Origin: Salegentibacter sp. 24
GTDB lineage: Bacteria; Bacteroidota; Bacteroidia; Flavobacteriales; Flavobacteriaceae
Reading direction: 5' to 3'
DNA: 64,000 nucleotides
NCBI RefSeq assembly: GCF_004362395.1
Contig: NZ_SNWE01000008.1
Coordinates: 1 to 64,000 of the forward strand
This document shows, one piece after another, positions 1 to 64,000 of the stretch. Positions within the stretch are counted from its first letter, which is position 1; the number at the start of each line of letters is the position of its first letter. A program made the position numbers and the translations under genes. The notes under the pieces are model-generated. The model did no database searches and was not told the origin of the DNA. It worked only from the letters and a program-made list of their open reading frames with translations.

Positions 1-72
<72 letters not shown>

Positions 73-79
73 TTTTTTT

Positions 80-118
80 AAAGACCCTTACAGTTTAACT
101 GTAAGGGTCTTTTTTTTT
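80..118 (+). terminator. Intrinsic terminator of the rRNA operon
   Basis: A perfect 14-bp stem (AAAGACCCTTACAG pairing with CTGTAAGGGTCTTT) encloses a TTTAA loop and is followed by an uninterrupted run of T. It begins right after the 5S 3' end, so it most likely ends the rrn transcript. Confidence 0.92.
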
Positions 119-267
119 GCCCTAAAGTGAGGGCTGTAAAATGTTATAGAAGTAGCTTAAAAAGTTAAAGATGGCCATCCCCAAAAGGACCATGGCGTTT
201 TATTATATCCTTACACTGAAACTCCTGGTATTAAAGCTATCTGCTTTTGAAATAAAAATGTTTGATA

Positions 268-489
268 TTAATCAAAAACTGCTTTTACCACTGTCATTAT
301 TCCTTTGAATAATAAAAATATAGCAGCAATCAGGGCAAGTATTCCAATTATTAAAACCGGAATATAATAGGGATGATTCTGATTGTTGAACGCAGTGAAA
401 AGCACCGAAGGGCCTATTAATATCAGAGGTATTGCAAAAGCCAAATACTTAATTCCTTTGCCCAATATTTCTTTATTAGTATGTTTCAT
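268..489 (-). CDS. DUF6095 family small membrane protein
   Basis: This is a 73-aa protein beginning MKHTNKEILGKGIKYLAF. Two hydrophobic segments (roughly residues 13-33 and 43-66) make it a small integral inner-membrane protein. The sequence fits the flavobacterial DUF6095 family, whose function is unknown. I chose the start at 489 rather than an upstream in-frame start at 576. The longer form would add a polar/hydrophobic N-terminus lying entirely over the end of the DUF4249 gene, while the chosen start sits 7 nt after that gene's stop and is preceded by AAGGAAAAA. It is probably the last gene of the transcript coming from the TonB receptor/DUF4249 pair. Confidence 0.8.
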   Translation of the reverse strand: MKHTNKEILGKGIKYLAFAIPLILIGPSVLFTAFNNQNHPYYIPVLIIGILALIAAIFLLFKGIMTVVKAVFD

Positions 490-496
490 TTTTTCC

Positions 497-1315
497 TTAT
501 TGTACAATATAAGTAGTTGAATCGGCTTGTGAAAGTCTAAAATACCCAAAAGGATAATTTTCCGGATTAGTTTCATTCACTATATTTCCTTTAACAGTTG
601 CAGGTTGAGACTGGAAAGGTCCCCCACCATTATTACCCCCTTGAGAACGAAGAATGAATAAGTACTGGTAGAAGGCTGGTGAAATACCTTCCATAGTAAT
701 ATGAATTTCATCATTTTCCATTAATTCTTCATTGGAATACGATACTGAAACCTGGTTTCCATTGGTAAATTCATCTTCATATATTTCCAGTGATATTTTT
801 GATTCAGAAATATTACGAAAGTTAAAGAGATAAAAATTATTTTCATCAACCGGGTCGGTGAAATATACTTCTACTTCCAAATCTTCTCTTGTGAAACCAC
901 CTTCGCTATTTTGCGCTATATAATCAATTCCGGATGCCGGCACAAAACTTGAACTGGAAGTATAGATTTCATCCTGATAAATAATTTCTAAAGTATAGTC
1001 TTTTTCAAATACCGGATTAAAATTAGTGTTTGTATAAATGCCTTGCTCCTGATGTGTGAAGATAAATCGTTCTCCATTAATGGTTTCAACAACAACTTCC
1101 GCATCAGTTACGGGGTTAATTTCTTCCTCATAGAACCCTGTTGTTTTGGATAATATAATTTCCTGATTATTTCCTGAAGTATCTAAATACCAGATTAAAG
1201 ACGCGTCTATTACTAACCTGGGTTTACTCTCCTTAAGATCTAATTCTATGACTTCTTCACAAGAAGATAAACTAATAGCCGAAAATAATAGTAATAGAAT
1301 ATTTAAATTTTTCAT
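497..1315 (-). CDS. DUF4249 family outer-membrane lipoprotein
   Basis: A 272-aa lipoprotein with a type II signal peptide: basic start, hydrophobic stretch to residue 15, then the lipobox LSSC with the lipidated cysteine at residue 19. The rest is beta-rich and fits DUF4249, which in Bacteroidota is usually encoded beside a TonB-dependent receptor. It starts one base after the stop of the receptor gene, so the two are co-transcribed. By analogy it is probably a surface or periplasmic-face accessory of the receptor, but the ligand is unknown. Pairing is seen in the sequence; function is inference from the family. Confidence 0.85.
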   Translation of the reverse strand: MKNLNILLLLFSAISLSSCEEVIELDLKESKPRLVIDASLIWYLDTSGNNQEIILSKTTGFYEEEINPVTDAEVVVETINGERFIFTHQEQGIYTNTNFNPVFEKDYTLEIIYQDEIYTSSSSFVPASGIDYIAQNSEGGFTREDLEVEVYFTDPVDENNFYLFNFRNISESKISLEIYEDEFTNGNQVSVSYSNEELMENDEIHITMEGISPAFYQYLFILRSQGGNNGGGPFQSQPATVKGNIVNETNPENYPFGYFRLSQADSTTYIVQ

Positions 1316-1316
1316 C

Positions 1317-3695
1317 TTAAAATTCGAAATTAAAGGTTACTGATGGTATAATTCCAAATAAACTTAATTTAGCGGCCTCATTTCTCCCCGTATCATCATT
1401 CTCTCTAAAACTAATGGAGTTTGCGTTTTTCCGGTTATATATGTTGTAAATACCAAAATTCCAGGAAGATCTAAAACCATCTTGTTTCTCGGGTTTAGGA
1501 ATATAAGTGGCTGAAAGGTCCAGCCTGTGGTAGGCTGGTAATCTATTGCTATTCCTATCCCCATAAACCGGAATACTTATCCCGTTAAAATTATATTGTC
1601 CAGTAGGATAGGTGACCGGTAACCCAGTTTGAAATGCGAAATTAGCGCTGAAATCCCATTTTTTGTTATAATCGTAAGTTGCGGTGATGCTAATATCGTG
1701 CGTTTTATCATAATTTGTGGCATACCATTTTCCATTATTTATCCCACTTTCTATTGGAGTTCTACCAGGGGTTTGTTGTTCAGATCTTGATAGGGTATAA
1801 GCAACCCAGCCCGTTAGAGATCCTTCATTTTTTTTGGCTAAAAATTCTAACCCATAGGCCCTGGTTTTACCATTTAGAATTATAGTTTCGATATTGTTAT
1901 TTGCAATAAGATTTGCACCATTTACATAATCGATCCGGTTTTTGATATCCTTGTAGAAGATTTCAGTTTCCAGGGAATATTTTCCTTTCTGGAAATTGCG
2001 AAAATATCCTAAAGCAAATTGATCTAGAATTTGTGGTTTAATAAAGGGTCCGCTTGGAGCCCAAACATCTAGTGGGGTAGGGGAGCTAGTATTGGAAATC
2101 AAATGGAGATATTGTGCCATTCTGTTATAACTGGCTTTCACAGATTGATGGTCATTAAAATTATATGCTAAAGCAAGGCGGGGTTCCAGATTGGAATAAG
2201 TTTTTATTACTTCCGATCTGGAAATGGATCTTTGACTGATCGGTTCTGCTTCCTGGTAGATATCCAGTGCAGCATTATAAATTATAGGATTATTATTTCG
2301 ATATTCATTAAGCCTGTTCTGCCCCAACCTAAAAAAATTGCTAAATCGTAATCCATATTGGGCTGTAATTCTATCGGATATTTTATGCTCCACAGAAAAG
2401 TAATTGGCATTCTCCAGGGCATATTTATTAGTGAGCTTAAAATAATTTATTCCGGAGTTTTCGTCTACCGGAGCGATTTCACCCGGGTTAAATTCGTAAT
2501 AGGTATTGTGCATCCCATACTCCAATTGAAAAGCATCGTTTAAATAGTGGTTAAAATCATATTTAATATTCAGATTTTTTATACCACTATCCCAGTTGAA
2601 GCCAACGAAGTTTAAGGTAAGCCCGTAATAATAATCACTGTAGATAAGTGATAGGTTCGTGAAAATTTCATCTGAAATTAGGTGATTCCATCTAAGGTTG
2701 AAGACAGAATTTCCGTAGGTATTTAGAAAGTTTTGATTAATATCAAAAACATCACGGCCAAAATATCCAGAGAACAATAATTTATTCTTCTCATTAATTG
2801 TGTATGTCAATTTTGTATTAAGATCATAGAAGTATGCTGAATTCGGATTATCAGCCAGCTTCAGGAATAAATGTGCATAGGAGCTTCTGCCGGCAACCAG
2901 AAAGGAACCTTTATCTAAAACAATGGGGCCTTCTGCCAGTAATCTGCTGGAGATAATTCCAATGCCGCCCTGGGCTTCAAATTCTTTGCTATTACCATCC
3001 CTTTGATAAATATCCAGTACTGAAGAAACCCTTCCACCATATTTTGCAGGAATACCGCCCTTATACAGTTTTATATTTTTTACAGCATCCGGATTAAAGA
3101 CCGAAAAGAAACCAAATAGGTGAGAAGAGTTAAAAATAGTTGCTTCATCAAGTAAAATAAGGTTTTGATCTACTGCACCCCCTCGAACATTAAACCCGGA
3201 AGCACCTTCGCCGGCGTTCGAAACACCCGGTAGGAGCAGTAATGATTTTATAATATCAACTTCGCCAAAAACAACCGGTAACTTTTGTATCGTGTTAATA
3301 GAGAGTTTGTTGACGCTCATTTCAGGACTTTTAATATTTAAACCTTCCGTATTGGATTTAATAACTACTTCTTCTAAGTTTTCGGAGCTTTCACTTAGGG
3401 CTGCATCTAAGGTAGTGTCTTGAGTGATCGTAATTTCCTTTCTTAAACTTTCAAAACCGAGATAGGAAATTTCAACAATATGAGTGCCTTCTGGTAATTT
3501 AATGGAATAGAAACCATATTCATTGGTGATCACACCTTTTTTTTCTTCAGGAATTATAATATTGACGCCGATTAAAGTTTCATTACTTGATGCATTGGTT
3601 ATGATTCCATTTAAAGTATAGGTTTCTTGTGCTTCTAAGCCTAAACTGAAAATTAGGAAAAACAATAAAAGGAGGGCAGAAAGATTAAATTTCAA
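1317..3695 (-). CDS. TonB-dependent outer-membrane receptor
   Basis: A 792-aa receptor. Residues 1-22 form a signal peptide ending in EAQ. Residues ~24-110 are a carboxypeptidase-regulatory-like beta-sandwich (GIITNASSNETLIGVNI; later GFYSIKLPEGTHIVEISYLG). Residues ~140-245 are the plug domain (GFNVRGGAVDQNLILLDE; KGGIPAKYGGRVSSVLDI). The rest is a long beta-barrel ending in the terminal aromatic residue typical of BAM substrates (VTFNFEF). It would take up a large ligand across the outer membrane using TonB/proton-motive force. It is shorter than SusC-type receptors and pairs with DUF4249 rather than a SusD. It is the first gene of the transcript. Substrate unknown. Confidence 0.93.
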   Translation of the reverse strand: MKFNLSALLLLFFLIFSLGLEAQETYTLNGIITNASSNETLIGVNIIIPEEKKGVITNEYGFYSIKLPEGTHIVEISYLGFESLRKEITITQDTTLDAALSESSENLEEVVIKSNTEGLNIKSPEMSVNKLSINTIQKLPVVFGEVDIIKSLLLLPGVSNAGEGASGFNVRGGAVDQNLILLDEATIFNSSHLFGFFSVFNPDAVKNIKLYKGGIPAKYGGRVSSVLDIYQRDGNSKEFEAQGGIGIISSRLLAEGPIVLDKGSFLVAGRSSYAHLFLKLADNPNSAYFYDLNTKLTYTINEKNKLLFSGYFGRDVFDINQNFLNTYGNSVFNLRWNHLISDEIFTNLSLIYSDYYYGLTLNFVGFNWDSGIKNLNIKYDFNHYLNDAFQLEYGMHNTYYEFNPGEIAPVDENSGINYFKLTNKYALENANYFSVEHKISDRITAQYGLRFSNFFRLGQNRLNEYRNNNPIIYNAALDIYQEAEPISQRSISRSEVIKTYSNLEPRLALAYNFNDHQSVKASYNRMAQYLHLISNTSSPTPLDVWAPSGPFIKPQILDQFALGYFRNFQKGKYSLETEIFYKDIKNRIDYVNGANLIANNNIETIILNGKTRAYGLEFLAKKNEGSLTGWVAYTLSRSEQQTPGRTPIESGINNGKWYATNYDKTHDISITATYDYNKKWDFSANFAFQTGLPVTYPTGQYNFNGISIPVYGDRNSNRLPAYHRLDLSATYIPKPEKQDGFRSSWNFGIYNIYNRKNANSISFRENDDTGRNEAAKLSLFGIIPSVTFNFEF

Positions 3696-3776
3696 TTTTT
3701 TAAGTAAATATAGTGTAGAAGCTAATTAATTAAAAACTTAATTCCATTATTAAGAAATGTTGAAGTCATTTTGTAC

Positions 3777-4706
3777 TTAAAATGAAAATTTCCTTAGTAA
3801 CTTCCATAACCTTAGTTTAGTAAGGACTTTTAATAGTAGACTTGAAACATATAATCTTCTATTTTTACAAAAAGCTTTCTGTTGCTTGGTTAAAATATTT
3901 TTTGAAGAAAGTTTGAGATATAGATCTCTTTTGGCATTCTTGACGGAAGTGTGGTTTTTAATTGATGTATGAGAATAAATTGTCTTATCGATAATATTCC
4001 ATGCCTCTATGAAACTTGAAATATTCTTTGATTCATTTAAATTACTCAATCTATTTTGTTCTCCAGTCCTGTAATAAACTATAGTCTCGGAAGTGAAGTA
4101 CATGCCTTCACTATTTATACAAATTCGTGTTATAAATTCTCCATCATCATTATTAGTTAAGGTTTCATTCCAATATCCAGAGGTATTGATTAAATCTTTA
4201 TGAAAAAGAAAAGTATGAATCGGCAAATAGGTTGCACAGTTACCAAATATATTTAATAATTCGAAAGGTCGGGATGTTGAAAAATAGGTTGATAAGGATT
4301 GATGTTTGATTTTTATCTCACCACTGTTACTTATTCTTCCCCATTTGCAAGTGCTAAAGGTTAATGATTTTTTTTTATCTAGGATTTCAACTTGTTTTGC
4401 AAGTTTATTATTTTCGATAATATCATCTGAATCCAGAAACTGGATATATTTTCCAGAACTATTTCTTAGGCCAATATTACGGCAAGATGAAGCTCCTTTT
4501 TTTTGATATTCCTTTCTAAGAATATAGTGAAACCTTTGATCTGTCTCTACATATTTTCCTATTAACTCAGAGGTGTTATCCTGGGATCCATCATCAATGA
4601 TTATACATTCCCAATTTTGGAAAGTTTGATTTTGTATGGAGTCCAAGGTCTCAGCTATAATATGAGCCCGATTAAAAGTTGGTATTATAATGGAAACCTT
4701 TGCCAT
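3777..4706 (-). CDS. Family 2 glycosyltransferase
   Basis: A 309-aa cytoplasmic GT-A glycosyltransferase. The N-terminus has the GT2 nucleotide-binding signature (SIIIPTFNRAHIIAETLDS, then CIIIDDGSQDNTSEL), and residues ~91-95 carry the FLDSDD metal-binding D-x-D motif. The C-terminal third is basic and has no membrane span. It probably adds one sugar to a surface polysaccharide or glycan. It is isolated: no other polysaccharide genes adjoin it, and the icd terminator lies just upstream. The gene looks more AT-rich than icd or the receptor, which may indicate later acquisition. Acceptor and donor cannot be told. Confidence 0.88.
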   Translation of the reverse strand: MAKVSIIIPTFNRAHIIAETLDSIQNQTFQNWECIIIDDGSQDNTSELIGKYVETDQRFHYILRKEYQKKGASSCRNIGLRNSSGKYIQFLDSDDIIENNKLAKQVEILDKKKSLTFSTCKWGRISNSGEIKIKHQSLSTYFSTSRPFELLNIFGNCATYLPIHTFLFHKDLINTSGYWNETLTNNDDGEFITRICINSEGMYFTSETIVYYRTGEQNRLSNLNESKNISSFIEAWNIIDKTIYSHTSIKNHTSVKNAKRDLYLKLSSKNILTKQQKAFCKNRRLYVSSLLLKVLTKLRLWKLLRKFSF

Positions 4707-4712
4707 AAGAAA

Positions 4713-4741
4713 AAAATAAAGCCGGGAGATATTTCCCGGCT
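4713..4741 (-). terminator. Intrinsic terminator after icd
   Basis: On the minus strand AGCCGGGA and TCCCGGCT form a stem of about 8 bp with a 6-nt loop, followed by TTATTTTTTT. It lies between the icd stop and the glycosyltransferase start. Confidence 0.85.
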
Positions 4742-4767
4742 ATAAAAATAATTCAATTGGAACTTAT

Positions 4768-7011
<2,244 letters not shown>

Positions 7012-7033
7012 TTATAAATAGTCTAAACTCAGG

Positions 7034-7059
7034 GAACGCCCAATCTTCATTGGGCGTTC
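7034..7059 (-). other. Hairpin in the icd 5' region
   Basis: GAACGCCCAAT and ATTGGGCGTTC form an 11-bp perfect stem around a 4-nt loop, in an otherwise AT-rich stretch about 47 nt upstream of the icd start. No U-run follows on the minus strand, so it is not a standard terminator. It could be an mRNA-stabilising 5' hairpin, an operator palindrome, or a bidirectional pausing element. Confidence 0.55.
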
Positions 7060-7142
7060 GAGCTCTGCGCAATATAATATTTTTCAAGCTTTTATCATAG
7101 CTGAAGCTGCATTAAAGCTTGTTAATTAATATTAAAAGCGCA

Positions 7143-7260
7143 TAAAAAAAAGCCACTTCATCTTAGTATCTAAAATGAAATGGCTTCTACTGAAATAATA
7201 CGTTCTCACTGAATTTTCGAAATTCTTTAAGGGAAAAATCCCGGTGTGTATTATTTCAAT
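7143..7260 (-). ncRNA. Structured non-coding RNA candidate (possibly 6S-type)
   Basis: Read on the minus strand, the transcript would begin within a few bases of an 11-bp perfect closing stem (7248-7258 with 7191-7201, TGAAATAATAC/GTATTATTTCA). Inside the 46-nt loop are two small hairpins, GGGA-TTTT-TCCC and GAATTT-TCG-AAATTC. A terminator hairpin with a U-run follows at 7144-7186. A TATTTTTG box (7265-7272) fits a Bacteroidota -7 element placing the start near 7260, so the RNA would be ~117 nt. Size, closing stem with large internal loop and terminator recall 6S RNA of Flavobacteria, but I cannot confirm that by alignment. Alternatively it is an attenuator in the icd leader. No ORF is visible. 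Confidence 0.5.
7144..7186 (-). terminator. Intrinsic terminator of the ncRNA candidate
   Basis: AAGCCA-TTCAT pairs with ATGAA-TGGCTT with a single C/A mismatch and a 13-nt loop. On the minus strand a run of eight U follows. Confidence 0.8.
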
Positions 7261-7264
7261 GATC

Positions 7265-7272
7265 CAAAAATA
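7265..7272 (-). promoter_or_regulatory. -7 promoter box of the ncRNA candidate
   Basis: TATTTTTG on the minus strand matches the Bacteroidota TAnnTTTG -7 consensus and ends about five bases before the predicted RNA start. No good TTTG -33 box is visible at the usual 19-21 nt spacing, so confidence is limited. Confidence 0.45.
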
Positions 7273-7543
7273 AAATTTTCTAAAGTTATATTTTTGAATC
7301 TATGGGGTTTTTATCCTTCAAACTACTTTTGACCTGGCAAAATATGAGCGTTATATAGAAGATAAAAACCGTATGTAAAGATTTTTAGGCTTTACACTGG
7401 ATTTTAATTTATAGGAAATCCTTTTGTCATTCCTTTCAACTAAACTCCATATTAAATATACAACAAAGCATTTGTAAAATAAAATTTTTAACTTTTTGTT
7501 ATACAGTTGATTAAAGCTAGGGTGTATGGTAAAGCTAGTATAT

Positions 7544-7571
7544 AAAAAAAGCCTCGAATTTCGAGGCTTTT
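7544..7571 (-). terminator. Intrinsic terminator after rplS
   Basis: AAAAGCCTCGA pairs with TCGAGGCTTTT (11 bp, tight loop), followed on the minus strand by a U-rich tract. It lies 22 nt past the rplS stop. Confidence 0.9.
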
Positions 7572-7592
7572 ATAAGTTCAATAAGATGCATT

Positions 7593-7943
7593 CTATCTTT
7601 TAGCTTCTTTAATACGGGCTTTTTTCCCGGTAAGTTCTCTAAAGTAATAAATACGAGCTCTTCTTACTTTTCCTCGTTTGTTCAATTCTATTTTTTGAAT
7701 TGCTGGAAGGTTCAAAGGAAAAATTCTTTCTACTCCAACAGTACCACTCATTTTTCTAATGGTAAAGGTTTGTGAGGCACCTGTTCCTCTTTTCTGAATT
7801 ACTACCCCTTTAAAAAACTGGGTACGGGTTTTCTGTCCCTCTTTAATTTCGTAATACACAGTAATGGTATCACCTGCAGAGAATTCAGGTAAATCTTTTC
7901 TTTCAACGAATTCGTCTTGTACGTACTTAATTAACGATTCCAT
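7593..7943 (-). CDS. rplS: 50S ribosomal protein L19
   Basis: A 116-aa protein matching bacterial L19 (bL19), which lies at the 30S/50S interface of the ribosome. Recognisable segments are FSAGDTITVYYEIKEGQKTR, FKGVVIQKRGTGASQTFTIR and the basic C-terminus KRGKVRRARIYYFRELTGKKAR. It is normally encoded near trmD, as here, although a likely promoter between them suggests rplS also has its own transcript. The ~60-nt leader contains a small GC-rich hairpin that could be an autoregulatory site. Confidence 0.98.
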   Translation of the reverse strand: MESLIKYVQDEFVERKDLPEFSAGDTITVYYEIKEGQKTRTQFFKGVVIQKRGTGASQTFTIRKMSGTVGVERIFPLNLPAIQKIELNKRGKVRRARIYYFRELTGKKARIKEAKR

Positions 7944-7982
7944 AATTTCTTATTTAATGTAAATCCAAAACAACATGCACGG

Positions 7983-7996
7983 ACCTCGCCAGAGGT
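7983..7996 (-). promoter_or_regulatory. Small hairpin in the rplS leader
   Basis: ACCTC-GCCA-GAGGT forms a 5-bp stem with a 4-nt loop inside the predicted 5' untranslated leader of rplS. Ribosomal protein mRNAs often carry such autoregulatory structures. The stem is short and the assignment is tentative. Confidence 0.3.
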
Positions 7997-8012
7997 TATT
8001 TTAGAACGAGTG

Positions 8013-8043
8013 CAAAAGTATTAATTTTAATTTATAATGCAAT
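8013..8043 (-). promoter_or_regulatory. Promoter of rplS
   Basis: On the minus strand TACTTTTG (8013-8020) matches the TAnnTTTG -7 consensus, with ATTG (8040-8043) exactly 19 nt upstream as a weak -33 element. Transcription would begin near 8008, giving a leader of ~60 nt. Confidence 0.55.
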
Positions 8044-8056
8044 TGATAATTCGCAA

Positions 8057-8743
8057 TTATTTTTCTGTTTCATCCAAAAGATCAGGCCTTAAGCGTTTGG
8101 TACGTTCGTAGGCTTTTTCTTCGCGCCAGGCTTCTATTTTAGGGAAATTGCCGGAAGTTAAAATATCTGGAACCTTCCATCCCTTATATTCTGCTGGTCT
8201 TGTGTAAACCGGAGGAGCCAATAAATTATCCTGAAAGGAATCGGTTAGGGCGGAGGTCTCATTGCCTAAAACACCGGGGATAAGCCTGATGATCGCATCA
8301 CAAACAACGGCTGCTCCGAGTTCACCCCCGGAAAGTACATAATCCCCAATGGAAATTTCTCTGGAAATAAAATGGTCACGTACCCGTTGATCTACTCCTT
8401 TATAATGTCCGCAAAGAATAATAAGATTTTCTTTAAGCGAAAGTGTATTTGCAGTTCTTTGGTTGAAGGATTCACCATCAGGGCTCATATATATAACCTC
8501 GTCATAATCCCGCTGACCTTTTAGATGTGATATACACTTATCTATAGGTTCCACCATCATTACCATTCCTGCTCCACCTCCAAACTGGTAGTCATCAATT
8601 TGTTTGTAATTGTCAGTTACATAATCCCTTAAGTTATGAAGATGAATTTCTACATGCCCATTGTCTATGGCTCTTTTGAGAATAGAAGCTTCAAAAGGGC
8701 TTTTAAGCAAATCCGGAACTACGGTAATAATATCTATGCGCAT
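8057..8743 (-). CDS. trmD: tRNA (guanine37-N1)-methyltransferase
   Basis: A 228-aa SPOUT methyltransferase that methylates N1 of G37 next to the anticodon, preventing +1 frameshifts. Clear TrmD motifs: [12 protein letters not shown] at the start, [17 protein letters not shown], and the knotted SAM-binding segment [20 protein letters not shown] followed by [14 protein letters not shown]. Length is normal. The gene lies upstream of rplS with 113 nt between them, a widely conserved neighbourhood. A coiled-coil membrane protein gene precedes it on the same strand. Confidence 0.97.
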
Positions 8744-8794
8744 ATTTTCTTATAAGTTGCAAAGATGCTAATTATTAATTGAGCTGAACAGGAA

Positions 8795-9379
8795 TTATTC
8801 TTTAGACTTATTCTTTTCATCCTGAAGCATACGACCTAAACGTTGTTCTTTTTCCAGGGCTTTAGCGCGGTAAAGATCAAACTCCTTTTCGGTTTCGTTT
8901 AATCTATGTTTTGCTTCTTTAGTAGTTGAGTTTGAGTTTTTAAACTTATAGATAAAGAAAAATAGGGCCAGGATTAACACGCCAACTATCCCCCACATTA
9001 GAGCCATATAACTTCCTTTACTAAAGGGCATCCCGAGAAACTTTATAGCATCTTTTTCCTCATTTACACGTTGAAGATTTGTCTGAGTTTCCGCTAGTTG
9101 ATTTTCAAGACTTGCGATTTCTTCATTTTGACGAGAAATAGTACGCTGCTCTTCCTGAAGCTCATTCTTTAGATCCTGAACATGGCTTTTTGTATTATCC
9201 CGTAATTCTATTAAAGCATCATAATCTACTACTTTATAGCCCTGATAATTGTTCGAAGCTTCAATGAGATTGTCAAATTCATCTTCAATAAAATTAGAGG
9301 TTGCAAGAGAATCTTGAGCGCTTAAGGCATTGACTGAAAAAATTAAAAGTAGACTTAAAAAAATAATTTTACGCATCAT
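8795..9379 (-). CDS. Exported single-span membrane protein with coiled coil
   Basis: From the Met-Met at 9379 the protein has about 194 aa. It has a signal peptide (MRKIIFLSLLLIFSVNALSAQ), a long heptad-rich region (~residues 50-115, many Q, E, N, L), one transmembrane segment (~123-142, MALMWGIVGVLILALFFFIYKF) split by its length, and a charged cytoplasmic tail. An in-frame start at 9430 would add a hydrophilic N-terminus before the signal peptide and is less likely. Homologues next to trmD are sometimes labelled tRNA methyltransferase by position. Nothing here supports that: there is no knot or SAM motif. Function unknown; an envelope role is inference. Confidence 0.7.
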   Translation of the reverse strand: MMRKIIFLSLLLIFSVNALSAQDSLATSNFIEDEFDNLIEASNNYQGYKVVDYDALIELRDNTKSHVQDLKNELQEEQRTISRQNEEIASLENQLAETQTNLQRVNEEKDAIKFLGMPFSKGSYMALMWGIVGVLILALFFFIYKFKNSNSTTKEAKHRLNETEKEFDLYRAKALEKEQRLGRMLQDEKNKSKE

Positions 9380-9499
9380 TTGGGGTTTTTCTGGTTGAAA
9401 TTTATATGCTTGAACGCCTTCTTTTTTCACTTATTGTAATGGCACTCACTAATTTAAATTTAATTCTCTAAATTCCTTTAAATTAATAATTTGAGCGCG

Positions 9500-9507
9500 C
9501 AAATGTA
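9500..9507 (-). promoter_or_regulatory. Possible -7 box upstream of the coiled-coil protein
   Basis: TACATTTG on the minus strand matches TAnnTTTG and would start transcription near 9494, ahead of the coiled-coil gene and trmD. No clear -33 box is found at normal spacing. Confidence 0.35.
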
Positions 9508-9520
9508 AAGTATTCTCAGT

Positions 9521-9549
9521 AAAAAACCCACCAAATTCTGGTGGGTTTT
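9521..9549 (-). terminator. Intrinsic terminator after the GAPDH gene
   Basis: AAAACCCACCA pairs with TGGTGGGTTTT around a 5-nt loop, with further U residues on the minus strand. It lies 26 nt past the GAPDH stop. Confidence 0.9.
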
Positions 9550-9575
9550 CAGGTAATTTAGTTTAAAGCTAAATT

Positions 9576-11024
9576 CTAATAATAAGTAAACCTTCTTACT
9601 TTGGCAATATATTTGGCCAATCTTATTAATTGGTGACTGTAACCGAACTCGTTATCATACCAGATATATAAAATAACATTCTTGCCGTCTGCTGAAACTA
9701 TAGTCGCTTTACTATCATAGATAGCAGGGGCATTTGAACCTACTATATCCGAGGATACCAACTCATTATCTATCGAGTACCTGATTTGTTCGACAAGTTC
9801 CCCTTCTAGAGCATATTTCTTTAAAATACTATTGACCCCTTCAACGGTAGTTTGACCTTCAATTTCAAGATTTAATATAGCAAGTGAACCGTTGGGTACT
9901 GGAACTCTAATGGCATTGGAAGTTAACTTTCCTTCAAAAACTGGCAGCGCTTTAGCTACAGCTTTTCCAGCACCGGTTTCGGTAATTACCATATTAAGGG
10001 CCGCAGCACGACCACGGCGATATTTGCTATGCATATTATCTACCAAGTTCTGATCGTTTGTATATGCGTGAATAGTTTCCAAGTGTCCGTGTACTACCCC
10101 TAAAGTATCCTGAACGGCTTTTAAAACTGGGGTAATTGCATTTGTAGTGCAGGACGCCGCTGAGAATATGGAAATTTTATCCGGGTTGTGGGCTTTATGA
10201 TTTACCCCGTGAACAATATTGGGTATGCCTTTTCCTGGAGCCGAAAGCAGTACCTTTGCTGCTCCTTTCGCTTTTAAATGCCTGCTTAAAGCTTCTTTGT
10301 CCCTGAAGGCACCGGTATTATCTATAATGAGGGCTTTATTAATTCCAAATTTAGTATAATCGATCTCTTCAGGTTTATCTGCCGAAATTACTTTTACAGT
10401 AGTACCGTTAATAATCAGTGCGCTATTGTTTTCATCAATACTAACAGTACCTGAAAAGTCTCCGTGAATGGAATCGTTTTTAAGTAAAGAGGCTCGTTTT
10501 TCCAAAACATTTTTATCCACTAATCCTCGCGTTACAATGGCTCTTAAACGCAACTGACTTCCCTTTCCGGTTCTGGCCATAAGTTCTCTAGCTACTAACC
10601 GGCCGATACGTCCAAAGCCATAAAGAACTACATCTTTGGGCACAACTTTATTATATTTCTTAGCGTCCCTTAGTTTATCGGAAACAAAAGCCATGGGGTT
10701 TAAATGTCCCTGGTCTTCCAAGTGGTATTCGTAAGTTAGTTTTCCTATATCAAGCTTTGCGGGAGGTAAATCCATGTCCTGGATCGCTTTGGCGATTTCA
10801 ACCGAGTCAAATATTGAAATTGGTTTTTCTACAAATTCCCCGGCATATTCGTGAAGGTTTAAAATATCACTCACATTTCGGTTGAGCAATTGATTTCTAA
10901 ATAAGACTAGCTCGATAGATTTATCATACCAGAGGTCGCTTATTATATTAATGAATTCTACGGTCGCTTTGCGCCGATTTGCTTGAAAAGAAAGTTCCTT
11001 TTCGTAAACGTTATTAAAGCTCAT
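9576..11024 (-). CDS. gap: Glyceraldehyde-3-phosphate dehydrogenase, long form
   Basis: A 482-aa GAPDH. The Rossmann start GFGRIGR lies at residues ~136-142 and the catalytic nucleophile Cys292 in the hallmark SAASCTTN. The ~130-residue N-terminal extension is not part of the usual 335-aa enzyme but is typical of a long flavobacterial class. The enzyme oxidises glyceraldehyde-3-phosphate to 1,3-bisphosphoglycerate. In organisms with two GAPDHs, long forms are often assigned to gluconeogenesis; that is inference here, as is the cofactor. It is flanked by terminators on both sides and is therefore monocistronic. A -7-like box lies about 30 nt upstream. Confidence 0.94.
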   Translation of the reverse strand: MSFNNVYEKELSFQANRRKATVEFINIISDLWYDKSIELVLFRNQLLNRNVSDILNLHEYAGEFVEKPISIFDSVEIAKAIQDMDLPPAKLDIGKLTYEYHLEDQGHLNPMAFVSDKLRDAKKYNKVVPKDVVLYGFGRIGRLVARELMARTGKGSQLRLRAIVTRGLVDKNVLEKRASLLKNDSIHGDFSGTVSIDENNSALIINGTTVKVISADKPEEIDYTKFGINKALIIDNTGAFRDKEALSRHLKAKGAAKVLLSAPGKGIPNIVHGVNHKAHNPDKISIFSAASCTTNAITPVLKAVQDTLGVVHGHLETIHAYTNDQNLVDNMHSKYRRGRAAALNMVITETGAGKAVAKALPVFEGKLTSNAIRVPVPNGSLAILNLEIEGQTTVEGVNSILKKYALEGELVEQIRYSIDNELVSSDIVGSNAPAIYDSKATIVSADGKNVILYIWYDNEFGYSHQLIRLAKYIAKVRRFTYY

Positions 11025-11053
11025 GTGTGGTTTGTGTTGTTTTAATAATGGGG

Positions 11054-11061
11054 CAAAAATA
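11054..11061 (-). promoter_or_regulatory. -7 promoter box of the GAPDH gene
   Basis: TATTTTTG on the minus strand fits TAnnTTTG and would start transcription near 11048, about 25 nt before the start codon. The -33 region (TTTA-like) is weak. Confidence 0.4.
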
Positions 11062-11097
11062 TATATTTCAAACGTTTTCGTAAAGAAAATTCTGCAT

Positions 11098-11127
11098 AAA
11101 AAAACTCCCTAATAAGAAGGGAGTTTT
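11098..11127 (-). terminator. Intrinsic terminator after the HtrA protease gene
   Basis: AAAACTCCC pairs with GGGAGTTTT around a 9-nt loop, followed on the minus strand by a run of seven U. It separates the protease gene from the GAPDH gene. Confidence 0.9.
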
Positions 11128-11148
11128 AAGGTGTTTTTTATTGAAATT

Positions 11149-12564
11149 TTAACGCCAAACTATGCGTTGTTTTTGGCCGTTTCTATCAACAATAGTAATC
11201 ACTATATCTTCTGATGGGTGCTTGCTCCTAAAAATTCTTTCCACATCACTTACACTGGATACGTTTTTATTATCTATCGCAGTAATAATAGTTCCTACCA
11301 GTTCCTTGGCCGGTAATTGTGGTGACAAGGTACGGTGGATTTTTACTCCGTTTTCAACTTTCAGGGCTGCCAGTTCTTTTTCGCTTGCATTGGTAATTTC
11401 AATCTTAATGGGTTCAATAATATAGGTTTCAAATTTAGTAAGAGTAACCCTAACCTTTTTTTCATTACCATCTCTTAAGTAAGTAACCAAAACCTTGTCC
11501 TGGGGTCGTTTTGTAAAGATGTATCCTGTAAGATCAGAAAATTTGGTAATATTTATATCGTCTATTCTGCGAATAATATCACCTGGTTTTAGACCGGCTT
11601 TATCTGCGCCACTGCCTTCTGTAACTTCAGCTACAAGGACACCTTGTGAAGTTTGTAAATTGAGTTCCTCGATGGATTCTTGATTGACACTACCTCCCCT
11701 GATTCCAAGAATTCCTTTTTGAACATCGCCAAATTCCATAATGTCTTCCACAATTTTTCGGGTATTGTTAGAAGGTACGGCAAAAGCATATCCGACATAA
11801 CTTCCGGTTTGAGAGGTGATTGCGGTATTTATCCCTACGAGTTCTCCGTTTATATTCACCAAAGCACCCCCACTGTTCCCCGGATTAATTGCGGCATCGG
11901 TTTGAATAAAAGATTGCGGTGTGGCATCATAGGTATTCAAATCTCTAGCAGTAGCACTGATGATTCCGGCCGTCACTGTTGATTTTAAATTGAATGGATT
12001 TCCAACTGCCAAAACCCACTCCCCAAGTTTTACATTATCTGAATCTCCAAAGGGAATATAATCTAATCCTTCAGCATCTATTTTTAATAAAGCGATGTCT
12101 GAGATTTCATCGGCACCTACAACTTCAGCAGTATAGGTTTTGTTATTGTTCAAAGTAACTTCAATCTCGCTAGCCCCTTTGATCACGTGGTTATTTGTTA
12201 CAATATACCCATCTGGAGAAATAATCACTCCGGAACCTGCACCCTGAAGAGCTTTTTCACTGCTGTTATTACCATAAATAAGGTCTCTCATAGTACGCGG
12301 GCCTTTAAATACGGCAACGTTCTTTACGTGAACAACTCCATTTACCGTCTTTTCTGCTGCTTCAGTGAAATCGGCATTGGTCCCGTAAACATTCCCGGTA
12401 TAACTCGCAGGAATAACTTGAGCAGTAGAATTGGATGGGTTTGTATTAGATGCAACGGGAGGTAAACCTGAGGGAACTTCTTGCTCAAAAAAGATTTTAT
12501 AACTCCCTAATGTCAACGCACCTCCAAGGATGGAAACAATAAGTAATTTTGATAAATTTTTCAT
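11149..12564 (-). CDS. HtrA/DegP family periplasmic serine protease
   Basis: A 471-aa S1C protease for envelope protein quality control. An N-terminal signal/anchor (residues ~5-25) precedes the trypsin-like domain, in which the catalytic triad is visible: His126 (TNNHVIKG), Asp156 (SDIALL) and Ser231 (NPGNSGGALV). One clear PDZ domain follows at ~285-380 (GVLVAEVTEGSGADKAGLKPGD) and a second, less canonical one at ~395-471. The layout is that of DegP/DegQ. Transcribed alone, with a terminator after it. Whether it cleaves a sigma-E type anti-sigma factor or acts as a general chaperone-protease cannot be told. Confidence 0.95.
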   Translation of the reverse strand: MKNLSKLLIVSILGGALTLGSYKIFFEQEVPSGLPPVASNTNPSNSTAQVIPASYTGNVYGTNADFTEAAEKTVNGVVHVKNVAVFKGPRTMRDLIYGNNSSEKALQGAGSGVIISPDGYIVTNNHVIKGASEIEVTLNNNKTYTAEVVGADEISDIALLKIDAEGLDYIPFGDSDNVKLGEWVLAVGNPFNLKSTVTAGIISATARDLNTYDATPQSFIQTDAAINPGNSGGALVNINGELVGINTAITSQTGSYVGYAFAVPSNNTRKIVEDIMEFGDVQKGILGIRGGSVNQESIEELNLQTSQGVLVAEVTEGSGADKAGLKPGDIIRRIDDINITKFSDLTGYIFTKRPQDKVLVTYLRDGNEKKVRVTLTKFETYIIEPIKIEITNASEKELAALKVENGVKIHRTLSPQLPAKELVGTIITAIDNKNVSSVSDVERIFRSKHPSEDIVITIVDRNGQKQRIVWR

Positions 12565-12673
12565 TTTTTACAACGGATTTTTATATAATTCAACTTTAAA
12601 ATTATAATATTAGTATGCTATGTTTTTAACTTTAACGACCATTTAACACCCCTGAAAATCGTGTTATTTATAG

Positions 12674-12681
12674 TATCTTTG
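12674..12681 (+). promoter_or_regulatory. -7 promoter box of the dapF operon
   Basis: TATCTTTG matches the TAnnTTTG consensus and ends 20 nt before the dapF start codon, the usual distance for flavobacterial genes. The -33 region is poorly conserved. Confidence 0.55.
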
Positions 12682-12701
12682 TAGCCCTGAAAATTTAAGT
12701 T

Positions 12702-13490
12702 ATGAAAATTCCATTTTATAAATATCAAGGTACCGGAAACGATTTTGTAATGATAGATAATCGTCAAGAGGTATTATCCAAAAACAATACCAGAATTATC
12801 AAAATGCTTTGCGATCGTAAATTTGGTATTGGAGGTGACGGACTTATACTTTTGGAAAATCCCGAAATAGAAGGAGATGATTTTAAAATGGTTTACTTTA
12901 ATGCAGATGGAAACCAGAGCTCTATGTGTGGTAATGGTGGTCGTTGTCTGGTTGCTTTTGCAAAATTCCTTGGCATTATTGAAAATGAAGCTACTTTTAC
13001 TGCGATAGACGGACCACATAAGGCTACAATTAAGAATGACCAGGTAAGTTTACAAATGCAGAATATTTCAGAAATTAAGCAATTGGGAAATAGTGCATTT
13101 TTAAATACGGGATCTCCCCATCATGTGATTTTTACTAAAAACATTGCCGATCTTGATGTGAAGAAAGAAGGAGCAGCGATTCGGTATTCTAAGGATTATG
13201 TTGCTAATGGTGGAACTAATGTGAATTTTGTGGATCTGCAGGAGGAAAATACTTTTCTTGTGCGCACTTACGAAAGAGGAGTGGAGGATGAAACTCTTTC
13301 TTGCGGAACCGGAGTTACTGCCGTAGCTTTAGCAGCACACGCTTCGGGTAAGGCAAATGCCAATACAATAAAACTTATTGTGCCCGGAGGGGAATTGTCG
13401 GTTTCTTTCAAAAAAGAAAGCGAAATTTACACCGATGTTTGGTTAACCGGTCCGGCCATGCAAGTTTTTAAAGGAGAAATAGTATGCTAA
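12702..13490 (+). CDS. dapF: Diaminopimelate epimerase
   Basis: A 262-aa enzyme converting L,L- to meso-diaminopimelate, the step feeding both lysine and peptidoglycan synthesis. The two-cysteine acid/base pair is visible: Cys76 in MCGNGGRC and Cys201 in SCGTGVTAVAL. The N-terminal YQGTGNDFVMIDNR is also typical. First gene of a plus-strand operon; the next gene starts 7 nt inside its 3' end, so the two are translationally coupled. mltG in the same operon also acts on peptidoglycan. Confidence 0.97.
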   Translation: MKIPFYKYQGTGNDFVMIDNRQEVLSKNNTRIIKMLCDRKFGIGGDGLILLENPEIEGDDFKMVYFNADGNQSSMCGNGGRCLVAFAKFLGIIENEATFTAIDGPHKATIKNDQVSLQMQNISEIKQLGNSAFLNTGSPHHVIFTKNIADLDVKKEGAAIRYSKDYVANGGTNVNFVDLQEENTFLVRTYERGVEDETLSCGTGVTAVALAAHASGKANANTIKLIVPGGELSVSFKKESEIYTDVWLTGPAMQVFKGEIVC

Positions 13491-14008
13491 GTCTAAAAGG
13501 AGATAAGGTTTATCTGCGAGCCCTGGAACCGGAAGATCTCGATTTTGTTCATTCGGTGGAGAATACCGAGGATTTTTGGGAGGTAAGTGCTACGCAAACA
13601 CCTTATTCCCGGTTTATGATTAAACAGTACCTGGAAAATGCACATCGTGATATCTATGATGTGAAGCAGCTACGTTTGGTAATTTGCGATCTGCAGGATA
13701 AAGAAATAGGACTTATAGACGTCTTCGATTTTGAACCAAAAGACAGGCGAGCAGCCCTGGGAATTCTTATTGCTGATGCTTCAGAACGCGGAAAGGGTTA
13801 TGGTGCAGAGACCTTAAAACTTATTTGTAATTACTGTTTCAAACACTTAGCGATGCATCAGGTTTATGCCAATATTACCGAAGGAAATGAAACCAGTGTA
13901 AAACTATTCGAAAACCTGAGCTTCAAAAGAGTAGGGGTTAAAAAAGACTGGACCTATGTAAATGGCCGGTTTAAAGATGAAATTCTATATCAACTGATCA
14001 ATAAGTAA
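13484..14008 (+). CDS. GNAT family N-acetyltransferase (RimJ-like)
   Basis: A 174-aa cytoplasmic GNAT acetyltransferase. It begins LSLKGDKVYLRALEPEDLDF, typical of the RimJ/RimL branch, and carries the acetyl-CoA binding loop ERGKGYGAETLKLICNYCF near residues 106-124, then the IYANITEGNETSVKLFENL-like motif B region. It overlaps dapF by 7 nt and shares one base (TAATG) with mltG, so the three genes form one transcription unit. The substrate (protein N-terminus or small amine) is unknown. Confidence 0.9.
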   Translation: MLSLKGDKVYLRALEPEDLDFVHSVENTEDFWEVSATQTPYSRFMIKQYLENAHRDIYDVKQLRLVICDLQDKEIGLIDVFDFEPKDRRAALGILIADASERGKGYGAETLKLICNYCFKHLAMHQVYANITEGNETSVKLFENLSFKRVGVKKDWTYVNGRFKDEILYQLINK

Positions 14009-15051
14009 TGTACATTAAAAAAATTCTGCTGGCTATTACTATTCTAGGCCTTATTGCCCTTTCTGTTTTTAGCTATTACATCTATACAAGTATATTTTCG
14101 GCAAACACGAGTTTCTCTGAAGAAGAAAAAATGGTTTACGTAGCTACGGGATCCGATTATAAGGCAGTAATAGATAGTCTTCAGCCTTATGTTGAAAATA
14201 TGGAATCTTTTGACCTGGTCGCCAGGAAAAAAGGCTATGCCTCGAACATTCAACCCGGTAGGTATCTCATAAAGGCTGGTATGAATAACAACCAATTGGT
14301 AAATGCGCTTCGTAGTGGTAATATTCCCGTGAAGGTCACTTTTAATAATCAGGAGCGTTTAGAGGATCTCGCTGGAAGAATTGGCAGTCAAATTGAAGCC
14401 GACAGTACGGCATTAATTAAAGCCTTTAAGGATGAGGAATTTTTAGCTGAAAACAACTTTACCCAGGCAGAAGCTTTGGCGATGTATATTCCTAACCAAT
14501 ATGAACTGTACTGGAATACTTCTGCTAAGGAATTTAGAAGCCGCATGAAACGTGAATATGAGCGTTTTTGGACGGAAGAAAAAAAGGAAAAGGCTAAAGA
14601 GATAGGGTTGAATCCTAAAGAAGTTTCAACCTTGGCTTCCATCGTTCATAAAGAAACAGTAAAAATAGATGAACGTCCTAAGGTGGCCGGAGTTTATATG
14701 AACCGGTATAAAAACGGATGGAAACTGGAAGCCGATCCTACGGTTATTTATGCATTGAAGCACACTACTAAACAATGGGATACGATCATAAAAAGAGTAC
14801 TATATAAGGATTTAGAAATTGAATCTCCTTATAATACCTATATGAATAAAGAATTGCCTCCCGGGCCTATATTTATGCCAGACATTTCTGCAATTAACGC
14901 GGTACTTAATTATGAAAATCATGATTACTTCTATTTTGTAGCCAATGTTGAAAATTTTGGCTATCACAAGTTTGCTAAAACCTTATCGCAACATAACAGA
15001 AATAAACAGGAATATGTGCGATGGATTAATGAGCAGGGTATAAATAGGTAG
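14008..15051 (+). CDS. mltG: Endolytic peptidoglycan transglycosylase MltG
   Basis: A 347-aa YceG/MltG protein that cleaves nascent glycan strands at the inner membrane and ends glycan polymerisation. One N-terminal transmembrane helix (~residues 5-27) anchors it. The YceG domain carries the catalytic glutamate in IVHKET (Glu216) and the downstream ERPKVAGVYMNRYKNGWKLE and ADPTVIYAL segments. It starts at the shared A of the acetyltransferase stop. It has no LysM-like extension beyond the normal catalytic architecture. Confidence 0.95.
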   Translation: MYIKKILLAITILGLIALSVFSYYIYTSIFSANTSFSEEEKMVYVATGSDYKAVIDSLQPYVENMESFDLVARKKGYASNIQPGRYLIKAGMNNNQLVNALRSGNIPVKVTFNNQERLEDLAGRIGSQIEADSTALIKAFKDEEFLAENNFTQAEALAMYIPNQYELYWNTSAKEFRSRMKREYERFWTEEKKEKAKEIGLNPKEVSTLASIVHKETVKIDERPKVAGVYMNRYKNGWKLEADPTVIYALKHTTKQWDTIIKRVLYKDLEIESPYNTYMNKELPPGPIFMPDISAINAVLNYENHDYFYFVANVENFGYHKFAKTLSQHNRNKQEYVRWINEQGINR

Positions 15052-15184
15052 TAAAAAAAGTTTCATTTCTCACCTGGGTAACGTGTTAAGGTCATTGCTT
15101 AAGCTTTCTTAGAGCCATGTTAAGCTTTTTTAAAACTTTATAAATTAGTTAACACATTGTATTTCAGATTTTTAAAAATTGTTG

Positions 15185-15192
15185 TACATTTG
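15185..15192 (+). promoter_or_regulatory. -7 promoter box of the lysozyme-like protein gene
   Basis: TACATTTG matches TAnnTTTG and would start transcription near 15196, leaving a ~68-nt leader before the ATG at 15264. The -33 element is imperfect (ATTG at 15156-15159, spacing too long). Confidence 0.4.
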
Positions 15193-15263
15193 CACGGCAA
15201 AATTGAAGAGGGCTAAAGTCTAACATTTTGACCTTGCCAATAGCTCTTCATAAATTTAATGTA

Positions 15264-15935
15264 ATGAGAAAGAAAGTTGCAAAATTTTCAATCTTGCCTG
15301 TAATCGCAGGCTGCATGTTTTTCAGTTTTTCAACTAGAGAAGCAGCAAATCTGGAAATTGAAGGTTATTCGACTTCCAACCTTGATCTAAACTATACCGT
15401 AGCCCTTTTAGAGGAAAGCGAAATAGTCAGGGATCAAAGCCTTGAGAGGGCATTACCAAAACTAGGAAAGTCCTATGTTGGTTTTAAAGAAGCGCTGGGT
15501 TTTAAAGAATCACGCGGAAATTATAAAACGATTAATGATTTTGGTTATATGGGAAAATACCAGTTTGGTATTGGCACCCTGGAATTACTTGGCATTTACA
15601 ATGGTGGAGAATTCCTTAATTCGCCACGACTTCAGGAAGCTGCTTTTTATACGAATGCTTCCAGAAACAAATGGATTTTGATTCGTGATATTGCCCGGTT
15701 TGAAGGTCAGGTAATTAACGGTGTAAAAGTGACGGAATCTGGTATTCTTGCTGCTGCGCATCTGGCGGGGCCAGGGAGTGTCAAAAAATACCTTAGGAGC
15801 TGGGGGGCACAATCCTTTAGTGATGCTTTTGGAACTTCAATAAGAAATTATATGAGGAAATTCCAAGGTTATGATACTTCCTTTGTAAAACCTGAACAAA
15901 ACCCAAGGGTAGATATTGAAGCTTTTAGAGCTTAA
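15264..15935 (+). CDS. Exported lysozyme-like (lytic transglycosylase-type) protein
   Basis: From the ATG at 15264 the protein has 223 aa. It has an N-terminal signal sequence (MRKKVAKFSILPVIAGC...), in which IAGC resembles a lipobox but is followed by more hydrophobic residues, so lipidation is uncertain. Residues ~77-100 (GFKESRGNYKTIN, then GYMGKYQFG) resemble the catalytic-glutamate and G-x-x-Q-F segments of lysozyme-superfamily proteins. It probably binds or cuts peptidoglycan. A 12-codon longer form from 15228 would put a polar tail before the signal and is less likely. It follows mltG but has its own promoter-like box. Homologues are often named only as peptidoglycan-binding proteins. 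Confidence 0.72.
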   Translation: MRKKVAKFSILPVIAGCMFFSFSTREAANLEIEGYSTSNLDLNYTVALLEESEIVRDQSLERALPKLGKSYVGFKEALGFKESRGNYKTINDFGYMGKYQFGIGTLELLGIYNGGEFLNSPRLQEAAFYTNASRNKWILIRDIARFEGQVINGVKVTESGILAAAHLAGPGSVKKYLRSWGAQSFSDAFGTSIRNYMRKFQGYDTSFVKPEQNPRVDIEAFRA

Positions 15936-16657
15936 TATTCTTTCTGAAAGATAAAAATTGCAGGCCTCTTATGGAGGTCTGTTTTTATTTTACCCCATTG
16001 GGAAACTGGTTTGGTCAGAATGAATTCCGTGGGCAGAGTTAGATCACATGCCACACAAAGCTGGGTTACCGGATTTAGTAGTTGAAGGAAATCCTCTAAC
16101 AATTTGTTATTTCGATAAGGAGTTTCAATGAAAATTTGAGCCTCCTTTTTATCAAATGAAAGCCGCTCCAGATCTTTTATCTCTTTTTTTCTTTCTTTTT
16201 TATCTATGGGTAAATAACCATTGAAGGTAAATCGTTGACCATTCATTCCACTGCCCATCATAGCCAGTAAAATTGAAGAGGGGCCAACCAAAGGGATTAC
16301 CTGGATGCCTTCACGGTGCGCTAGCCTTACAATTTCGGCACCGGGATCTGCCACCCCTGGGCAACCTGCTTCACTTAACAGCCCCATGTCATATCCTTCT
16401 TTGCATAGGTTTAAAAAAGAAGGGATTTCTGAAGGTTCGGTAAATTTATTAAGATGATAAAATTGAAGTAATGATTGTTGTTTCTCGGGAACTAGTTGCT
16501 TTATATGCCTTCGGGCTGTTTTTTCATTTTCCGCAATGAAAATATTCAAATTTTCGACCATTTCCTTAACCTGCAAAGGTAAAACCTGCATTGGGTTAGA
16601 AGCTCCCATTGTAGTGGGTATAAGGTAAAGTTTTCCGGAATATTTAAAGTCAGCCAT
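15932..16657 (-). CDS. RsmI-like tetrapyrrole-methylase family SAM methyltransferase
   Basis: From the ATG at 16657 the protein has 241 aa and belongs to the TP_methylase fold, as in the 16S rRNA C1402 2'-O-methyltransferase RsmI. It begins GKLYLIPTTMGASNPMQVLP and contains GLLSEAGCPGVADPGAEIV and IPLVGPSSILLAMMGSGMNG, the glycine-rich SAM site. The canonical RsmI C-terminal extension is absent, so this may be the shorter flavobacterial paralogue with uncertain target. It starts at a TAATG junction with the phosphatase gene, which decides the start over an upstream one at 16702. Its stop overlaps the convergent lysozyme-like gene by 4 nt. Confidence 0.85.
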   Translation of the reverse strand: MADFKYSGKLYLIPTTMGASNPMQVLPLQVKEMVENLNIFIAENEKTARRHIKQLVPEKQQSLLQFYHLNKFTEPSEIPSFLNLCKEGYDMGLLSEAGCPGVADPGAEIVRLAHREGIQVIPLVGPSSILLAMMGSGMNGQRFTFNGYLPIDKKERKKEIKDLERLSFDKKEAQIFIETPYRNNKLLEDFLQLLNPVTQLCVACDLTLPTEFILTKPVSQWGKIKTDLHKRPAIFIFQKEY

Positions 16658-17127
16658 TAAGCTCTGTTTTCTTCTTTGAGTTGTGCTGCTATCTTTTCGC
16701 AAGCTTCATCAAGCATTTGATATACATTCTCAAAACCATGGTCTCCTCCAAAATAAGGATCGGGAACATCTACGTTTTCCGCAGGAAATATTTCATCCAG
16801 AATCAGCTGAACTTTGGCTCTGTCGTCATCATTTCTGGCCAGGGCAATTACATCCTTAAAATTGGCATTGTCCATTACATAAATGCGATCAAACCTGTCA
16901 AAATCTTCCGTTTGAAATTGTCTTCCACGCTGATATGAAATATCCAGCTTATTTTTTTTGGCCACCGCAATAGATCGAGGATCTGGTGAATCATCAATAT
17001 GGTAGTCTCCAGTTCCAGCAGAATCTACTAATACCTGAGATTCGTCTACTTTAGATTTTAAAATTCCCTCGGCAAGCGGTGATCTGCAAATGTTGCCAAG
17101 GCACACCATCAATACCTTAGTTTTCAT
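16657..17127 (-). CDS. Low-molecular-weight protein-tyrosine-phosphatase
   Basis: A 156-aa LMW-PTP fold protein. The phosphate-binding loop C-x5-R is complete at the N-terminus (VCLGNICRSP, Cys9 nucleophile, Arg15), and the general-acid aspartate lies in VPDPYFGG. It removes phosphate from phosphotyrosine or, in the arsenate-reductase-like branch, acts on other substrates. No tyrosine kinase or arsenic genes adjoin. It lies 8 nt after dnaA and is coupled to the RsmI-like gene, so the three are probably one operon. Confidence 0.93.
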   Translation of the reverse strand: MKTKVLMVCLGNICRSPLAEGILKSKVDESQVLVDSAGTGDYHIDDSPDPRSIAVAKKNKLDISYQRGRQFQTEDFDRFDRIYVMDNANFKDVIALARNDDDRAKVQLILDEIFPAENVDVPDPYFGGDHGFENVYQMLDEACEKIAAQLKEENRA

Positions 17128-17135
17128 AGTATTTT

Positions 17136-18563
17136 TTATATGGTCAGTTTTTTGTTGAGGTCTTCAACAAATTTCTTGAATTGTTTATCGGTAGTGGATA
17201 AATTATCTACCGTTTTGCAGGCGTGTAAAACAGTAGCGTGATCACGTTTTCCAATCTGCGACCCAATACTTGCTAAAGAAGCCTTGGTGAACTTTTTCGC
17301 AAAGAACATGGCAAGCTGTCTTGCCTGAACAATATGTCTTTTCCTGGTTTTAGACTGCAAGGTTTGTACATCCATCTGGAAGTAGTCACTTACCACTTTT
17401 TGAATATAATCTATGGAAACTTCTCGTTTGGTGTTTTTTACATAATTATCTACGATCTTCTTGGCAAGTTCCAAAGTGATATCCTTCTTATTAAAAGAAG
17501 AATGGGCGATAAGCGAGATAATTGCACCTTCCAGCTCCCTGATATTTGTCTTAATGTTATTGGCTAAAAACTCGACGATCTCTTCTGGCATTTCCACACC
17601 GTCGCGATAGAGTTTATTTTTAATAATGGATATTCGTGTTTCGAAATCGGGATGTTGTAATTCGGCTGAAAGTCCCCATTTAAATCTAGAAAGCAGGCGT
17701 TGTTCAATATCCTGCATATCTACTGGTGCTTTGTCACTGGTAAGAATTACCTGTTTTCCGTTTTGATGTAAATGATTAAAAATATGGAAAAATACATCCT
17801 GAGTTCCAGCTTTTCCAGAAAGCAACTGGATATCATCAACAATTAAAACATCAATGATCTGGTAAAAATGAATAAAATCATTTCGGTTGTTTTTCTTGAC
17901 TGATTCTATGTACTGTTGAGTGAATTTTTCTGCAGAAATATATAAAACGGTCTTCTCGGGATATTTGTCTTTTATTTCAACACCAATAGCGTGCGCCAAA
18001 TGGGTTTTCCCTAATCCAACGCCACCAAAAATCAGGAGCGGATTAAAAGAAGTGCCCCCAGGTTTATTGGCTACTGCCAATCCTGCCGATCTTGCTAATC
18101 GGTTAGAATCTCCTTCCAGAAAATTCTCAAAGTTATAGCTCGGGTTTAATTGAGACTCAATTTTTACATTCCGAATTCCTGGAATTATAAAAGGATTTTT
18201 TAATTCAGGGTTTTTATTTTTAATTGGCACATCAACTTCTTGAGAAGCCATATGGCTGCGCTGAGTACTAGGGATTTTTTCGGTGAACGGCATTTTATTA
18301 CCGTAGGTATTCTCCATTTTGATCACATAGACCAATTTGGCTTTTTCTCCTAATTCTTTGGTAAGCGAAACCTTTAAGAGTTTTACATAGTGTTCTTCTA
18401 ACCACTCATAAAAAAACTTTGAAGGCACCTGTATGCTGAGTGCACAATCTGTGAGTTTTACTGCTTGAATAGGTTCAAACCACGTTTTATAAGCCTGTGG
18501 AGTAATGTTATCTTTGATAAAAGCCAGACAGCTATTCCAAACTGATTGCGCAGTTTTTGACAT
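17136..18563 (-). CDS. dnaA: Chromosomal replication initiator protein DnaA
   Basis: A 475-aa DnaA. Domain I (residues 1-~85, WNSCLAFIKDNITPQAYKTW), a short linker, then the AAA+ domain III with Walker A (GGVGLGKTHL), Walker B (VLIVDDIQLL) and the arginine-rich sensor segments, and domain IV with the box-binding signature KRDHATVLHACKTV. It opens the replication origin. The neighbouring intergenic region (18564-18767) shows no cluster of TTATNCACA boxes, so the origin is probably elsewhere. dnaN does not follow it, as is common in Bacteroidota. Confidence 0.98.
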   Translation of the reverse strand: MSKTAQSVWNSCLAFIKDNITPQAYKTWFEPIQAVKLTDCALSIQVPSKFFYEWLEEHYVKLLKVSLTKELGEKAKLVYVIKMENTYGNKMPFTEKIPSTQRSHMASQEVDVPIKNKNPELKNPFIIPGIRNVKIESQLNPSYNFENFLEGDSNRLARSAGLAVANKPGGTSFNPLLIFGGVGLGKTHLAHAIGVEIKDKYPEKTVLYISAEKFTQQYIESVKKNNRNDFIHFYQIIDVLIVDDIQLLSGKAGTQDVFFHIFNHLHQNGKQVILTSDKAPVDMQDIEQRLLSRFKWGLSAELQHPDFETRISIIKNKLYRDGVEMPEEIVEFLANNIKTNIRELEGAIISLIAHSSFNKKDITLELAKKIVDNYVKNTKREVSIDYIQKVVSDYFQMDVQTLQSKTRKRHIVQARQLAMFFAKKFTKASLASIGSQIGKRDHATVLHACKTVDNLSTTDKQFKKFVEDLNKKLTI

Positions 18564-18767
18564 GCTTTGTGTTGTATTATTTTAGATTAGTAGTGGTTTA
18601 TTAGCAGTTAAAAGATTTAGGGGTCTTATAACTTAGTGGAACAAATATGTGAACAAATTATGTAATAAAAAAACCTGTTTGGGGTTGAATTTTAAGAAAA
18701 ATTTACGCATACTTAAATCCGATTATGAAAGTACAAAACCTCATTCACTTAACCTGTTAAATTCAGA

Positions 18768-19163
18768 ATGAAAAGTCACGAATCTTTTGTTAAAGTCCGT
18801 TATGCTGAGACGGATCAAATGGGGGTGGTCCATCATGGAAATTATGCTCAATACCTTGAAATTGCCCGTCTGGATTGGCTTTCAGCCTTAGGGATATCTT
18901 ATAAAACTATGGAGGAAAATGGGGTGATGTTGCCTGTGTATGAACTCAATACCAAATTTTTGAAACCCGCGGTTTTTGAGGATGAACTTAAAATACAGGT
19001 GATTTTAAAGGAACTGCCATCGGTAAAAATTACTTTTGAATATTTGATTTTTAACCAATGTGAAGACTTACTTACCAAAGCTTATACAACTTTGGTTTTT
19101 ATGGACGCTAAAACCAAAAAACCTATTCGCTGTCCCCAGTATATATTAGATAAGTTGAAGTAG
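18768..19163 (+). CDS. Acyl-CoA thioesterase, YbgC/FadM hotdog family
   Basis: A 131-aa single hotdog-fold protein. The 4HBT signature is clear: VRYAETDQMGVVHHGNYAQY, with the catalytic Asp in ETDQMG, then LEIARLDWL. It hydrolyses acyl-CoA or acyl-ACP thioesters in the cytoplasm; chain-length preference is unknown. It is divergent from dnaA and is not part of a tol-pal cluster, so a Tol-associated YbgC role is not supported here. Confidence 0.92.
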   Translation: MKSHESFVKVRYAETDQMGVVHHGNYAQYLEIARLDWLSALGISYKTMEENGVMLPVYELNTKFLKPAVFEDELKIQVILKELPSVKITFEYLIFNQCEDLLTKAYTTLVFMDAKTKKPIRCPQYILDKLK

Positions 19164-19232
19164 ATTCATGCGATTTTATATATCCTTGATAAGCATATTG
19201 GTTTTAGCATCTACTATGCTCTGAAATAGTAT

Positions 19233-19841
19233 TTACGATTCCAATTTTCTTATTTTAACCTTATAGGTGGAATCAAATTTTTCAAAAACCGCCTGCGCAT
19301 CTTTTTTTCTTACAGCTATATAAATCATGCAATCCAACTCCAATTTTTGTTCAATAATTTTCAGATTGTTTTCCTTGATTAATCTCATCACAATATTCAT
19401 TTGAGGATAATCAAAACTGATAGTGAAAACCTCATCGATCGTTCTGGTAACAATATGGGCTTGTTCCAGGGCCATTTGGGCCGCAGTTTTATAGGCATTG
19501 ATAAGACCGCCCACCCCGAGTTTTACACCCCCGAAATACCGGACCACTACAATTAAAACATTGGTAACTTCAAAAGACTGGATTTGTCCATAGATTGGCA
19601 TTCCGGCCGAATTAGAAGGTTCGCCATCATCATTGACGCGGTAATGGAAATCAGATTTTCCTAACTGCCAGGCATAACACCAGTGGCGAGCTTTATGGTG
19701 TTTGCTTTTTAGTTCTTCCAGGTGCATACTGGTCTCTTCTTCATTTCTTACAGGAAATGCATAGCCGAAAAACTTAGAGTTCCTGTCCTTGAATAAGACT
19801 TCCGGGGAAGCTTTGATTATGGTTTTATAGGTGTCTTTCAT
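19233..19841 (-). CDS. YigZ/IMPACT family protein
   Basis: A 202-aa protein of the UPF0029 (YigZ, eukaryotic IMPACT) family. The N-terminal domain carries DRNSKFFGYAFPVRNEEE, HHKARHWCYAWQLG, DDGEPSNSAGMPIYGQIQ and VVVRYFGGVKLGVGGLINAY, all diagnostic. The C-terminal DUF1949-like alpha/beta domain follows. Proposed roles are RNA or nucleotide binding and translation control, none firmly established. It is encoded alone, with 136 nt to the upstream EamA gene stop. Confidence 0.92.
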   Translation of the reverse strand: MKDTYKTIIKASPEVLFKDRNSKFFGYAFPVRNEEETSMHLEELKSKHHKARHWCYAWQLGKSDFHYRVNDDGEPSNSAGMPIYGQIQSFEVTNVLIVVVRYFGGVKLGVGGLINAYKTAAQMALEQAHIVTRTIDEVFTISFDYPQMNIVMRLIKENNLKIIEQKLELDCMIYIAVRKKDAQAVFEKFDSTYKVKIRKLES

Positions 19842-19977
19842 TTCATATGATGCTTCAAATCCTCTTCAGAATTATTAACACGTCTTTAGGGTTGTCGATT
19901 CATTTGTCTACAGGTTAAGAGCACCAACTCAAAATTGAAAGCGCAATTACAGAATCCCTTTAAAGAATTAATGATTT

Positions 19978-20850
19978 CTACTGACTACTGGCCACAAGTA
20001 TAATACTTATCACAGCAATGGCAATCCCAATCCAGTTTTTCCTTAGTAAAACTTCTTTAAAAAAAACAATTCCCAATATAGTAGAAGCCAGAACTATGCC
20101 TACATGATTTAAGGTGAAAATTATTGAATTTTCAAAACCGGGATGTCGTAATGCTTTCACCAGGAAGTATATTGAAAAATAATTTGGAATTCCCAGGGCG
20201 ATACCTCCGGCAATATTTTTCCAGGTGATTTTTAATTTCCCCAGCAGTGCCTGTCCAATTAAAATAAGGGTTCCGATAATTCCAGCCACCCCAAAGATAC
20301 TTGAAGAAAAAAGTCCCACATCCGTTTTTGAAACATAGAAATTTTCGAGGTAGTTTATAGTGGTATCAATGATTCCGCTTCCAATGAAAACCAGTAAGGG
20401 AAATATGAGATTTTCCTTTTTTATTGAAATTCCTTTTTTTGTTTTAATCGAACTTAGATAAACCGCTACCAGGGCGAGTGAGATCCCTGCAATTTTTAGA
20501 AAACCCATGCTTTCGTTGTAAATAAATATTCCGAAAAGTACTGGGATCGCAACGGACATCTTCGTAGCTACAGAAACTACCGAAAGCCCACTGCGCTGGG
20601 TGGTGATGGCGGCTAGATTGAAAACCGTAATAAACATAGCGCCGAGAAAAACGATACCTGGAAACCATGATTCTTCGGGAATTCTTATCAAATCTTCAAC
20701 TCCATCGATATAACCGAAAAAGCCAACACTACAGGCGATAAAATAATTTACTATTATGGCCTGCATTGTATTTACGCCATACTTTTTATAAAGCCTGAAT
20801 ACTACAAAAATAATTGTGGAAGAGAGGATGCTAAGCAGTAGGTAGATCAA
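19978..20850 (-). CDS. EamA/DMT family membrane transporter
   Basis: A 290-aa integral membrane protein with about ten hydrophobic segments in two EamA repeats (residues 1-135 and 150-290), typical of the drug/metabolite transporter superfamily. It probably exports a metabolite. Its start overlaps the stop of the HAD phosphatase gene by 4 nt (ATGA) and that gene overlaps ribD, so it lies in a ribD-HAD-EamA operon. A flavin-related substrate would be possible by context only. Confidence 0.88.
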   Translation of the reverse strand: MIYLLLSILSSTIIFVVFRLYKKYGVNTMQAIIVNYFIACSVGFFGYIDGVEDLIRIPEESWFPGIVFLGAMFITVFNLAAITTQRSGLSVVSVATKMSVAIPVLFGIFIYNESMGFLKIAGISLALVAVYLSSIKTKKGISIKKENLIFPLLVFIGSGIIDTTINYLENFYVSKTDVGLFSSSIFGVAGIIGTLILIGQALLGKLKITWKNIAGGIALGIPNYFSIYFLVKALRHPGFENSIIFTLNHVGIVLASTILGIVFFKEVLLRKNWIGIAIAVISIILVASSQ

Positions 20851-21455
20851 AATAATTCCTTTTTGGCGGTAAATAAATCAATCACATCTTCCCTGGTAGG
20901 CTCAATATTCCAGGTGTGAATACCTAAATTCTCAGCAGCATCGGTATTTTCCCGGGTATCATCTATAAACAAGCATTCTTCCGGTTTAAGGTTGTGCGCT
21001 GTGAGTACATACTGATAAATCTCAGGATCGGGCTTTCTAGAAAAGATTTCATAAGAAAGATAAAAGGCATCAAAACAAGCTTTAAAATCCTGGAAGAACG
21101 ATACGTTTTCCTTGACCCAGTCAATATGGATTTTATTGGTGTTGCTCAATAAAATCAGCTGGTAATCTTTTTCCTGGGAAAGTTTTTTTAAAAACTGGTA
21201 CCGATATTCTGGGAAATCTACCAAGATGGCATTCCAGGAATTTTTAAATTGGTTTTCCTGTAGTTGTGCGTGTTCGATTTGATAGGATTTCACAAAATCT
21301 TCAGAAGATATGAGTCCTTTCTCGTATTGCTGGTTGATGTTCAACAAATTTTCGGAAAGCGTTTTAATTTCATATCTGTTCATTTCCCGCATTGTGGCGG
21401 CTTTATCCAGATTTATGAAAACATCCCCAAAATCGAAAATTATGGTTTTAATCAT
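20847..21455 (-). CDS. HAD family hydrolase
   Basis: A 202-aa HAD subfamily IA protein. Motif I is FDFGDVFINLD (Asp8), motif II LLSNTNKIH, motif III lysine near SRKPDPEIYQYVL and motif IV FIDDTRENTDAA. The motif I pattern DFG-x-V, rather than DxD, is that of the YihX-like branch. It probably removes phosphate from a small phosphometabolite. It overlaps ribD by 8 nt, and the riboflavin pathway needs a phosphatase to dephosphorylate the product of RibD. A role there is plausible but is an inference from context. Confidence 0.88.
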   Translation of the reverse strand: MIKTIIFDFGDVFINLDKAATMREMNRYEIKTLSENLLNINQQYEKGLISSEDFVKSYQIEHAQLQENQFKNSWNAILVDFPEYRYQFLKKLSQEKDYQLILLSNTNKIHIDWVKENVSFFQDFKACFDAFYLSYEIFSRKPDPEIYQYVLTAHNLKPEECLFIDDTRENTDAAENLGIHTWNIEPTREDVIDLFTAKKELF

Positions 21456-22491
21456 TTTTGTAAATTTTTAAATTATCGAGCTCAAGGGAGGTTGTGGATT
21501 GTATTTTCCCTGAAAATAGCGGGGCCTTTACACCTTTGTGAAAATTAGAAATCCCAGTAAAAATTCGGGCTTCATCCCAAAGGTTTATATCAATGAATGA
21601 CTGAAGCGTATGAGCGCCTCCTTCAATAATAACCGATTGTAAATTATGCCTGTAGAGAACCTGGCAAATTTGTGAAGGTAAATTTTCCCGAAAATCAATT
21701 GTTTCAAAAACTAAATTATTTTTAGCATACATTCCAGTGGATTTTTCAGTTAAAACCAGCGTTTTTGTACTGCCATCAAACAAGGCAGAATCCTGTGAAA
21801 TTTTTAGATTTTTATCTATTACCACTCTAACCGGATTGTTCCCTTTCCAGAGCCTTGTATTTAATTGAGGATTATCAGCAACTGCGGTTTTTGTGCCAAC
21901 CATAATGGCCTGTTCCTCACTACGCCATTTATGCACCAGTTGTTTAGAATATCGATTGCTAATCCAAACCGGTTCTCGCTTTTCCTGAAATGCAGGAGCG
22001 ATAAACCCGTCGAGCGATTGGGCCCATTTCAAAATAATATAAGCCCTTTTTTTTTGGTGAAAGGTGAAAAAGCGCTTGTTGAGATCCTGGCATTCTTTTT
22101 CTAAAACACCTACCGTGACCTCGCAGCCGGCTTCCATTAATTTCTTGATTCCACGTCCGGCTACTTCTGCAAAGGGATCTACACAACCAATCACTACTTT
22201 TTTTATCTCTTTGGCTATTATCAAATCACTACAGGGTGGTGTTTTTCCAAAATGACTGCAAGGTTCCAGGCTAACGTAAATAGTCGCCTTTTTTAGAAGC
22301 GAGGTATCCTTAACTGAATTAATAGCGTTTACCTCGGCATGGGGTGCCCCAGCTTTGTGGTGCCATCCTTCGCCAATTATTTTGTTTTTATGAACAATTA
22401 CGCTACCTACAAGCGGATTGGGATAGGTAGCTCCTTGACCATTTTTGGCTAGTTGGATGCATCGATTTATATAATTTTCGTGTATATTCAC
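21448..22491 (-). CDS. ribD: Bifunctional riboflavin biosynthesis protein RibD
   Basis: A 347-aa bifunctional pyrimidine deaminase/reductase for the second and third steps of riboflavin synthesis. The N-terminal deaminase (to ~145) has the zinc site GAPHAEVNAI and PCSHFGKTPPCSDLI. The C-terminal reductase (~150-347) has the RibD_C fold with ILKWAQSLDGFIAP, the NADPH-binding segment and VIIEGGAHTLQSFID. First gene of the ribD-HAD-EamA operon. No FMN riboswitch fits in the 28-nt gap to the divergent acetyltransferase gene. Confidence 0.96.
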   Translation of the reverse strand: MNIHENYINRCIQLAKNGQGATYPNPLVGSVIVHKNKIIGEGWHHKAGAPHAEVNAINSVKDTSLLKKATIYVSLEPCSHFGKTPPCSDLIIAKEIKKVVIGCVDPFAEVAGRGIKKLMEAGCEVTVGVLEKECQDLNKRFFTFHQKKRAYIILKWAQSLDGFIAPAFQEKREPVWISNRYSKQLVHKWRSEEQAIMVGTKTAVADNPQLNTRLWKGNNPVRVVIDKNLKISQDSALFDGSTKTLVLTEKSTGMYAKNNLVFETIDFRENLPSQICQVLYRHNLQSVIIEGGAHTLQSFIDINLWDEARIFTGISNFHKGVKAPLFSGKIQSTTSLELDNLKIYKND

Positions 22492-22519
22492 GCCACTAAA
22501 ATAGGATTATTTACCAAGA

Positions 22520-23005
22520 ATGAGGATGCTAAAAATACGGGAAATTCAACCCGAAGACAATCAACAAGTTGCCGAAGTAGTGAGAAAGGTTTTAGTGGAA
22601 ATGGGTGTGCCTAAAGTAGGAACGGCTTATGAAGACGTGGCCTTGGACGATATGTTTGGAACGTATCAGTACCCACGAATGAACTATTTTGTGGTGGAAG
22701 ACGATGAGAAAATAATCGGAGGAGCTGGGATAGCGCCCTTAATTGGGCTGGAAGAGAAGGTCTGCGAATTGCAAAAGATGTATTTTCTACCTGAGGCACG
22801 TGGTAAAGGTCTTGGTGCTCAAATGATGGATACCTGCCTGAAATTTGCAAAGTCCCATAATTTCGAACAATGTTATATCGAGACTCTCCCCTATATGGAA
22901 AGTGCCAGAAAACTCTATAGCCGTAGCGGATTCAAATCCCTGGAAAAGCCACTGGGCGACACCGGGCATTACAATTGCACGATGTGGATGCTAAGGGACA
23001 TCTAA
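22520..23005 (+). CDS. GNAT family N-acetyltransferase
   Basis: A 161-aa GNAT protein beginning MRMLKIREIQPEDNQQVAEV, with the acetyl-CoA loop EARGKGLGAQMMDTCLKFA near residues 92-110 and a C-terminal ARKLYSRSGFKSLEKPLG. An alternative start is the second Met (22526). It has no specific substrate signature. It is followed at 37 nt by prmC, with which it may be co-transcribed. Confidence 0.88.
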   Translation: MRMLKIREIQPEDNQQVAEVVRKVLVEMGVPKVGTAYEDVALDDMFGTYQYPRMNYFVVEDDEKIIGGAGIAPLIGLEEKVCELQKMYFLPEARGKGLGAQMMDTCLKFAKSHNFEQCYIETLPYMESARKLYSRSGFKSLEKPLGDTGHYNCTMWMLRDI

Positions 23006-23042
23006 AGCTTAAGCAGGAAGATTCAAAAATCAAGAAATCAGA

Positions 23043-23891
23043 ATGAAACTGAAAGTGCAAAAAGAGATCTTCATAAAAACACTGGAAAAGGATTACCCGG
23101 TTGAAGAAGTGTTCTCTTTTTTCTTCTTACTAACTGAAGCTTTATTTGGAATTAAACGAATTGATCTGGCTTTAGATCCTGAAATTCAAATCGATGAGAA
23201 CCAGGCTCAGCGATTGGATTCGGCTTTAAAACGATTAGAAAGCCACGAACCTATTCAGCATATCATTGGGAATACAGCATTTCTTGGATTGACCTTCAAA
23301 GTCGATAGAAATGTGCTGGTGCCAAGACCGGAAACCGAAGAATTGGTGCAATGGATAATAGATGATTTTTCTTCGGAAAATAAGACCCTGAAGATCCTGG
23401 ATATTGGAACTGGGAGTGGATGCATCGCAATTAGCCTGATGAAAAATCTACCGCAGGCTAAAATTTCAGCGATGGATATTTCTCAAGCTGCACTGAATAT
23501 AGCTTCCCAAAATGCTGAAGGCCATACAGGAAACCTGGAATTTATAAGGCAGGATATACTTCAGTTGGAAAAGCTTCCAGAAACCTACGACATTATAGTG
23601 TCTAATCCACCTTATGTCCGGGAGTTGGAGAAAAAAGAAATGCATAAAAATGTTTTAAATTACGATCCACCTTCTGCCTTGTATGTTAAAGATGAAAATC
23701 CTTTGATTTTTTACAATAAAATTGCAGACCTGGCTAAATACGCTTTGAGCCCTGGAGGGAAGCTTTACTTTGAAATCAATCAGTATCTGGCAACAGAAAC
23801 TGTAAAAATGGTACAGGAAAAAGGTTTTAAAACAGAATTGCGAAAGGATATGTTTGGAAATTTTAGAATGATAAAAGTGGATAAACTTTAA
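23043..23891 (+). CDS. prmC: Release factor glutamine N5-methyltransferase
   Basis: A 282-aa PrmC/HemK, which methylates the GGQ glutamine of RF1/RF2. The N-terminal helical domain ends in RLESHEPIQHIIGNTAFLGL. The Rossmann methyltransferase domain has VPRPETEELV, the SAM loop LDIGTGSGCIAISL, and the glutamine-specific NPPYV at residues 188-192. Length is normal. Confidence 0.96.
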   Translation: MKLKVQKEIFIKTLEKDYPVEEVFSFFFLLTEALFGIKRIDLALDPEIQIDENQAQRLDSALKRLESHEPIQHIIGNTAFLGLTFKVDRNVLVPRPETEELVQWIIDDFSSENKTLKILDIGTGSGCIAISLMKNLPQAKISAMDISQAALNIASQNAEGHTGNLEFIRQDILQLEKLPETYDIIVSNPPYVRELEKKEMHKNVLNYDPPSALYVKDENPLIFYNKIADLAKYALSPGGKLYFEINQYLATETVKMVQEKGFKTELRKDMFGNFRMIKVDKL

Positions 23892-23951
23892 AATAGCCAT
23901 TTTAGAAACACTTTTTAATGGTCAAAAAGTCAAAACAAGAAATCAATAGGT

Positions 23952-24557
23952 TTGAAAAATAATAAAGGAAATCAGCTCAAAAGCGTTGCCGTTTTTTGTG
24001 CAAGCAGCGATGGCAATGATTCAAAAATATACACTGAATCTTACCGAATGGGGAAAATTTTAGCTCAGAGAGATATTACCCTGGTCTATGGTGGGAGCAA
24101 ACTGGGTTTAATGGGACAGGTGGCTGCGGGGGCACTTCAAAATGGAGGTCAGGTAATTGGTGTGATCCCCGACTTTTTAAAAACCAAAGAGGTAGTTCAT
24201 GCGGGTTTAACAGAATTGGTCACTACAAAAGATATGCATGAGCGAAAGCTTAAAATGCACGAATTAAGCGGGGGATTTATCGCTTTGCCCGGAGGTTTTG
24301 GGACTTTCGAAGAACTTTTTGAAATTGTTACCTGGGGACAATTAGGCCTGCACCGTAAACCTATCGGACTTTTAAATATTAATGGTTTCTATGACGAGCT
24401 TATCGCAATGCTCAAAACCATGGTGAGAAAGGCTTTGCTAAGGAAAGAGAATTTTGATCTTTTGCTCATTGCTGATAATATTGAGGAAATCATGGAAAAA
24501 ATGCATAATTTTAAACCTATGCCTGTTCCTCAATGGATGAATAAAGACCAGACCTAA
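23952..24557 (+). CDS. LOG family protein (TIGR00730)
   Basis: A 201-aa Rossmann-fold protein of the LOG/lysine-decarboxylase-like family, known to hydrolyse nucleoside 5'-monophosphates to ribose phosphate and free base. The signature PGGFGTFEE is at residues 113-121, with the N-terminal VAVFCASSDGND and LVYGGSKLGLMGQVAAGA. A TTG start at 23952 is needed, because the CASS motif lies at residue 16 and no ATG precedes it in frame. The in vivo substrate in bacteria is uncertain. Confidence 0.9.
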   Translation: MKNNKGNQLKSVAVFCASSDGNDSKIYTESYRMGKILAQRDITLVYGGSKLGLMGQVAAGALQNGGQVIGVIPDFLKTKEVVHAGLTELVTTKDMHERKLKMHELSGGFIALPGGFGTFEELFEIVTWGQLGLHRKPIGLLNINGFYDELIAMLKTMVRKALLRKENFDLLLIADNIEEIMEKMHNFKPMPVPQWMNKDQT

Positions 24558-24568
24558 AAAAGTATATT

Positions 24569-27242
<2,674 letters not shown>

Positions 27243-27283
27243 GTAAGTGGATCCTATTGTTTAAAGAATAATAACTAAGAATC

Positions 27284-28192
27284 TTACACCTCAAGACTTA
27301 CTCCTGTGGTTTGATTTTCATTGTTATCATCTAAATAAAAATCGATCCTTCCCAAATAAAGGCCATAGCAGCCCACCTGATTCACCAGTACTTTTTTACC
27401 GGACTTATTTATTTCTACCCTTGGTTTGTCTAAGAAAGTATGGGTGTGACCACCAATAATTAGGTCAATATCAGCTGTTGCTTGTGCCAGTTTAATATCC
27501 GAGACTTTATCGCTGCTGTACTCATATCCTAAATGGGAAAGACAAATGATTAAATCGCAGTTTTTCTCTTTTTTTAGAATGCTACTCATCTCCTGCGCAG
27601 TTTCTATAGGGTCAAGGTATTTGGTTTCTTTGTATAGGCTTTTATTTACCAGGCCTTGCAACTCTATTCCTAAGCCAAAAACGCCGATTTTTACCCCATC
27701 TTTTGTAAAAACTTTATATTTCTGAGTATGCCCATCCAAAAGTGTATTTTTGAAGTCGTAATTCGAGGAAATAAAATTGAATTCTGCATGCGGGAGCTGG
27801 GCATATAAACCAGCTATCCCATTGTCAAAATCATGGTTCCCCAAGGTAGCTGCATCGTATTTCATTTTGCTCATCAGCTTAAATTCCAGTTCACCTCCGT
27901 AAAAATTAAAATAAGGTGTTCCCTGAAAGATATCTCCGGCATCCAATAATAAGGTATTCGGGTTTTCATTTCTTATCCTTTGTATTAAAGTTGCTCTTCT
28001 TGCCACTCCACCCAAATTTGGATTTCTCGAATCCTCAGGTCCAAAAGGTTCAATATGGCTATGCACATCGTTGGTGTGCAGAATAGTGATGTGTTTTTTA
28101 TTACTGGGTTTAAACGAAAGTGAACTTAAACCACCAAAACCGATAAAAGCAGTTGCTGCTGAGGTTTGTTGTATAAAATTTCTTCTTTTCAT
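27284..28192 (-). CDS. 5'-nucleotidase-type metallophosphatase domain protein
   Basis: A 302-aa calcineurin-like phosphoesterase corresponding to the catalytic half of UshA-type 5'-nucleotidases. Metal-site motifs are complete: HTNDVHSHIEPF, LLDAGDIFQGTPYF, TLGNHDFDNG, CLSHLGYE and IIGGHTHTF. The N-terminus MKRRNFIQQTSAATAF resembles a twin-arginine (Tat) signal. The substrate-binding C-terminal domain is missing but is encoded by the gene 93 nt upstream on the same strand. Together they would make a two-subunit periplasmic nucleotidase. Confidence 0.9.
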   Translation of the reverse strand: MKRRNFIQQTSAATAFIGFGGLSSLSFKPSNKKHITILHTNDVHSHIEPFGPEDSRNPNLGGVARRATLIQRIRNENPNTLLLDAGDIFQGTPYFNFYGGELEFKLMSKMKYDAATLGNHDFDNGIAGLYAQLPHAEFNFISSNYDFKNTLLDGHTQKYKVFTKDGVKIGVFGLGIELQGLVNKSLYKETKYLDPIETAQEMSSILKKEKNCDLIICLSHLGYEYSSDKVSDIKLAQATADIDLIIGGHTHTFLDKPRVEINKSGKKVLVNQVGCYGLYLGRIDFYLDDNNENQTTGVSLEV

Positions 28193-28285
28193 TACTTCTT
28201 ATTCGATACTCGAGTTTTAAATACTCCGGCTCGCAATTAAATAAAATATTTTCAAATCCTGGGTGGTGAGTTCTTATAGCGTTAC

Positions 28286-29044
28286 TCACTTTCTAATAAA
28301 CCTATCGTCTTTTTCAACTTTCAATGTATCTACTTTTTTAAAATAGTCTATTATCGCATTTCGCAATTTATAATCTACTTGATGAAGCGCAATCGGGTCT
28401 TTAAAAAAGTTCATATTATCTCCGCCTTGCTGCAAATAATCAGAAGTTGCAACGAAATATGTTTTTTCTTTATCAATTTTCTTACCGTTTATTGTTGCCC
28501 GGGTAACTTTATAATTTTGATCCATTTCTATCCGGACTCCACTAACGGGATGAGCGGTTTTCGCTTGTTCGAGGTAAGTAAGCATTTCTACTATTTTTTC
28601 ACCGGAAAGTTCAGCAACCACGATTTCATTCTCAAAAGGCATCAGGGCGTAAGCACTTCTGGTGGTGATATTTCCTTGGTTTAAGCCAGATCTGATTCCA
28701 CCGTGATTTAATAATACCATATCGATTTCCTTGCCGGTTCGCTTTACAAGGATGGGGTTGGCCTGCTCCATAACAATATCGGCCATTAAATTACCAATAG
28801 CAGTATTGAGATCTCCGTCGCTTTTCAGCATACTCTTTGGATTATAGGCTAATGCACTATCCAGTGTTTTATTGAGATGTTTCTTGTACGGAGCTATAAA
28901 TCTTTCTATTTCGGGATCGCCATTGATGCTTTTATCTATAGGAATTCTTTCCGCCTTAATTTGAGCGGTTTCTATAGAATTTCCTTTGCAACTCAATACA
29001 AATAGAGTAATAGTCAGGTAAAAACTTAGTCTGAATGTGTTCAT
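28286..29044 (-). CDS. 5'-nucleotidase C-terminal domain lipoprotein
   Basis: A 252-aa lipoprotein: signal peptide with lipobox LSC (Cys19), then a domain matching the C-terminal substrate-binding part of UshA/CpdB-type nucleotidases (NHGGIRSGLNQGNITTRSAY and ALMPFENEIVVAELSGEKIV). The catalytic metallophosphatase domain is absent and is encoded by the next gene. The lipid anchor would hold this subunit at a membrane while its partner appears Tat-exported. First gene of the pair. Confidence 0.88.
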   Translation of the reverse strand: MNTFRLSFYLTITLFVLSCKGNSIETAQIKAERIPIDKSINGDPEIERFIAPYKKHLNKTLDSALAYNPKSMLKSDGDLNTAIGNLMADIVMEQANPILVKRTGKEIDMVLLNHGGIRSGLNQGNITTRSAYALMPFENEIVVAELSGEKIVEMLTYLEQAKTAHPVSGVRIEMDQNYKVTRATINGKKIDKEKTYFVATSDYLQQGGDNMNFFKDPIALHQVDYKLRNAIIDYFKKVDTLKVEKDDRFIRK

Positions 29045-29211
29045 TTAAATCTTATTAAGAAAACAAAGATAAATAGATTATCCTGGTCGTATAAGGTTTT
29101 GATTTTGATAATACTATGGTGATTCAACCTAGAAATCAGACATCTTGTCGAAAAATTGAATGATTGTATTAAAAACGTTAATGCTTTAAGGAAAAAGCTA
29201 AGAATGGTAGA

Positions 29212-29946
29212 ATGATTTTTTTATTTTCGGGCGGCAATTTAAAAAAAATGAGTCTTTTTCACTGGATCCTATTACTTGTTTTTCCGATTCTGGGTATAAA
29301 TTTATATGCCACAGTGGGAGAAATATTTTGGTTGAAACAAGCTACTCAGCTGTTGTTTATCATGGGGATTTTAGCCATTTATTTAAAGCAGAAAAAACGC
29401 CCCAGAATAAACGAGTGCTGCTTTATAGTATTTTTCTTTCTTGCTAAATTTGCTGAATTTTTTGCGATTAGCGGAAATTATGAGCTTCTTTCTTTGTTTT
29501 TTTATATCCTCGCTTTTATTGCGCTAAGCAGGGAGGTAATAAGTCAAACAAAAAGAGAGAAAGCCAGTAAAGTAATGTTGTTGTATTCTTTTTTGCTTTT
29601 TGTTATAAATGCCTATTTGCTGTTCACACATTTGCTAGAGCTTAAAAGTTACATAAGTAGTGATTTCCGGTTTACGGCTTATATAGTTTATTATCTTAAT
29701 TTGTTAATTCTGGGTGTTATATCACTTATTTATTATTTGAATTCCTATTCTGAAAAATCAATTTACTGTGTGACCCTTGTCCTTGCGTTTGTATTTGCCG
29801 ACGTGTTTAAGGATGCAGCGCATTTTTACATGCAAGATTTAGCTATTTTGATTATCGGAAATTTACTTTGGTTTATCGGTTTGATCTTTAGTTTGCTTTT
29901 TTTTCTTACTCCTGAAAGAAAACTTCGCTTAATGGACCTTATTTAA
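29212..29946 (+). CDS. Polytopic membrane protein, unknown function
   Basis: A 244-aa protein with about eight hydrophobic helices and few polar loops. The topology distantly recalls the YhhN/TMEM86 lysoplasmalogenase-like fold, including an acidic residue pair in a late helix (FADVFKDAAHFY), but I do not consider that assignment safe. The true start may be the second Met (29248, MSLFHWILLL). It is followed at 53 nt by a soluble PAS histidine kinase on the same strand and may act with it. No substrate can be named. Confidence 0.65.
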   Translation: MIFLFSGGNLKKMSLFHWILLLVFPILGINLYATVGEIFWLKQATQLLFIMGILAIYLKQKKRPRINECCFIVFFFLAKFAEFFAISGNYELLSLFFYILAFIALSREVISQTKREKASKVMLLYSFLLFVINAYLLFTHLLELKSYISSDFRFTAYIVYYLNLLILGVISLIYYLNSYSEKSIYCVTLVLAFVFADVFKDAAHFYMQDLAILIIGNLLWFIGLIFSLLFFLTPERKLRLMDLI

Positions 29947-29999
29947 ATTTAGATGGTGCCCGGGTCAAGCCTAATGGTTATTTTTAAACAAAAATTTTA

Positions 30000-31100
30000 A
30001 TGCCGAAGCCCCAAGCTAGGATGGATTTAAAAATTATTGAAAGCGAATATGATCTGGAACCTTTCTTCTCCCTATCTCACGATTATTTGTGTATTGCGGG
30101 GTTTGATGGCTATTTTAGGAAAATAAATCCGGCTTTCATTAAATTAATGGGTTATACCCTGGAAGAATTATTTGCCAGTCCCATCAGCCATTTTGTTCAT
30201 CCTGAAGATAAAAAGAATACGGCCGAAACCAGGGCAAAGGTTCTGGAAGGATTACCCTTGTTGCATTTTCAAAATAGGTATATCACCAAAACCGGTGAAA
30301 TTGTTTGGCTGACCTGGACCTCTATTCCCGTGCCGGAAAAAGAATTGATCTACGCTATTTCAAAAAATATCACCCATATTAAAAGACTGGAGGAAGATCG
30401 TCACTTTCGAATCAGGGACCTTACTTCAAAGAATTCAGGGCTTACCCAGTTGAGTTATACAACTGCTCACGATCTAAGGTCACCGGTAAATAATCTGATT
30501 TCCCTGGTTAATTTATTAGACCGCTCCAAAATCCAGGATGAAGAAACCTTATCATGCCTGGACTTATTAGAAATATCGGTTTATAAGTTAAAGGACACTT
30601 TAAACAATCAGGTTGATCATCTCAAGGAAAATCTTTTGTTAAAACCCAGTGTAAAGCCGGTGAACCTGAAAGAGCTTCTTGATAGCATTTTAAATTCCCT
30701 TGGTTCTTTGATTGTAGAGACCAGGACCAGCCTTGAAATTGATTTTTCTGAAATTGAATTCCTAAGGGTTAATCAGTTTTACCTGCACAGCATTTTCTTA
30801 AATCTTATAACAAATTCAATCAAATACGCCAAACCTGGAATTCCACCCAGAATATCCATTTATTCCAAAAGAAATGAAGCCGGGGCTGAGGTCCGATTTT
30901 CAGATAATGGAATTGGTTTCGATCTGAAAAGAAATGGGAATGAACTATTCGGATTGCATCAGGTCTTTACCAACAATAAGGACAGCAAAGGTATTGGCTT
31001 ATATTTGGTGAAAAGTTATATGACTAGCCTGGGAGGTGAAATCGATGTTGTAAGCAAAACCGGAGATGGGACCACTTTTATCTTAAGCTTTAAGGATTAA
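30000..31100 (+). CDS. Cytosolic PAS-domain sensor histidine kinase
   Basis: A 366-aa kinase with no signal peptide or membrane span. A PAS domain (~15-130: FFSLSHDYLCIAGFDGYFRK, ending YAISKNITHIKRLEE) precedes the dimerisation/phosphoacceptor helix with His157 (TTAHDLRSPVNNL). The HATPase domain has an N box (FLNLITNSIKYA), a G1 box (DNGIGFDL) and a G2 box (SKGIGLYLVKSYM). No response regulator adjoins it; the upstream neighbour is a membrane protein. It probably senses a cytoplasmic or membrane-derived signal. Partner unknown. Confidence 0.92.
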   Translation: MPKPQARMDLKIIESEYDLEPFFSLSHDYLCIAGFDGYFRKINPAFIKLMGYTLEELFASPISHFVHPEDKKNTAETRAKVLEGLPLLHFQNRYITKTGEIVWLTWTSIPVPEKELIYAISKNITHIKRLEEDRHFRIRDLTSKNSGLTQLSYTTAHDLRSPVNNLISLVNLLDRSKIQDEETLSCLDLLEISVYKLKDTLNNQVDHLKENLLLKPSVKPVNLKELLDSILNSLGSLIVETRTSLEIDFSEIEFLRVNQFYLHSIFLNLITNSIKYAKPGIPPRISIYSKRNEAGAEVRFSDNGIGFDLKRNGNELFGLHQVFTNNKDSKGIGLYLVKSYMTSLGGEIDVVSKTGDGTTFILSFKD

Positions 31101-31584
31101 AGGATAACTTATTCCAAAATCTAAAAAGGTGTTGACAGACAGAACAACTCTTAATGTTTTTCCCTTTGGTAACCGGAACCTGACCCCAGGTTTGATAAAA
31201 ACGCTTTTGAAACCCTGGCTTTTATTCAATTTGAAAAGTAGTATACCTGCCGTTGTAGGATCAAGATGAATGATCAATAATTCTGGCAATTAATCTTGAG
31301 TAGATGTATATATGGATCCAATGCTTTCTTTTTAGAAAACAAAATCAACCGATTATTATTAGCACACACTTCCTTTGAGAAGGAGCCGGAGCCTCCATCT
31401 TCTTGTTTATTTTTTAACAGAAAAAACAAAGCTGTTAAATATGTGCTTTCATCTTAAATACGAATGCAGTTTTTACTTTCTCAATTTCACAAAATCAATA
31501 CATTTGTCGCCCGAAAATTTTTCATTTTTCAATTTTAATATGAAATAGCGGAAATCTTTTCGATTATCATAAAAATAAAATACA
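31101..31584. other. 484-nt intergenic region, no gene supported
   Basis: Only a 68-codon minus-strand frame with a TTG start (31083-31289) is open, and it overlaps the kinase 3' end. Its translation (GVRFRLPKGKTLRVV...) looks protein-like but matches nothing I recognise; it may be a decayed gene end. A promoter-like TACATTTG for dapA lies at 31499. Otherwise AT-rich with no visible structure. Confidence 0.5.
31499..31506 (+). promoter_or_regulatory. -7 promoter box of dapA
   Basis: TACATTTG fits TAnnTTTG and would start transcription near 31510, giving a leader of about 75 nt. TTTC at 31477-31480 could serve as a weak -33 element at 18 nt spacing. Confidence 0.45.
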
Positions 31585-32463
31585 ATGAACTCATTTATTG
31601 GTACCGGTGTCGCATTGATAACTCCTTTTAAGAACGATTTATCGGTAGATGTGCAGGCCCTGGAAAACTTGGTAGAAGACCAAATCACAAGCGGAATAAA
31701 TTACCTGGTGGTTTTAGGAACCACTGCCGAAAGCGCCAGTCTTAATAAAGAAGAAAAACAACTGGTAATAAAAACCGTAGTTGAAAAGAACAATAAGCGC
31801 GTGCCTTTGGTTTTAGGTCTGGGAGGAAATAACACCCGTGACTTATGTGATGAACTTCAAGCCGGTGATTTCAGTGGTTTTGAAGCTATTCTTTCTGTTT
31901 CGCCTTATTATAATAAACCAACTCAGGAAGGTATTTATCAACATTTTAAAGCATTGTCCCTGGTTTCACCGCTTCCAATAATTCTTTACAATGTACCGGG
32001 AAGAACAGCTTCCAATATGTTGCCGGAGACCATTAGTCGTATTGCAAGAGATTGTGATAATATTGTGGGGGTTAAAGAAGCAGCCGGGGATATGGTGCAG
32101 GCTATGAGATTAATAAGCCAGGTTCCAAAGGATTTCCTGGTGATTTCTGGAGACGATATGCTTACCTTGCCGATGGTTTTGGCAGGAGGAAAGGGAGTGA
32201 TTTCGGTAATTGCACAAGGTCTGCCTGCAGAATTCTCTAAAATGGTTTCACTTGGATTGGAAGGAAAACCTACAGAAGCTTACCAACTCCATTATAAAAT
32301 GCAGCAAGCTATAGATTTGATTTTTGCGGAAGGAAATCCTGCGGGAATTAAAGCTTTGCTTTCGCAAAAAGGGAGTGTTGAAAATTATCTTAGACTGCCT
32401 TTGGTGAAAGCAACTCCTGGACTTCAGCAACAAATTGAAAATTTTTTAAAGAATTTCAGCTAG
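31585..32463 (+). CDS. dapA: 4-hydroxy-tetrahydrodipicolinate synthase
   Basis: A 292-aa class I aldolase condensing pyruvate with aspartate semialdehyde, the first committed step of lysine and diaminopimelate synthesis. The Schiff-base Lys164 ([10 protein letters not shown]) and Tyr135 (ILYNVPGRT) are present, as is the [14 protein letters not shown] substrate loop. Length is normal. It is followed by a 240-nt gap with a weak terminator-like sequence before bamD. Confidence 0.97.
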
Positions 32464-32703
32464 ACTTTGAAGATAGGAGTCAAATGTTACCAAGAAGAAT
32501 TAACCAAGAACCTAAGGTTTTGAAAATCAAATTTGGGGACCAGTTGAAAGAATTCTGAAGGTCACCCAGATCTTGAGGAAAAAAGCACTTGCTGTACTTC
32601 TTTTTTTATAATACCTGTATTCTATCGAATATGAGCACAATAAAAGGTAGTGTTTATGGTTCTTTAAGGCTATAACACAAAGTTTTTTTTATACTGAAGA
32701 AAA
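32464..32703. other. 240-nt gap between dapA and bamD
   Basis: It holds a weak hairpin with a T-run near 32583-32612 (AAGCAC/GTACTT with one mismatch, then TTTTTTT), possibly the dapA terminator. No gene is supported; a 24-codon frame from 32481 has no credible features. Confidence 0.4.
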
Positions 32704-32706
32704 ATG

Positions 32707-32714
32707 TACTTTTG
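32707..32714 (+). promoter_or_regulatory. -7 promoter box of the bamD operon
   Basis: TACTTTTG fits TAnnTTTG and ends 16 nt before the start codon at 32731. A T-run at 32683-32690 stands at the -33 position without a clear TTTG. An upstream in-frame ATG at 32704 overlaps this box and is therefore rejected as start. Confidence 0.55.
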
Positions 32715-32730
32715 CCAGATGTTTTTACAA

Positions 32731-33558
32731 ATGATGAAGAAAGCAATCTTATTAGCAGCAGTTTTATTGTTAACGGTATCCTGCGGGGAGTATCAGGACT
32801 TACTTAAAAGTGAGGATAGCGGAAAGAAATATTCCTACGCAGAGCAGTTATACAATGAGGCGAAGGAAGAAGATGATAAACGAAAATTTCGAAAAGCCCT
32901 TAGGTTATTTGAGCAAATTGTTCCTGAATATCGCGGAAAACCACAAGGAGAAAAACTTAGCTATTTGTTTGCGGATACTTATTATCAGTTAGGGAGTTAT
33001 TACTTATCCTCTTATGAGTTTGAACGTTTTCAGCAATCCTATCCTAATAGTGAAAAGATTGAGGAAGCAGCATACAAGAAAGCAAGAAGTTTTTACGAAC
33101 TTTCACCAAGTTATAACCTGGATCAAACCGATACTCGTAAGGCAATCACAGAACTTCAGGCTTATCTCAATGCATTCCCGGAAGGCGAGCACGTGGAGCA
33201 GGCCAATGATATGGCTGCTGAGCTGCGTATAAAACTTGAAAAAAAGGAATATGAGATTGCAAAACAATATCATTTAACCGGAGAAGCAAGGGGCGGAAAT
33301 TATCAGGCTGCTATAACCTCTTTTACAAATTTCCTGGCTAATAATCCCGGATCACCCTTTAGGGAAGATGCTTATTATTACCGGTTCGATTCAGCATATA
33401 GGCTAGCTATTAATAGTTTCAGAGATTTAATGGAAGAGCGCTTAAAGGAAGCTTTGGAATATTACCAGACTTATAAAAAGTACTATCCTGAAGGCAAGTA
33501 TATAGAGCCAATGGAAGCTGCAGTAGAAGATATAAAATCACGCTTACAAAATTTTTAA
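32731..33558 (+). CDS. bamD: Outer-membrane protein assembly factor BamD
   Basis: A 275-aa lipoprotein (Met-Met start; the second Met at 32734 is equally possible). Signal peptide KKAILLAAVLLLTVSC with the lipidated Cys, then tetratricopeptide-like helices (~25-260) with YxxA/E pairs such as SYAEQLYNEAKEEDDKRKF and LSYLFADTYYQLGSYYLS. BamD is the essential periplasmic lipoprotein of the BAM complex that inserts beta-barrels. It heads the conserved cluster bamD-rpoZ-coaBC-DUF4835-recN. Confidence 0.95.
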   Translation: MMKKAILLAAVLLLTVSCGEYQDLLKSEDSGKKYSYAEQLYNEAKEEDDKRKFRKALRLFEQIVPEYRGKPQGEKLSYLFADTYYQLGSYYLSSYEFERFQQSYPNSEKIEEAAYKKARSFYELSPSYNLDQTDTRKAITELQAYLNAFPEGEHVEQANDMAAELRIKLEKKEYEIAKQYHLTGEARGGNYQAAITSFTNFLANNPGSPFREDAYYYRFDSAYRLAINSFRDLMEERLKEALEYYQTYKKYYPEGKYIEPMEAAVEDIKSRLQNF

Positions 33559-33571
33559 TAGTAGAAGAAAG

Positions 33572-33904
33572 ATGGATATTAAAAAGACAGACGCACCAAT
33601 TAACACAGTTACCTTCGATAAGAACAAGGTAGATGAGCCAACAAGTAATATTTACGAGGCTATTTCAGTGGTTGCTAAAAGAGCTAACCAGATCAACTCT
33701 GAAATCAAAAAGGAATTGTTGGAGAAGCTGGACGAATTTGCGACATACAATGATAGCCTTGATGAGATTTTTGAAAACAAGGAGCAAATTGAGGTTTCTA
33801 AGTTTTATGAAAAACTTCCAAAGCCACATGCCCTTGCTATCCAGGAATGGTTAGATGGTAAGATCTATTACCGTAATACAAAAGATTCTGAAGCAGAAGC
33901 TTAA
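33572..33904 (+). CDS. rpoZ: DNA-directed RNA polymerase omega subunit
   Basis: A 110-aa protein of the Bacteroidota RpoZ family. The central SNIYEAISVVAKRANQINSE carries the conserved helix, including the AKRANQ segment of omega/Rpb6, which wraps the beta' C-terminus and aids assembly. The C-terminal half is acidic. Its position between bamD and coaBC is a conserved flavobacterial arrangement; omega is also next to CoA-synthesis genes elsewhere. Confidence 0.9.
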   Translation: MDIKKTDAPINTVTFDKNKVDEPTSNIYEAISVVAKRANQINSEIKKELLEKLDEFATYNDSLDEIFENKEQIEVSKFYEKLPKPHALAIQEWLDGKIYYRNTKDSEAEA

Positions 33905-33909
33905 TTAAG

Positions 33910-35115
33910 ATGTCTGTACTAAAGGGCAAAAAAGTGCTTTTAGGCATAAGTGGTGGTATCGCTGCTTATAAATCTGCATTTTTAGTACGCTTATTTATTA
34001 AGGCCGGTGCAGAGGTAAAAGTTTTGATGACCCCGGCTGCAAAAGAATTTGTTACTCCACTTACGCTTTCTACCTTATCAAAAAACGAGGTGTTTTCCTC
34101 TTTTACCCAGGATGATGAAGACGAAAATTGGAACAATCACGTAGAACTCGGCCTTTGGGCCGATTTTATGCTTTTAGCCCCTGCCACGGCGAATACCTTA
34201 TCGAAAATGGCCTCGGGCAGTAGTGATAATCTATTGCTTGCCACTTATCTTTCTGCCAAATGCCCGGTTTTTTTTGCCCCGGCGATGGACCTGGATATGT
34301 ATAAGCACCCCTCTACAAGAAAGAGTTTTGAGAGTTTAAAATCCTACGGGAATATTATGATTCCTGCCGGAACCGGCGAACTGGCCAGTGGATTAACCGG
34401 TGAGGGAAGAATGGCAGAACCCGAAGAAATTCTGACTTTTCTAGAAGAATATTTTTCTGCGAACCTGCCATTAAGGGGAAAGAAGTTTCTCATTACCGCG
34501 GGGCCTACATATGAGGCCATAGATCCGGTTCGATTTATAGGCAATCACTCCAGTGGAAAAATGGGATTTGAGCTCGCTAAAACAGCCGCTGCACTTGGAG
34601 CCAAGGTTATTCTTATTTCCGGACCTACGAATTTAGAAATTAAGGATCCCGGCATTAACCTAATTAGGGTGACCAGCGCGCACGAAATGTATGTTGCTGT
34701 ACATGCTCATTTTGAAAATGTTGACGTAGCTATTGCTGCAGCTGCGGTTTCAGATTATAAGCCAAAAATTGTAGCTGCTCAGAAAATTAAAAAGGCAGAA
34801 GAAAACCTGAGTTTGGAGCTTACTAAAACCCAGGATATTTTGTTGTCTATGGGGGAAAAGAAAACCTTTCAGAAATTGGTCGGTTTTGCTTTAGAAACCA
34901 ATAATGAGCTCGCTTATGCCCGGGAAAAGCTCTTAAAGAAAAACCTGGACTTTATTGTCCTTAATTCCCTAAATGATACGGGAGCAGGCTTTAAAAAAGA
35001 TACTAATAAAATAACTTTGGTCTATAAAGATTCAGAAAAGGCTTTTGATTTAAAAAGCAAATCTGAGGTCGCTGCCGATATTTTAAACGAAATCGTACAT
35101 TTGTTAGATGCGTAA
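33910..35115 (+). CDS. coaBC: Bifunctional phosphopantothenoylcysteine decarboxylase/synthetase
   Basis: A 401-aa fusion making 4'-phosphopantetheine from phosphopantothenate, cysteine and CTP. The N-terminal flavoprotein CoaC half has GISGGIAAYKSAFLVR, the catalytic histidine in NNHVELG and the PASANT-like PATANTLSKMASG. The C-terminal CoaB half (~185-401) has ITAGPTYEAIDPVRFIGNHS, GKMGFELA and AAAVSDYKP. coaE, the last CoA enzyme, lies further down in the same direction. Its 3' end overlaps the next gene by 8 nt. Confidence 0.97.
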   Translation: MSVLKGKKVLLGISGGIAAYKSAFLVRLFIKAGAEVKVLMTPAAKEFVTPLTLSTLSKNEVFSSFTQDDEDENWNNHVELGLWADFMLLAPATANTLSKMASGSSDNLLLATYLSAKCPVFFAPAMDLDMYKHPSTRKSFESLKSYGNIMIPAGTGELASGLTGEGRMAEPEEILTFLEEYFSANLPLRGKKFLITAGPTYEAIDPVRFIGNHSSGKMGFELAKTAAALGAKVILISGPTNLEIKDPGINLIRVTSAHEMYVAVHAHFENVDVAIAAAAVSDYKPKIVAAQKIKKAEENLSLELTKTQDILLSMGEKKTFQKLVGFALETNNELAYAREKLLKKNLDFIVLNSLNDTGAGFKKDTNKITLVYKDSEKAFDLKSKSEVAADILNEIVHLLDA

Positions 35116-35995
35116 ATTACTTTTCCTTATTTTTTTCATCACAGGGGCCTCAATTGGAATTGCCCAGGAACTCAACTGCGAAATTGTAATCAATACCGAA
35201 CAAACAGGACAAAGCAATCTGTCGGTTTTTAGAACTTTAGAGAATTCTTTAAGCGAGTTTGTAAACCAAACCTCTTGGACCAACAAAGAGTTTGAACCTC
35301 AGGAACGTATTAGCTGTAGTATGTTTATTACTATAAACGAGTTTGAAGGCGAGTCCTTTAGCGGAACTATTCAGGTGCAATCTTCCAGACCGGTTTATGG
35401 TTCTACAATGATCACTCCGGTTTTTAATTTTAACGACGATCAGTTCAGTTTTAATTATCGCGAGTATCAACCCTTGAATTACAGCCAGAGTACTTTTTCC
35501 AACAATCTTGTTTCGGTAATCTCTTTCTACGTGTATACAATTCTAGGCATGGATGCCGATACATTTGCGCCAGAAGGGGGTACCCAGTATTACCAGGAGG
35601 CCAATCGAATTGCAAATACCGCCCAGCAAAGTGGTAGGCTTGGCTGGACCGGTGCTGATGGACCAGGATCTCGTTTTCGATTGATTGCCGATTTACTTTC
35701 AAATATGTTTACGGAATATCGTACGGCATTATATCAATACCATCGCCAGGGTCTGGATGTGATGCATAAAGACCCGGAAGCCGGAAAAATAGTTATTGCC
35801 GATGCTATTGAGAATTTTACCTCTATGAACTCCCGAAGAGCTAATTCTTTATTGCTCAGAACCTTTTTTGATGCCAAAGCAGAAGAGGTTACCCAGATTT
35901 TTGGTGGCGGACCGGAAATTGAGCGACCTGCTTTAAACCAGACTTTAAACAGTCTGGCCCCACGTTATGCCCGAAACTGGAGAAACCTGCAATAA
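35108..35995 (+). CDS. DUF4835 family exported protein
   Basis: A 295-aa secreted protein with signal peptide MRKLLFLIFFITGASIGIAQ. The mature part has the features of DUF4835, found in Bacteroidota next to coaBC: LNCEIVINTEQTGQSNLSVF near the N-terminus and TPVFNFNDDQFSFNYREYQP in the middle. It overlaps coaBC by 8 nt, so expression is coupled. Function is unknown; its consistent link with bamD and coaBC suggests an envelope role, which is inference. Confidence 0.88.
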   Translation: MRKLLFLIFFITGASIGIAQELNCEIVINTEQTGQSNLSVFRTLENSLSEFVNQTSWTNKEFEPQERISCSMFITINEFEGESFSGTIQVQSSRPVYGSTMITPVFNFNDDQFSFNYREYQPLNYSQSTFSNNLVSVISFYVYTILGMDADTFAPEGGTQYYQEANRIANTAQQSGRLGWTGADGPGSRFRLIADLLSNMFTEYRTALYQYHRQGLDVMHKDPEAGKIVIADAIENFTSMNSRRANSLLLRTFFDAKAEEVTQIFGGGPEIERPALNQTLNSLAPRYARNWRNLQ

Positions 35996-36057
35996 AGGGT
36001 TTTTACAGTTGATTGGGAATAATTTCTCCCGTATATTTAGGGCAAATTTAGGACACT

Positions 36058-37710
36058 TTGCTCACAAACTTATCTATAAAAAACTACGCCTTAATTGAAG
36101 ATATAAATATCAAACTTCAGGAAGGCTTTACCATTATCACTGGTGAAACTGGTGCTGGAAAATCCATTATGCTGGGCGCGATGGGACTTCTCCTGGGTAA
36201 TCGTGCGGATTACGGAAGTATTCGTGATGTAGAGCAAAAATGTGTAATTGAAGGCTCCTTCAATATTTCCAATTATCGCTTAAAAGATTTTTTTATTTCG
36301 CAGGATCTGGATTATGAAGAAAATACCATAATTAGAAGAGAAATCTTAGCTTCTGGCAAATCTCGTGCTTTTGTAAACGATACGCCGGTGAAACTAACTT
36401 CCCTCAATAAACTTGGTCAATATTTGATCGATATCCATAGTCAGCACGAAACTTTGAGTTTGGGAAATAATGATTATCAATTTCGGGTAATCGATACCAT
36501 TGCCAACAGTGAATCCCTATTGCTGGAATATAAAAGCGAACTCAGGGCATACAAAAAACTTCAAAAACGCCTGATTGAATTAAAGGAAGAACAGGCCCAG
36601 GCTATTAAGGAATACGATTATAATTTATTTCTGCTCAATGAACTAGAAGAGGCGCGTTTAGTAAACGGGATGCAGGAAGAACTGGAAACCCGCTACGAAG
36701 AACTCAGCAATGTGGAAGAATTAACCGAGAACCTGAGTTCAGCTTTAAATTTACTGGAACAGGAGGAGATTGGAAGCCTGGATAGTTTAAAGCAGGCTCG
36801 AGCCTCCTTGGCAAGAATCGCCAGTTTATCTTCAACTTATGAAAATTTACTTCAGCGTATAGAGAGTGTGATTATTGAGCTTGACGATCTTTCTTCAGAA
36901 GTTAGTGATGGCCTGGATAGGGTCGAGGCCAATCCTGAAGAACTTGAAGCTGCCAATCAAAAGCTTCAGGAAATTTATAATTTACAGAAGAAGCATTCCG
37001 TAGGGCAAATTGAAGAATTGTTGAAGATCAAGGAGGAGCTGCAGGAAAAAGTTTCGGTCAGTGAAAATGCGGAAAACGCACTTTCAGAATTGGAGAACGC
37101 CATTGTAAAACAGGAAACTAAACTGGGGAGCGTTGCCTCCCAACTACATCAAAAAAGGAATGCTATCGTTCCGGCCTTCATCAAAGAAGCTGAAAACTTA
37201 CTTGGTGATCTTGGAATGCCCAACGCTAGATTAAAAATAGAGTTGAAAAAGGTTTCGAATTTTTTAGCTAACGGACAGGATGACTTAAGCTGGTATCTGG
37301 CTGCCAATAAAGGCGGTGATTTTAAAGAAATTAGAAAAGCAGCTTCCGGCGGTGAATTGTCCAGAATTATGCTGGCAGTAAAAAGTATTCTCGCAGCGCA
37401 AAGCAAGTTGCCAACTATCATTTTCGATGAAATAGATACGGGGGTTTCAGGGGATATCGCCCAGAAAATGGCTGGTATTTTAAAACGGATGGGTAATGCG
37501 ATGCAGGTGATTGCCATAACCCACCTTCCACAAATCGCTGGCAAAGGAAATAGTCATTTTAAAATATTTAAAGAAGATTCGGAAAATGCCACTACTACCA
37601 AGATTGAGGAATTAAGTGATAAGCAACGCGTAGAAGAGCTAGCTATGATGCTTGGCGGCAAGAATATAGGTGAATCTGCCCGCGCTCACGCACGGGCACT
37701 CCTGGATTAG
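36058..37710 (+). CDS. recN: DNA repair protein RecN
   Basis: A 550-aa SMC-like ATPase for double-strand break repair. The N-terminal head has FTIITGETGAGKSIMLGAM (Walker A). Long coiled coils occupy ~150-370. The C-terminal head has SGGELSRIMLAVKS (ABC signature) and IIFDEIDTGVSGD (Walker B). A TTG start at 36058 is required: an in-frame stop lies 7 nt upstream and the next ATG falls after Walker A. 62-nt gap to DUF4835. Confidence 0.96.
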   Translation: MLTNLSIKNYALIEDINIKLQEGFTIITGETGAGKSIMLGAMGLLLGNRADYGSIRDVEQKCVIEGSFNISNYRLKDFFISQDLDYEENTIIRREILASGKSRAFVNDTPVKLTSLNKLGQYLIDIHSQHETLSLGNNDYQFRVIDTIANSESLLLEYKSELRAYKKLQKRLIELKEEQAQAIKEYDYNLFLLNELEEARLVNGMQEELETRYEELSNVEELTENLSSALNLLEQEEIGSLDSLKQARASLARIASLSSTYENLLQRIESVIIELDDLSSEVSDGLDRVEANPEELEAANQKLQEIYNLQKKHSVGQIEELLKIKEELQEKVSVSENAENALSELENAIVKQETKLGSVASQLHQKRNAIVPAFIKEAENLLGDLGMPNARLKIELKKVSNFLANGQDDLSWYLAANKGGDFKEIRKAASGGELSRIMLAVKSILAAQSKLPTIIFDEIDTGVSGDIAQKMAGILKRMGNAMQVIAITHLPQIAGKGNSHFKIFKEDSENATTTKIEELSDKQRVEELAMMLGGKNIGESARAHARALLD

Positions 37711-37778
37711 ACTATGTCCCGAAAGTAATTTTATTATATTTACGGGCTCAACAAACAACCAATAAAAAATTTACCACT

Positions 37779-38606
37779 ATGTCATATAACCTGTTAAAAG
37801 GAAAAAAAGGAATTATTTTTGGAGCTTTAGATGAGAATTCTATCGCCTGGAAAACTGCTGAACGTATTAAAGAGGAAGGCGGAGATTTTGTCCTTACCAA
37901 CGCACCTATCGCTTTAAGAATGGGAACCATTAAAGAACTGGCTGAAAAAACCGGATCTGAGGTAATTCCTGCAGATGCCACGAACATAGAAGACCTGGAA
38001 AACCTTGTGGAAAAATCTATGGAGATTCTTGGCGGGAAAATCGATTTTGTATTGCACGCTATCGGTATGTCAGTAAACGTGAGAAAAGGTAATCACTATA
38101 CCCAGCAGAATTATGATTTTACTCAGAAGGGATGGGATATTTCTGCGGTTTCTTTTCATAAAACCATGCAGGTGCTTTATAAGAAAAATGCGATGAACGA
38201 GTGGGGAAGTATTGTAGCCCTTAGCTATATGGCTGCACAGCGCGTATTCCCGGATTATAATGATATGGCCGATAACAAGGCGTTTTTGGAATCCATAGCA
38301 CGTAGTTTTGGTTATTTCTTTGGAAAGGATCATAAAGTAAGGGTAAATACTATTTCCCAATCACCAACGCCAACTACTGCTGGACAGGGAGTAAAAGGAT
38401 TTGATGGTTTTATTGCCTATGCCGATAAAATGTCCCCGCTGGGCAATGCTACGGCCTTGGAGTGTGCCGATTATACGGTAAGCCTGTTTTCTGATCTTAC
38501 TAGAAAAGTTACACTTCAGAATCTTTTCCACGATGGAGGATTTTCCAATATGGGAGTAAGCCAGGAAGTTATGGAGTCTTTTGTAAAAGGGCAGGAGGAG
38601 AAATAA
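37779..38606 (+). CDS. fabI: Enoyl-[acyl-carrier-protein] reductase (NADH)
   Basis: A 275-aa short-chain dehydrogenase of the FabI type, which completes each cycle of fatty-acid elongation. It has the N-terminal GIIFGALDENSIAWKTAE nucleotide site, VLHAIGMSVN, and the catalytic segment SYMAAQRVFPDYNDMADNK, in which Tyr and Lys are spaced Y-x6-K. It is slightly longer than E. coli FabI. Probably has its own promoter; a near -7 box TATATTTA lies ~45 nt upstream. Confidence 0.95.
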   Translation: MSYNLLKGKKGIIFGALDENSIAWKTAERIKEEGGDFVLTNAPIALRMGTIKELAEKTGSEVIPADATNIEDLENLVEKSMEILGGKIDFVLHAIGMSVNVRKGNHYTQQNYDFTQKGWDISAVSFHKTMQVLYKKNAMNEWGSIVALSYMAAQRVFPDYNDMADNKAFLESIARSFGYFFGKDHKVRVNTISQSPTPTTAGQGVKGFDGFIAYADKMSPLGNATALECADYTVSLFSDLTRKVTLQNLFHDGGFSNMGVSQEVMESFVKGQEEK

Positions 38607-38792
38607 TTTTGGGGTCAATTATTTTTTGTGAGCTAGCTGGTTTTAATCCAGAAGTTAATACCTTGTTGAAGCAATGATACTTATAGCGGAATGATGATTT
38701 TTTAATTTTCGTTCCGCTTATTCCCTTAACTTAGTTCAGGGATGGGATAAGAAGAAATTTATAATCAAAAACACTCAAATTTCGACTAAGAG

Positions 38793-39800
38793 ATGAACCT
38801 GGAATATTCTTTTGTGATTCCCATTTATAACCGGCCCGAGGAGGTCAGGGAATTATTAGAGAGTATGCTTAAGGTGCAATTTACACCTGAATATGAGATC
38901 GTGATCGTAGAGGACGGCTCCAGTGTGCCTTCCAAAGAGATTGTGGAAGAGTTCCAGGAAAAACTCAATATCAGCTACTATTTTAAGAAGAATTCTGGCC
39001 CTGGGGATTCACGAAATTTTGGAATGCGAAAAGCTAAAGGGAACTATTTCCTTATTCTGGATTCAGATGTTTTATTACCAGAGAATTACCTGCAGGAAAT
39101 AGATGCTTTCCTTCAGCAGAATTACTGCGACTGTTTTGGCGGACCGGATGCTGCCCATCCTTCATTCAGCAAAACTCAAAAGGCCATAGATTACGCTATG
39201 ACCTCTTTTTTTACTACCGGGGGAATCCGGGGTAAAAAGTCCTCGGTCAATGCATTTCAGCCGCGAAGTTTTAATATGGGCATTTCCAAAAAAGCTTTTG
39301 AAGCCTGTGGAGGATTCGGTCAGATCCATCCAGGAGAGGACCCCGACCTATCCCTTAGGCTTAAAAAACTCGGTTTTAGATTATGTCTAATTCCAAAGGC
39401 CGTGGTTTTTCATAAACGCCGAATAGACTGGTCAAAATTTTATTACCAGGTGAAAAAATTTGGTATGGTACGGCCCATTCTTAATAAATGGCACCCGGGC
39501 ACCGGGAAAATAACCTATTGGTTTCCGGGAGTATTTAGTTTGGGACTTTTAATGTCTATTTTGATTTTAAAACTGGGAATTTGGTGGTTATTTGTATTAT
39601 ATGTGCTATATTTTATGCTAATTGCGACCGATGCTGCATTAAGAAATAAAAGTATAGAAATTGGGTTTTTGGCCGTTTATGCTGCGCTAGTACAATTTTT
39701 TGGATATGGATATGGCTTTATAAAGTCCATCTGGTATATTCAAATTTTAAAAAAGGACCCGGAACACCAATTCCCGAATTTATTCTTTAAGAATGTTTAA
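38793..39800 (+). CDS. Membrane-associated family 2 glycosyltransferase
   Basis: A 335-aa GT2. The catalytic domain (1-~235) has SFVIPIYNRPEEVRELLES, VIVEDGSS, the D-x-D in FLILDSDVLLP and a galactosyltransferase-like HPGEDPDLSLRLKKLGF. Two or three hydrophobic helices (~245-315) follow. It probably works on a lipid-linked or cell-surface glycan at the inner membrane. It overlaps the YbbR gene by 8 nt and lies in a conserved run with coaE. Confidence 0.9.
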   Translation: MNLEYSFVIPIYNRPEEVRELLESMLKVQFTPEYEIVIVEDGSSVPSKEIVEEFQEKLNISYYFKKNSGPGDSRNFGMRKAKGNYFLILDSDVLLPENYLQEIDAFLQQNYCDCFGGPDAAHPSFSKTQKAIDYAMTSFFTTGGIRGKKSSVNAFQPRSFNMGISKKAFEACGGFGQIHPGEDPDLSLRLKKLGFRLCLIPKAVVFHKRRIDWSKFYYQVKKFGMVRPILNKWHPGTGKITYWFPGVFSLGLLMSILILKLGIWWLFVLYVLYFMLIATDAALRNKSIEIGFLAVYAALVQFFGYGYGFIKSIWYIQILKKDPEHQFPNLFFKNV

Positions 39801-40749
39801 GAACTTAAGATTTAAGCGTATTTCTATTAGAAGATCCAGTTTAAAGACCTTTGGGTTCTTTTTACTGTTCTCTTCCCTGATCTGGTTTTTTGTGCAAATT
39901 TCCAAAGAATATACCCAGGTAATAGATATTCCCGTTTCTTATGTGAATATTCCTATGGATAAAACGCTTTCCAAAAACCGTCCCGAGAATTTAAAATTAA
40001 GGATACAGGACAAAGGTTTTGCCATTTGGTATTACCAACTCTTTAAACCCACCATAAAGTTAGACCTGGGCAAAGCAACCATAGATGACGGCGAGTTGAT
40101 TTATAATTTTGAAGCTAACCGGGAGGTTTTGGAAGACCAGGTAAATATAAATTTTGAAAAAGCCCGGTTTATCCAGGAAAAAATAGCGATAGATTATCAA
40201 CCAAAGAAGAAGAAAAAGATAGCGGTAAATCCCGATATAGATTTGAGTTACGCGGTTGGATATTCCGCCAACGAACCTATAAAACTACGACCGGATTCAG
40301 TAACGGTAAGTGGTCCGGAAAATATAATTGATACCCTGCAAAATTTACATACAGTTTATTTAAAGATCAATGACATAAAGGCTGATATCGCTGGAAAAGT
40401 CGAAATTGACACTTCTAATCTGGGGATGTTGAGTTTTTATACCAATGAAGTGGCTTATAGCCAGAATGTAGAAAAGTTTACTGAAGGGAATGTAAAAGTA
40501 CCTGTTGAGGTGCTAAACGTACCTATAAATACCAATATTGTAATTTTTCCTAAGGAAGTTTTGGTTTATTTTCAGGTGAATTTGCAACAATTTGAAATGG
40601 TAGAAGCGGAAAACTTTAGAGTCGTATGCGATTTTAATGATATAGATGAAGGGGATGATTTCATTATTGCTCATATTGCCGAAGCTCCCTCGTTTGTAAG
40701 AAACCTGAGACTAAATGAGCGTACTATTCAATTTGTAATAAAACGATGA
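39793..40749 (+). CDS. YbbR/CdaR-like domain protein
   Basis: A 318-aa membrane-anchored protein: one transmembrane segment (~residues 18-37), then extracytoplasmic YbbR-type beta modules (IDIPVSYVNIPMDKTLSKNR; later LRPDSVTVSGPENIIDTLQN, a clear YbbR repeat). In Firmicutes, CdaR/YbbR proteins regulate the diadenylate cyclase CdaA. No cyclase gene is adjacent here, so that role is only a family parallel. It overlaps both neighbours, GT2 by 8 nt and coaE by 4 nt. Confidence 0.82.
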   Translation: MFKNLRFKRISIRRSSLKTFGFFLLFSSLIWFFVQISKEYTQVIDIPVSYVNIPMDKTLSKNRPENLKLRIQDKGFAIWYYQLFKPTIKLDLGKATIDDGELIYNFEANREVLEDQVNINFEKARFIQEKIAIDYQPKKKKKIAVNPDIDLSYAVGYSANEPIKLRPDSVTVSGPENIIDTLQNLHTVYLKINDIKADIAGKVEIDTSNLGMLSFYTNEVAYSQNVEKFTEGNVKVPVEVLNVPINTNIVIFPKEVLVYFQVNLQQFEMVEAENFRVVCDFNDIDEGDDFIIAHIAEAPSFVRNLRLNERTIQFVIKR

Positions 40750-41336
40750 TGGTAATTGGACTTACCGGAGGCATTGGTAGTGGGAAAACTACCGTGGCTG
40801 GTTTCTTCAAGGAAAAAGGTATTGCGGTTTATATTGCCGACGATGCAGGCAAACGTTTGTTAGAAACTTCGGAAAAAATCCGCGAACAGGTCATTGCCTT
40901 ACTTGGTCAGAAGGCGTATAACGACCATACACCCAACCGAAAATATATCGCTTCCATAGTATTTAATGATACTGAAAAATTGGAAGCCCTTAACAGTATT
41001 ATTCACCCTGCTGTAGCCAGCGATTTTGAAATATGGAAAACCAAGCAAACTTCAGTTTATGTGATTTACGAAGCTGCGATCTTGTTTGAATCCGGCGGTT
41101 ATAGAAAATGTGATTACAATATTCTGGTCACCGCCAATAAGGAAGAAAGGCTAAAAAGACTACAGCAGCGAGATCAGAGTACCATCGAGGAAATTGAAGC
41201 CCGAATGGCCAGACAATGGAGTGATGAGAAAAAGAAGAAACTGGCCGATTTTGAAATTCAAAACCACGATTTAGCCCTTGCTAGATCTAAGGTTGACGAA
41301 TTACATGAGATTCTCTTAAAACGAGGTAAAAATTAG
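40746..41336 (+). CDS. coaE: Dephospho-CoA kinase
   Basis: A 196-aa P-loop kinase catalysing the last step of CoA synthesis. P-loop GLTGGIGSGKTTVAG at residues ~5-19, then the CoA-domain motifs ADDAGKRLL, the HPAVASDFEIW segment, and RDQSTIEEIEARMARQWSD. Two Met codons at the start (40746, 40749) are both possible. It overlaps the YbbR gene by 4 nt. Confidence 0.96.
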   Translation: MMVIGLTGGIGSGKTTVAGFFKEKGIAVYIADDAGKRLLETSEKIREQVIALLGQKAYNDHTPNRKYIASIVFNDTEKLEALNSIIHPAVASDFEIWKTKQTSVYVIYEAAILFESGGYRKCDYNILVTANKEERLKRLQQRDQSTIEEIEARMARQWSDEKKKKLADFEIQNHDLALARSKVDELHEILLKRGKN

Positions 41337-41365
41337 CAGAAGTTTTGTTAACATTTGGTTAAACG

Positions 41366-41398
41366 CTTGAAGCCCTAAATGTTAAAATATTACTTTTG
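41366..41398 (+). promoter_or_regulatory. Promoter of the histidine kinase/response regulator operon
   Basis: CTTG (41366-41369) and TACTTTTG (41391-41398) are separated by 21 nt, matching the Bacteroidota -33/-7 arrangement. The -7 box ends only five bases before the kinase ATG, so the mRNA would have almost no 5' leader. Confidence 0.6.
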
Positions 41399-41403
41399 GC
41401 AGC

Positions 41404-42975
41404 ATGAATAGAAAGCTTTTTTTACTCCTCGTTATCTTGATGAGTCTTTCCCTTATCGGTATTATTTTCGTGCAGGGATATTGGATAAAGAGTACTGTAG
41501 AAGATAAAGAAGCCCAGTTTACCTACGATGTGAAACAAGTGCTTTTACGCGTAGCCACCCAGATTCAAAACCAGGAAATTGAGGATTATTGGATCAAATT
41601 TAAAGACCTGGATAGCACCAACAGTCGATTGGAGTCCACGACACTTACAGAATACTCTTACGTAAACGAGAATAAATTAAGGAATCAGACTCTTTTTCAT
41701 TCAGATGCGATTCTGGAGGAAGATTATAAGGTTTCTTCAGGTTTTATAGAATCAGCTCGAGATAGTATTCCCTTTACTAAGCTTATCAATAAAAAGGTGA
41801 CCAATATTGTAACCAATCGTAGTACTATCGATGGGAGCAAGCTAAGTTCGCAGCAGCAGATTGAGCGTATTATGCGAATGGACGAATATGAAAAGAATTT
41901 GCTTAAGGAATATATTGCTGAACATACCAGCAGACTACCCCTGCACCAGAGAGTAAGCGAGGCTACCATAAAAAAGCTATTAAGCAAGGAACTAAGCAAT
42001 CGAGATATTCAGTCTGAATTTGAATATGGTGTCTATAGCAATAGTATTTCCACCAATTTGCATAGTGATGATTTTTCCCTGAGCCATCCTGCCACTTATG
42101 GGGTTCCGCTTTTTGCTGATGATATGGGAAATAGCAATTATCAGCTACTGGTTAATTTTACTGAAAAGAAAAAGGTAGTGCTTTCCTCCATTACGTTAAT
42201 GGCTGCACTTTCTATAATTTTTACCCTTATTATCGTAATCGCATATTCCAGCGCTTTATCACAACTTATAAAACAGCGGCAGATTTCACAGATTAAAACG
42301 GACTTTATCAATAATATGACTCATGAATTTAAAACGCCAATTGCCACTATTAACCTGGCTTTAGACGCGATCAAAAATCCTAAGATTAGTAGTGACGAAG
42401 AAAAGAAAAAGCGTTATCTTAAGATGATTCGGGACGAAAACAAAAGAATGCATGCCCAGGTAGAAAATGTATTGCGAATTTCTAAACTGGAAAGAAATGA
42501 GCTGGACTTAAAAAAAGAAAGGATCCAGTTACATGAACTCGTAGAGGATGCCATAGCTCACATAGAACTTATTGTAGAAGATCGTGGCGGGTATGTAACA
42601 ACTCATTTTGGCGCGCTACGTTCTTCAATTTTGGCCAATCAGGATCACTTTACCAATGTGATTGTTAATATACTGGATAACGCAGTAAAATACTCAGCAG
42701 AGGAGCCTAAAATTGATATTTATACTGAAAATGTAAAGAACTATATCATTCTTAAAATTCGTGACCAGGGCGCGGGAATGACCAAGCTAGTTCAAAAGAA
42801 AATATTTGAAAAGTTTTATCGCGAACATACCGGGGATATCCATAATGTAAAAGGTCATGGTTTAGGTTTGGCTTATGCCAAACGCATTATTGAAGACCAT
42901 CATGGACAGGTTTCGGTAGAAAGCGAAAAAGGAAAAGGAAGCACATTTATAATTAAATTACCTTTAATATCTTAA
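41404..42975 (+). CDS. Two-component sensor histidine kinase (RprX-like)
   Basis: A 523-aa inner-membrane kinase. Two transmembrane helices (~5-25 and ~258-284) flank a ~230-residue periplasmic sensor domain. HisKA with His307 (NNMTHEFKTPIATINLAL) and a HATPase domain (NILDNAVKYS; DQGAGMT; GHGLGLAYAKRIIEDH) follow. Its response regulator starts 4 nt after it. Architecture and pairing resemble Bacteroides RprX; the name is a parallel only. It probably monitors the cell envelope. The start ATG abuts the promoter, suggesting a leaderless mRNA. Confidence 0.93.
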   Translation: MNRKLFLLLVILMSLSLIGIIFVQGYWIKSTVEDKEAQFTYDVKQVLLRVATQIQNQEIEDYWIKFKDLDSTNSRLESTTLTEYSYVNENKLRNQTLFHSDAILEEDYKVSSGFIESARDSIPFTKLINKKVTNIVTNRSTIDGSKLSSQQQIERIMRMDEYEKNLLKEYIAEHTSRLPLHQRVSEATIKKLLSKELSNRDIQSEFEYGVYSNSISTNLHSDDFSLSHPATYGVPLFADDMGNSNYQLLVNFTEKKKVVLSSITLMAALSIIFTLIIVIAYSSALSQLIKQRQISQIKTDFINNMTHEFKTPIATINLALDAIKNPKISSDEEKKKRYLKMIRDENKRMHAQVENVLRISKLERNELDLKKERIQLHELVEDAIAHIELIVEDRGGYVTTHFGALRSSILANQDHFTNVIVNILDNAVKYSAEEPKIDIYTENVKNYIILKIRDQGAGMTKLVQKKIFEKFYREHTGDIHNVKGHGLGLAYAKRIIEDHHGQVSVESEKGKGSTFIIKLPLIS

Positions 42976-42979
42976 ATAT

Positions 42980-43702
42980 ATGGAAACTGAAGACAAGAAA
43001 ATTTTGTTAGTAGAAGACGATCCAAACTTTGGTACTGTCTTAAAAGATTATTTGGCGATGAACGATTACGAAGTAACACACGCCAAGAATGGAATGGAAG
43101 GTTTTGAAAAGTTCAAAAAGGATGATTTCGACCTTTGTATCCTTGATGTGATGATGCCTTATAAGGATGGCTTTACACTGGCTAAGGAAATAAGAGAGAA
43201 GAACGAAGAAATTCCAATCATCTTCCTTACCGCAAAAGCGATGAAAGAAGACGTGCTTAAAGGCTATAAAGTAGGGGCAGACGATTACCTGAACAAGCCT
43301 TTTGATAGTGAAGTATTGCTGATGAAGATTAAAGCCATTATGCAGCGTAAAGCTACAGACAGCGTGGCAGATTCTAAGCAATTTGAGTTTGAAATAGGTG
43401 GTTTCCACCTCAATTCCAAACTAAGGTTCTTAACCTATAAGGAAGAGGAGGCTCAAAAACTTTCTCCAAAAGAAAACGAATTATTGCGTTTACTTGCCCT
43501 TCACGAAAATGACCTGATGCCAAGAGAACTGGCGCTTACCAAAATTTGGAGGGACGATAACTATTTTACCTCCAGAAGTATGGATGTATATATCGCCAAA
43601 CTTCGTAAATATCTTAAGAAAGATGAGAATGTTGAGATTTTGAACATTCACGGCGAAGGATTTAGATTGGTGGTAAAGAACAACGAAAATGCCGAAGCAT
43701 AA
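42980..43702 (+). CDS. OmpR/PhoB-type response regulator (RprY-like)
   Basis: A 240-aa regulator. Receiver domain (1-~125) with phosphoacceptor Asp56 (CILDVMMPY), acidic pair Glu/Asp near residue 12-14 (VEDDPN), the conserved Thr and Lys (FLTAKAM; NKPFDSE). The C-terminal winged-helix DNA-binding domain (~130-235) has LSPKENELLRLLALHEN and FTSRSMDVYIAKLRKYLK. Cognate of the kinase 4 nt upstream. Confidence 0.95.
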   Translation: METEDKKILLVEDDPNFGTVLKDYLAMNDYEVTHAKNGMEGFEKFKKDDFDLCILDVMMPYKDGFTLAKEIREKNEEIPIIFLTAKAMKEDVLKGYKVGADDYLNKPFDSEVLLMKIKAIMQRKATDSVADSKQFEFEIGGFHLNSKLRFLTYKEEEAQKLSPKENELLRLLALHENDLMPRELALTKIWRDDNYFTSRSMDVYIAKLRKYLKKDENVEILNIHGEGFRLVVKNNENAEA

Positions 43703-43756
43703 AGCAAGGTAATTTTCAGTTTCCGGGAATAATGAGAGCGTCTAAATGTGCTATTT

Positions 43757-43785
43757 GTGTCAGCGAACCAGTTTCAGAATGACAC
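43757..43785 (+). repeat. Inverted repeat after the response regulator gene
   Basis: GTGTCA and TGACAC enclose a 17-nt segment with internal GAA/TTC pairing, followed by GTTTTAATC. It could be a weak terminator 55 nt past the gene, or a copy of the GTGTCATTCTGA-type interspersed repeat common in Flavobacteriaceae. Confidence 0.4.
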
Positions 43786-43976
43786 GTTTTAATCATCTTT
43801 AGGCTTTCTCATTGTTTTCTTACCCGGAATTTTAATCCAACCCCCTGCCAACTTGCGATTGGCATTGATTTCTTGTGCCTATATTTGAATTACGGAAAAC
43901 CACATAATTAACGTAATTTTTAATTCTTTCACCCAACAATATTTATCTTTACTGTCGGAGGCGCTAAAATCCGGCT

Positions 43977-46900
43977 ATGAAGCAAAATTACCTTACACCA
44001 CCCGGTTTTACTTTTCGGCTACAGCCGTTTGGTATTACTACTGCGCTTTTTCTACTCTTTTTTTTACTGAATATTTCTAGTGGGTTTGGGCAGGCAAATT
44101 GCACTATTAACAGTTCGGCACTTGATCCTACAGATGAAAGTCCCATTCCTCTTGATCTTAATTTTGAAGGCCTAATAAATCGTGAATTGATTGAAGAGGA
44201 TTTTGTGATAACCAATGGAGAAATTAGAAGTTTTGAAAGAGGAATTCCTGAGTTTATTCAGAAAGATCCGCATATCCCATTAGTTAATTTTGATTTAGAT
44301 GTCAAGCCAGGTGAAATTTCATTCGATTTCGATAAAACAGGGGCTTTGCTTGCCGAGCGTCTTGCTAAAAGTATAATTTCAATAACAGAAGTTAATAATA
44401 GTCACTTACTTTTATTGACATTCGGAGATGGGGTAAAAGATTTAAATAAAAACGGGAATATTACAAATGAAAAATTTATAAATTCCTCAGAATTAAATTC
44501 ACCACTAGACATTGAAGCCACAAATTATTTGCAAAATCCTAATCCCCAGATAGTTTACATTGCTGATAAAAATGATTTAATGATCAAAAGATTTAATAAT
44601 GCCGGAATCCGCTTATCAAATTGGGGTACAGGAGCACTAGGCGATGGGGAAAATGAATTTTACGGACCCACAGGGCTTGTTTCAGATAGTGAATATGTTT
44701 ATCTAGCGGACGCTTATACAGGCGGGGCTGATGGTTTAGATTTAGTTAAAATATATGATCATCAAGGTAATTTGGAATATACCTTATCCGAGGAAACAGG
44801 ATATGATTTTTATGATCCTTATCGTATAGCGGTAGATAAAGAAGGGAGAATTTATGTTGCAGACGGTGAGAGTGACTCCGATGAAGATTTAGGAAGAATT
44901 CAAATTTTTCAAAAAAATCCAGATCTTGATAAATACGAACTCATTCATACCATAAAGGGGGAGGATATTGATGAACTTGGTGCTCCTGGAAGCATGGTTA
45001 TTGATGATTATGGTTATTTATATGTTATCGACTATGAAGATGATTTAACATTAAGTAGTATTTATGAATCTCCTGAAGATTTAATTTTGAATTATGATGA
45101 GATAGTTTCAAAAAAATATTCAATAAATGTGTATGATACAAATCAGGGAAATTTCAATCTGGTCCATACATTTAATGATGGATTGAACCTTCCAATTGAT
45201 CTTGAAATTGGAAATTGTGGGAAAATTTATGTAAATAATTTGAAATTAAGTGGTCCAGGTTTGAATCCCAATTGGATTCAAATGGTTTTAACTCCTTTTC
45301 TATTTCCGGGACAAAATGTAATCGAAACTAACTTTAATTTCGAATTAAGAATTTTTACTCGCCACGATAATTTTACCGCGGAAGTTATTCCTAAGGAAGA
45401 AGGTTTAGTAGAAGTTTCTTTAAATGCTGAAAACGAGTTTTTCCCTTGCGATCCACAACCTGAATGTGAATTTTTGTTATTTTATGGGGAAGAGGAATTA
45501 CAGCCAGTTGTTACCTGCCCTGATAATTCTGATCTTCAAAATCTGTCTTTAGACGGAAACTGCGAATATGAATTGCCGGCTTTTGCTGATATTATTGAAA
45601 CCGATAATTTTAATGATCTGGATTTTTCTGTGAATGAAAATCGAGTTGATAATACTCTGAATGTTGAAGTGGGAGTTTTGGAAAATGGAGAACTTATTGA
45701 AACCTGTCAGCTTCAGTTTACATTAATTGATGAAATCGAGCCAGCAATTACCTGTCCTTTAAATATTGCCCGAGAAATTCCTGCCGGAGAAGATTCAATA
45801 ATTATAAATTACGATTTGCCTGAAGTGTCCGATAACTGTAGTGAAAATCTCACTCCCACTTTGGTAGATGGTCTAGCTTCAGGAAATGAATTTAAGGAAG
45901 GAATTCATACTATAGAATTTGAAGTAATCGATGAAGTTGGTTTAACAGCCAATTGTAGTTTTACAATCACCGTAACCCAGGCAGATTCCGAAGCTCCCGA
46001 AATAGAATGTATTAACCAGAAGATTTTTCTCGATAAAAACGGGCAGGCAGTTCTGGATCCGAATTCCGTGTATAATGGCGAACGAAATGATTTACAATTA
46101 AGTGTTTCACCAGAAAATTTTGATTGTTCTAGCTTAGGAGAAAACACTGTGATTTTAACCGCTACCGATCCTGAAACGGGCTTAAGCAGTAGTTGTACTA
46201 CCGAGGTATTGGTCATGGATGATATTGCTCCCGAGACCAATTGCATAACGCCTGGCCGGGAATTCCAATTAGAAAATGGAAGCGTAACGATTTCTCCCTC
46301 GGCGATCGATTTAAATTCCACTGATAACTGTGAAATCACCAGAACGCTTTCTGAAGATACTTTTACAACGCCGGGCACTAAAAATATTACCCTTTACGTA
46401 GAAGATACAGCCGGAAATATTGCTGAATGTACAGCTTCCATTGAAATTTTGCCTGATGACGAAGAACCAGACAATCGCGATTACACCTGTATTCCCGAAG
46501 CAGAAATTCCCGATATTAGTCTGGATGAAAATTGTACTCCTCAATTCCCCTATTACACCGAATTGATTGAAACTGATAACTTTACTCCAGATTTTACCCA
46601 AATTCCAGAGCAACTTACCGAAGAAACCTATTTAATTACTATTGAAATAAGGGACGAAGCAACCGGGGAACTGGTGGGCGAATGTTCTTTTTCGGCAAAC
46701 CTGGTAGATCTTATACCACCTACAATTTCCTGTCTTGATGATCAGCGGGAAAGCTTTGATCCTGAAACAGGTTTTGAGGTCCCTGATTATGAAAATATGG
46801 CTGGGGTATCAGATAATTGCGGGGAAGTGAGTTTCCGACAGGATCCTGAAGCCGGGGAGATAATTTACACTAATACCACCGTAAATCTTTTTGTGGAAGA

Positions 46901-48164
46901 TGAAAACGGCCTGGAAGCCAGTTGTAGTTTTGAGCTGGAATTAACCGAGACCGATGTTTTAAATATCACCTGCCAAATAGATAAGAACGTTAGCCCGGAT
47001 GATAATTGCAGTTTTTGGCTACCAGATTATACCGGAACTGCCGAAGTTAATTTTGATGGTGCCCAGATAACCCAAACCCCACCACCAGGATCAATTATAA
47101 CCGAAAATACACAAATACAACTCACCGCCAGCCTTAACGGCGAAACAGACGACTGCTATTTTATGGTAAACCTGGTAGATGATGAAACTCCGGTTGCTTC
47201 CTGTGTTTCTGGCTTTGTGGTGAACTTAGATAATTCCGGAAACGCCAGTATAACTCCCGAGGAGCTGGACAATAGTTCTACTGATAATTGCGGCATTGTT
47301 TCTATGTCGCTGAGCCAAACAGAGTTCAACCGCTCGGATATCGGAGAAGTGCCAGTAACTTTAACCGTGCGTGATGATGCTGGAAATATGGACTCTTGTG
47401 AAACAACTGTGGAGGTAGTAGAAGAGCCTTCAGGGGCATTTCAGTGTCGCGAAAATATAGCATTAAGCCTGGACGAAAACGGGGAGGCCAGGCTCGACCT
47501 TCAGGATCTTTATACAGGTGATGCCACCGACTTTTCCCTGGAAGCAAGTCGATTGAATTTTAGCTGCAGCGATTTAGGTGAGGTGGAAATTCAACTTAAT
47601 TATACAGGGGAACAGAATGGTAGTTGTATGATTAACGTGGAAGTTCGGGATGAAATTCCCCCTTACATTGGAACTGATCTTGTAGAATTGAGTTTGGATA
47701 ATGAAGGTTTTGCCTATCTCAAGCAAGAGGATATTTTGGCTGAAGATAATTGCAGTGAAGAACTTATTTACCGGTTTGATAGATCGCTATTCACCTGTAA
47801 GGACGTTGGTTACAATATGGTGAATGTGGAAGTTGAAGATGCAAATGGAAATATAGCAGAAAAATTAATTGAGCTAGATATCACAGGTGAGCAGTGTGAT
47901 ACCCCTGAAGATAATGAAATCAAATTTCCAATTCTTTACCCCAATCCCAGTGATGGTATTTTCACCATTGCCACTCCCGAGGGAATGTTTATAGAGCGCA
48001 TACGTGTATTTGATTCCCGAGGGCGCTATATAATGCAACAGGATTATAGTGGCAATGCCCGCTTTTACCGAATGAGTATTCTTGCCGTTGCAGAATCGGT
48101 TTATACCCTGCAAATTTTCACCAATGAAGGGGTGACCGTTAAGAGGGTGATTATAAAGAGGTAA
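43977..48164 (+). CDS. Giant T9SS-secreted protein with NHL-like and HYR domains
   Basis: A 1395-aa exported protein. The signal peptide runs to ~residue 39 (SSGFGQ). Residues ~130-430 hold NHL/beta-propeller-like repeats (VYIADKNDLMIKRF; GRIYVADGESDSD; GYLYVIDYEDD). From ~500 to ~1300 there are many HYR/Ig-like modules with repeated DNCSE/DNC motifs and paired cysteines (EVSDNCSENLTP, SSTDNCEITRTLS). The last ~80 residues are a type A sorting domain (LYPNPSDGIFTIATPEG...VKRVIIKR), so it is sent out by type IX secretion and attached to the surface or released. Probably an adhesin or surface scaffold; ligand unknown. A TATCTTTA box lies ~26 nt upstream. Confidence 0.92.
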   Translation: MKQNYLTPPGFTFRLQPFGITTALFLLFFLLNISSGFGQANCTINSSALDPTDESPIPLDLNFEGLINRELIEEDFVITNGEIRSFERGIPEFIQKDPHIPLVNFDLDVKPGEISFDFDKTGALLAERLAKSIISITEVNNSHLLLLTFGDGVKDLNKNGNITNEKFINSSELNSPLDIEATNYLQNPNPQIVYIADKNDLMIKRFNNAGIRLSNWGTGALGDGENEFYGPTGLVSDSEYVYLADAYTGGADGLDLVKIYDHQGNLEYTLSEETGYDFYDPYRIAVDKEGRIYVADGESDSDEDLGRIQIFQKNPDLDKYELIHTIKGEDIDELGAPGSMVIDDYGYLYVIDYEDDLTLSSIYESPEDLILNYDEIVSKKYSINVYDTNQGNFNLVHTFNDGLNLPIDLEIGNCGKIYVNNLKLSGPGLNPNWIQMVLTPFLFPGQNVIETNFNFELRIFTRHDNFTAEVIPKEEGLVEVSLNAENEFFPCDPQPECEFLLFYGEEELQPVVTCPDNSDLQNLSLDGNCEYELPAFADIIETDNFNDLDFSVNENRVDNTLNVEVGVLENGELIETCQLQFTLIDEIEPAITCPLNIAREIPAGEDSIIINYDLPEVSDNCSENLTPTLVDGLASGNEFKEGIHTIEFEVIDEVGLTANCSFTITVTQADSEAPEIECINQKIFLDKNGQAVLDPNSVYNGERNDLQLSVSPENFDCSSLGENTVILTATDPETGLSSSCTTEVLVMDDIAPETNCITPGREFQLENGSVTISPSAIDLNSTDNCEITRTLSEDTFTTPGTKNITLYVEDTAGNIAECTASIEILPDDEEPDNRDYTCIPEAEIPDISLDENCTPQFPYYTELIETDNFTPDFTQIPEQLTEETYLITIEIRDEATGELVGECSFSANLVDLIPPTISCLDDQRESFDPETGFEVPDYENMAGVSDNCGEVSFRQDPEAGEIIYTNTTVNLFVEDENGLEASCSFELELTETDVLNITCQIDKNVSPDDNCSFWLPDYTGTAEVNFDGAQITQTPPPGSIITENTQIQLTASLNGETDDCYFMVNLVDDETPVASCVSGFVVNLDNSGNASITPEELDNSSTDNCGIVSMSLSQTEFNRSDIGEVPVTLTVRDDAGNMDSCETTVEVVEEPSGAFQCRENIALSLDENGEARLDLQDLYTGDATDFSLEASRLNFSCSDLGEVEIQLNYTGEQNGSCMINVEVRDEIPPYIGTDLVELSLDNEGFAYLKQEDILAEDNCSEELIYRFDRSLFTCKDVGYNMVNVEVEDANGNIAEKLIELDITGEQCDTPEDNEIKFPILYPNPSDGIFTIATPEGMFIERIRVFDSRGRYIMQQDYSGNARFYRMSILAVAESVYTLQIFTNEGVTVKRVIIKR

Positions 48165-48335
48165 GCAATTGAGGTTATTATAATCTTAATTTGAGGTTGA
48201 TTGACCTTTGGGAACATCCGGAAGGAGAGACAAGCTTAAGACACAATATTAGTGCGAACCTTTAATAGGAATTACCCAACAAAATCACAAATAAAACAGC
48301 ATTTTTTTACCAATCCTACAACAAACTATTAACGG

Positions 48336-48412
48336 TTCTTTGGCACCCAACAATAAGCTAGCGGCCTAATTTAGTAGTGTCTAGAAGGAAGCTTTATTCT
48401 TTGGCACACAAC
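48336..48412 (+). repeat. Pair of direct repeats upstream of the L,D-transpeptidase gene
   Basis: TTCTTTGGCACCCAAC (48336-48351) recurs as TTCTTTGGCACACAAC (48397-48412), 15 of 16 bases identical, 61 nt apart start to start, about six helical turns. They may be binding sites for a regulator or duplicated promoter parts. The second copy lies inside the reading frame if the GTG start at 48377 is used. Confidence 0.5.
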
Positions 48413-48427
48413 TTAAACCTACAAATT

Positions 48428-49336
48428 TTGAAGGAACAATCCCCTAAACTGATTTCGATATTTTTCGTTATAGTAGTAATGCTATTTTCGTCCTGTAACA
48501 ATAAAGAAAGTGAAAAAATAAAAGAGGTCAGACCCACCCAACTGGATACCATTGCTTTGGAACCGCCGGTTTTTAAAACTAATTACAGGTTGGATTCTAT
48601 TTCCAGCAGGGAACATTTAGATAGTCTGAAAAATAGTTTTTCTGAAGAGGAGAAAAAGTTGGTCTATGCTTTAAATCGAATAGATGCTCACCGAATTGAA
48701 CCCGGGACAAAACTTATAATTCCAGATTCTTTAGTTGCTGATTTGAATTTATATGCTCCATTTCCTAAAAATTTAAGGCTCTTTGATTCTATAAGCAAAA
48801 CCGTGGTAATCTCACAGCGAATCCAGGCTTTCGCGCTTTATGAGAATGGGATTCTGTTACGCTGGGGCCCGGTAAGTACTGGAAAGCAAAGTACAGGTAC
48901 CCCCTCGGGCTTATATTACGGAAATTATAAGGCGAAACGAAAAATAAGTACTATAGATGATTCCTGGGTCATGCCCTTTTACTTCAATTTTATGAATTTT
49001 GAAGGTATAGGAACACACGAATATACCTTACCGGGTTATCCTGCTAGCCATGGTTGTGTAAGAATGTACCAGGAAGATGCGAAATTTATTTACCATTGGG
49101 CTGAGATGTGGCACCTGGAAAGTGATGTGATTGTGCAGAATGGAACCCCATTTATGGTTATTGGCCAATATGATTTTGAAGATATTCAGCCCTGGTTTAA
49201 ACTTGCTCAAAACAATAAAGACAATGAGTTAAATGCTGAAGAAATCAACACCCTTAAGATTTATGCTCAGCGCTATCAAAACGACCCGTTAAACTTTAAT
49301 TTCGAAGATCTGGGGGAGGACGATATTATATTATAG
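48428..49336 (+). CDS. L,D-transpeptidase (YkuD) family lipoprotein
   Basis: A YkuD-domain protein; the catalytic motif is SHGCVRM, with the nucleophilic Cys and the His of the HG-C-R signature, and the substrate loop STGKQSTGTPSGLYYG precedes it. It would make 3-3 peptidoglycan cross-links or attach proteins. I choose the TTG at 48428 (302 aa), which gives a compact type II signal peptide (KEQSPKLISIFFVIVVMLFSSC). A GTG at 48377 would give 319 aa with a long polar lead. Both lack a strong ribosome-binding site. An acidic C-terminal tail follows the catalytic domain. Confidence 0.82.
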   Translation: MKEQSPKLISIFFVIVVMLFSSCNNKESEKIKEVRPTQLDTIALEPPVFKTNYRLDSISSREHLDSLKNSFSEEEKKLVYALNRIDAHRIEPGTKLIIPDSLVADLNLYAPFPKNLRLFDSISKTVVISQRIQAFALYENGILLRWGPVSTGKQSTGTPSGLYYGNYKAKRKISTIDDSWVMPFYFNFMNFEGIGTHEYTLPGYPASHGCVRMYQEDAKFIYHWAEMWHLESDVIVQNGTPFMVIGQYDFEDIQPWFKLAQNNKDNELNAEEINTLKIYAQRYQNDPLNFNFEDLGEDDIIL

Positions 49337-49376
49337 GTTGTTCAGTATTTTGTATTTTAGTATGAAATTCTATTTT

Positions 49377-50135
49377 ATGAAATTAAAAATAAAGCTTTTC
49401 AGTTTATTTGTCTTGTTATTTTCCTTAGGAAGTCTAACTGCCCAGGAAACTTCGGTTATGGTAAGAGCATTGGCGAAGGACGCGAAATTCATTGGAAGCT
49501 CCATTGGAGGCGCAAAAATTGTTATCAGGAATGCCCAAACAGGAGAAATCCTTGATCAGGGCTTAACTTCCGGAAGCACGGGTAATACCAAGCTAATTGT
49601 TGAAACTCCACAAAAACGCTATTCCCGGCTGACCGATGAGAAAACCGCCGGGTTTAAAGCGGAATTAGATATAGACAAACCTACATTTATAGAGGTGGAG
49701 GCCCAAGCTCCTTTTAATAAAAAGCAGGCCAGGGTGGTTTCCACCACCCAACTCTGGGTAATCCCAGGAAAGGATATAACCGGCGACGGAGTAATACTGG
49801 AAGTCCCGGGATTCGTGGTTGATATACTCTCCCCCCAAACCCATGAGCGTATAAAATCTACAGAGGAAATCGATCTGAAAGCCAATATAGTAATGATGTG
49901 CGGTTGTCCTGTAACCGAAGAAGGCATTTGGGATGCCAATCAATATGAAGTAAAAGCAATTATAGATTCGCAAGAAACCAAAAGCAAAGAAGTGACTCTA
50001 AATCCTACCCAGAAGCCAAGTACATTTACTGCACAAACGAAATTAGAAAAAGGATATCACACCATCACAATCTATGCTTTTGATCCTCTCACCGGAAATA
50101 CCGGGGTCGATAAAACCAATATAGTGGTAAATTAG
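49377..50135 (+). CDS. Exported protein with an MCGCP motif, unknown function
   Basis: From the Met at 49377 it has 252 aa: signal peptide MKLKIKLFSLFVLLFSLGSLTAQ, then two beta-rich modules. The first (~25-110) resembles a regulatory-like sandwich (IRNAQTGEILDQGLTSGS). The second (~130-252) has IDLKANIVMMCGCPVTEEGI, where the two Cys are the only cysteines of the mature protein, and ends in an Ig-like module (HTITIYAFDPLTGNTG). A CxC pair next to Met could bind copper or form a disulphide; that is speculative. It lies 41 nt after the transpeptidase and may be co-transcribed. Earlier in-frame starts (49338, 49362) would lengthen the signal peptide. Confidence 0.6.
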   Translation: MKLKIKLFSLFVLLFSLGSLTAQETSVMVRALAKDAKFIGSSIGGAKIVIRNAQTGEILDQGLTSGSTGNTKLIVETPQKRYSRLTDEKTAGFKAELDIDKPTFIEVEAQAPFNKKQARVVSTTQLWVIPGKDITGDGVILEVPGFVVDILSPQTHERIKSTEEIDLKANIVMMCGCPVTEEGIWDANQYEVKAIIDSQETKSKEVTLNPTQKPSTFTAQTKLEKGYHTITIYAFDPLTGNTGVDKTNIVVN

Positions 50136-50210
50136 ATAATCTCGTGAAGAGTGTCTGTAGCCTTTACAAAGTAGGTGCTTGATAAGCAGATGACATACTA
50201 TTTAATAACA

Positions 50211-50252
50211 AAACCCTGAACCTAAAAGTTTAAACTTTCAAATTCAGGGTTT
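50211..50252 (-). terminator. Hairpin between convergent genes, probable terminator
   Basis: AAACCCTGAA and TTCAGGGTTT form a 10-bp stem. The 22-nt interior contains the palindrome AAAGTTTAAACTTT. On the minus strand TTTTGTTATT follows, so it may end the trp/bTHX transcript, and on the plus strand it may help end the upstream gene. Confidence 0.6.
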
Positions 50253-50273
50253 CCAGACGTAGTCAACTTACAA

Positions 50274-50408
50274 CTACTCTAATTCTTTCTTTTCCTGTTG
50301 GGCCATAGTGGTTGGTTTAACCTTAAACTTTTTACGTTTAGGGCGTAATCTTCCATGGGTACCAATAGCAATTTTTCCTCGTTTTGTTTTTTTGTCTCCA
50401 CGACCCAT
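50274..50408 (-). CDS. Small ribosomal subunit protein bTHX
   Basis: A 44-aa basic protein, MGRGDKKTKRGKIAIGTHGR followed by LRPKRKKFKVKP, and so on. The N-terminal GxGDKKTKRGKI is the hallmark of bTHX, the tiny 30S subunit protein first seen in Thermus and widespread in Bacteroidota, which binds 16S rRNA near the head of the subunit. It is too short to be picked up by usual length cut-offs. It lies 3 nt after a 47-aa gene and downstream of trpA, so it may be partly expressed from the trp operon. Confidence 0.9.
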   Translation of the reverse strand: MGRGDKKTKRGKIAIGTHGRLRPKRKKFKVKPTTMAQQEKKELE

Positions 50409-50411
50409 AAA

Positions 50412-50555
50412 TTACTTTTTATTTTGTTGGTCTTTTATGGTTTTTTCGTCGATATCCACTTTATTAGTATCAACATCACGGTTTCCTATTTCATTCAAAG
50501 GATCTGAATCCTTATCTTTTCTTTTTTTCTTATTTTCTTCAATTGGGCCTCCCAT
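50412..50555 (-). CDS. Small charged protein, 47 aa, unknown function
   Basis: A 47-aa frame beginning MGGPIEENKKKRKDKDSDPL and ending in DEKTIKDQQNKK. It is hydrophilic with alternating basic and acidic stretches, and probably disordered. It starts 79 nt after the trpA stop and ends 3 nt before the bTHX start, so the tight coupling to bTHX supports it being real. I recognise no family. A ribosome-associated role is only a guess from the neighbour. Confidence 0.55.
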   Translation of the reverse strand: MGGPIEENKKKRKDKDSDPLNEIGNRDVDTNKVDIDEKTIKDQQNKK

Positions 50556-50634
50556 AATTGTATTGTTTTTTGATTCACTTACTAAGATAAGAAATATGAT
50601 CCATAAGGACTCCCAAGAGGATGTTAGAATTTGG

Positions 50635-51402
50635 TTAAACCGGCCTAATAGTTTTCACAAAATCGCTTATTTTATTTTTTCCATTGTGGTTAAGATGTTT
50701 AATAAATGCCGAACCAATAATTGCACCTTTTGAAAATTCAGTGGCCTGGTTAAAGGTTTCTTCATCGCTTATTCCAAAACCAACCACCTGGGGATTCTGA
50801 AGTTTCATTTCTGAAATTCTTTGGAAATATTTTCTTGTTTCTGGGCTAAACCCTGAAGTTGAACCAGTAACACTTGCAGTGCTCACCATATAAATGAAAC
50901 CATCGGAAACCGAATCTATAAAACGGATTCGTTCCTCCGATGTTTGTGGGGTAATCAGGAATATATTTTGGATTCCATTTTCTTCAAAAATAGATCTATA
51001 CTCTTCATTATAAACATCCACAGGGAGATCGGGAATTATTAGTCCGTCAATGCCTGTTTCTCCACATTTTTTACAGAATTTCTCCACCCCATATTGAAGA
51101 ATAGGATTAAAGTAACCCATAATAATCAATGGAATTTTCACAGACTGCCTTATCCCACTTAGTTGTTCAAAGAGTTTATTAGTGGTCATTCCGCTTTTAA
51201 GCGCCTTGGTAGAGCTTTCCTGAATAGTAGGTCCATCGGCTAGGGGATCGCTAAAGGGTAAGCCAATTTCTATAAAATCAATCCCATTTCTTTCTAATTC
51301 CTGGATAATAGAAACCGTATCATCGGTTTCAGGATAACCCGCTGTGAAGTATATAGAGAGCAGTTTATGGTCTTCCTGAAGTTTTTTATTTATTCTGTTC
51401 AT
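50635..51402 (-). CDS. trpA: Tryptophan synthase alpha subunit
   Basis: A 255-aa TIM barrel that cleaves indole-3-glycerol phosphate. Catalytic residues are Glu45 (FIEIGLPF) and Asp56 (DPLADGPT). The segment YMVSTASVTGSTSG is the phosphate-binding/loop 6 region. The start at 51402 (MNRINKKL) gives the normal family start; six more upstream residues from 51420 are unlikely. It is the last enzyme gene of the trp operon, 124 nt after trpB. Confidence 0.96.
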   Translation of the reverse strand: MNRINKKLQEDHKLLSIYFTAGYPETDDTVSIIQELERNGIDFIEIGLPFSDPLADGPTIQESSTKALKSGMTTNKLFEQLSGIRQSVKIPLIIMGYFNPILQYGVEKFCKKCGETGIDGLIIPDLPVDVYNEEYRSIFEENGIQNIFLITPQTSEERIRFIDSVSDGFIYMVSTASVTGSTSGFSPETRKYFQRISEMKLQNPQVVGFGISDEETFNQATEFSKGAIIGSAFIKHLNHNGKNKISDFVKTIRPV

Positions 51403-51526
51403 ATTTAATAAGCTTATCAATCATTATTCTGAAATTCAGAATCAAAGTTGTTCTAATTACCATTTAGAGAGCATCACCCCTTCAATCTTTTTTATATTCC
51501 AATCTGTAAGTTACGAGTCCAGGTTC

Positions 51527-52708
51527 CTATAAACCAAAATAGTCGATATACGTACTCAAATCCTTGTCTCCACGTCCCGAAAGATTGATCACTACGATAT
51601 CATCTTTTTTAAACTTTCGATCCTCGAAAATCGCCAGGGCGTGAGAAGTTTCTATTGCCGGTATGATGCCTTCAAGTTTTGCCAGTTCAAGGCCGGCATC
51701 CATTGCTGCTTTATCGGTTATTGAAATAAATTCACCGCGGCCACTTCTAAATAAATTGGCATGCATAGGACCAACTCCCGGATAATCTAGACCGGCGGAA
51801 ATAGAATAGGGTTCTGTAATCTGACCGTCATCGGTTTGCATAAGCAGGGTTTTACTGCCGTGTATAATTCCTTCTTTTCCCAACGCCGAGGTAGCAGCGC
51901 TTTCCCCACTTTGTATACCTTTTCCTGCAGCTTCAACAGCGATAATGCCGACATCGGGATTGTCCAGATAATGAAAATAAGCACCTGCGGCGTTGCTTCC
52001 GCCACCTACACAGGCCACAACATAATCAGGGTTTTCACGATTTTCCTTTTCTTTTAATTGGATTTTAATTTCCTCAGAAATTATCGCCTGGAACCGGGCT
52101 ACCATATCAGGATAGGGATGGGGCCCAACAACAGAACCGATAATATAATGCGTATCAAGGGGATTATTAATCCAATCCCGAATCGCTTCGTTGGTGGCAT
52201 CTTTCAAGGTTCGGCTTCCCGATTTTGCAGGCACCACTGTAGCACCTAACATTTTCATTCGGGCTACATTCGGGGCCTGTCGCTCAATATCAATCTCGCC
52301 CATATAAACGATACATTCAATGCCCATCAGCGCGCAAACAGTAGCGGTAGCAACTCCGTGTTGCCCTGCACCGGTTTCAGCGATAATTCGGTCTTTACCC
52401 AAGCGTTTAGCCATTAAAATCTGGCCAACCGTATTGTTCACCTTATGTGCACCGGTATGGCAAAGATCCTCTCGTTTTAGGTAAATTTTTGTCCCGTATT
52501 TTTTGCTAAAACGTTCCGCATAATAAAGCGGGGTAGGGCGTCCCACATAATCTCGCAATAAAGCTTTAAATTCTTTCTGAAAAGATTCCTCTTTCATAAT
52601 ATCCAGGTACTGCGAACGCAATTCCTCTACATTTGGATAGAGCATTTCCGGGATAAAAGCCCCGCCAAAATCACCGTAATATCCTTTTTCGTTAGCCTGA
52701 TAGCTCAT
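51527..52708 (-). CDS. trpB: Tryptophan synthase beta subunit
   Basis: A 393-aa PLP enzyme joining indole and serine to give tryptophan. PLP-binding Lys89 in [17 protein letters not shown], the phosphate-binding GGGSNA ([13 protein letters not shown]), and the EAAGKG substrate loop segment are present. Partner of the downstream trpA product. N-terminal [14 protein letters not shown] is typical of TrpB1. Confidence 0.97.
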
Positions 52709-52795
52709 TTTTATTTATTTTATTTAAATCCAAACCCCAGTATAACAAACCTTGCAGAAGGACCTATACTGGCTTGCTGCAAATTCACTAATTTT

Positions 52796-53446
52796 CTAAT
52801 TAAATTCCTTGAGGAATCCTTCCAGATTCTCAATGTTTTTTTGCCCTGGTTGATCTTCAAATTTACTGTTTACATCAATAGCGTATAACAAATTATCCTT
52901 TCCCTTTTTTAAAAAATAAGTTTGAAGTTCTTTGATTTCTTCAACTTCTTGAGGGCCTATTCCCCCGCTTAAAAAAAATGGTCTGTTTGAAGGATAATTT
53001 TTTAAAATCTCCCAGTTGAAAGTGATTCCATTTCCTCCTTTATTTTTGCCTTTAGTGTCAAAAAGGAAGTAATCAATCACATTTTCAAAATCCTTTAAAA
53101 GTTTAAAGTCGAAATCATCATTCGCCGAAAACACTTTGATTATCTCCACCGGGGTTTGTGTGAAAAGTATTTTCAATTCTGCACAAAATGCGGCACTTTC
53201 CTCTCCGTGGAGTTGAATTGCATTGAGATCGTGTTTCTTAACTTTCTCTAAAATAACATCGATAGCTTCATTGACAAAAACTCCGGTTTTCTTTATTTTT
53301 GAAGGAATTTCTGGAATTTCAGCATCAAAATGGCGTGGCGTCTTTTTATAAAATATAAAGCCCATATAGTCTGGCTGTAGCCGTGCGACTTTACTGATAT
53401 TTTCGGGATTTTTCATCCCACATATTTTTAACTTTAAGTTTTTCAT
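52796..53446 (-). CDS. trpF: Phosphoribosylanthranilate isomerase
   Basis: A 216-aa TIM barrel. The general-base Cys9 lies in KICGMKNPENI, the general-acid aspartate in YAIDVNSKFE, and the phosphate loops in LSGGIGPQEVEE. It converts phosphoribosylanthranilate to CdRP. It is a separate gene, not fused to trpC as in enterobacteria. Confidence 0.95.
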   Translation of the reverse strand: MKNLKLKICGMKNPENISKVARLQPDYMGFIFYKKTPRHFDAEIPEIPSKIKKTGVFVNEAIDVILEKVKKHDLNAIQLHGEESAAFCAELKILFTQTPVEIIKVFSANDDFDFKLLKDFENVIDYFLFDTKGKNKGGNGITFNWEILKNYPSNRPFFLSGGIGPQEVEEIKELQTYFLKKGKDNLLYAIDVNSKFEDQPGQKNIENLEGFLKEFN

Positions 53447-53564
53447 TGGATTATCTCATTGACATTTCTCACCTATAGAACTTATGTTTAAAAGGATTTT
53501 CGTCCTTGTTTGGTTCAAGCAGAATATCTTTCAGCTTTGAGAAAACATATTGCCTGAAATAAAT

Positions 53565-54356
53565 TTAAGGTGATGTGCTTAATTTTTTCACGAAGGCTGT
53601 TGCAGCCTTGCCGGGATTACTGGTTTTCATAAAATTCTCACCGATCAAAAATCCTTTATAGCCGTATTGCTGTAAATCTTTAATTGTTTCCACCGAACTT
53701 ATTCCGCTTTCTGAAACCTTTACAAACTCTTCAGGGATCTTTTTCGAAAGCTCTTTACTGATATCGGTACTTACTTCAAATGTCTTTAAGTTTCGGTTGT
53801 TTACCCCCAGCATATCCAGGCTGGGCATAATGGATTTTTTTAATTCATCTTCGTTATGCACTTCTAATAAAACCTCCAGACCAAGGCTTTGTGCAAATTC
53901 TGAAAACTTCTTTATTTGTTTGTTTTCCAAAACCGCCGCGATCAGCAGAATAACATCTGCGCCATGGGCTTTTGCTTCCAGGATTTGATACTCATCAATA
54001 ATAAATTCTTTTCGCAGCAAGGGCAGCTTTACCGCTGCACGGGCGTAAAGTAAATCGTCTAAAGATCCTCCAAAATATTTGCCATCGGTAAGTACGGACA
54101 TTCCTGAGATACCGGCATCTTCATAACCTTTAGCAACGTCTTCAACATTTAGATCCTGGTTGATTACTGATTTTGATGGAGAACGTCTTTTGTGCTCCGC
54201 AATTATTCCGGTTTTACTAGCTTTGAGCTTTTGGCCTAAGGAAATGGTTTGGCGCTTAAAAAGTTCCGCCTTTTCTAATTGCGAAATGGGAACTACAAGT
54301 TTTTTTAAAACCAGTTCTTTGTGTTTATCTGCTATGATTTTATCTAAGATGTTCAT
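53565..54356 (-). CDS. trpC: Indole-3-glycerol-phosphate synthase
   Basis: A 263-aa TIM barrel closing the indole ring. It has the N-terminal ILDKIIADKHKELVLKK extension and the active-site segments IIAEHKRRSPSKSVI (catalytic Glu/Lys), LLRKEFIIDEYQI, LLEVHNEDEL, LGVNNRNLKTFEV and KVSESGISS. Lies 118 nt upstream of trpF. Confidence 0.96.
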   Translation of the reverse strand: MNILDKIIADKHKELVLKKLVVPISQLEKAELFKRQTISLGQKLKASKTGIIAEHKRRSPSKSVINQDLNVEDVAKGYEDAGISGMSVLTDGKYFGGSLDDLLYARAAVKLPLLRKEFIIDEYQILEAKAHGADVILLIAAVLENKQIKKFSEFAQSLGLEVLLEVHNEDELKKSIMPSLDMLGVNNRNLKTFEVSTDISKELSKKIPEEFVKVSESGISSVETIKDLQQYGYKGFLIGENFMKTSNPGKAATAFVKKLSTSP

Positions 54357-54461
54357 TCTTCTGTTATGTATCTCGGTTTTTTGCTTTTGAACCTTGTTGT
54401 GATCTTAATGAAGATCAGTATCCTGCTTAAAAGTTTGCCTATGCGAATTCCCGGAGATGGT

Positions 54462-55454
54462 TTATTTGCTCAGTTCCTGCAATTTTTCCAGGGCTTTTAA
54501 AGCTTTCCCCGAATTTATAGATTCCCGGGCAGTTTCAAAACCTTCCAGAGCACTAATTTGTTTGGTAGTAGCTATGGCCATTCCCGCGTTGGCACAAACT
54601 ACATCGTTTTGTGCTTTGGTGCCTTTTCCTTTTAAAATATTCACAAAAATTTCAGCTGAACTTTCAATAGAACCACCACCTGCAATTTCTTCCTGTTTTA
54701 AAGGTTCCACTCCAAAATCTTCCGGACTCAACATTCCTTCGGAATTATTGGAGATAGTTTTAGTCTTTCCGGTTAGTGAAATTTCATCATAGCCATCCAA
54801 AGCGTGTAAAATAGTAAAATTCTTATCGGTGTTTTGATATAAATAGCCATACATCCTGGCCAACTCCAGGTTAAATACGCCTACTAACTGATTTTTCGGA
54901 AAAGCAGGGTTAACCATTGGGCCCAGCATATTAAAAAAGGTTTTTACCGCAAGAGATTTCCTGATTGGAGCCACGTTTTTCATAGCTGGATGGAATAGGG
55001 GAGCGTGCAAAACGCAAATTCCAGCTTCTGAAATACATTTTTCGAGAAAGCCTTCATCCTTGCTAAATTTAATTCCAAGGCTTTCCATAACATTGGAACT
55101 ACCGCTTACCGACGAGACCCCGTAGTTTCCGTGTTTTGCTACATTTACCCCCGCTCCGGCAGTCACAAAAGAAGAAGTGGTTGAAATATTAAAGGTGTTT
55201 TTACCATCGCCTCCTGTTCCGCAAAGGTCTATGGGATTATAATCACTTAGATCAATGGCCACACATAGTTCCAAAAGGGCATCTCGAAAACCTTCGAGTT
55301 CTTCTATTGTAATGCTACGCATCATATAGACCGTAAGAAATGCCGCGATCTGACTTTCGTTGTACTCCCCATTAGAAATACTGAAAAGCGCTTGTTTAGC
55401 CTCATCCTTTGAGATGGTTTCGTGGTTGATAAGCCTGTTTAACAATTCCTTCAT
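54462..55454 (-). CDS. trpD: Anthranilate phosphoribosyltransferase
   Basis: A 330-aa class IV phosphoribosyltransferase. PRPP-binding loop LCGTGGDGKNTFNIST, then AKHGNYGVSSVSGSSNVMES and a metal-binding GYDEISLTG. It transfers anthranilate onto PRPP. It starts 3 nt after trpG and is not fused to it. Confidence 0.96.
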   Translation of the reverse strand: MKELLNRLINHETISKDEAKQALFSISNGEYNESQIAAFLTVYMMRSITIEELEGFRDALLELCVAIDLSDYNPIDLCGTGGDGKNTFNISTTSSFVTAGAGVNVAKHGNYGVSSVSGSSNVMESLGIKFSKDEGFLEKCISEAGICVLHAPLFHPAMKNVAPIRKSLAVKTFFNMLGPMVNPAFPKNQLVGVFNLELARMYGYLYQNTDKNFTILHALDGYDEISLTGKTKTISNNSEGMLSPEDFGVEPLKQEEIAGGGSIESSAEIFVNILKGKGTKAQNDVVCANAGMAIATTKQISALEGFETARESINSGKALKALEKLQELSK

Positions 55455-55457
55455 AAC

Positions 55458-56024
55458 TTAAATGTTTACCCAATTCTGAATCATTTTTTTTCCGTCCGGG
55501 GTTAACACAGACTCGGGATGAAACTGCACCCCACGTACGTCATATTCCCGGTGCCGAAGCGACATAATTTGTCCCTTTTCATCATATGAAGTGGCTTCTA
55601 AAGAATCGGGGAGTTCTTTTAAAACCACCCAGGAATGATAACGACCTACCTTCATCGTTTTGGGCAAGTCTTTAAAAAGCGGCTCGTCATCGACACAAAG
55701 TTCCATATTAGTGGCAATGCCGTGAAAAACCGATTCCAAATTACCTAACTTTCCACCGAAAACTTCTCCTATTGCCTGTTGGCCAAGGCAAACTCCCAGG
55801 ATACTCTTTGAGGATGCGTATTTTTCAATAATGGGTTTTAAAAGGCCTGCTTCATCAGGAATCCCAGGGCCGGGGGAGAGAAGAATCTTATCGTATTTTT
55901 CTACGTCTTCCAGTTCCAGTTGGTCGTTCCTAATTACTGTAACCTCACAATCCAATTCTTCGAGATAATGTACAAGGTTGTACACAAAGGAATCGTAATT
56001 ATCTATAACTAATATTTTTTTCAT
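55458..56024 (-). CDS. trpG: Anthranilate synthase glutamine amidotransferase subunit
   Basis: A 188-aa class I glutamine amidotransferase giving ammonia to TrpE. Catalytic Cys79 in LGVCLGQQAIGEVFG, and the His/Glu pair in GVQFHPESVLT. It may also serve p-aminobenzoate synthase (PabA role), as in many bacteria with one copy. Starts 37 nt after the trpE stop. Confidence 0.95.
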   Translation of the reverse strand: MKKILVIDNYDSFVYNLVHYLEELDCEVTVIRNDQLELEDVEKYDKILLSPGPGIPDEAGLLKPIIEKYASSKSILGVCLGQQAIGEVFGGKLGNLESVFHGIATNMELCVDDEPLFKDLPKTMKVGRYHSWVVLKELPDSLEATSYDEKGQIMSLRHREYDVRGVQFHPESVLTPDGKKMIQNWVNI

Positions 56025-56061
56025 TCTACCTGGTGTGAATTTAAATTTAATTTTCTAGAGT

Positions 56062-57456
56062 TTAAATATCTTCAGCAATCCCCAGTGCCTTGGTCAAGGC
56101 TCCGAGTTTATTGTAAACTTCCTGTAATTCGTTTTCCTCTACCGATTCAGAAACCACACCGGCACCTGCCTGGTAATGTAACTGGTGATTTTTACTCACA
56201 AAAGAGCGGATAATGATCGCGTGGTTGAAGTTGCCATGGAAATCCATAAACCCAATGGCGCCGCCATAGGCATCACGGTTGACATTTTCGTATTGTTCTA
56301 TAAGTTTCATAGCACTATGTTTGGGCGCTCCACTTAAAGTTCCTGCTGGAAAAGTATCAGCCACTACCTGCATAGTAGGCGTTTTTGGATCTTTAGTACC
56401 GGTAACTTTACTTACCAAATGGATCACGTGCGAGAAGAACTGAATTTCCCGGTATTTCTCCACTTTTACATTGCTACCGTGCCGACTAAGATCGTTTCTA
56501 GCCAAATCTACCAGCATCACATGTTCTGCATTTTCCTTTTCATCAGCAGCAAGTTTTTTGGCTAATTCAGCGTCTTCTTCATCGTTCCCGGTACGTTTGA
56601 AGGTGCCGGCAATTGGATGAATTTCTGCCTGGCCGTCCTGGACTACTAATTGGGCTTCAGGAGAACTTCCGAATATTTTAAAGTTTCCGTAATCGAAATA
56701 AAAAAGGTATGGGGAAGGATTTACGCTGCGTAAAGCTCTGTAAACATTGAATTCATCACCTTTGAATTTTTGTGAAAACCGGCGAGAAAGCACAATTTGA
56801 AAAACATCCCCGCGATAGCAGTGTTTTTTGCCAAGCCTTACATTTTCCCTGAATTCTTCATCCGTTAGATTTGAAACAGGTGCTTCCTGGCGTTCAAAAT
56901 TATAGGTGGCGAAATTCTTAACCTTTAGCAGTTGCTCAATTTCAGCGATTTTGGAATCAGTATCATAGCTGTGATCAAAAATATAAGCTTCGTTGTTGAA
57001 ATGATTTATGGCAATAATATTTTGATAAACTGCGTAGTAAATATCCGGAAGTTTAAGATCACCATTTCGCTTTTTAATCTCCAGGTCTTCGAAATACCTT
57101 ACCCCATCGTAAGCTATATAACCAAAAAGCCCGTTATTAATGAATTTAAAATCAGAGACTTCAGTCTTGAATTGTTTGGCGAAGTCCTGGATCTTAAGTG
57201 GCACATTTACTCCAGGGTTAATTTCAGTACTATTTTTATTTCCGTCAGGGAAAACTTCCGTAATAATTTCATTTTGAATCTTAATGGAAGCGATGGGATT
57301 ACAGCAAATATATGAGAAACTATTATCGTTAGCGTGGTAATCGCTACTTTCAAGCAACAGGCTGTTGGGGTACTTGTCTCGCACCTTAAGGTAAACACTT
57401 ACAGGGGTAATGGTGTCGGCAAGAAGCTTTTTATAGGTGGTGGTTAGTTGGTACAT
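56062..57456 (-). CDS. trpE: Anthranilate synthase component I
   Basis: A 464-aa chorismate-binding enzyme making anthranilate, the committed step. The N-terminal segment SLLLESSD contains the LLES tryptophan-feedback motif. The catalytic half has GDVFQIVLSRRFSQKF, IHPIAGTFKRTG, HVMLVDLARNDLSR, FPAGTLSGAPK and YGGAIGFMDFHGN. It is the first structural gene, preceded by a transcription attenuator, so it is controlled both by feedback and by charged tRNA-Trp. Confidence 0.97.
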   Translation of the reverse strand: MYQLTTTYKKLLADTITPVSVYLKVRDKYPNSLLLESSDYHANDNSFSYICCNPIASIKIQNEIITEVFPDGNKNSTEINPGVNVPLKIQDFAKQFKTEVSDFKFINNGLFGYIAYDGVRYFEDLEIKKRNGDLKLPDIYYAVYQNIIAINHFNNEAYIFDHSYDTDSKIAEIEQLLKVKNFATYNFERQEAPVSNLTDEEFRENVRLGKKHCYRGDVFQIVLSRRFSQKFKGDEFNVYRALRSVNPSPYLFYFDYGNFKIFGSSPEAQLVVQDGQAEIHPIAGTFKRTGNDEEDAELAKKLAADEKENAEHVMLVDLARNDLSRHGSNVKVEKYREIQFFSHVIHLVSKVTGTKDPKTPTMQVVADTFPAGTLSGAPKHSAMKLIEQYENVNRDAYGGAIGFMDFHGNFNHAIIIRSFVSKNHQLHYQAGAGVVSESVEENELQEVYNKLGALTKALGIAEDI

Positions 57457-57471
57457 AAAATATTTTTTTCC

Positions 57472-57495
57472 GTCACTCCCGCAAAAGCGTGAGTC
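57472..57495 (+). repeat. REP-like repeat, left arm
   Basis: GTCACTCCCGCAAAAGCGTG followed by AGTC. It resembles the GTCATTCC-x-GC...GC-GGAATC palindromic repeats scattered through Flavobacteriaceae genomes and is imperfectly inverted relative to 57530-57555. Confidence 0.6.
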
Positions 57496-57529
57496 AAATT
57501 AATTTATTTTTCTGATCTGTTTCTTATTA

Positions 57530-57555
57530 GGAATTCCTGCCTTGGCAGAAATGAC
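57530..57555 (-). repeat. REP-like repeat, right arm
   Basis: Read on the minus strand it is GTCATTTCTGCCAAGGCAGG followed by AATTCC, similar to the left arm at 57472-57495. With the left arm it makes an 84-nt inverted pair (a REP doublet or small MITE) between the trp terminator and trpE. Confidence 0.6.
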
Positions 57556-57566
57556 AAAAATTTCAT

Positions 57567-57598
57567 AAAAAAAAGGCCTGTCGTGAGACAAGCCTTTT
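57567..57598 (-). terminator. Attenuator terminator of the trp operon
   Basis: On the minus strand AAAAGGC-T-TGTC pairs with GACA-G-GCCTTTT (12 bp including one T-G wobble) around a TCAC loop, followed by a run of eight U counted from the end of the stem. It lies 30 nt after the leader-peptide stop and 111 nt before trpE. The loop plus the first bases of the 3' arm (TCACGAC) can pair instead with GTCGTGA at the leader stop codon. Confidence 0.9.
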
Positions 57599-57627
57599 GT
57601 ATGAATTTATACTATAGCGATGTTACT

Positions 57628-57684
57628 TCACGACGTTTGACGTAAATTATTCCACCACCAGGTATTTGATATTCTGTTTTTCAT
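57628..57684 (-). CDS. trpL: trp operon leader peptide
   Basis: An 18-aa ORF, MKNRISNTWWWNNLRQTS, with three consecutive Trp codons (57652-57660). It starts just downstream of a good promoter and ends 30 nt before an intrinsic terminator in front of trpE. Ribosome stalling at the UGG codons when charged tRNA-Trp is scarce would leave the GTCGTGA segment at 57628-57634 free to pair with the terminator loop and 3' arm and so allow read-through. Ribosomes reaching the stop would cover it and allow termination. The ATG lies about five bases after the -7 box, so translation is probably leaderless. Confidence 0.88.
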   Translation of the reverse strand: MKNRISNTWWWNNLRQTS

Positions 57685-57689
57685 TAGTC

Positions 57690-57720
57690 CAAAGATAGGA
57701 AGCATATTTAAATAAACAAG
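57690..57720 (-). promoter_or_regulatory. Promoter of the trp operon
   Basis: On the minus strand CTTG (57717-57720) and TATCTTTG (57690-57697) are separated by exactly 19 nt, the canonical Bacteroidota -33/-7 layout. Transcription would start within about 57684-57688, at or just before the trpL ATG. Confidence 0.8.
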
Positions 57721-57738
57721 TGAAATTTCTAAAAAGAA

Positions 57739-57769
57739 AGCCGGAAAAGCAATTTTAACTTTTCCGGCT
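57739..57769 (-). terminator. Intrinsic terminator of the marR-yceI operon
   Basis: AGCCGGAAAAG pairs perfectly with CTTTTCCGGCT (11 bp, 9-nt loop). On the minus strand TTCTTTTT follows. It ends the upstream operon 20 nt before the trp promoter begins. Confidence 0.9.
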
Positions 57770-57790
57770 GGAATTGTGCAATTCCACTAA

Positions 57791-58291
57791 TTAAAATTTT
57801 AACTCAATATTCAAATCGAAATTATCGTAAATCGTCTGGTCCCCAAGTCCGCTAAAGAAACTTCCTGAATTATATTTTACATTGTATTTAGAACGGTCAA
57901 TACTGAGTTTTGTAGTTGCAGTATCGTTTCTATGATCTAGATCAAATGTTACCGGATGGGTGTTATCTTTAATTGTAAGGTCGCCCACAACACCATAAGT
58001 ACCGTCGTCTTTCTTTGCAAGGCTTGTAATTACCAGTTTTGAAGTCGGGTGATTATCCACACCAAAGAAATCGTCTGAGTTCAAATGACCTTCCAATCCT
58101 GCTTTATCGTCTCCTTTAAGGTCGGTTACAGTTATTGTTGTCATATCCATTATAAATTCACCCCCGATTATTTCATCGTTTTCAAACAGGAATTTTCCTT
58201 CTTTTAAATCGATAGTTCCAGAGTGTGAACCCAATACTTTTTTCCCTTTCCAGGCGATATTACTTGCTTGTGTGTTTATTTGTTTTTCCAT
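57791..58291 (-). CDS. YceI family protein, cytoplasmic form
   Basis: From the ATG at 58291 the protein has 166 aa and no signal peptide (MEKQINTQASNIAWKGKKVL). The YceI lipocalin-like fold is clear: GSHSGTIDLKEGKFLFENDE, FIMDMTTITVTDLKGDDKAG, LEGHLNSDDFFGVDNHPTSK and a closing YDNFDLNIELKF. YceI proteins bind polyisoprenoid or fatty-acyl chains. It is a close tandem paralogue of the next gene upstream, which has a signal peptide. A nine-codon longer form (from 58318) is unlikely. Substrate unknown. Confidence 0.88.
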   Translation of the reverse strand: MEKQINTQASNIAWKGKKVLGSHSGTIDLKEGKFLFENDEIIGGEFIMDMTTITVTDLKGDDKAGLEGHLNSDDFFGVDNHPTSKLVITSLAKKDDGTYGVVGDLTIKDNTHPVTFDLDHRNDTATTKLSIDRSKYNVKYNSGSFFSGLGDQTIYDNFDLNIELKF

Positions 58292-58351
58292 AGTTATATT
58301 AATTTTTCTTTTCAACATTGATTTTTAATAGCAATTTCTTCCCCAAGTGAT

Positions 58352-58930
58352 TTAGAATTCCAGCGCCACGTCTAGTTCAAAATTGTCGTAGATGGTTTTG
58401 TCTCCAAGATTATCAAAGAAACTTCCCGAGCCGTAACGTACGTCGTATTTGGTGCGGTCTATAGTTAATTCTGTAGAAGCTGAATTCTCTTCCCAATCCA
58501 AATCAAAAGTTACCTCATTGGTATGGTCTTTTATGCTAAGGTCTGCCACTATACCATAAGTGCCATCATTTTTCTTGGCTACACTAGTGATCACTAGTTT
58601 AGAATTTGGGTAAGTGTTTACCCCAAAAAAGTCATCAGATTTTAAGTGGCCTTCTAATTTGCCCTTATCCTCCCCTTGGAGATCGGTAGCTGTAATTGAG
58701 CTCATATCCATTACAAATTCACCTCCTTTAAGCTCGCCATCCTCTACCAGGAAATAGCCGTCTTTTAAATCAATAGTTCCTTGGTGGGAACCGGTTACTT
58801 TTTCCCCTTCCCAGGTAATATTACTGTCCTTTATATCAATTTTTTTCTCCTGTGCGCTTAGGGTGGTGAATGATAGCAAGGACATTACCATAGCTGAAAC
58901 AAATGCAACTTTAAATAGATTCTTTTTCAT
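58352..58930 (-). CDS. YceI family protein, exported form
   Basis: A 192-aa protein with signal peptide (MKKNLFKVAFVSAMVMSLLS...SAQ) and a YceI domain of ~165 aa very similar to its downstream paralogue (GSHQGTIDLKDGYFLVEDGE; FVMDMSSITATDLQGEDKGK; SDDFFGVNTYPNSKLVIT). It would act in the periplasm. It follows the nitroreductase gene by 35 nt, so it sits in the marR operon. Lipid or quinone binding is a family-level expectation. Confidence 0.9.
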   Translation of the reverse strand: MKKNLFKVAFVSAMVMSLLSFTTLSAQEKKIDIKDSNITWEGEKVTGSHQGTIDLKDGYFLVEDGELKGGEFVMDMSSITATDLQGEDKGKLEGHLKSDDFFGVNTYPNSKLVITSVAKKNDGTYGIVADLSIKDHTNEVTFDLDWEENSASTELTIDRTKYDVRYGSGSFFDNLGDKTIYDNFELDVALEF

Positions 58931-58965
58931 AACAATTTTAAAATTTTAATTAATTGGACTTTAGT

Positions 58966-59598
58966 TTAAATTAAATGGAATAATTCTTCTTCTTGTTTTC
59001 TGACTTTTTTAGCATACTGCAAGGGATCCTCCTTACTTCTGTAGCCGGCAGTGGCAATCACTGCTGTTGTTAAATTTGTACCTGATATCCCCAGGATCTC
59101 ATCAAATTTTTTCGCATCAAAGCCTTCCATGGGACAAGTGTCAATTTTTAAATGGGCAGCAGCTGAAAGTAAATTTCCAAGGGCGATATACGCCTGTTTT
59201 TGTGCCCATATGGATTGCTGGTCTTCAGTTTTTCCTAAAATATTGGAAGTCAGCATATCTTTTAACCCGCTTAAATCCTGTACCTGAACATCGCGAATTT
59301 TACTAATATTCTTTAAATATGCATCGATATATGCCTCGTTGAGTTTTTTAAGTCCAGCGAAAACAAATACATGGGATGCATCTGTTAGTTGTGACTGGTT
59401 CCAGGCAGCTGCTTTTAGTTTTTCTTTCGTTTCTTTATCGGAAATCACAAAAACTTCGTAAGGCTGAAGTCCATAAGAGGAAGCCGAAAGCTGGATGCTT
59501 TTCTGCAGATTCTCTACGTCCAGTTTACTTAAAGGTTTTTCTACATCAAACTTTTTAGTAGCATAGCGCCAGTTTAAATTTTCTATATAATTTTCCAT
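58966..59598 (-). CDS. Nitroreductase family NAD(P)H oxidoreductase
   Basis: A 210-aa FMN-dependent nitroreductase-fold enzyme (NfsB/YdgI branch). It begins NLNWRYATKKFDVEKPLSK, has the FMN-binding SSYGLQPYEVFV, the central LGNLLSAAAHLKIDTCPMEG dimer/FMN segment, and the C-terminal TAVIATAGYRSKEDP. It reduces quinones, nitroaromatics or flavins. It starts 2 nt after the marR stop and is clearly its co-regulated partner; induction by a quinone or electrophile sensed by MarR is a reasonable inference. Confidence 0.92.
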   Translation of the reverse strand: MENYIENLNWRYATKKFDVEKPLSKLDVENLQKSIQLSASSYGLQPYEVFVISDKETKEKLKAAAWNQSQLTDASHVFVFAGLKKLNEAYIDAYLKNISKIRDVQVQDLSGLKDMLTSNILGKTEDQQSIWAQKQAYIALGNLLSAAAHLKIDTCPMEGFDAKKFDEILGISGTNLTTAVIATAGYRSKEDPLQYAKKVRKQEEELFHLI

Positions 59599-59600
59599 AG

Positions 59601-60050
59601 TTATTTTCTTATTTTATTTAAACAATTTGTAATCAATTCTATTTCTTCATAATTGAGATCCTCAATCATTTGTTGTTCAACTGCATCTACTTTAGGGTCG
59701 ATCTCTTTTAATAGTTTCAGGCCTTTCTCAGTGATACTGATTTCAACTTTCCTACGATTAGCTTCGCAGACAATTCTTTGAGTAAGTTCTTTGGCAATAA
59801 GCTTATCAACAAGTCTGGTCGTATTACTCATTTTGCTGACCATGCGTTCCTGAATGGTGCTAAGGTTTGCCGGTTTTCCTTTTTGGCCTCTTAAAATACG
59901 TAGTACATTAAATTGTTGAATCGAAATATCGAAAGGTTTGAGCGCAGCGGCTACCTGTTCATCAATAAGATTTGCAGTTACCAAAATACTTAGACTAAGC
60001 TTTCTGGCAGGCGGCAAATTTTTTGTCTTTAATTGGTCTTCGATTTTCAT
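59601..60050 (-). CDS. MarR family transcriptional regulator
   Basis: A 149-aa winged-helix MarR protein: ISIQQFNVLRILRGQKGKPA, the recognition helix NLSTIQERMVSKMSNTTRLV, wing ELTQRIVCEANRRKVEISIT, and C-terminal dimer helix. The ATG at 60050 is chosen because a strong promoter (-7 box at 60075-60082) starts transcription near 60070; the longer in-frame form from 60173 would begin upstream of it. A perfect 16-bp palindrome covers that promoter, so it probably represses its own operon. Operon order is marR-nitroreductase-yceI-yceI. Confidence 0.9.
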   Translation of the reverse strand: MKIEDQLKTKNLPPARKLSLSILVTANLIDEQVAAALKPFDISIQQFNVLRILRGQKGKPANLSTIQERMVSKMSNTTRLVDKLIAKELTQRIVCEANRRKVEISITEKGLKLLKEIDPKVDAVEQQMIEDLNYEEIELITNCLNKIRK

Positions 60051-60063
60051 TTGTCTAAACAAC

Positions 60064-60079
60064 ATTTGTATATACAAAT
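60064..60079 (-). promoter_or_regulatory. Probable MarR operator
   Basis: ATTTGTATATACAAAT is a perfect 16-bp palindrome overlapping the -7 box and the expected start of the marR transcript. Size and position fit a MarR dimer site, and binding would block the promoter. Confidence 0.7.
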
Positions 60080-60107
60080 ATAGGTTAGTTTTGGAAATTA
60101 AATCAAA
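60075..60107 (-). promoter_or_regulatory. Promoter of the marR-nitroreductase-yceI operon
   Basis: On the minus strand TTTG (60104-60107) and TATATTTG (60075-60082) are 21 nt apart, an excellent match to the Bacteroidota -33/-7 consensus. It gives a leader of ~20 nt before the ATG at 60050. Confidence 0.8.
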
Positions 60108-60245
60108 ATGATATGTTAAATTTTTCAAGATATAATCAAGTGGATTGAAAGTGTAGTTTTTTAAAACTTTCAATATCTTTACACTGTAATAAATGGTAAT
60201 ATTAACCGGTTTCTTTACGGAAGGAATTTAAAAAACATAGGATTT

Positions 60246-60560
60246 ATGAAAGAACTAAGTCAGGAACAATGGCAGTCTCAAATGGAAAAAGATGAGAATG
60301 CAGTGATTTTAGATGTTAGAACTGAAGAAGAGGTGGAAGAAGGGTATATCCCCAATGCTAAAAACCTTGACATCTATAAAGGCCAGGATTTTGTAAATGA
60401 AGTTGAAAAACTGGATAAGGATAAGAATTATTATATCTACTGCCGTTCCGGTAAAAGGAGCGCGCAGGCCTGTACTATTTTAGATCAAATGGGTTTTGCT
60501 AACACCTATAACCTTGAAGGGGGTTTTATGGAATGGGAAGGTGAAAAGACAGAAGATTAA
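60246..60560 (+). CDS. Single-domain rhodanese
   Basis: A 104-aa cytoplasmic rhodanese-like protein. The sulphur-accepting loop is complete at YYIYCRSGKRSAQA with Cys66. N-terminal VILDVRTEEEVEEGYIPNAK and C-terminal YNLEGGFMEWEGEK are typical. It moves sulphane sulphur from an unidentified donor. Divergent from the marR operon, and followed by two terminator hairpins. Confidence 0.92.
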   Translation: MKELSQEQWQSQMEKDENAVILDVRTEEEVEEGYIPNAKNLDIYKGQDFVNEVEKLDKDKNYYIYCRSGKRSAQACTILDQMGFANTYNLEGGFMEWEGEKTED

Positions 60561-60582
60561 ATTTCAGTAAAAAATAATTGGA

Positions 60583-60610
60583 AAAAAGCACTGCCAGAGC
60601 GGTGCTTTTT
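60583..60610 (+). terminator. Intrinsic terminator after the rhodanese gene
   Basis: AAAAAGCAC pairs with GTGCTTTTT around a 10-nt loop, ending in a T-run. It lies 22 nt past the stop. Confidence 0.85.
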
Positions 60611-60615
60611 AGTTA

Positions 60616-60647
60616 AAATAACCGATCAACTGACCGGTTATTTTTTT
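60616..60647. terminator. Second, probably bidirectional terminator hairpin
   Basis: AAATAACCG and CGGTTATTT form a 9-bp stem around a 10-nt loop, followed by further T on the plus strand. With the previous hairpin it may serve both the rhodanese transcript and the convergent uvrB transcript. Confidence 0.7.
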
Positions 60648-60725
60648 GGCATATTGTGGCCTTGTTGTTAGATGTGTTTTCTGATAAACTTTTTACAGGC
60701 AGTCTTTTATCAAAAAGGAATTTCT

Positions 60726-62735
60726 CTAATCCTGTATTTCTTTCACCTTATTCTGAAGCATTTTTATTTCATCCCGGTGTTTTGCCGCTGCCATAAAATC
60801 TAAATCTTTTGCCGCTTTTTCCATAGCTTTTCTTTTCTCCCTGATTCGTTTTTCCAGGTCGGGTTTGCTCATAAATGCAACTTCAGCTTCGGCGGCTTTG
60901 GTAGTCAAAGGTTTTTCAGCATCATAAACATCCAGTTTTTCTTTAATTAGGGTACTATTCTCAAGTTTCTTAACAAGTGGAGTAGGCTGCATGTTATGCT
61001 CTTTGTTGTAATTTATCTGTTTGGTGCGTCGATAATTGGTTTGGTCTATGGTTTTTTGCATACTGTCGGTAATCTTATCAGCATATAAAATAGCTTTACC
61101 TTCTACATGACGTGCTGCTCGTCCGATAGTTTGTGTGAGGGAACGATTACTCCTTAAAAACCCCTCTTTATCGGCATCAATTACTGCAACCAGGGAAACT
61201 TCTGGAAGATCCAGACCTTCTCTTAACAGGTTTACACCAATAAGTACATCAAACAAACCGCGGCGTAGATCCTGCATGATCTCCACCCGTTCCAGGGTAT
61301 CCACATCAGAGTGAATATAACGGCACCTTATATCAATTCGCGTGAGATATTTTGTAAGTTCTTCAGCCATTCGTTTGGTAAGGGTGGTTACCAAAGTTCT
61401 TTGATCTTTATCATTTCTTGTGTGAATTTCCTCAATAAGATCATCGATTTGATTTATACTGGGACGTACCTCAATTACTGGATCTAAAAGTCCGGTTGGT
61501 CTTATAACCTGTTCTACGTAAACACCTTCAGATTTTTGTAATTCATAATCTGCAGGTGTAGCACTTACATAAATAACCTGGTTTTGCAGGGCCTCAAACT
61601 CTTCAAATTTAAGGGGTCTGTTATCCATAGCAGCGGGTAGCCTAAAACCATATTCTACCAGGGTTTCCTTTCTTGATCTGTCACCACCATACATAGCGTG
61701 TACCTGTGGAATGGTCACGTGACTTTCGTCTACCACCATCAGAAAATCGTCTGGAAAATAATCTAAAAGACAGAAAGGACGGGTACCCGGTTGCCTGCCA
61801 TCAAGATATCGGGAGTAGTTCTCAATACCTGAGCAATAGCCCAATTCCCGAATCATTTCCAGGTCGAAATTGGTGCGTTCGCCCAGGCGTTTTGCCTCAA
61901 GATGCTTGCCTATATCTCTGAAATAATCTACCTGTTTTACAAGATCATCCTGAATATGATGAATTGCATTTTGCATTACATCAGGCGATGTCACGAACAT
62001 ATTGGCAGGGTAAATATTAAGGCGTTCATATTTTTCTATAATATCATTGGTACCAGGATGAAAAGCTTCAATTTCTTCAATTTCATCACCGAAAAAATGA
62101 ATTCTGAACGCATTATCCGCGTAACTCGGGAATACATCTACTGTATCTCCTTTAATTCTAAAATTTCCATGGGAGAATTCAGCTTCGGTCCTGGAATACA
62201 AACTCTGGACCAGTTGATGTAAGAATTTAGTTCTGGAAAGTCGCATATCCCTTTCTATCGATACCACATTTTTACGAAATTCTACCGGGTTACCAATTCC
62301 GTATAAACAAGAAACCGAAGCCACCACAATTACATCCCTTCTTCCGCTTAAAAGGGAAGAAGTGGTGCTGAGTCGCAATTTTTCTATTTCCTCATTGATG
62401 GAAAGATCTTTTTCTATGTAAGTTCCAGAGGTGGGAATGAAAGCTTCCGGCTGGTAATAGTCGTAATAACTCACGAAATACTCCACGGCATTATTGGGAA
62501 AAAACTGCTTGAATTCTGAATAAAGCTGGGCTGCGAGTGTTTTATTGTGTGCTAAAACCAAGGTTGGTTTTTGTACCTCCTGGATTACATTGGCAACGGA
62601 AAAGGTTTTACCCGAACCAGTGACCCCTAGAAGGGTCTGGTACTGTTCGTTATTATTAATCCCCTTTACCAGTTGGTCTATGGCTTTAGGCTGATCGCCA
62701 GTGGGTTTGTAGTCTGATTCTATATGAAATTTCAT
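60726..62735 (-). CDS. uvrB: UvrABC system protein B
   Basis: A 669-aa excinuclease subunit. Helicase motifs: Walker A LGVTGSGKTFSVANVI, the beta-hairpin region with SYYDYYQPEAFIPTSG, motif II VVDESHVTIPQV, GVNLLREGLDLPEVSLV and QTIGRAARH. The C-terminal UVR domain (ADLEKRIREKRKAMEKA-like, ~620-669) binds UvrC. UvrB verifies DNA damage and loads UvrC. The start at 62735 (MKFHIESDYKPTGDQP) is the family start; a longer form from 62759 is less likely. Confidence 0.97.
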   Translation of the reverse strand: MKFHIESDYKPTGDQPKAIDQLVKGINNNEQYQTLLGVTGSGKTFSVANVIQEVQKPTLVLAHNKTLAAQLYSEFKQFFPNNAVEYFVSYYDYYQPEAFIPTSGTYIEKDLSINEEIEKLRLSTTSSLLSGRRDVIVVASVSCLYGIGNPVEFRKNVVSIERDMRLSRTKFLHQLVQSLYSRTEAEFSHGNFRIKGDTVDVFPSYADNAFRIHFFGDEIEEIEAFHPGTNDIIEKYERLNIYPANMFVTSPDVMQNAIHHIQDDLVKQVDYFRDIGKHLEAKRLGERTNFDLEMIRELGYCSGIENYSRYLDGRQPGTRPFCLLDYFPDDFLMVVDESHVTIPQVHAMYGGDRSRKETLVEYGFRLPAAMDNRPLKFEEFEALQNQVIYVSATPADYELQKSEGVYVEQVIRPTGLLDPVIEVRPSINQIDDLIEEIHTRNDKDQRTLVTTLTKRMAEELTKYLTRIDIRCRYIHSDVDTLERVEIMQDLRRGLFDVLIGVNLLREGLDLPEVSLVAVIDADKEGFLRSNRSLTQTIGRAARHVEGKAILYADKITDSMQKTIDQTNYRRTKQINYNKEHNMQPTPLVKKLENSTLIKEKLDVYDAEKPLTTKAAEAEVAFMSKPDLEKRIREKRKAMEKAAKDLDFMAAAKHRDEIKMLQNKVKEIQD

Positions 62736-62804
62736 GCGTATTGCTGACTTATTGGTCAACTACTCAATCAATAATCTTGCCTTTTCAAAGCTGTCAACTT
62801 TTCC

Positions 62805-64000
62805 TTAACGTTTCAGGCTGAAATGGCCACTAAATTCCTGACCATTTGCCAGTTTACCTTTAAACCAGTAATCATCAGAAGGCATGGGTTTCCCATTATA
62901 AATACCATTCCATCCAGATGAATTTCGAGGTAGTTCTTTTAATAATTTGCCATAGCGGTCAAAAATATAAATATATTCTACCTGAAAATCGGGAGTATTA
63001 GTTTCATAGGGTAGCCAGTAATCGTTATACCCGTCAGCGTTGGGAGTGAAAAAGGCCGGAAAACCGAAAATCACTTCCTGAAATTGGGCTATTTTGCATG
63101 AATTATTAGTTTGCGCATAGAAGGTATGAGGGCCCCCGGGAATATTTCTGAAAACAGGACTTTCCTGGTATTGGCCGTTGGGATTATCAATGGCGAAGCT
63201 TAAACCTTCAACATCATTGGTAAGAAGTGTAACATCACTGTTTTGACCTTGATTATCAATTTCCAATCCTAGAATTTCAGGGTTTGGGAATTCCTGGACC
63301 ACAAAATCTATAATCTGTCCACAACCTAAATTAGGATCGGTAAGCTTAAGGCTGTAGCTACCTGCTTGAAATACCTCAATACTCAATGTATTTTCACCTG
63401 TATTCCAGGAAAAATCATAATTTTCAGTATTGGTTATATTTAGGTCATTCCCTAGGGTAATTGGAAAATCTGAAGTGCAGACCTGTAGTTCGATTAGGTT
63501 CTTGATTCTTGGGAAACTGGAAAGTTTAAGGTCAATGGACCCAAAACCATAGCAGATATTAGCATTTTCGGCTCTGATATAAATAGTTTTAGCTTCTGAA
63601 ATGTAGGTGTCCTGCAGGGGATTTTGACCGGTTTGGGCATCTGTTTCAGTTTCATGAAAGCTAAGGTTTACTGTATTGTCAAGAGCTAACTCGTCAATGA
63701 TATTTTGCTCGATGATCTGTAAATTAAATTCTGCCTCCCCATCGGATAATTCGCATCCAATAGCAGCCTCAGGTTGGAGAATAACGCTGCTGGTGGTATG
63801 CAATTTAATCGTAGCAATTTCAAAGCAATCTGAATTAAAACCAATAACTTTCACCGTTAATTCCTGATCCTGTACGTTATTGCGATAAATATTTTCAAGC
63901 GCATTTTGGTTTTCAGGGTCATTCTGAGCATCGATCTGGTTTTCGTAAAAATATAATTGTAGATTAGAACCTTCTTCTAAGAGGGCCTGACTGGCAAGTT
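62805..64000 (-). CDS. T9SS type B sorting domain protein, C-terminal part
   Basis: The frame is open to the window edge, so the 5' end is missing; at least 397 residues lie inside. The last ~95 residues are the CHU_C/type B sorting domain for type IX secretion: FPAFFTPNADGYNDYWLPYE, IFDRYGKLLKELPRNSSGWN and SDDYWFKGKLANGQEFSGHF. Upstream are repeats with ENQIDAQNDPENQNAL-like segments and SSFPRIKNLIEL..., typical of the very long gliding-motility-associated surface proteins of Flavobacteriaceae. Surface adhesin or matrix role is likely; ligand unknown. No start inside the window should be trusted. Confidence 0.9.
   Translation of the reverse strand, partial: LASQALLEEGSNLQLYFYENQIDAQNDPENQNALENIYRNNVQDQELTVKVIGFNSDCFEIATIKLHTTSSVILQPEAAIGCELSDGEAEFNLQIIEQNIIDELALDNTVNLSFHETETDAQTGQNPLQDTYISEAKTIYIRAENANICYGFGSIDLKLSSFPRIKNLIELQVCTSDFPITLGNDLNITNTENYDFSWNTGENTLSIEVFQAGSYSLKLTDPNLGCGQIIDFVVQEFPNPEILGLEIDNQGQNSDVTLLTNDVEGLSFAIDNPNGQYQESPVFRNIPGGPHTFYAQTNNSCKIAQFQEVIFGFPAFFTPNADGYNDYWLPYETNTPDFQVEYIYIFDRYGKLLKELPRNSSGWNGIYNGKPMPSDDYWFKGKLANGQEFSGHFSLKR

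Follow-up and report, generated by a model that had tools for sequence, protein, structure and literature searches.

The window analysed here is the whole stretch of 64,000 nucleotides at positions 1 to 64,000 of contig NZ_SNWE01000008.1 from the marine bacterium Salegentibacter sp. 24; all positions refer to it. The minus strand carries open reading frames for trpE (56062-57456; Pfam anthranilate synthase I), trpG (55458-56024; GATase), trpD (54462-55454; glycosyl transferase 3) and trpC (53565-54356; IGPS); the names trpG and trpD are presumptive and follow gene order. Together these genes (53565-57456) are predicted to be controlled by a leader whose terminator lies 110 nt upstream of trpE. 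Among the 80 trpE relatives retained, that of Salegentibacter agarivorans ranks first (96% identity to the window trpE). Elsewhere in the window, Rfam places a 5S rRNA at 1-75, cut by the window edge, and an L19-Flavobacteria ribosomal leader (RF03130) at 7971-7998. A second terminator, at 57739-57769 on the minus strand, lies just after a YceI-domain gene (57791-58318; Pfam).

The promoter of the leader, also on the minus strand, has an upstream element CTTG (57717-57720) placed 19 nt 5' of a -7 element, TATCTTTG (57690-57697). The latter fits the TAnnTTTG consensus given for positions -12 to -5, with G at -5, in PMC9723704 and PMC6847099. A TTTG-like -33 element of Bacteroidota promoters is termed weak in PMC6847099 and PMC7366714. 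At the level of sequence, CTTG-N19-TATCTTTG is confirmed as a promoter of the Bacteroidota type.

The leader peptide, MKNRISNTWWWNNLRQTS*, is encoded by 18 codons at 57628-57684 (minus strand; ATG at 57684, TGA at 57630-57628) and includes a run of three Trp codons (WWW; 57652-57660). It is followed by an intrinsic terminator at 57567-57598 (minus strand), which consists of a 12-bp stem (57598-57587 with 57582-57571), a loop of four, TCAC (57586-57583), and eight U (57574-57567). Two further segments of the minus strand matter for what follows. Segment 2, GUCGUGA (57628-57634), extends over the stop codon and is the putative antiterminator strand, as judged from sequence and conservation; its target, UCACGAC (57580-57586), comprises the loop and the three 3'-arm bases next to it. 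Segment 1, UUUACG (57641-57646), pairs with CGUGAA (57632-57627, in segment 2) in the minimum-energy fold. All the parts that the earlier note had named within 57567-57720, namely promoter, 18-codon WWW reading frame, U-tailed hairpin and 7-bp complement, are thus present on the minus strand as claimed. For its 3'-arm part, that note had put the pairing site at the arm's base; together with the loop, the site actually takes in the loop-proximal top of this arm (57586-57580).

The terminator hairpin (28 nt) has an energy of -16.2 kcal/mol and the 7-bp antiterminator one of -9.1 kcal/mol. The 139-nt leader folds with z = -3.42, and none of 200 shuffles folds equally well. The best match of the spacer to loop plus 3' arm has a scan score of 18; when the spacer is shuffled by mononucleotides, 27 of 5000 versions attain this value. 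For the window sequence alone, chance is thus only a moderately improbable source of the 7-bp match. The match becomes firm because it is conserved in relatives.

The leader belongs to a class that is already known. Rfam RF01692 (Bacteroid-trp) matches 57587-57704 (minus strand) over its whole length (model positions 1-131 of 131) at 66 bits (gathering cut-off, 49), and occurs once above this cut-off in the genome. With this full-model score, consecutive Trp codons and a position before the trp operon of a member of the Bacteroidota, the window leader is a member of RF01692. The class is found in 42 of 395 genomes sampled across the phylum, in 208 of 299 genomes of the window's own family (Flavobacteriaceae, f1) and in two other families, f12 (64 of 123 genomes) and f11 (44 of 151). 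Weak relatives occur at single or paired loci of two more families (L260 in f2; L264 and L265 in f3). In f11 and f12 the leader precedes trpB instead of trpE (e.g. L069); a TrpB piece follows it at 92 of 96 loci. Bacteroid-trp RNA is tabulated by Weinberg et al. 2010 (PMC2864571). A 2019 paper on F. psychrophilum likens its structure to that of the trp leader of E. coli (PMC6414381), and a 2021 transcriptome paper speaks of strong indications that amino-acid operons of this species are preceded by leader-peptide attenuators (PMC9723704). Leader-peptide attenuation, classically described in Proteobacteria according to the earlier note, is therefore already in print for Bacteroidota as well. The model ends inside the 5' arm of the terminator; the loop and 3' arm, and with them the antiterminator pairing, lie beyond it.

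Relatives were collected as 294 loci, 214 with RF01692 and 80 by trpE alone. Trp codons, segment 2 and 5' arm are all part of the model, so these features are biased in the 214 loci. The model does not extend to the loop and 3' arm, and it played no part in finding the 80 trpE loci. In the collection, 100 extra places were hand-picked, non-randomly, from those listed without loci. Some species are present as both named and unnamed loci.

A short reading frame with WW or WWW is in reach at 284 of the 294 loci: all 214 of the biased RF01692 set and, within 400 nt, 70 of the 80 loci found by trpE. Eight of the ten loci that lack such a frame in reach have Trp codons and TCACGAC further upstream (L125-L127, L167, L174, L178, L180 and L187, or 8 of the 80 trpE loci), and the contigs of the other two (L198, L202) start too near trpE to judge the Trp run. 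Among the 283 loci with a terminator, 245 have WWW and 38 have WW. The earlier note had held that homologous regions keeping the terminator while lacking the Trp run would speak against attenuation; no such case occurs among the 80 trpE-found loci, which divide into 70 with the run, eight with it further upstream and two that cannot be judged. In L125 and L126, the reading frame between leader and trpE has 98 aa (GIY-YIG domain in L125; Pfam) and is flanked by short palindromes, GTCATTTCC..GGAAATC and CGCGGGAGTGAC. Similar palindromes are present in the window (57457-57562), without the gene.

For the pairing, 278 leaders were aligned from the Trp codons to the U-tract, and pairs were counted in fixed columns, so that the register was not chosen by pairing. 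Left out of these counts were the ten loci without a WW frame in reach, L116 (no terminator), L205, L249, L258, L264 and L265 (length), and the one f2 locus; collapsing identical rows reduced 277 leaders to 270, from the families f1, f11 and f12. The columns for pairs 8 and 9 lie in the 5' arm and were also left out. All six core antiterminator pairs are standard in 249 of the 270 distinct leaders (167 of 174 in f1, 27 of 40 in f11, 55 of 56 in f12); of the 21 leaders with at least one core pair missing, 13 belong to f11. Pair 6 changes between families: it is G-C in 173 of 174 f1 leaders and A-U in one, A-U in 47 of 56 f12 leaders and G-C in nine, and in f11 (n=40) A-U in 25, G-U in ten and G-C in three, with one A-A and one gap. 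An A opposite C at this pair was found in none of the 40 f11 leaders. L255, within f1, has pairs 5 and 6 changed on both sides.

When f12 segments are combined with f1 terminators, six pairs are kept in 1586 of 9744 combinations. The reverse swap (f1 segments with f12 terminators) leaves 8832 of 9744 paired; it is mild because G-U pairs are allowed. In 194 of the 270 leaders the stop codon has its most frequent position and in the other 76 it is displaced, so the letters of the segment are kept regardless of codon frame. A TrpB tree, covering 92 of the 96 f11 and f12 loci, gives three independent contrasts on supported branches (sign test not significant, median p 0.5). In the trpE tree, whose trpE pieces come from f1 loci only (77 of 137), pair 6 is invariant. 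Within Flavobacteriaceae the two segments hardly vary, and this near-invariance is by itself no argument for pairing. The covariation is consistent in direction and rests on few events. The peptide, its Trp run, the terminator and a conserved pairing with two-sided changes are shown by sequence and comparison.

In the textbook attenuator, the antiterminator ties up the 5' arm, or first strand, of the terminator. This is not what is seen in the window leader, where loop and 3' arm take its place. Over the 270 leaders, the partner bases of segment 2 fall in the loop (884), the 3' arm (724) and, in six cases, the 5' arm. Mean best scan scores of trp leaders (f1, f1n, f11 and f12) are 16.9-18.2 for loop plus 3' arm versus 11.8-12.0 for 5' arm plus loop. 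The single f2 locus has the classical geometry (5' arm plus loop 23 versus loop plus 3' arm 11); the leaders of the two f3 loci (L264, L265) are unparsable and have no score. E. coli trp (trpL), used as a positive control, shares with the window Trp codons, a stop near segment 2, mutually exclusive pairings and a U-tailed terminator; it differs in favouring the 5' arm (15 versus 10), whereas the window favours loop plus 3' arm (18 versus 10).

The his and phe leaders of flavobacteria share with the window a peptide with an amino-acid run and a terminator; the hisG and pheA leaders are among the 5' elements listed in PMC9723704. The same genome has a his leader, MKTFQLHHHHHYNYAQAR, before hisG (L304 900-1330, contig C6) and a phe leader, MNHLISWNAFYFFYFYFWNRNGNAM, before pheA (L305, contig C5), each with a terminator and each favouring the 5' arm. 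The wider sample took the best 30 of 49 his and of 51 phe matching genomes, with L304 added for his, and loci with both peptide and terminator were scored. The 5' arm is the better partner in 25 of 27 scored his leaders (31 loci; mean 18.0 versus 10.5 for loop plus 3' arm) and in 16 of 21 scored phe leaders (30 loci; 16.2 versus 11.9). The unusual geometry that the earlier note had pointed out is backed across three families, and the his and phe leaders differ from it. Actinobacterial trp attenuators also have leader peptides with UGG runs and terminator and antiterminator hairpins; PMC1262725 describes them as being of the classical type, unlike the window leader, and as having GC-rich complementary triples like those of proteobacteria. 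The antiterminator appears to differ from the textbook in the part of the terminator that it takes. No description of a loop-capturing antiterminator was found in the literature searched, which extends to the available parts of the cited papers and stops short of the PMC2864571 supplement, the PMC9723704 appendix and Lopatovskaya et al. 2010 (which may cover Bacteroidota).

The behaviour of the pairings was modelled by folding the growing transcript, pseudoknot-free and at equilibrium at each step, with 14 nt assumed to be hidden in the polymerase. With polymerase on U6-U8, this leaves the loop and no more than two 3'-arm bases exposed. At that stage the window antiterminator has a probability of 0.84-1.00 if the third Trp codon occupies the A site. 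Without a ribosome the value is 0.00-0.03, rising to 0.55 one base past the U-tract; for a ribosome at the stop codon it is 0.00. The terminator is still unformed on U6-U8 in every ribosome state (P at most 0.01, 14 nt hidden). In the longest transcripts modelled it wins in all ribosome states; since the finished RNA favours the terminator throughout, control would have to be kinetic.

In the same model, around emergence of the tip, the best antiterminator probability exceeds 0.5 at 271 of 276 loci with the ribosome on the last Trp codon and at 271 with it on the first. The same threshold is passed at 89 of 276 loci without a ribosome, the window included, and at three of 276 with the ribosome at the stop codon; the near-zero values at the stop codon arise because segment 2 is masked in the model, and are no independent result. 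Without a ribosome, upstream RNA holds segment 2 before the loop appears at 274 of 276 loci. In the folding models, then, the segment 1:2 and antiterminator pairings are mutually exclusive and are switched by ribosome position. The RF01692 match, the Trp run in relatives and this ribosome-dependent switch support the ribosome-mediated trp attenuator proposed in the earlier note.

Taking the G of TAnnTTTG as -5, the predicted +1 (about 57685) precedes the leader AUG (57684) by 1 nt, which gives a 5' UTR of 1 nt; in contrast to E. coli trp, a Shine-Dalgarno-type start is not expected in the window leader. Counted over related rows with predicted start sites and some species twice, 36 of the 66 leaders selected by trpE have a predicted 5' UTR of exactly 1 nt. 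Among the other f1 leaders (n=110), the prediction is exactly 1 nt for 21 and 12-16 nt for 54; all f12 (n=54) and f11 (n=36) leaders are predicted to have more than 9 nt. Among window reading frames of at least 150 aa, two of 54 have a predicted 5' UTR of 0-1 nt, and the share of leaderless mRNAs in F. psychrophilum is given as 5.5% in PMC9723704. The leader peptide is predicted to be leaderless in the window and in about half of its nearest relatives.

Several other readings of the conserved match can be weighed against these data. Segment 2 could pair with the loop as a pseudoknot while the lower nine terminator pairs still form, so that termination is weakened or delayed, not excluded. The antiterminator uses the loop and the top three of the twelve stem pairs and leaves the lower stem free, as such a structure needs; on the other hand, polymerase at the U-tract should still enclose the lower 3' arm if, as assumed, it covers 14 nt. 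We consider the pseudoknot unlikely. It is less probable still that the complementarity is incidental and that segment 2 and the loop are kept by some other constraint, for instance on how the peptide ends or on the binding of a protein. The near-invariance of both segments within Flavobacteriaceae, and the small number of independent paired changes, would fit this; the shifting codon frame in 76 of 270 leaders, and the joint change of both sides between families and in L255, argue against it.

A classical antiterminator on the 5' arm, with the loop match secondary, would bring the trp leaders into line with most his and phe leaders, E. coli trp and the f2 locus. The trp scores for 5' arm plus loop (11.8-12.0), however, are close to those of the non-favoured side of his and phe leaders (10.5-11.9) and far from the 16.9-18.2 of loop plus 3' arm; on these scan scores the classical arrangement was rejected for trp leaders and is very improbable. 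Control of the terminator by a T-box, a TRAP-like protein or another non-translational sensor draws on a single fact, the terminator at the end of the leader, upstream of trpE. RF01692 is the sole gathering-level Rfam match in this stretch, the 15 weaker matches include no T-box, and the Trp run is kept; such a sensor can be given next to no credence.

The window RNA is thus probably a Bacteroid-trp (RF01692) transcription attenuator with a loop-capturing antiterminator, and the mechanism may be pictured as follows. Polymerase would start about 1 nt before the leader AUG, with a ribosome following. When Trp-tRNA is ample, the ribosome would reach the stop codon inside segment 2 and cover this segment; when no ribosome is loaded, upstream RNA would mostly hold it. 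With segment 2 unavailable in either way, the terminator would fold from its tip and transcription would stop without reaching trpE. Under a shortage of Trp-tRNA, the ribosome would stall on WWW, cover or open segment 1 and so free segment 2. While polymerase passes over the U-tract, the loop and first bases of the 3' arm would be just out and the remaining 3' arm still inside; segment 2 would then capture the tip, the hairpin could not nucleate, and polymerase would read through into trpE. We infer the stalling of the ribosome, the timing and the read-through; that nucleation fails while the lower 3' arm is inside polymerase is likewise our inference.

We lean slightly towards a broader reading. 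In several families of Bacteroidota, the antiterminator would capture the terminator tip as it leaves polymerase, in a purely kinetic choice; in one flavobacterial clade, this would be coupled to a leaderless peptide and early ribosome loading. If so, an attenuator can act at the terminator tip and keep the hairpin from nucleating there, with the 5' arm left untied. The his and phe leaders of the same genome, with their textbook geometry, offer a side-by-side comparison with trp, and the Rfam model would gain a loop and 3' arm. Bacteroidota mRNAs are described as being without Shine-Dalgarno sites in PMC6847099; in such a phylum, the trp leader would provide a read-out of the coupling of transcription and translation.
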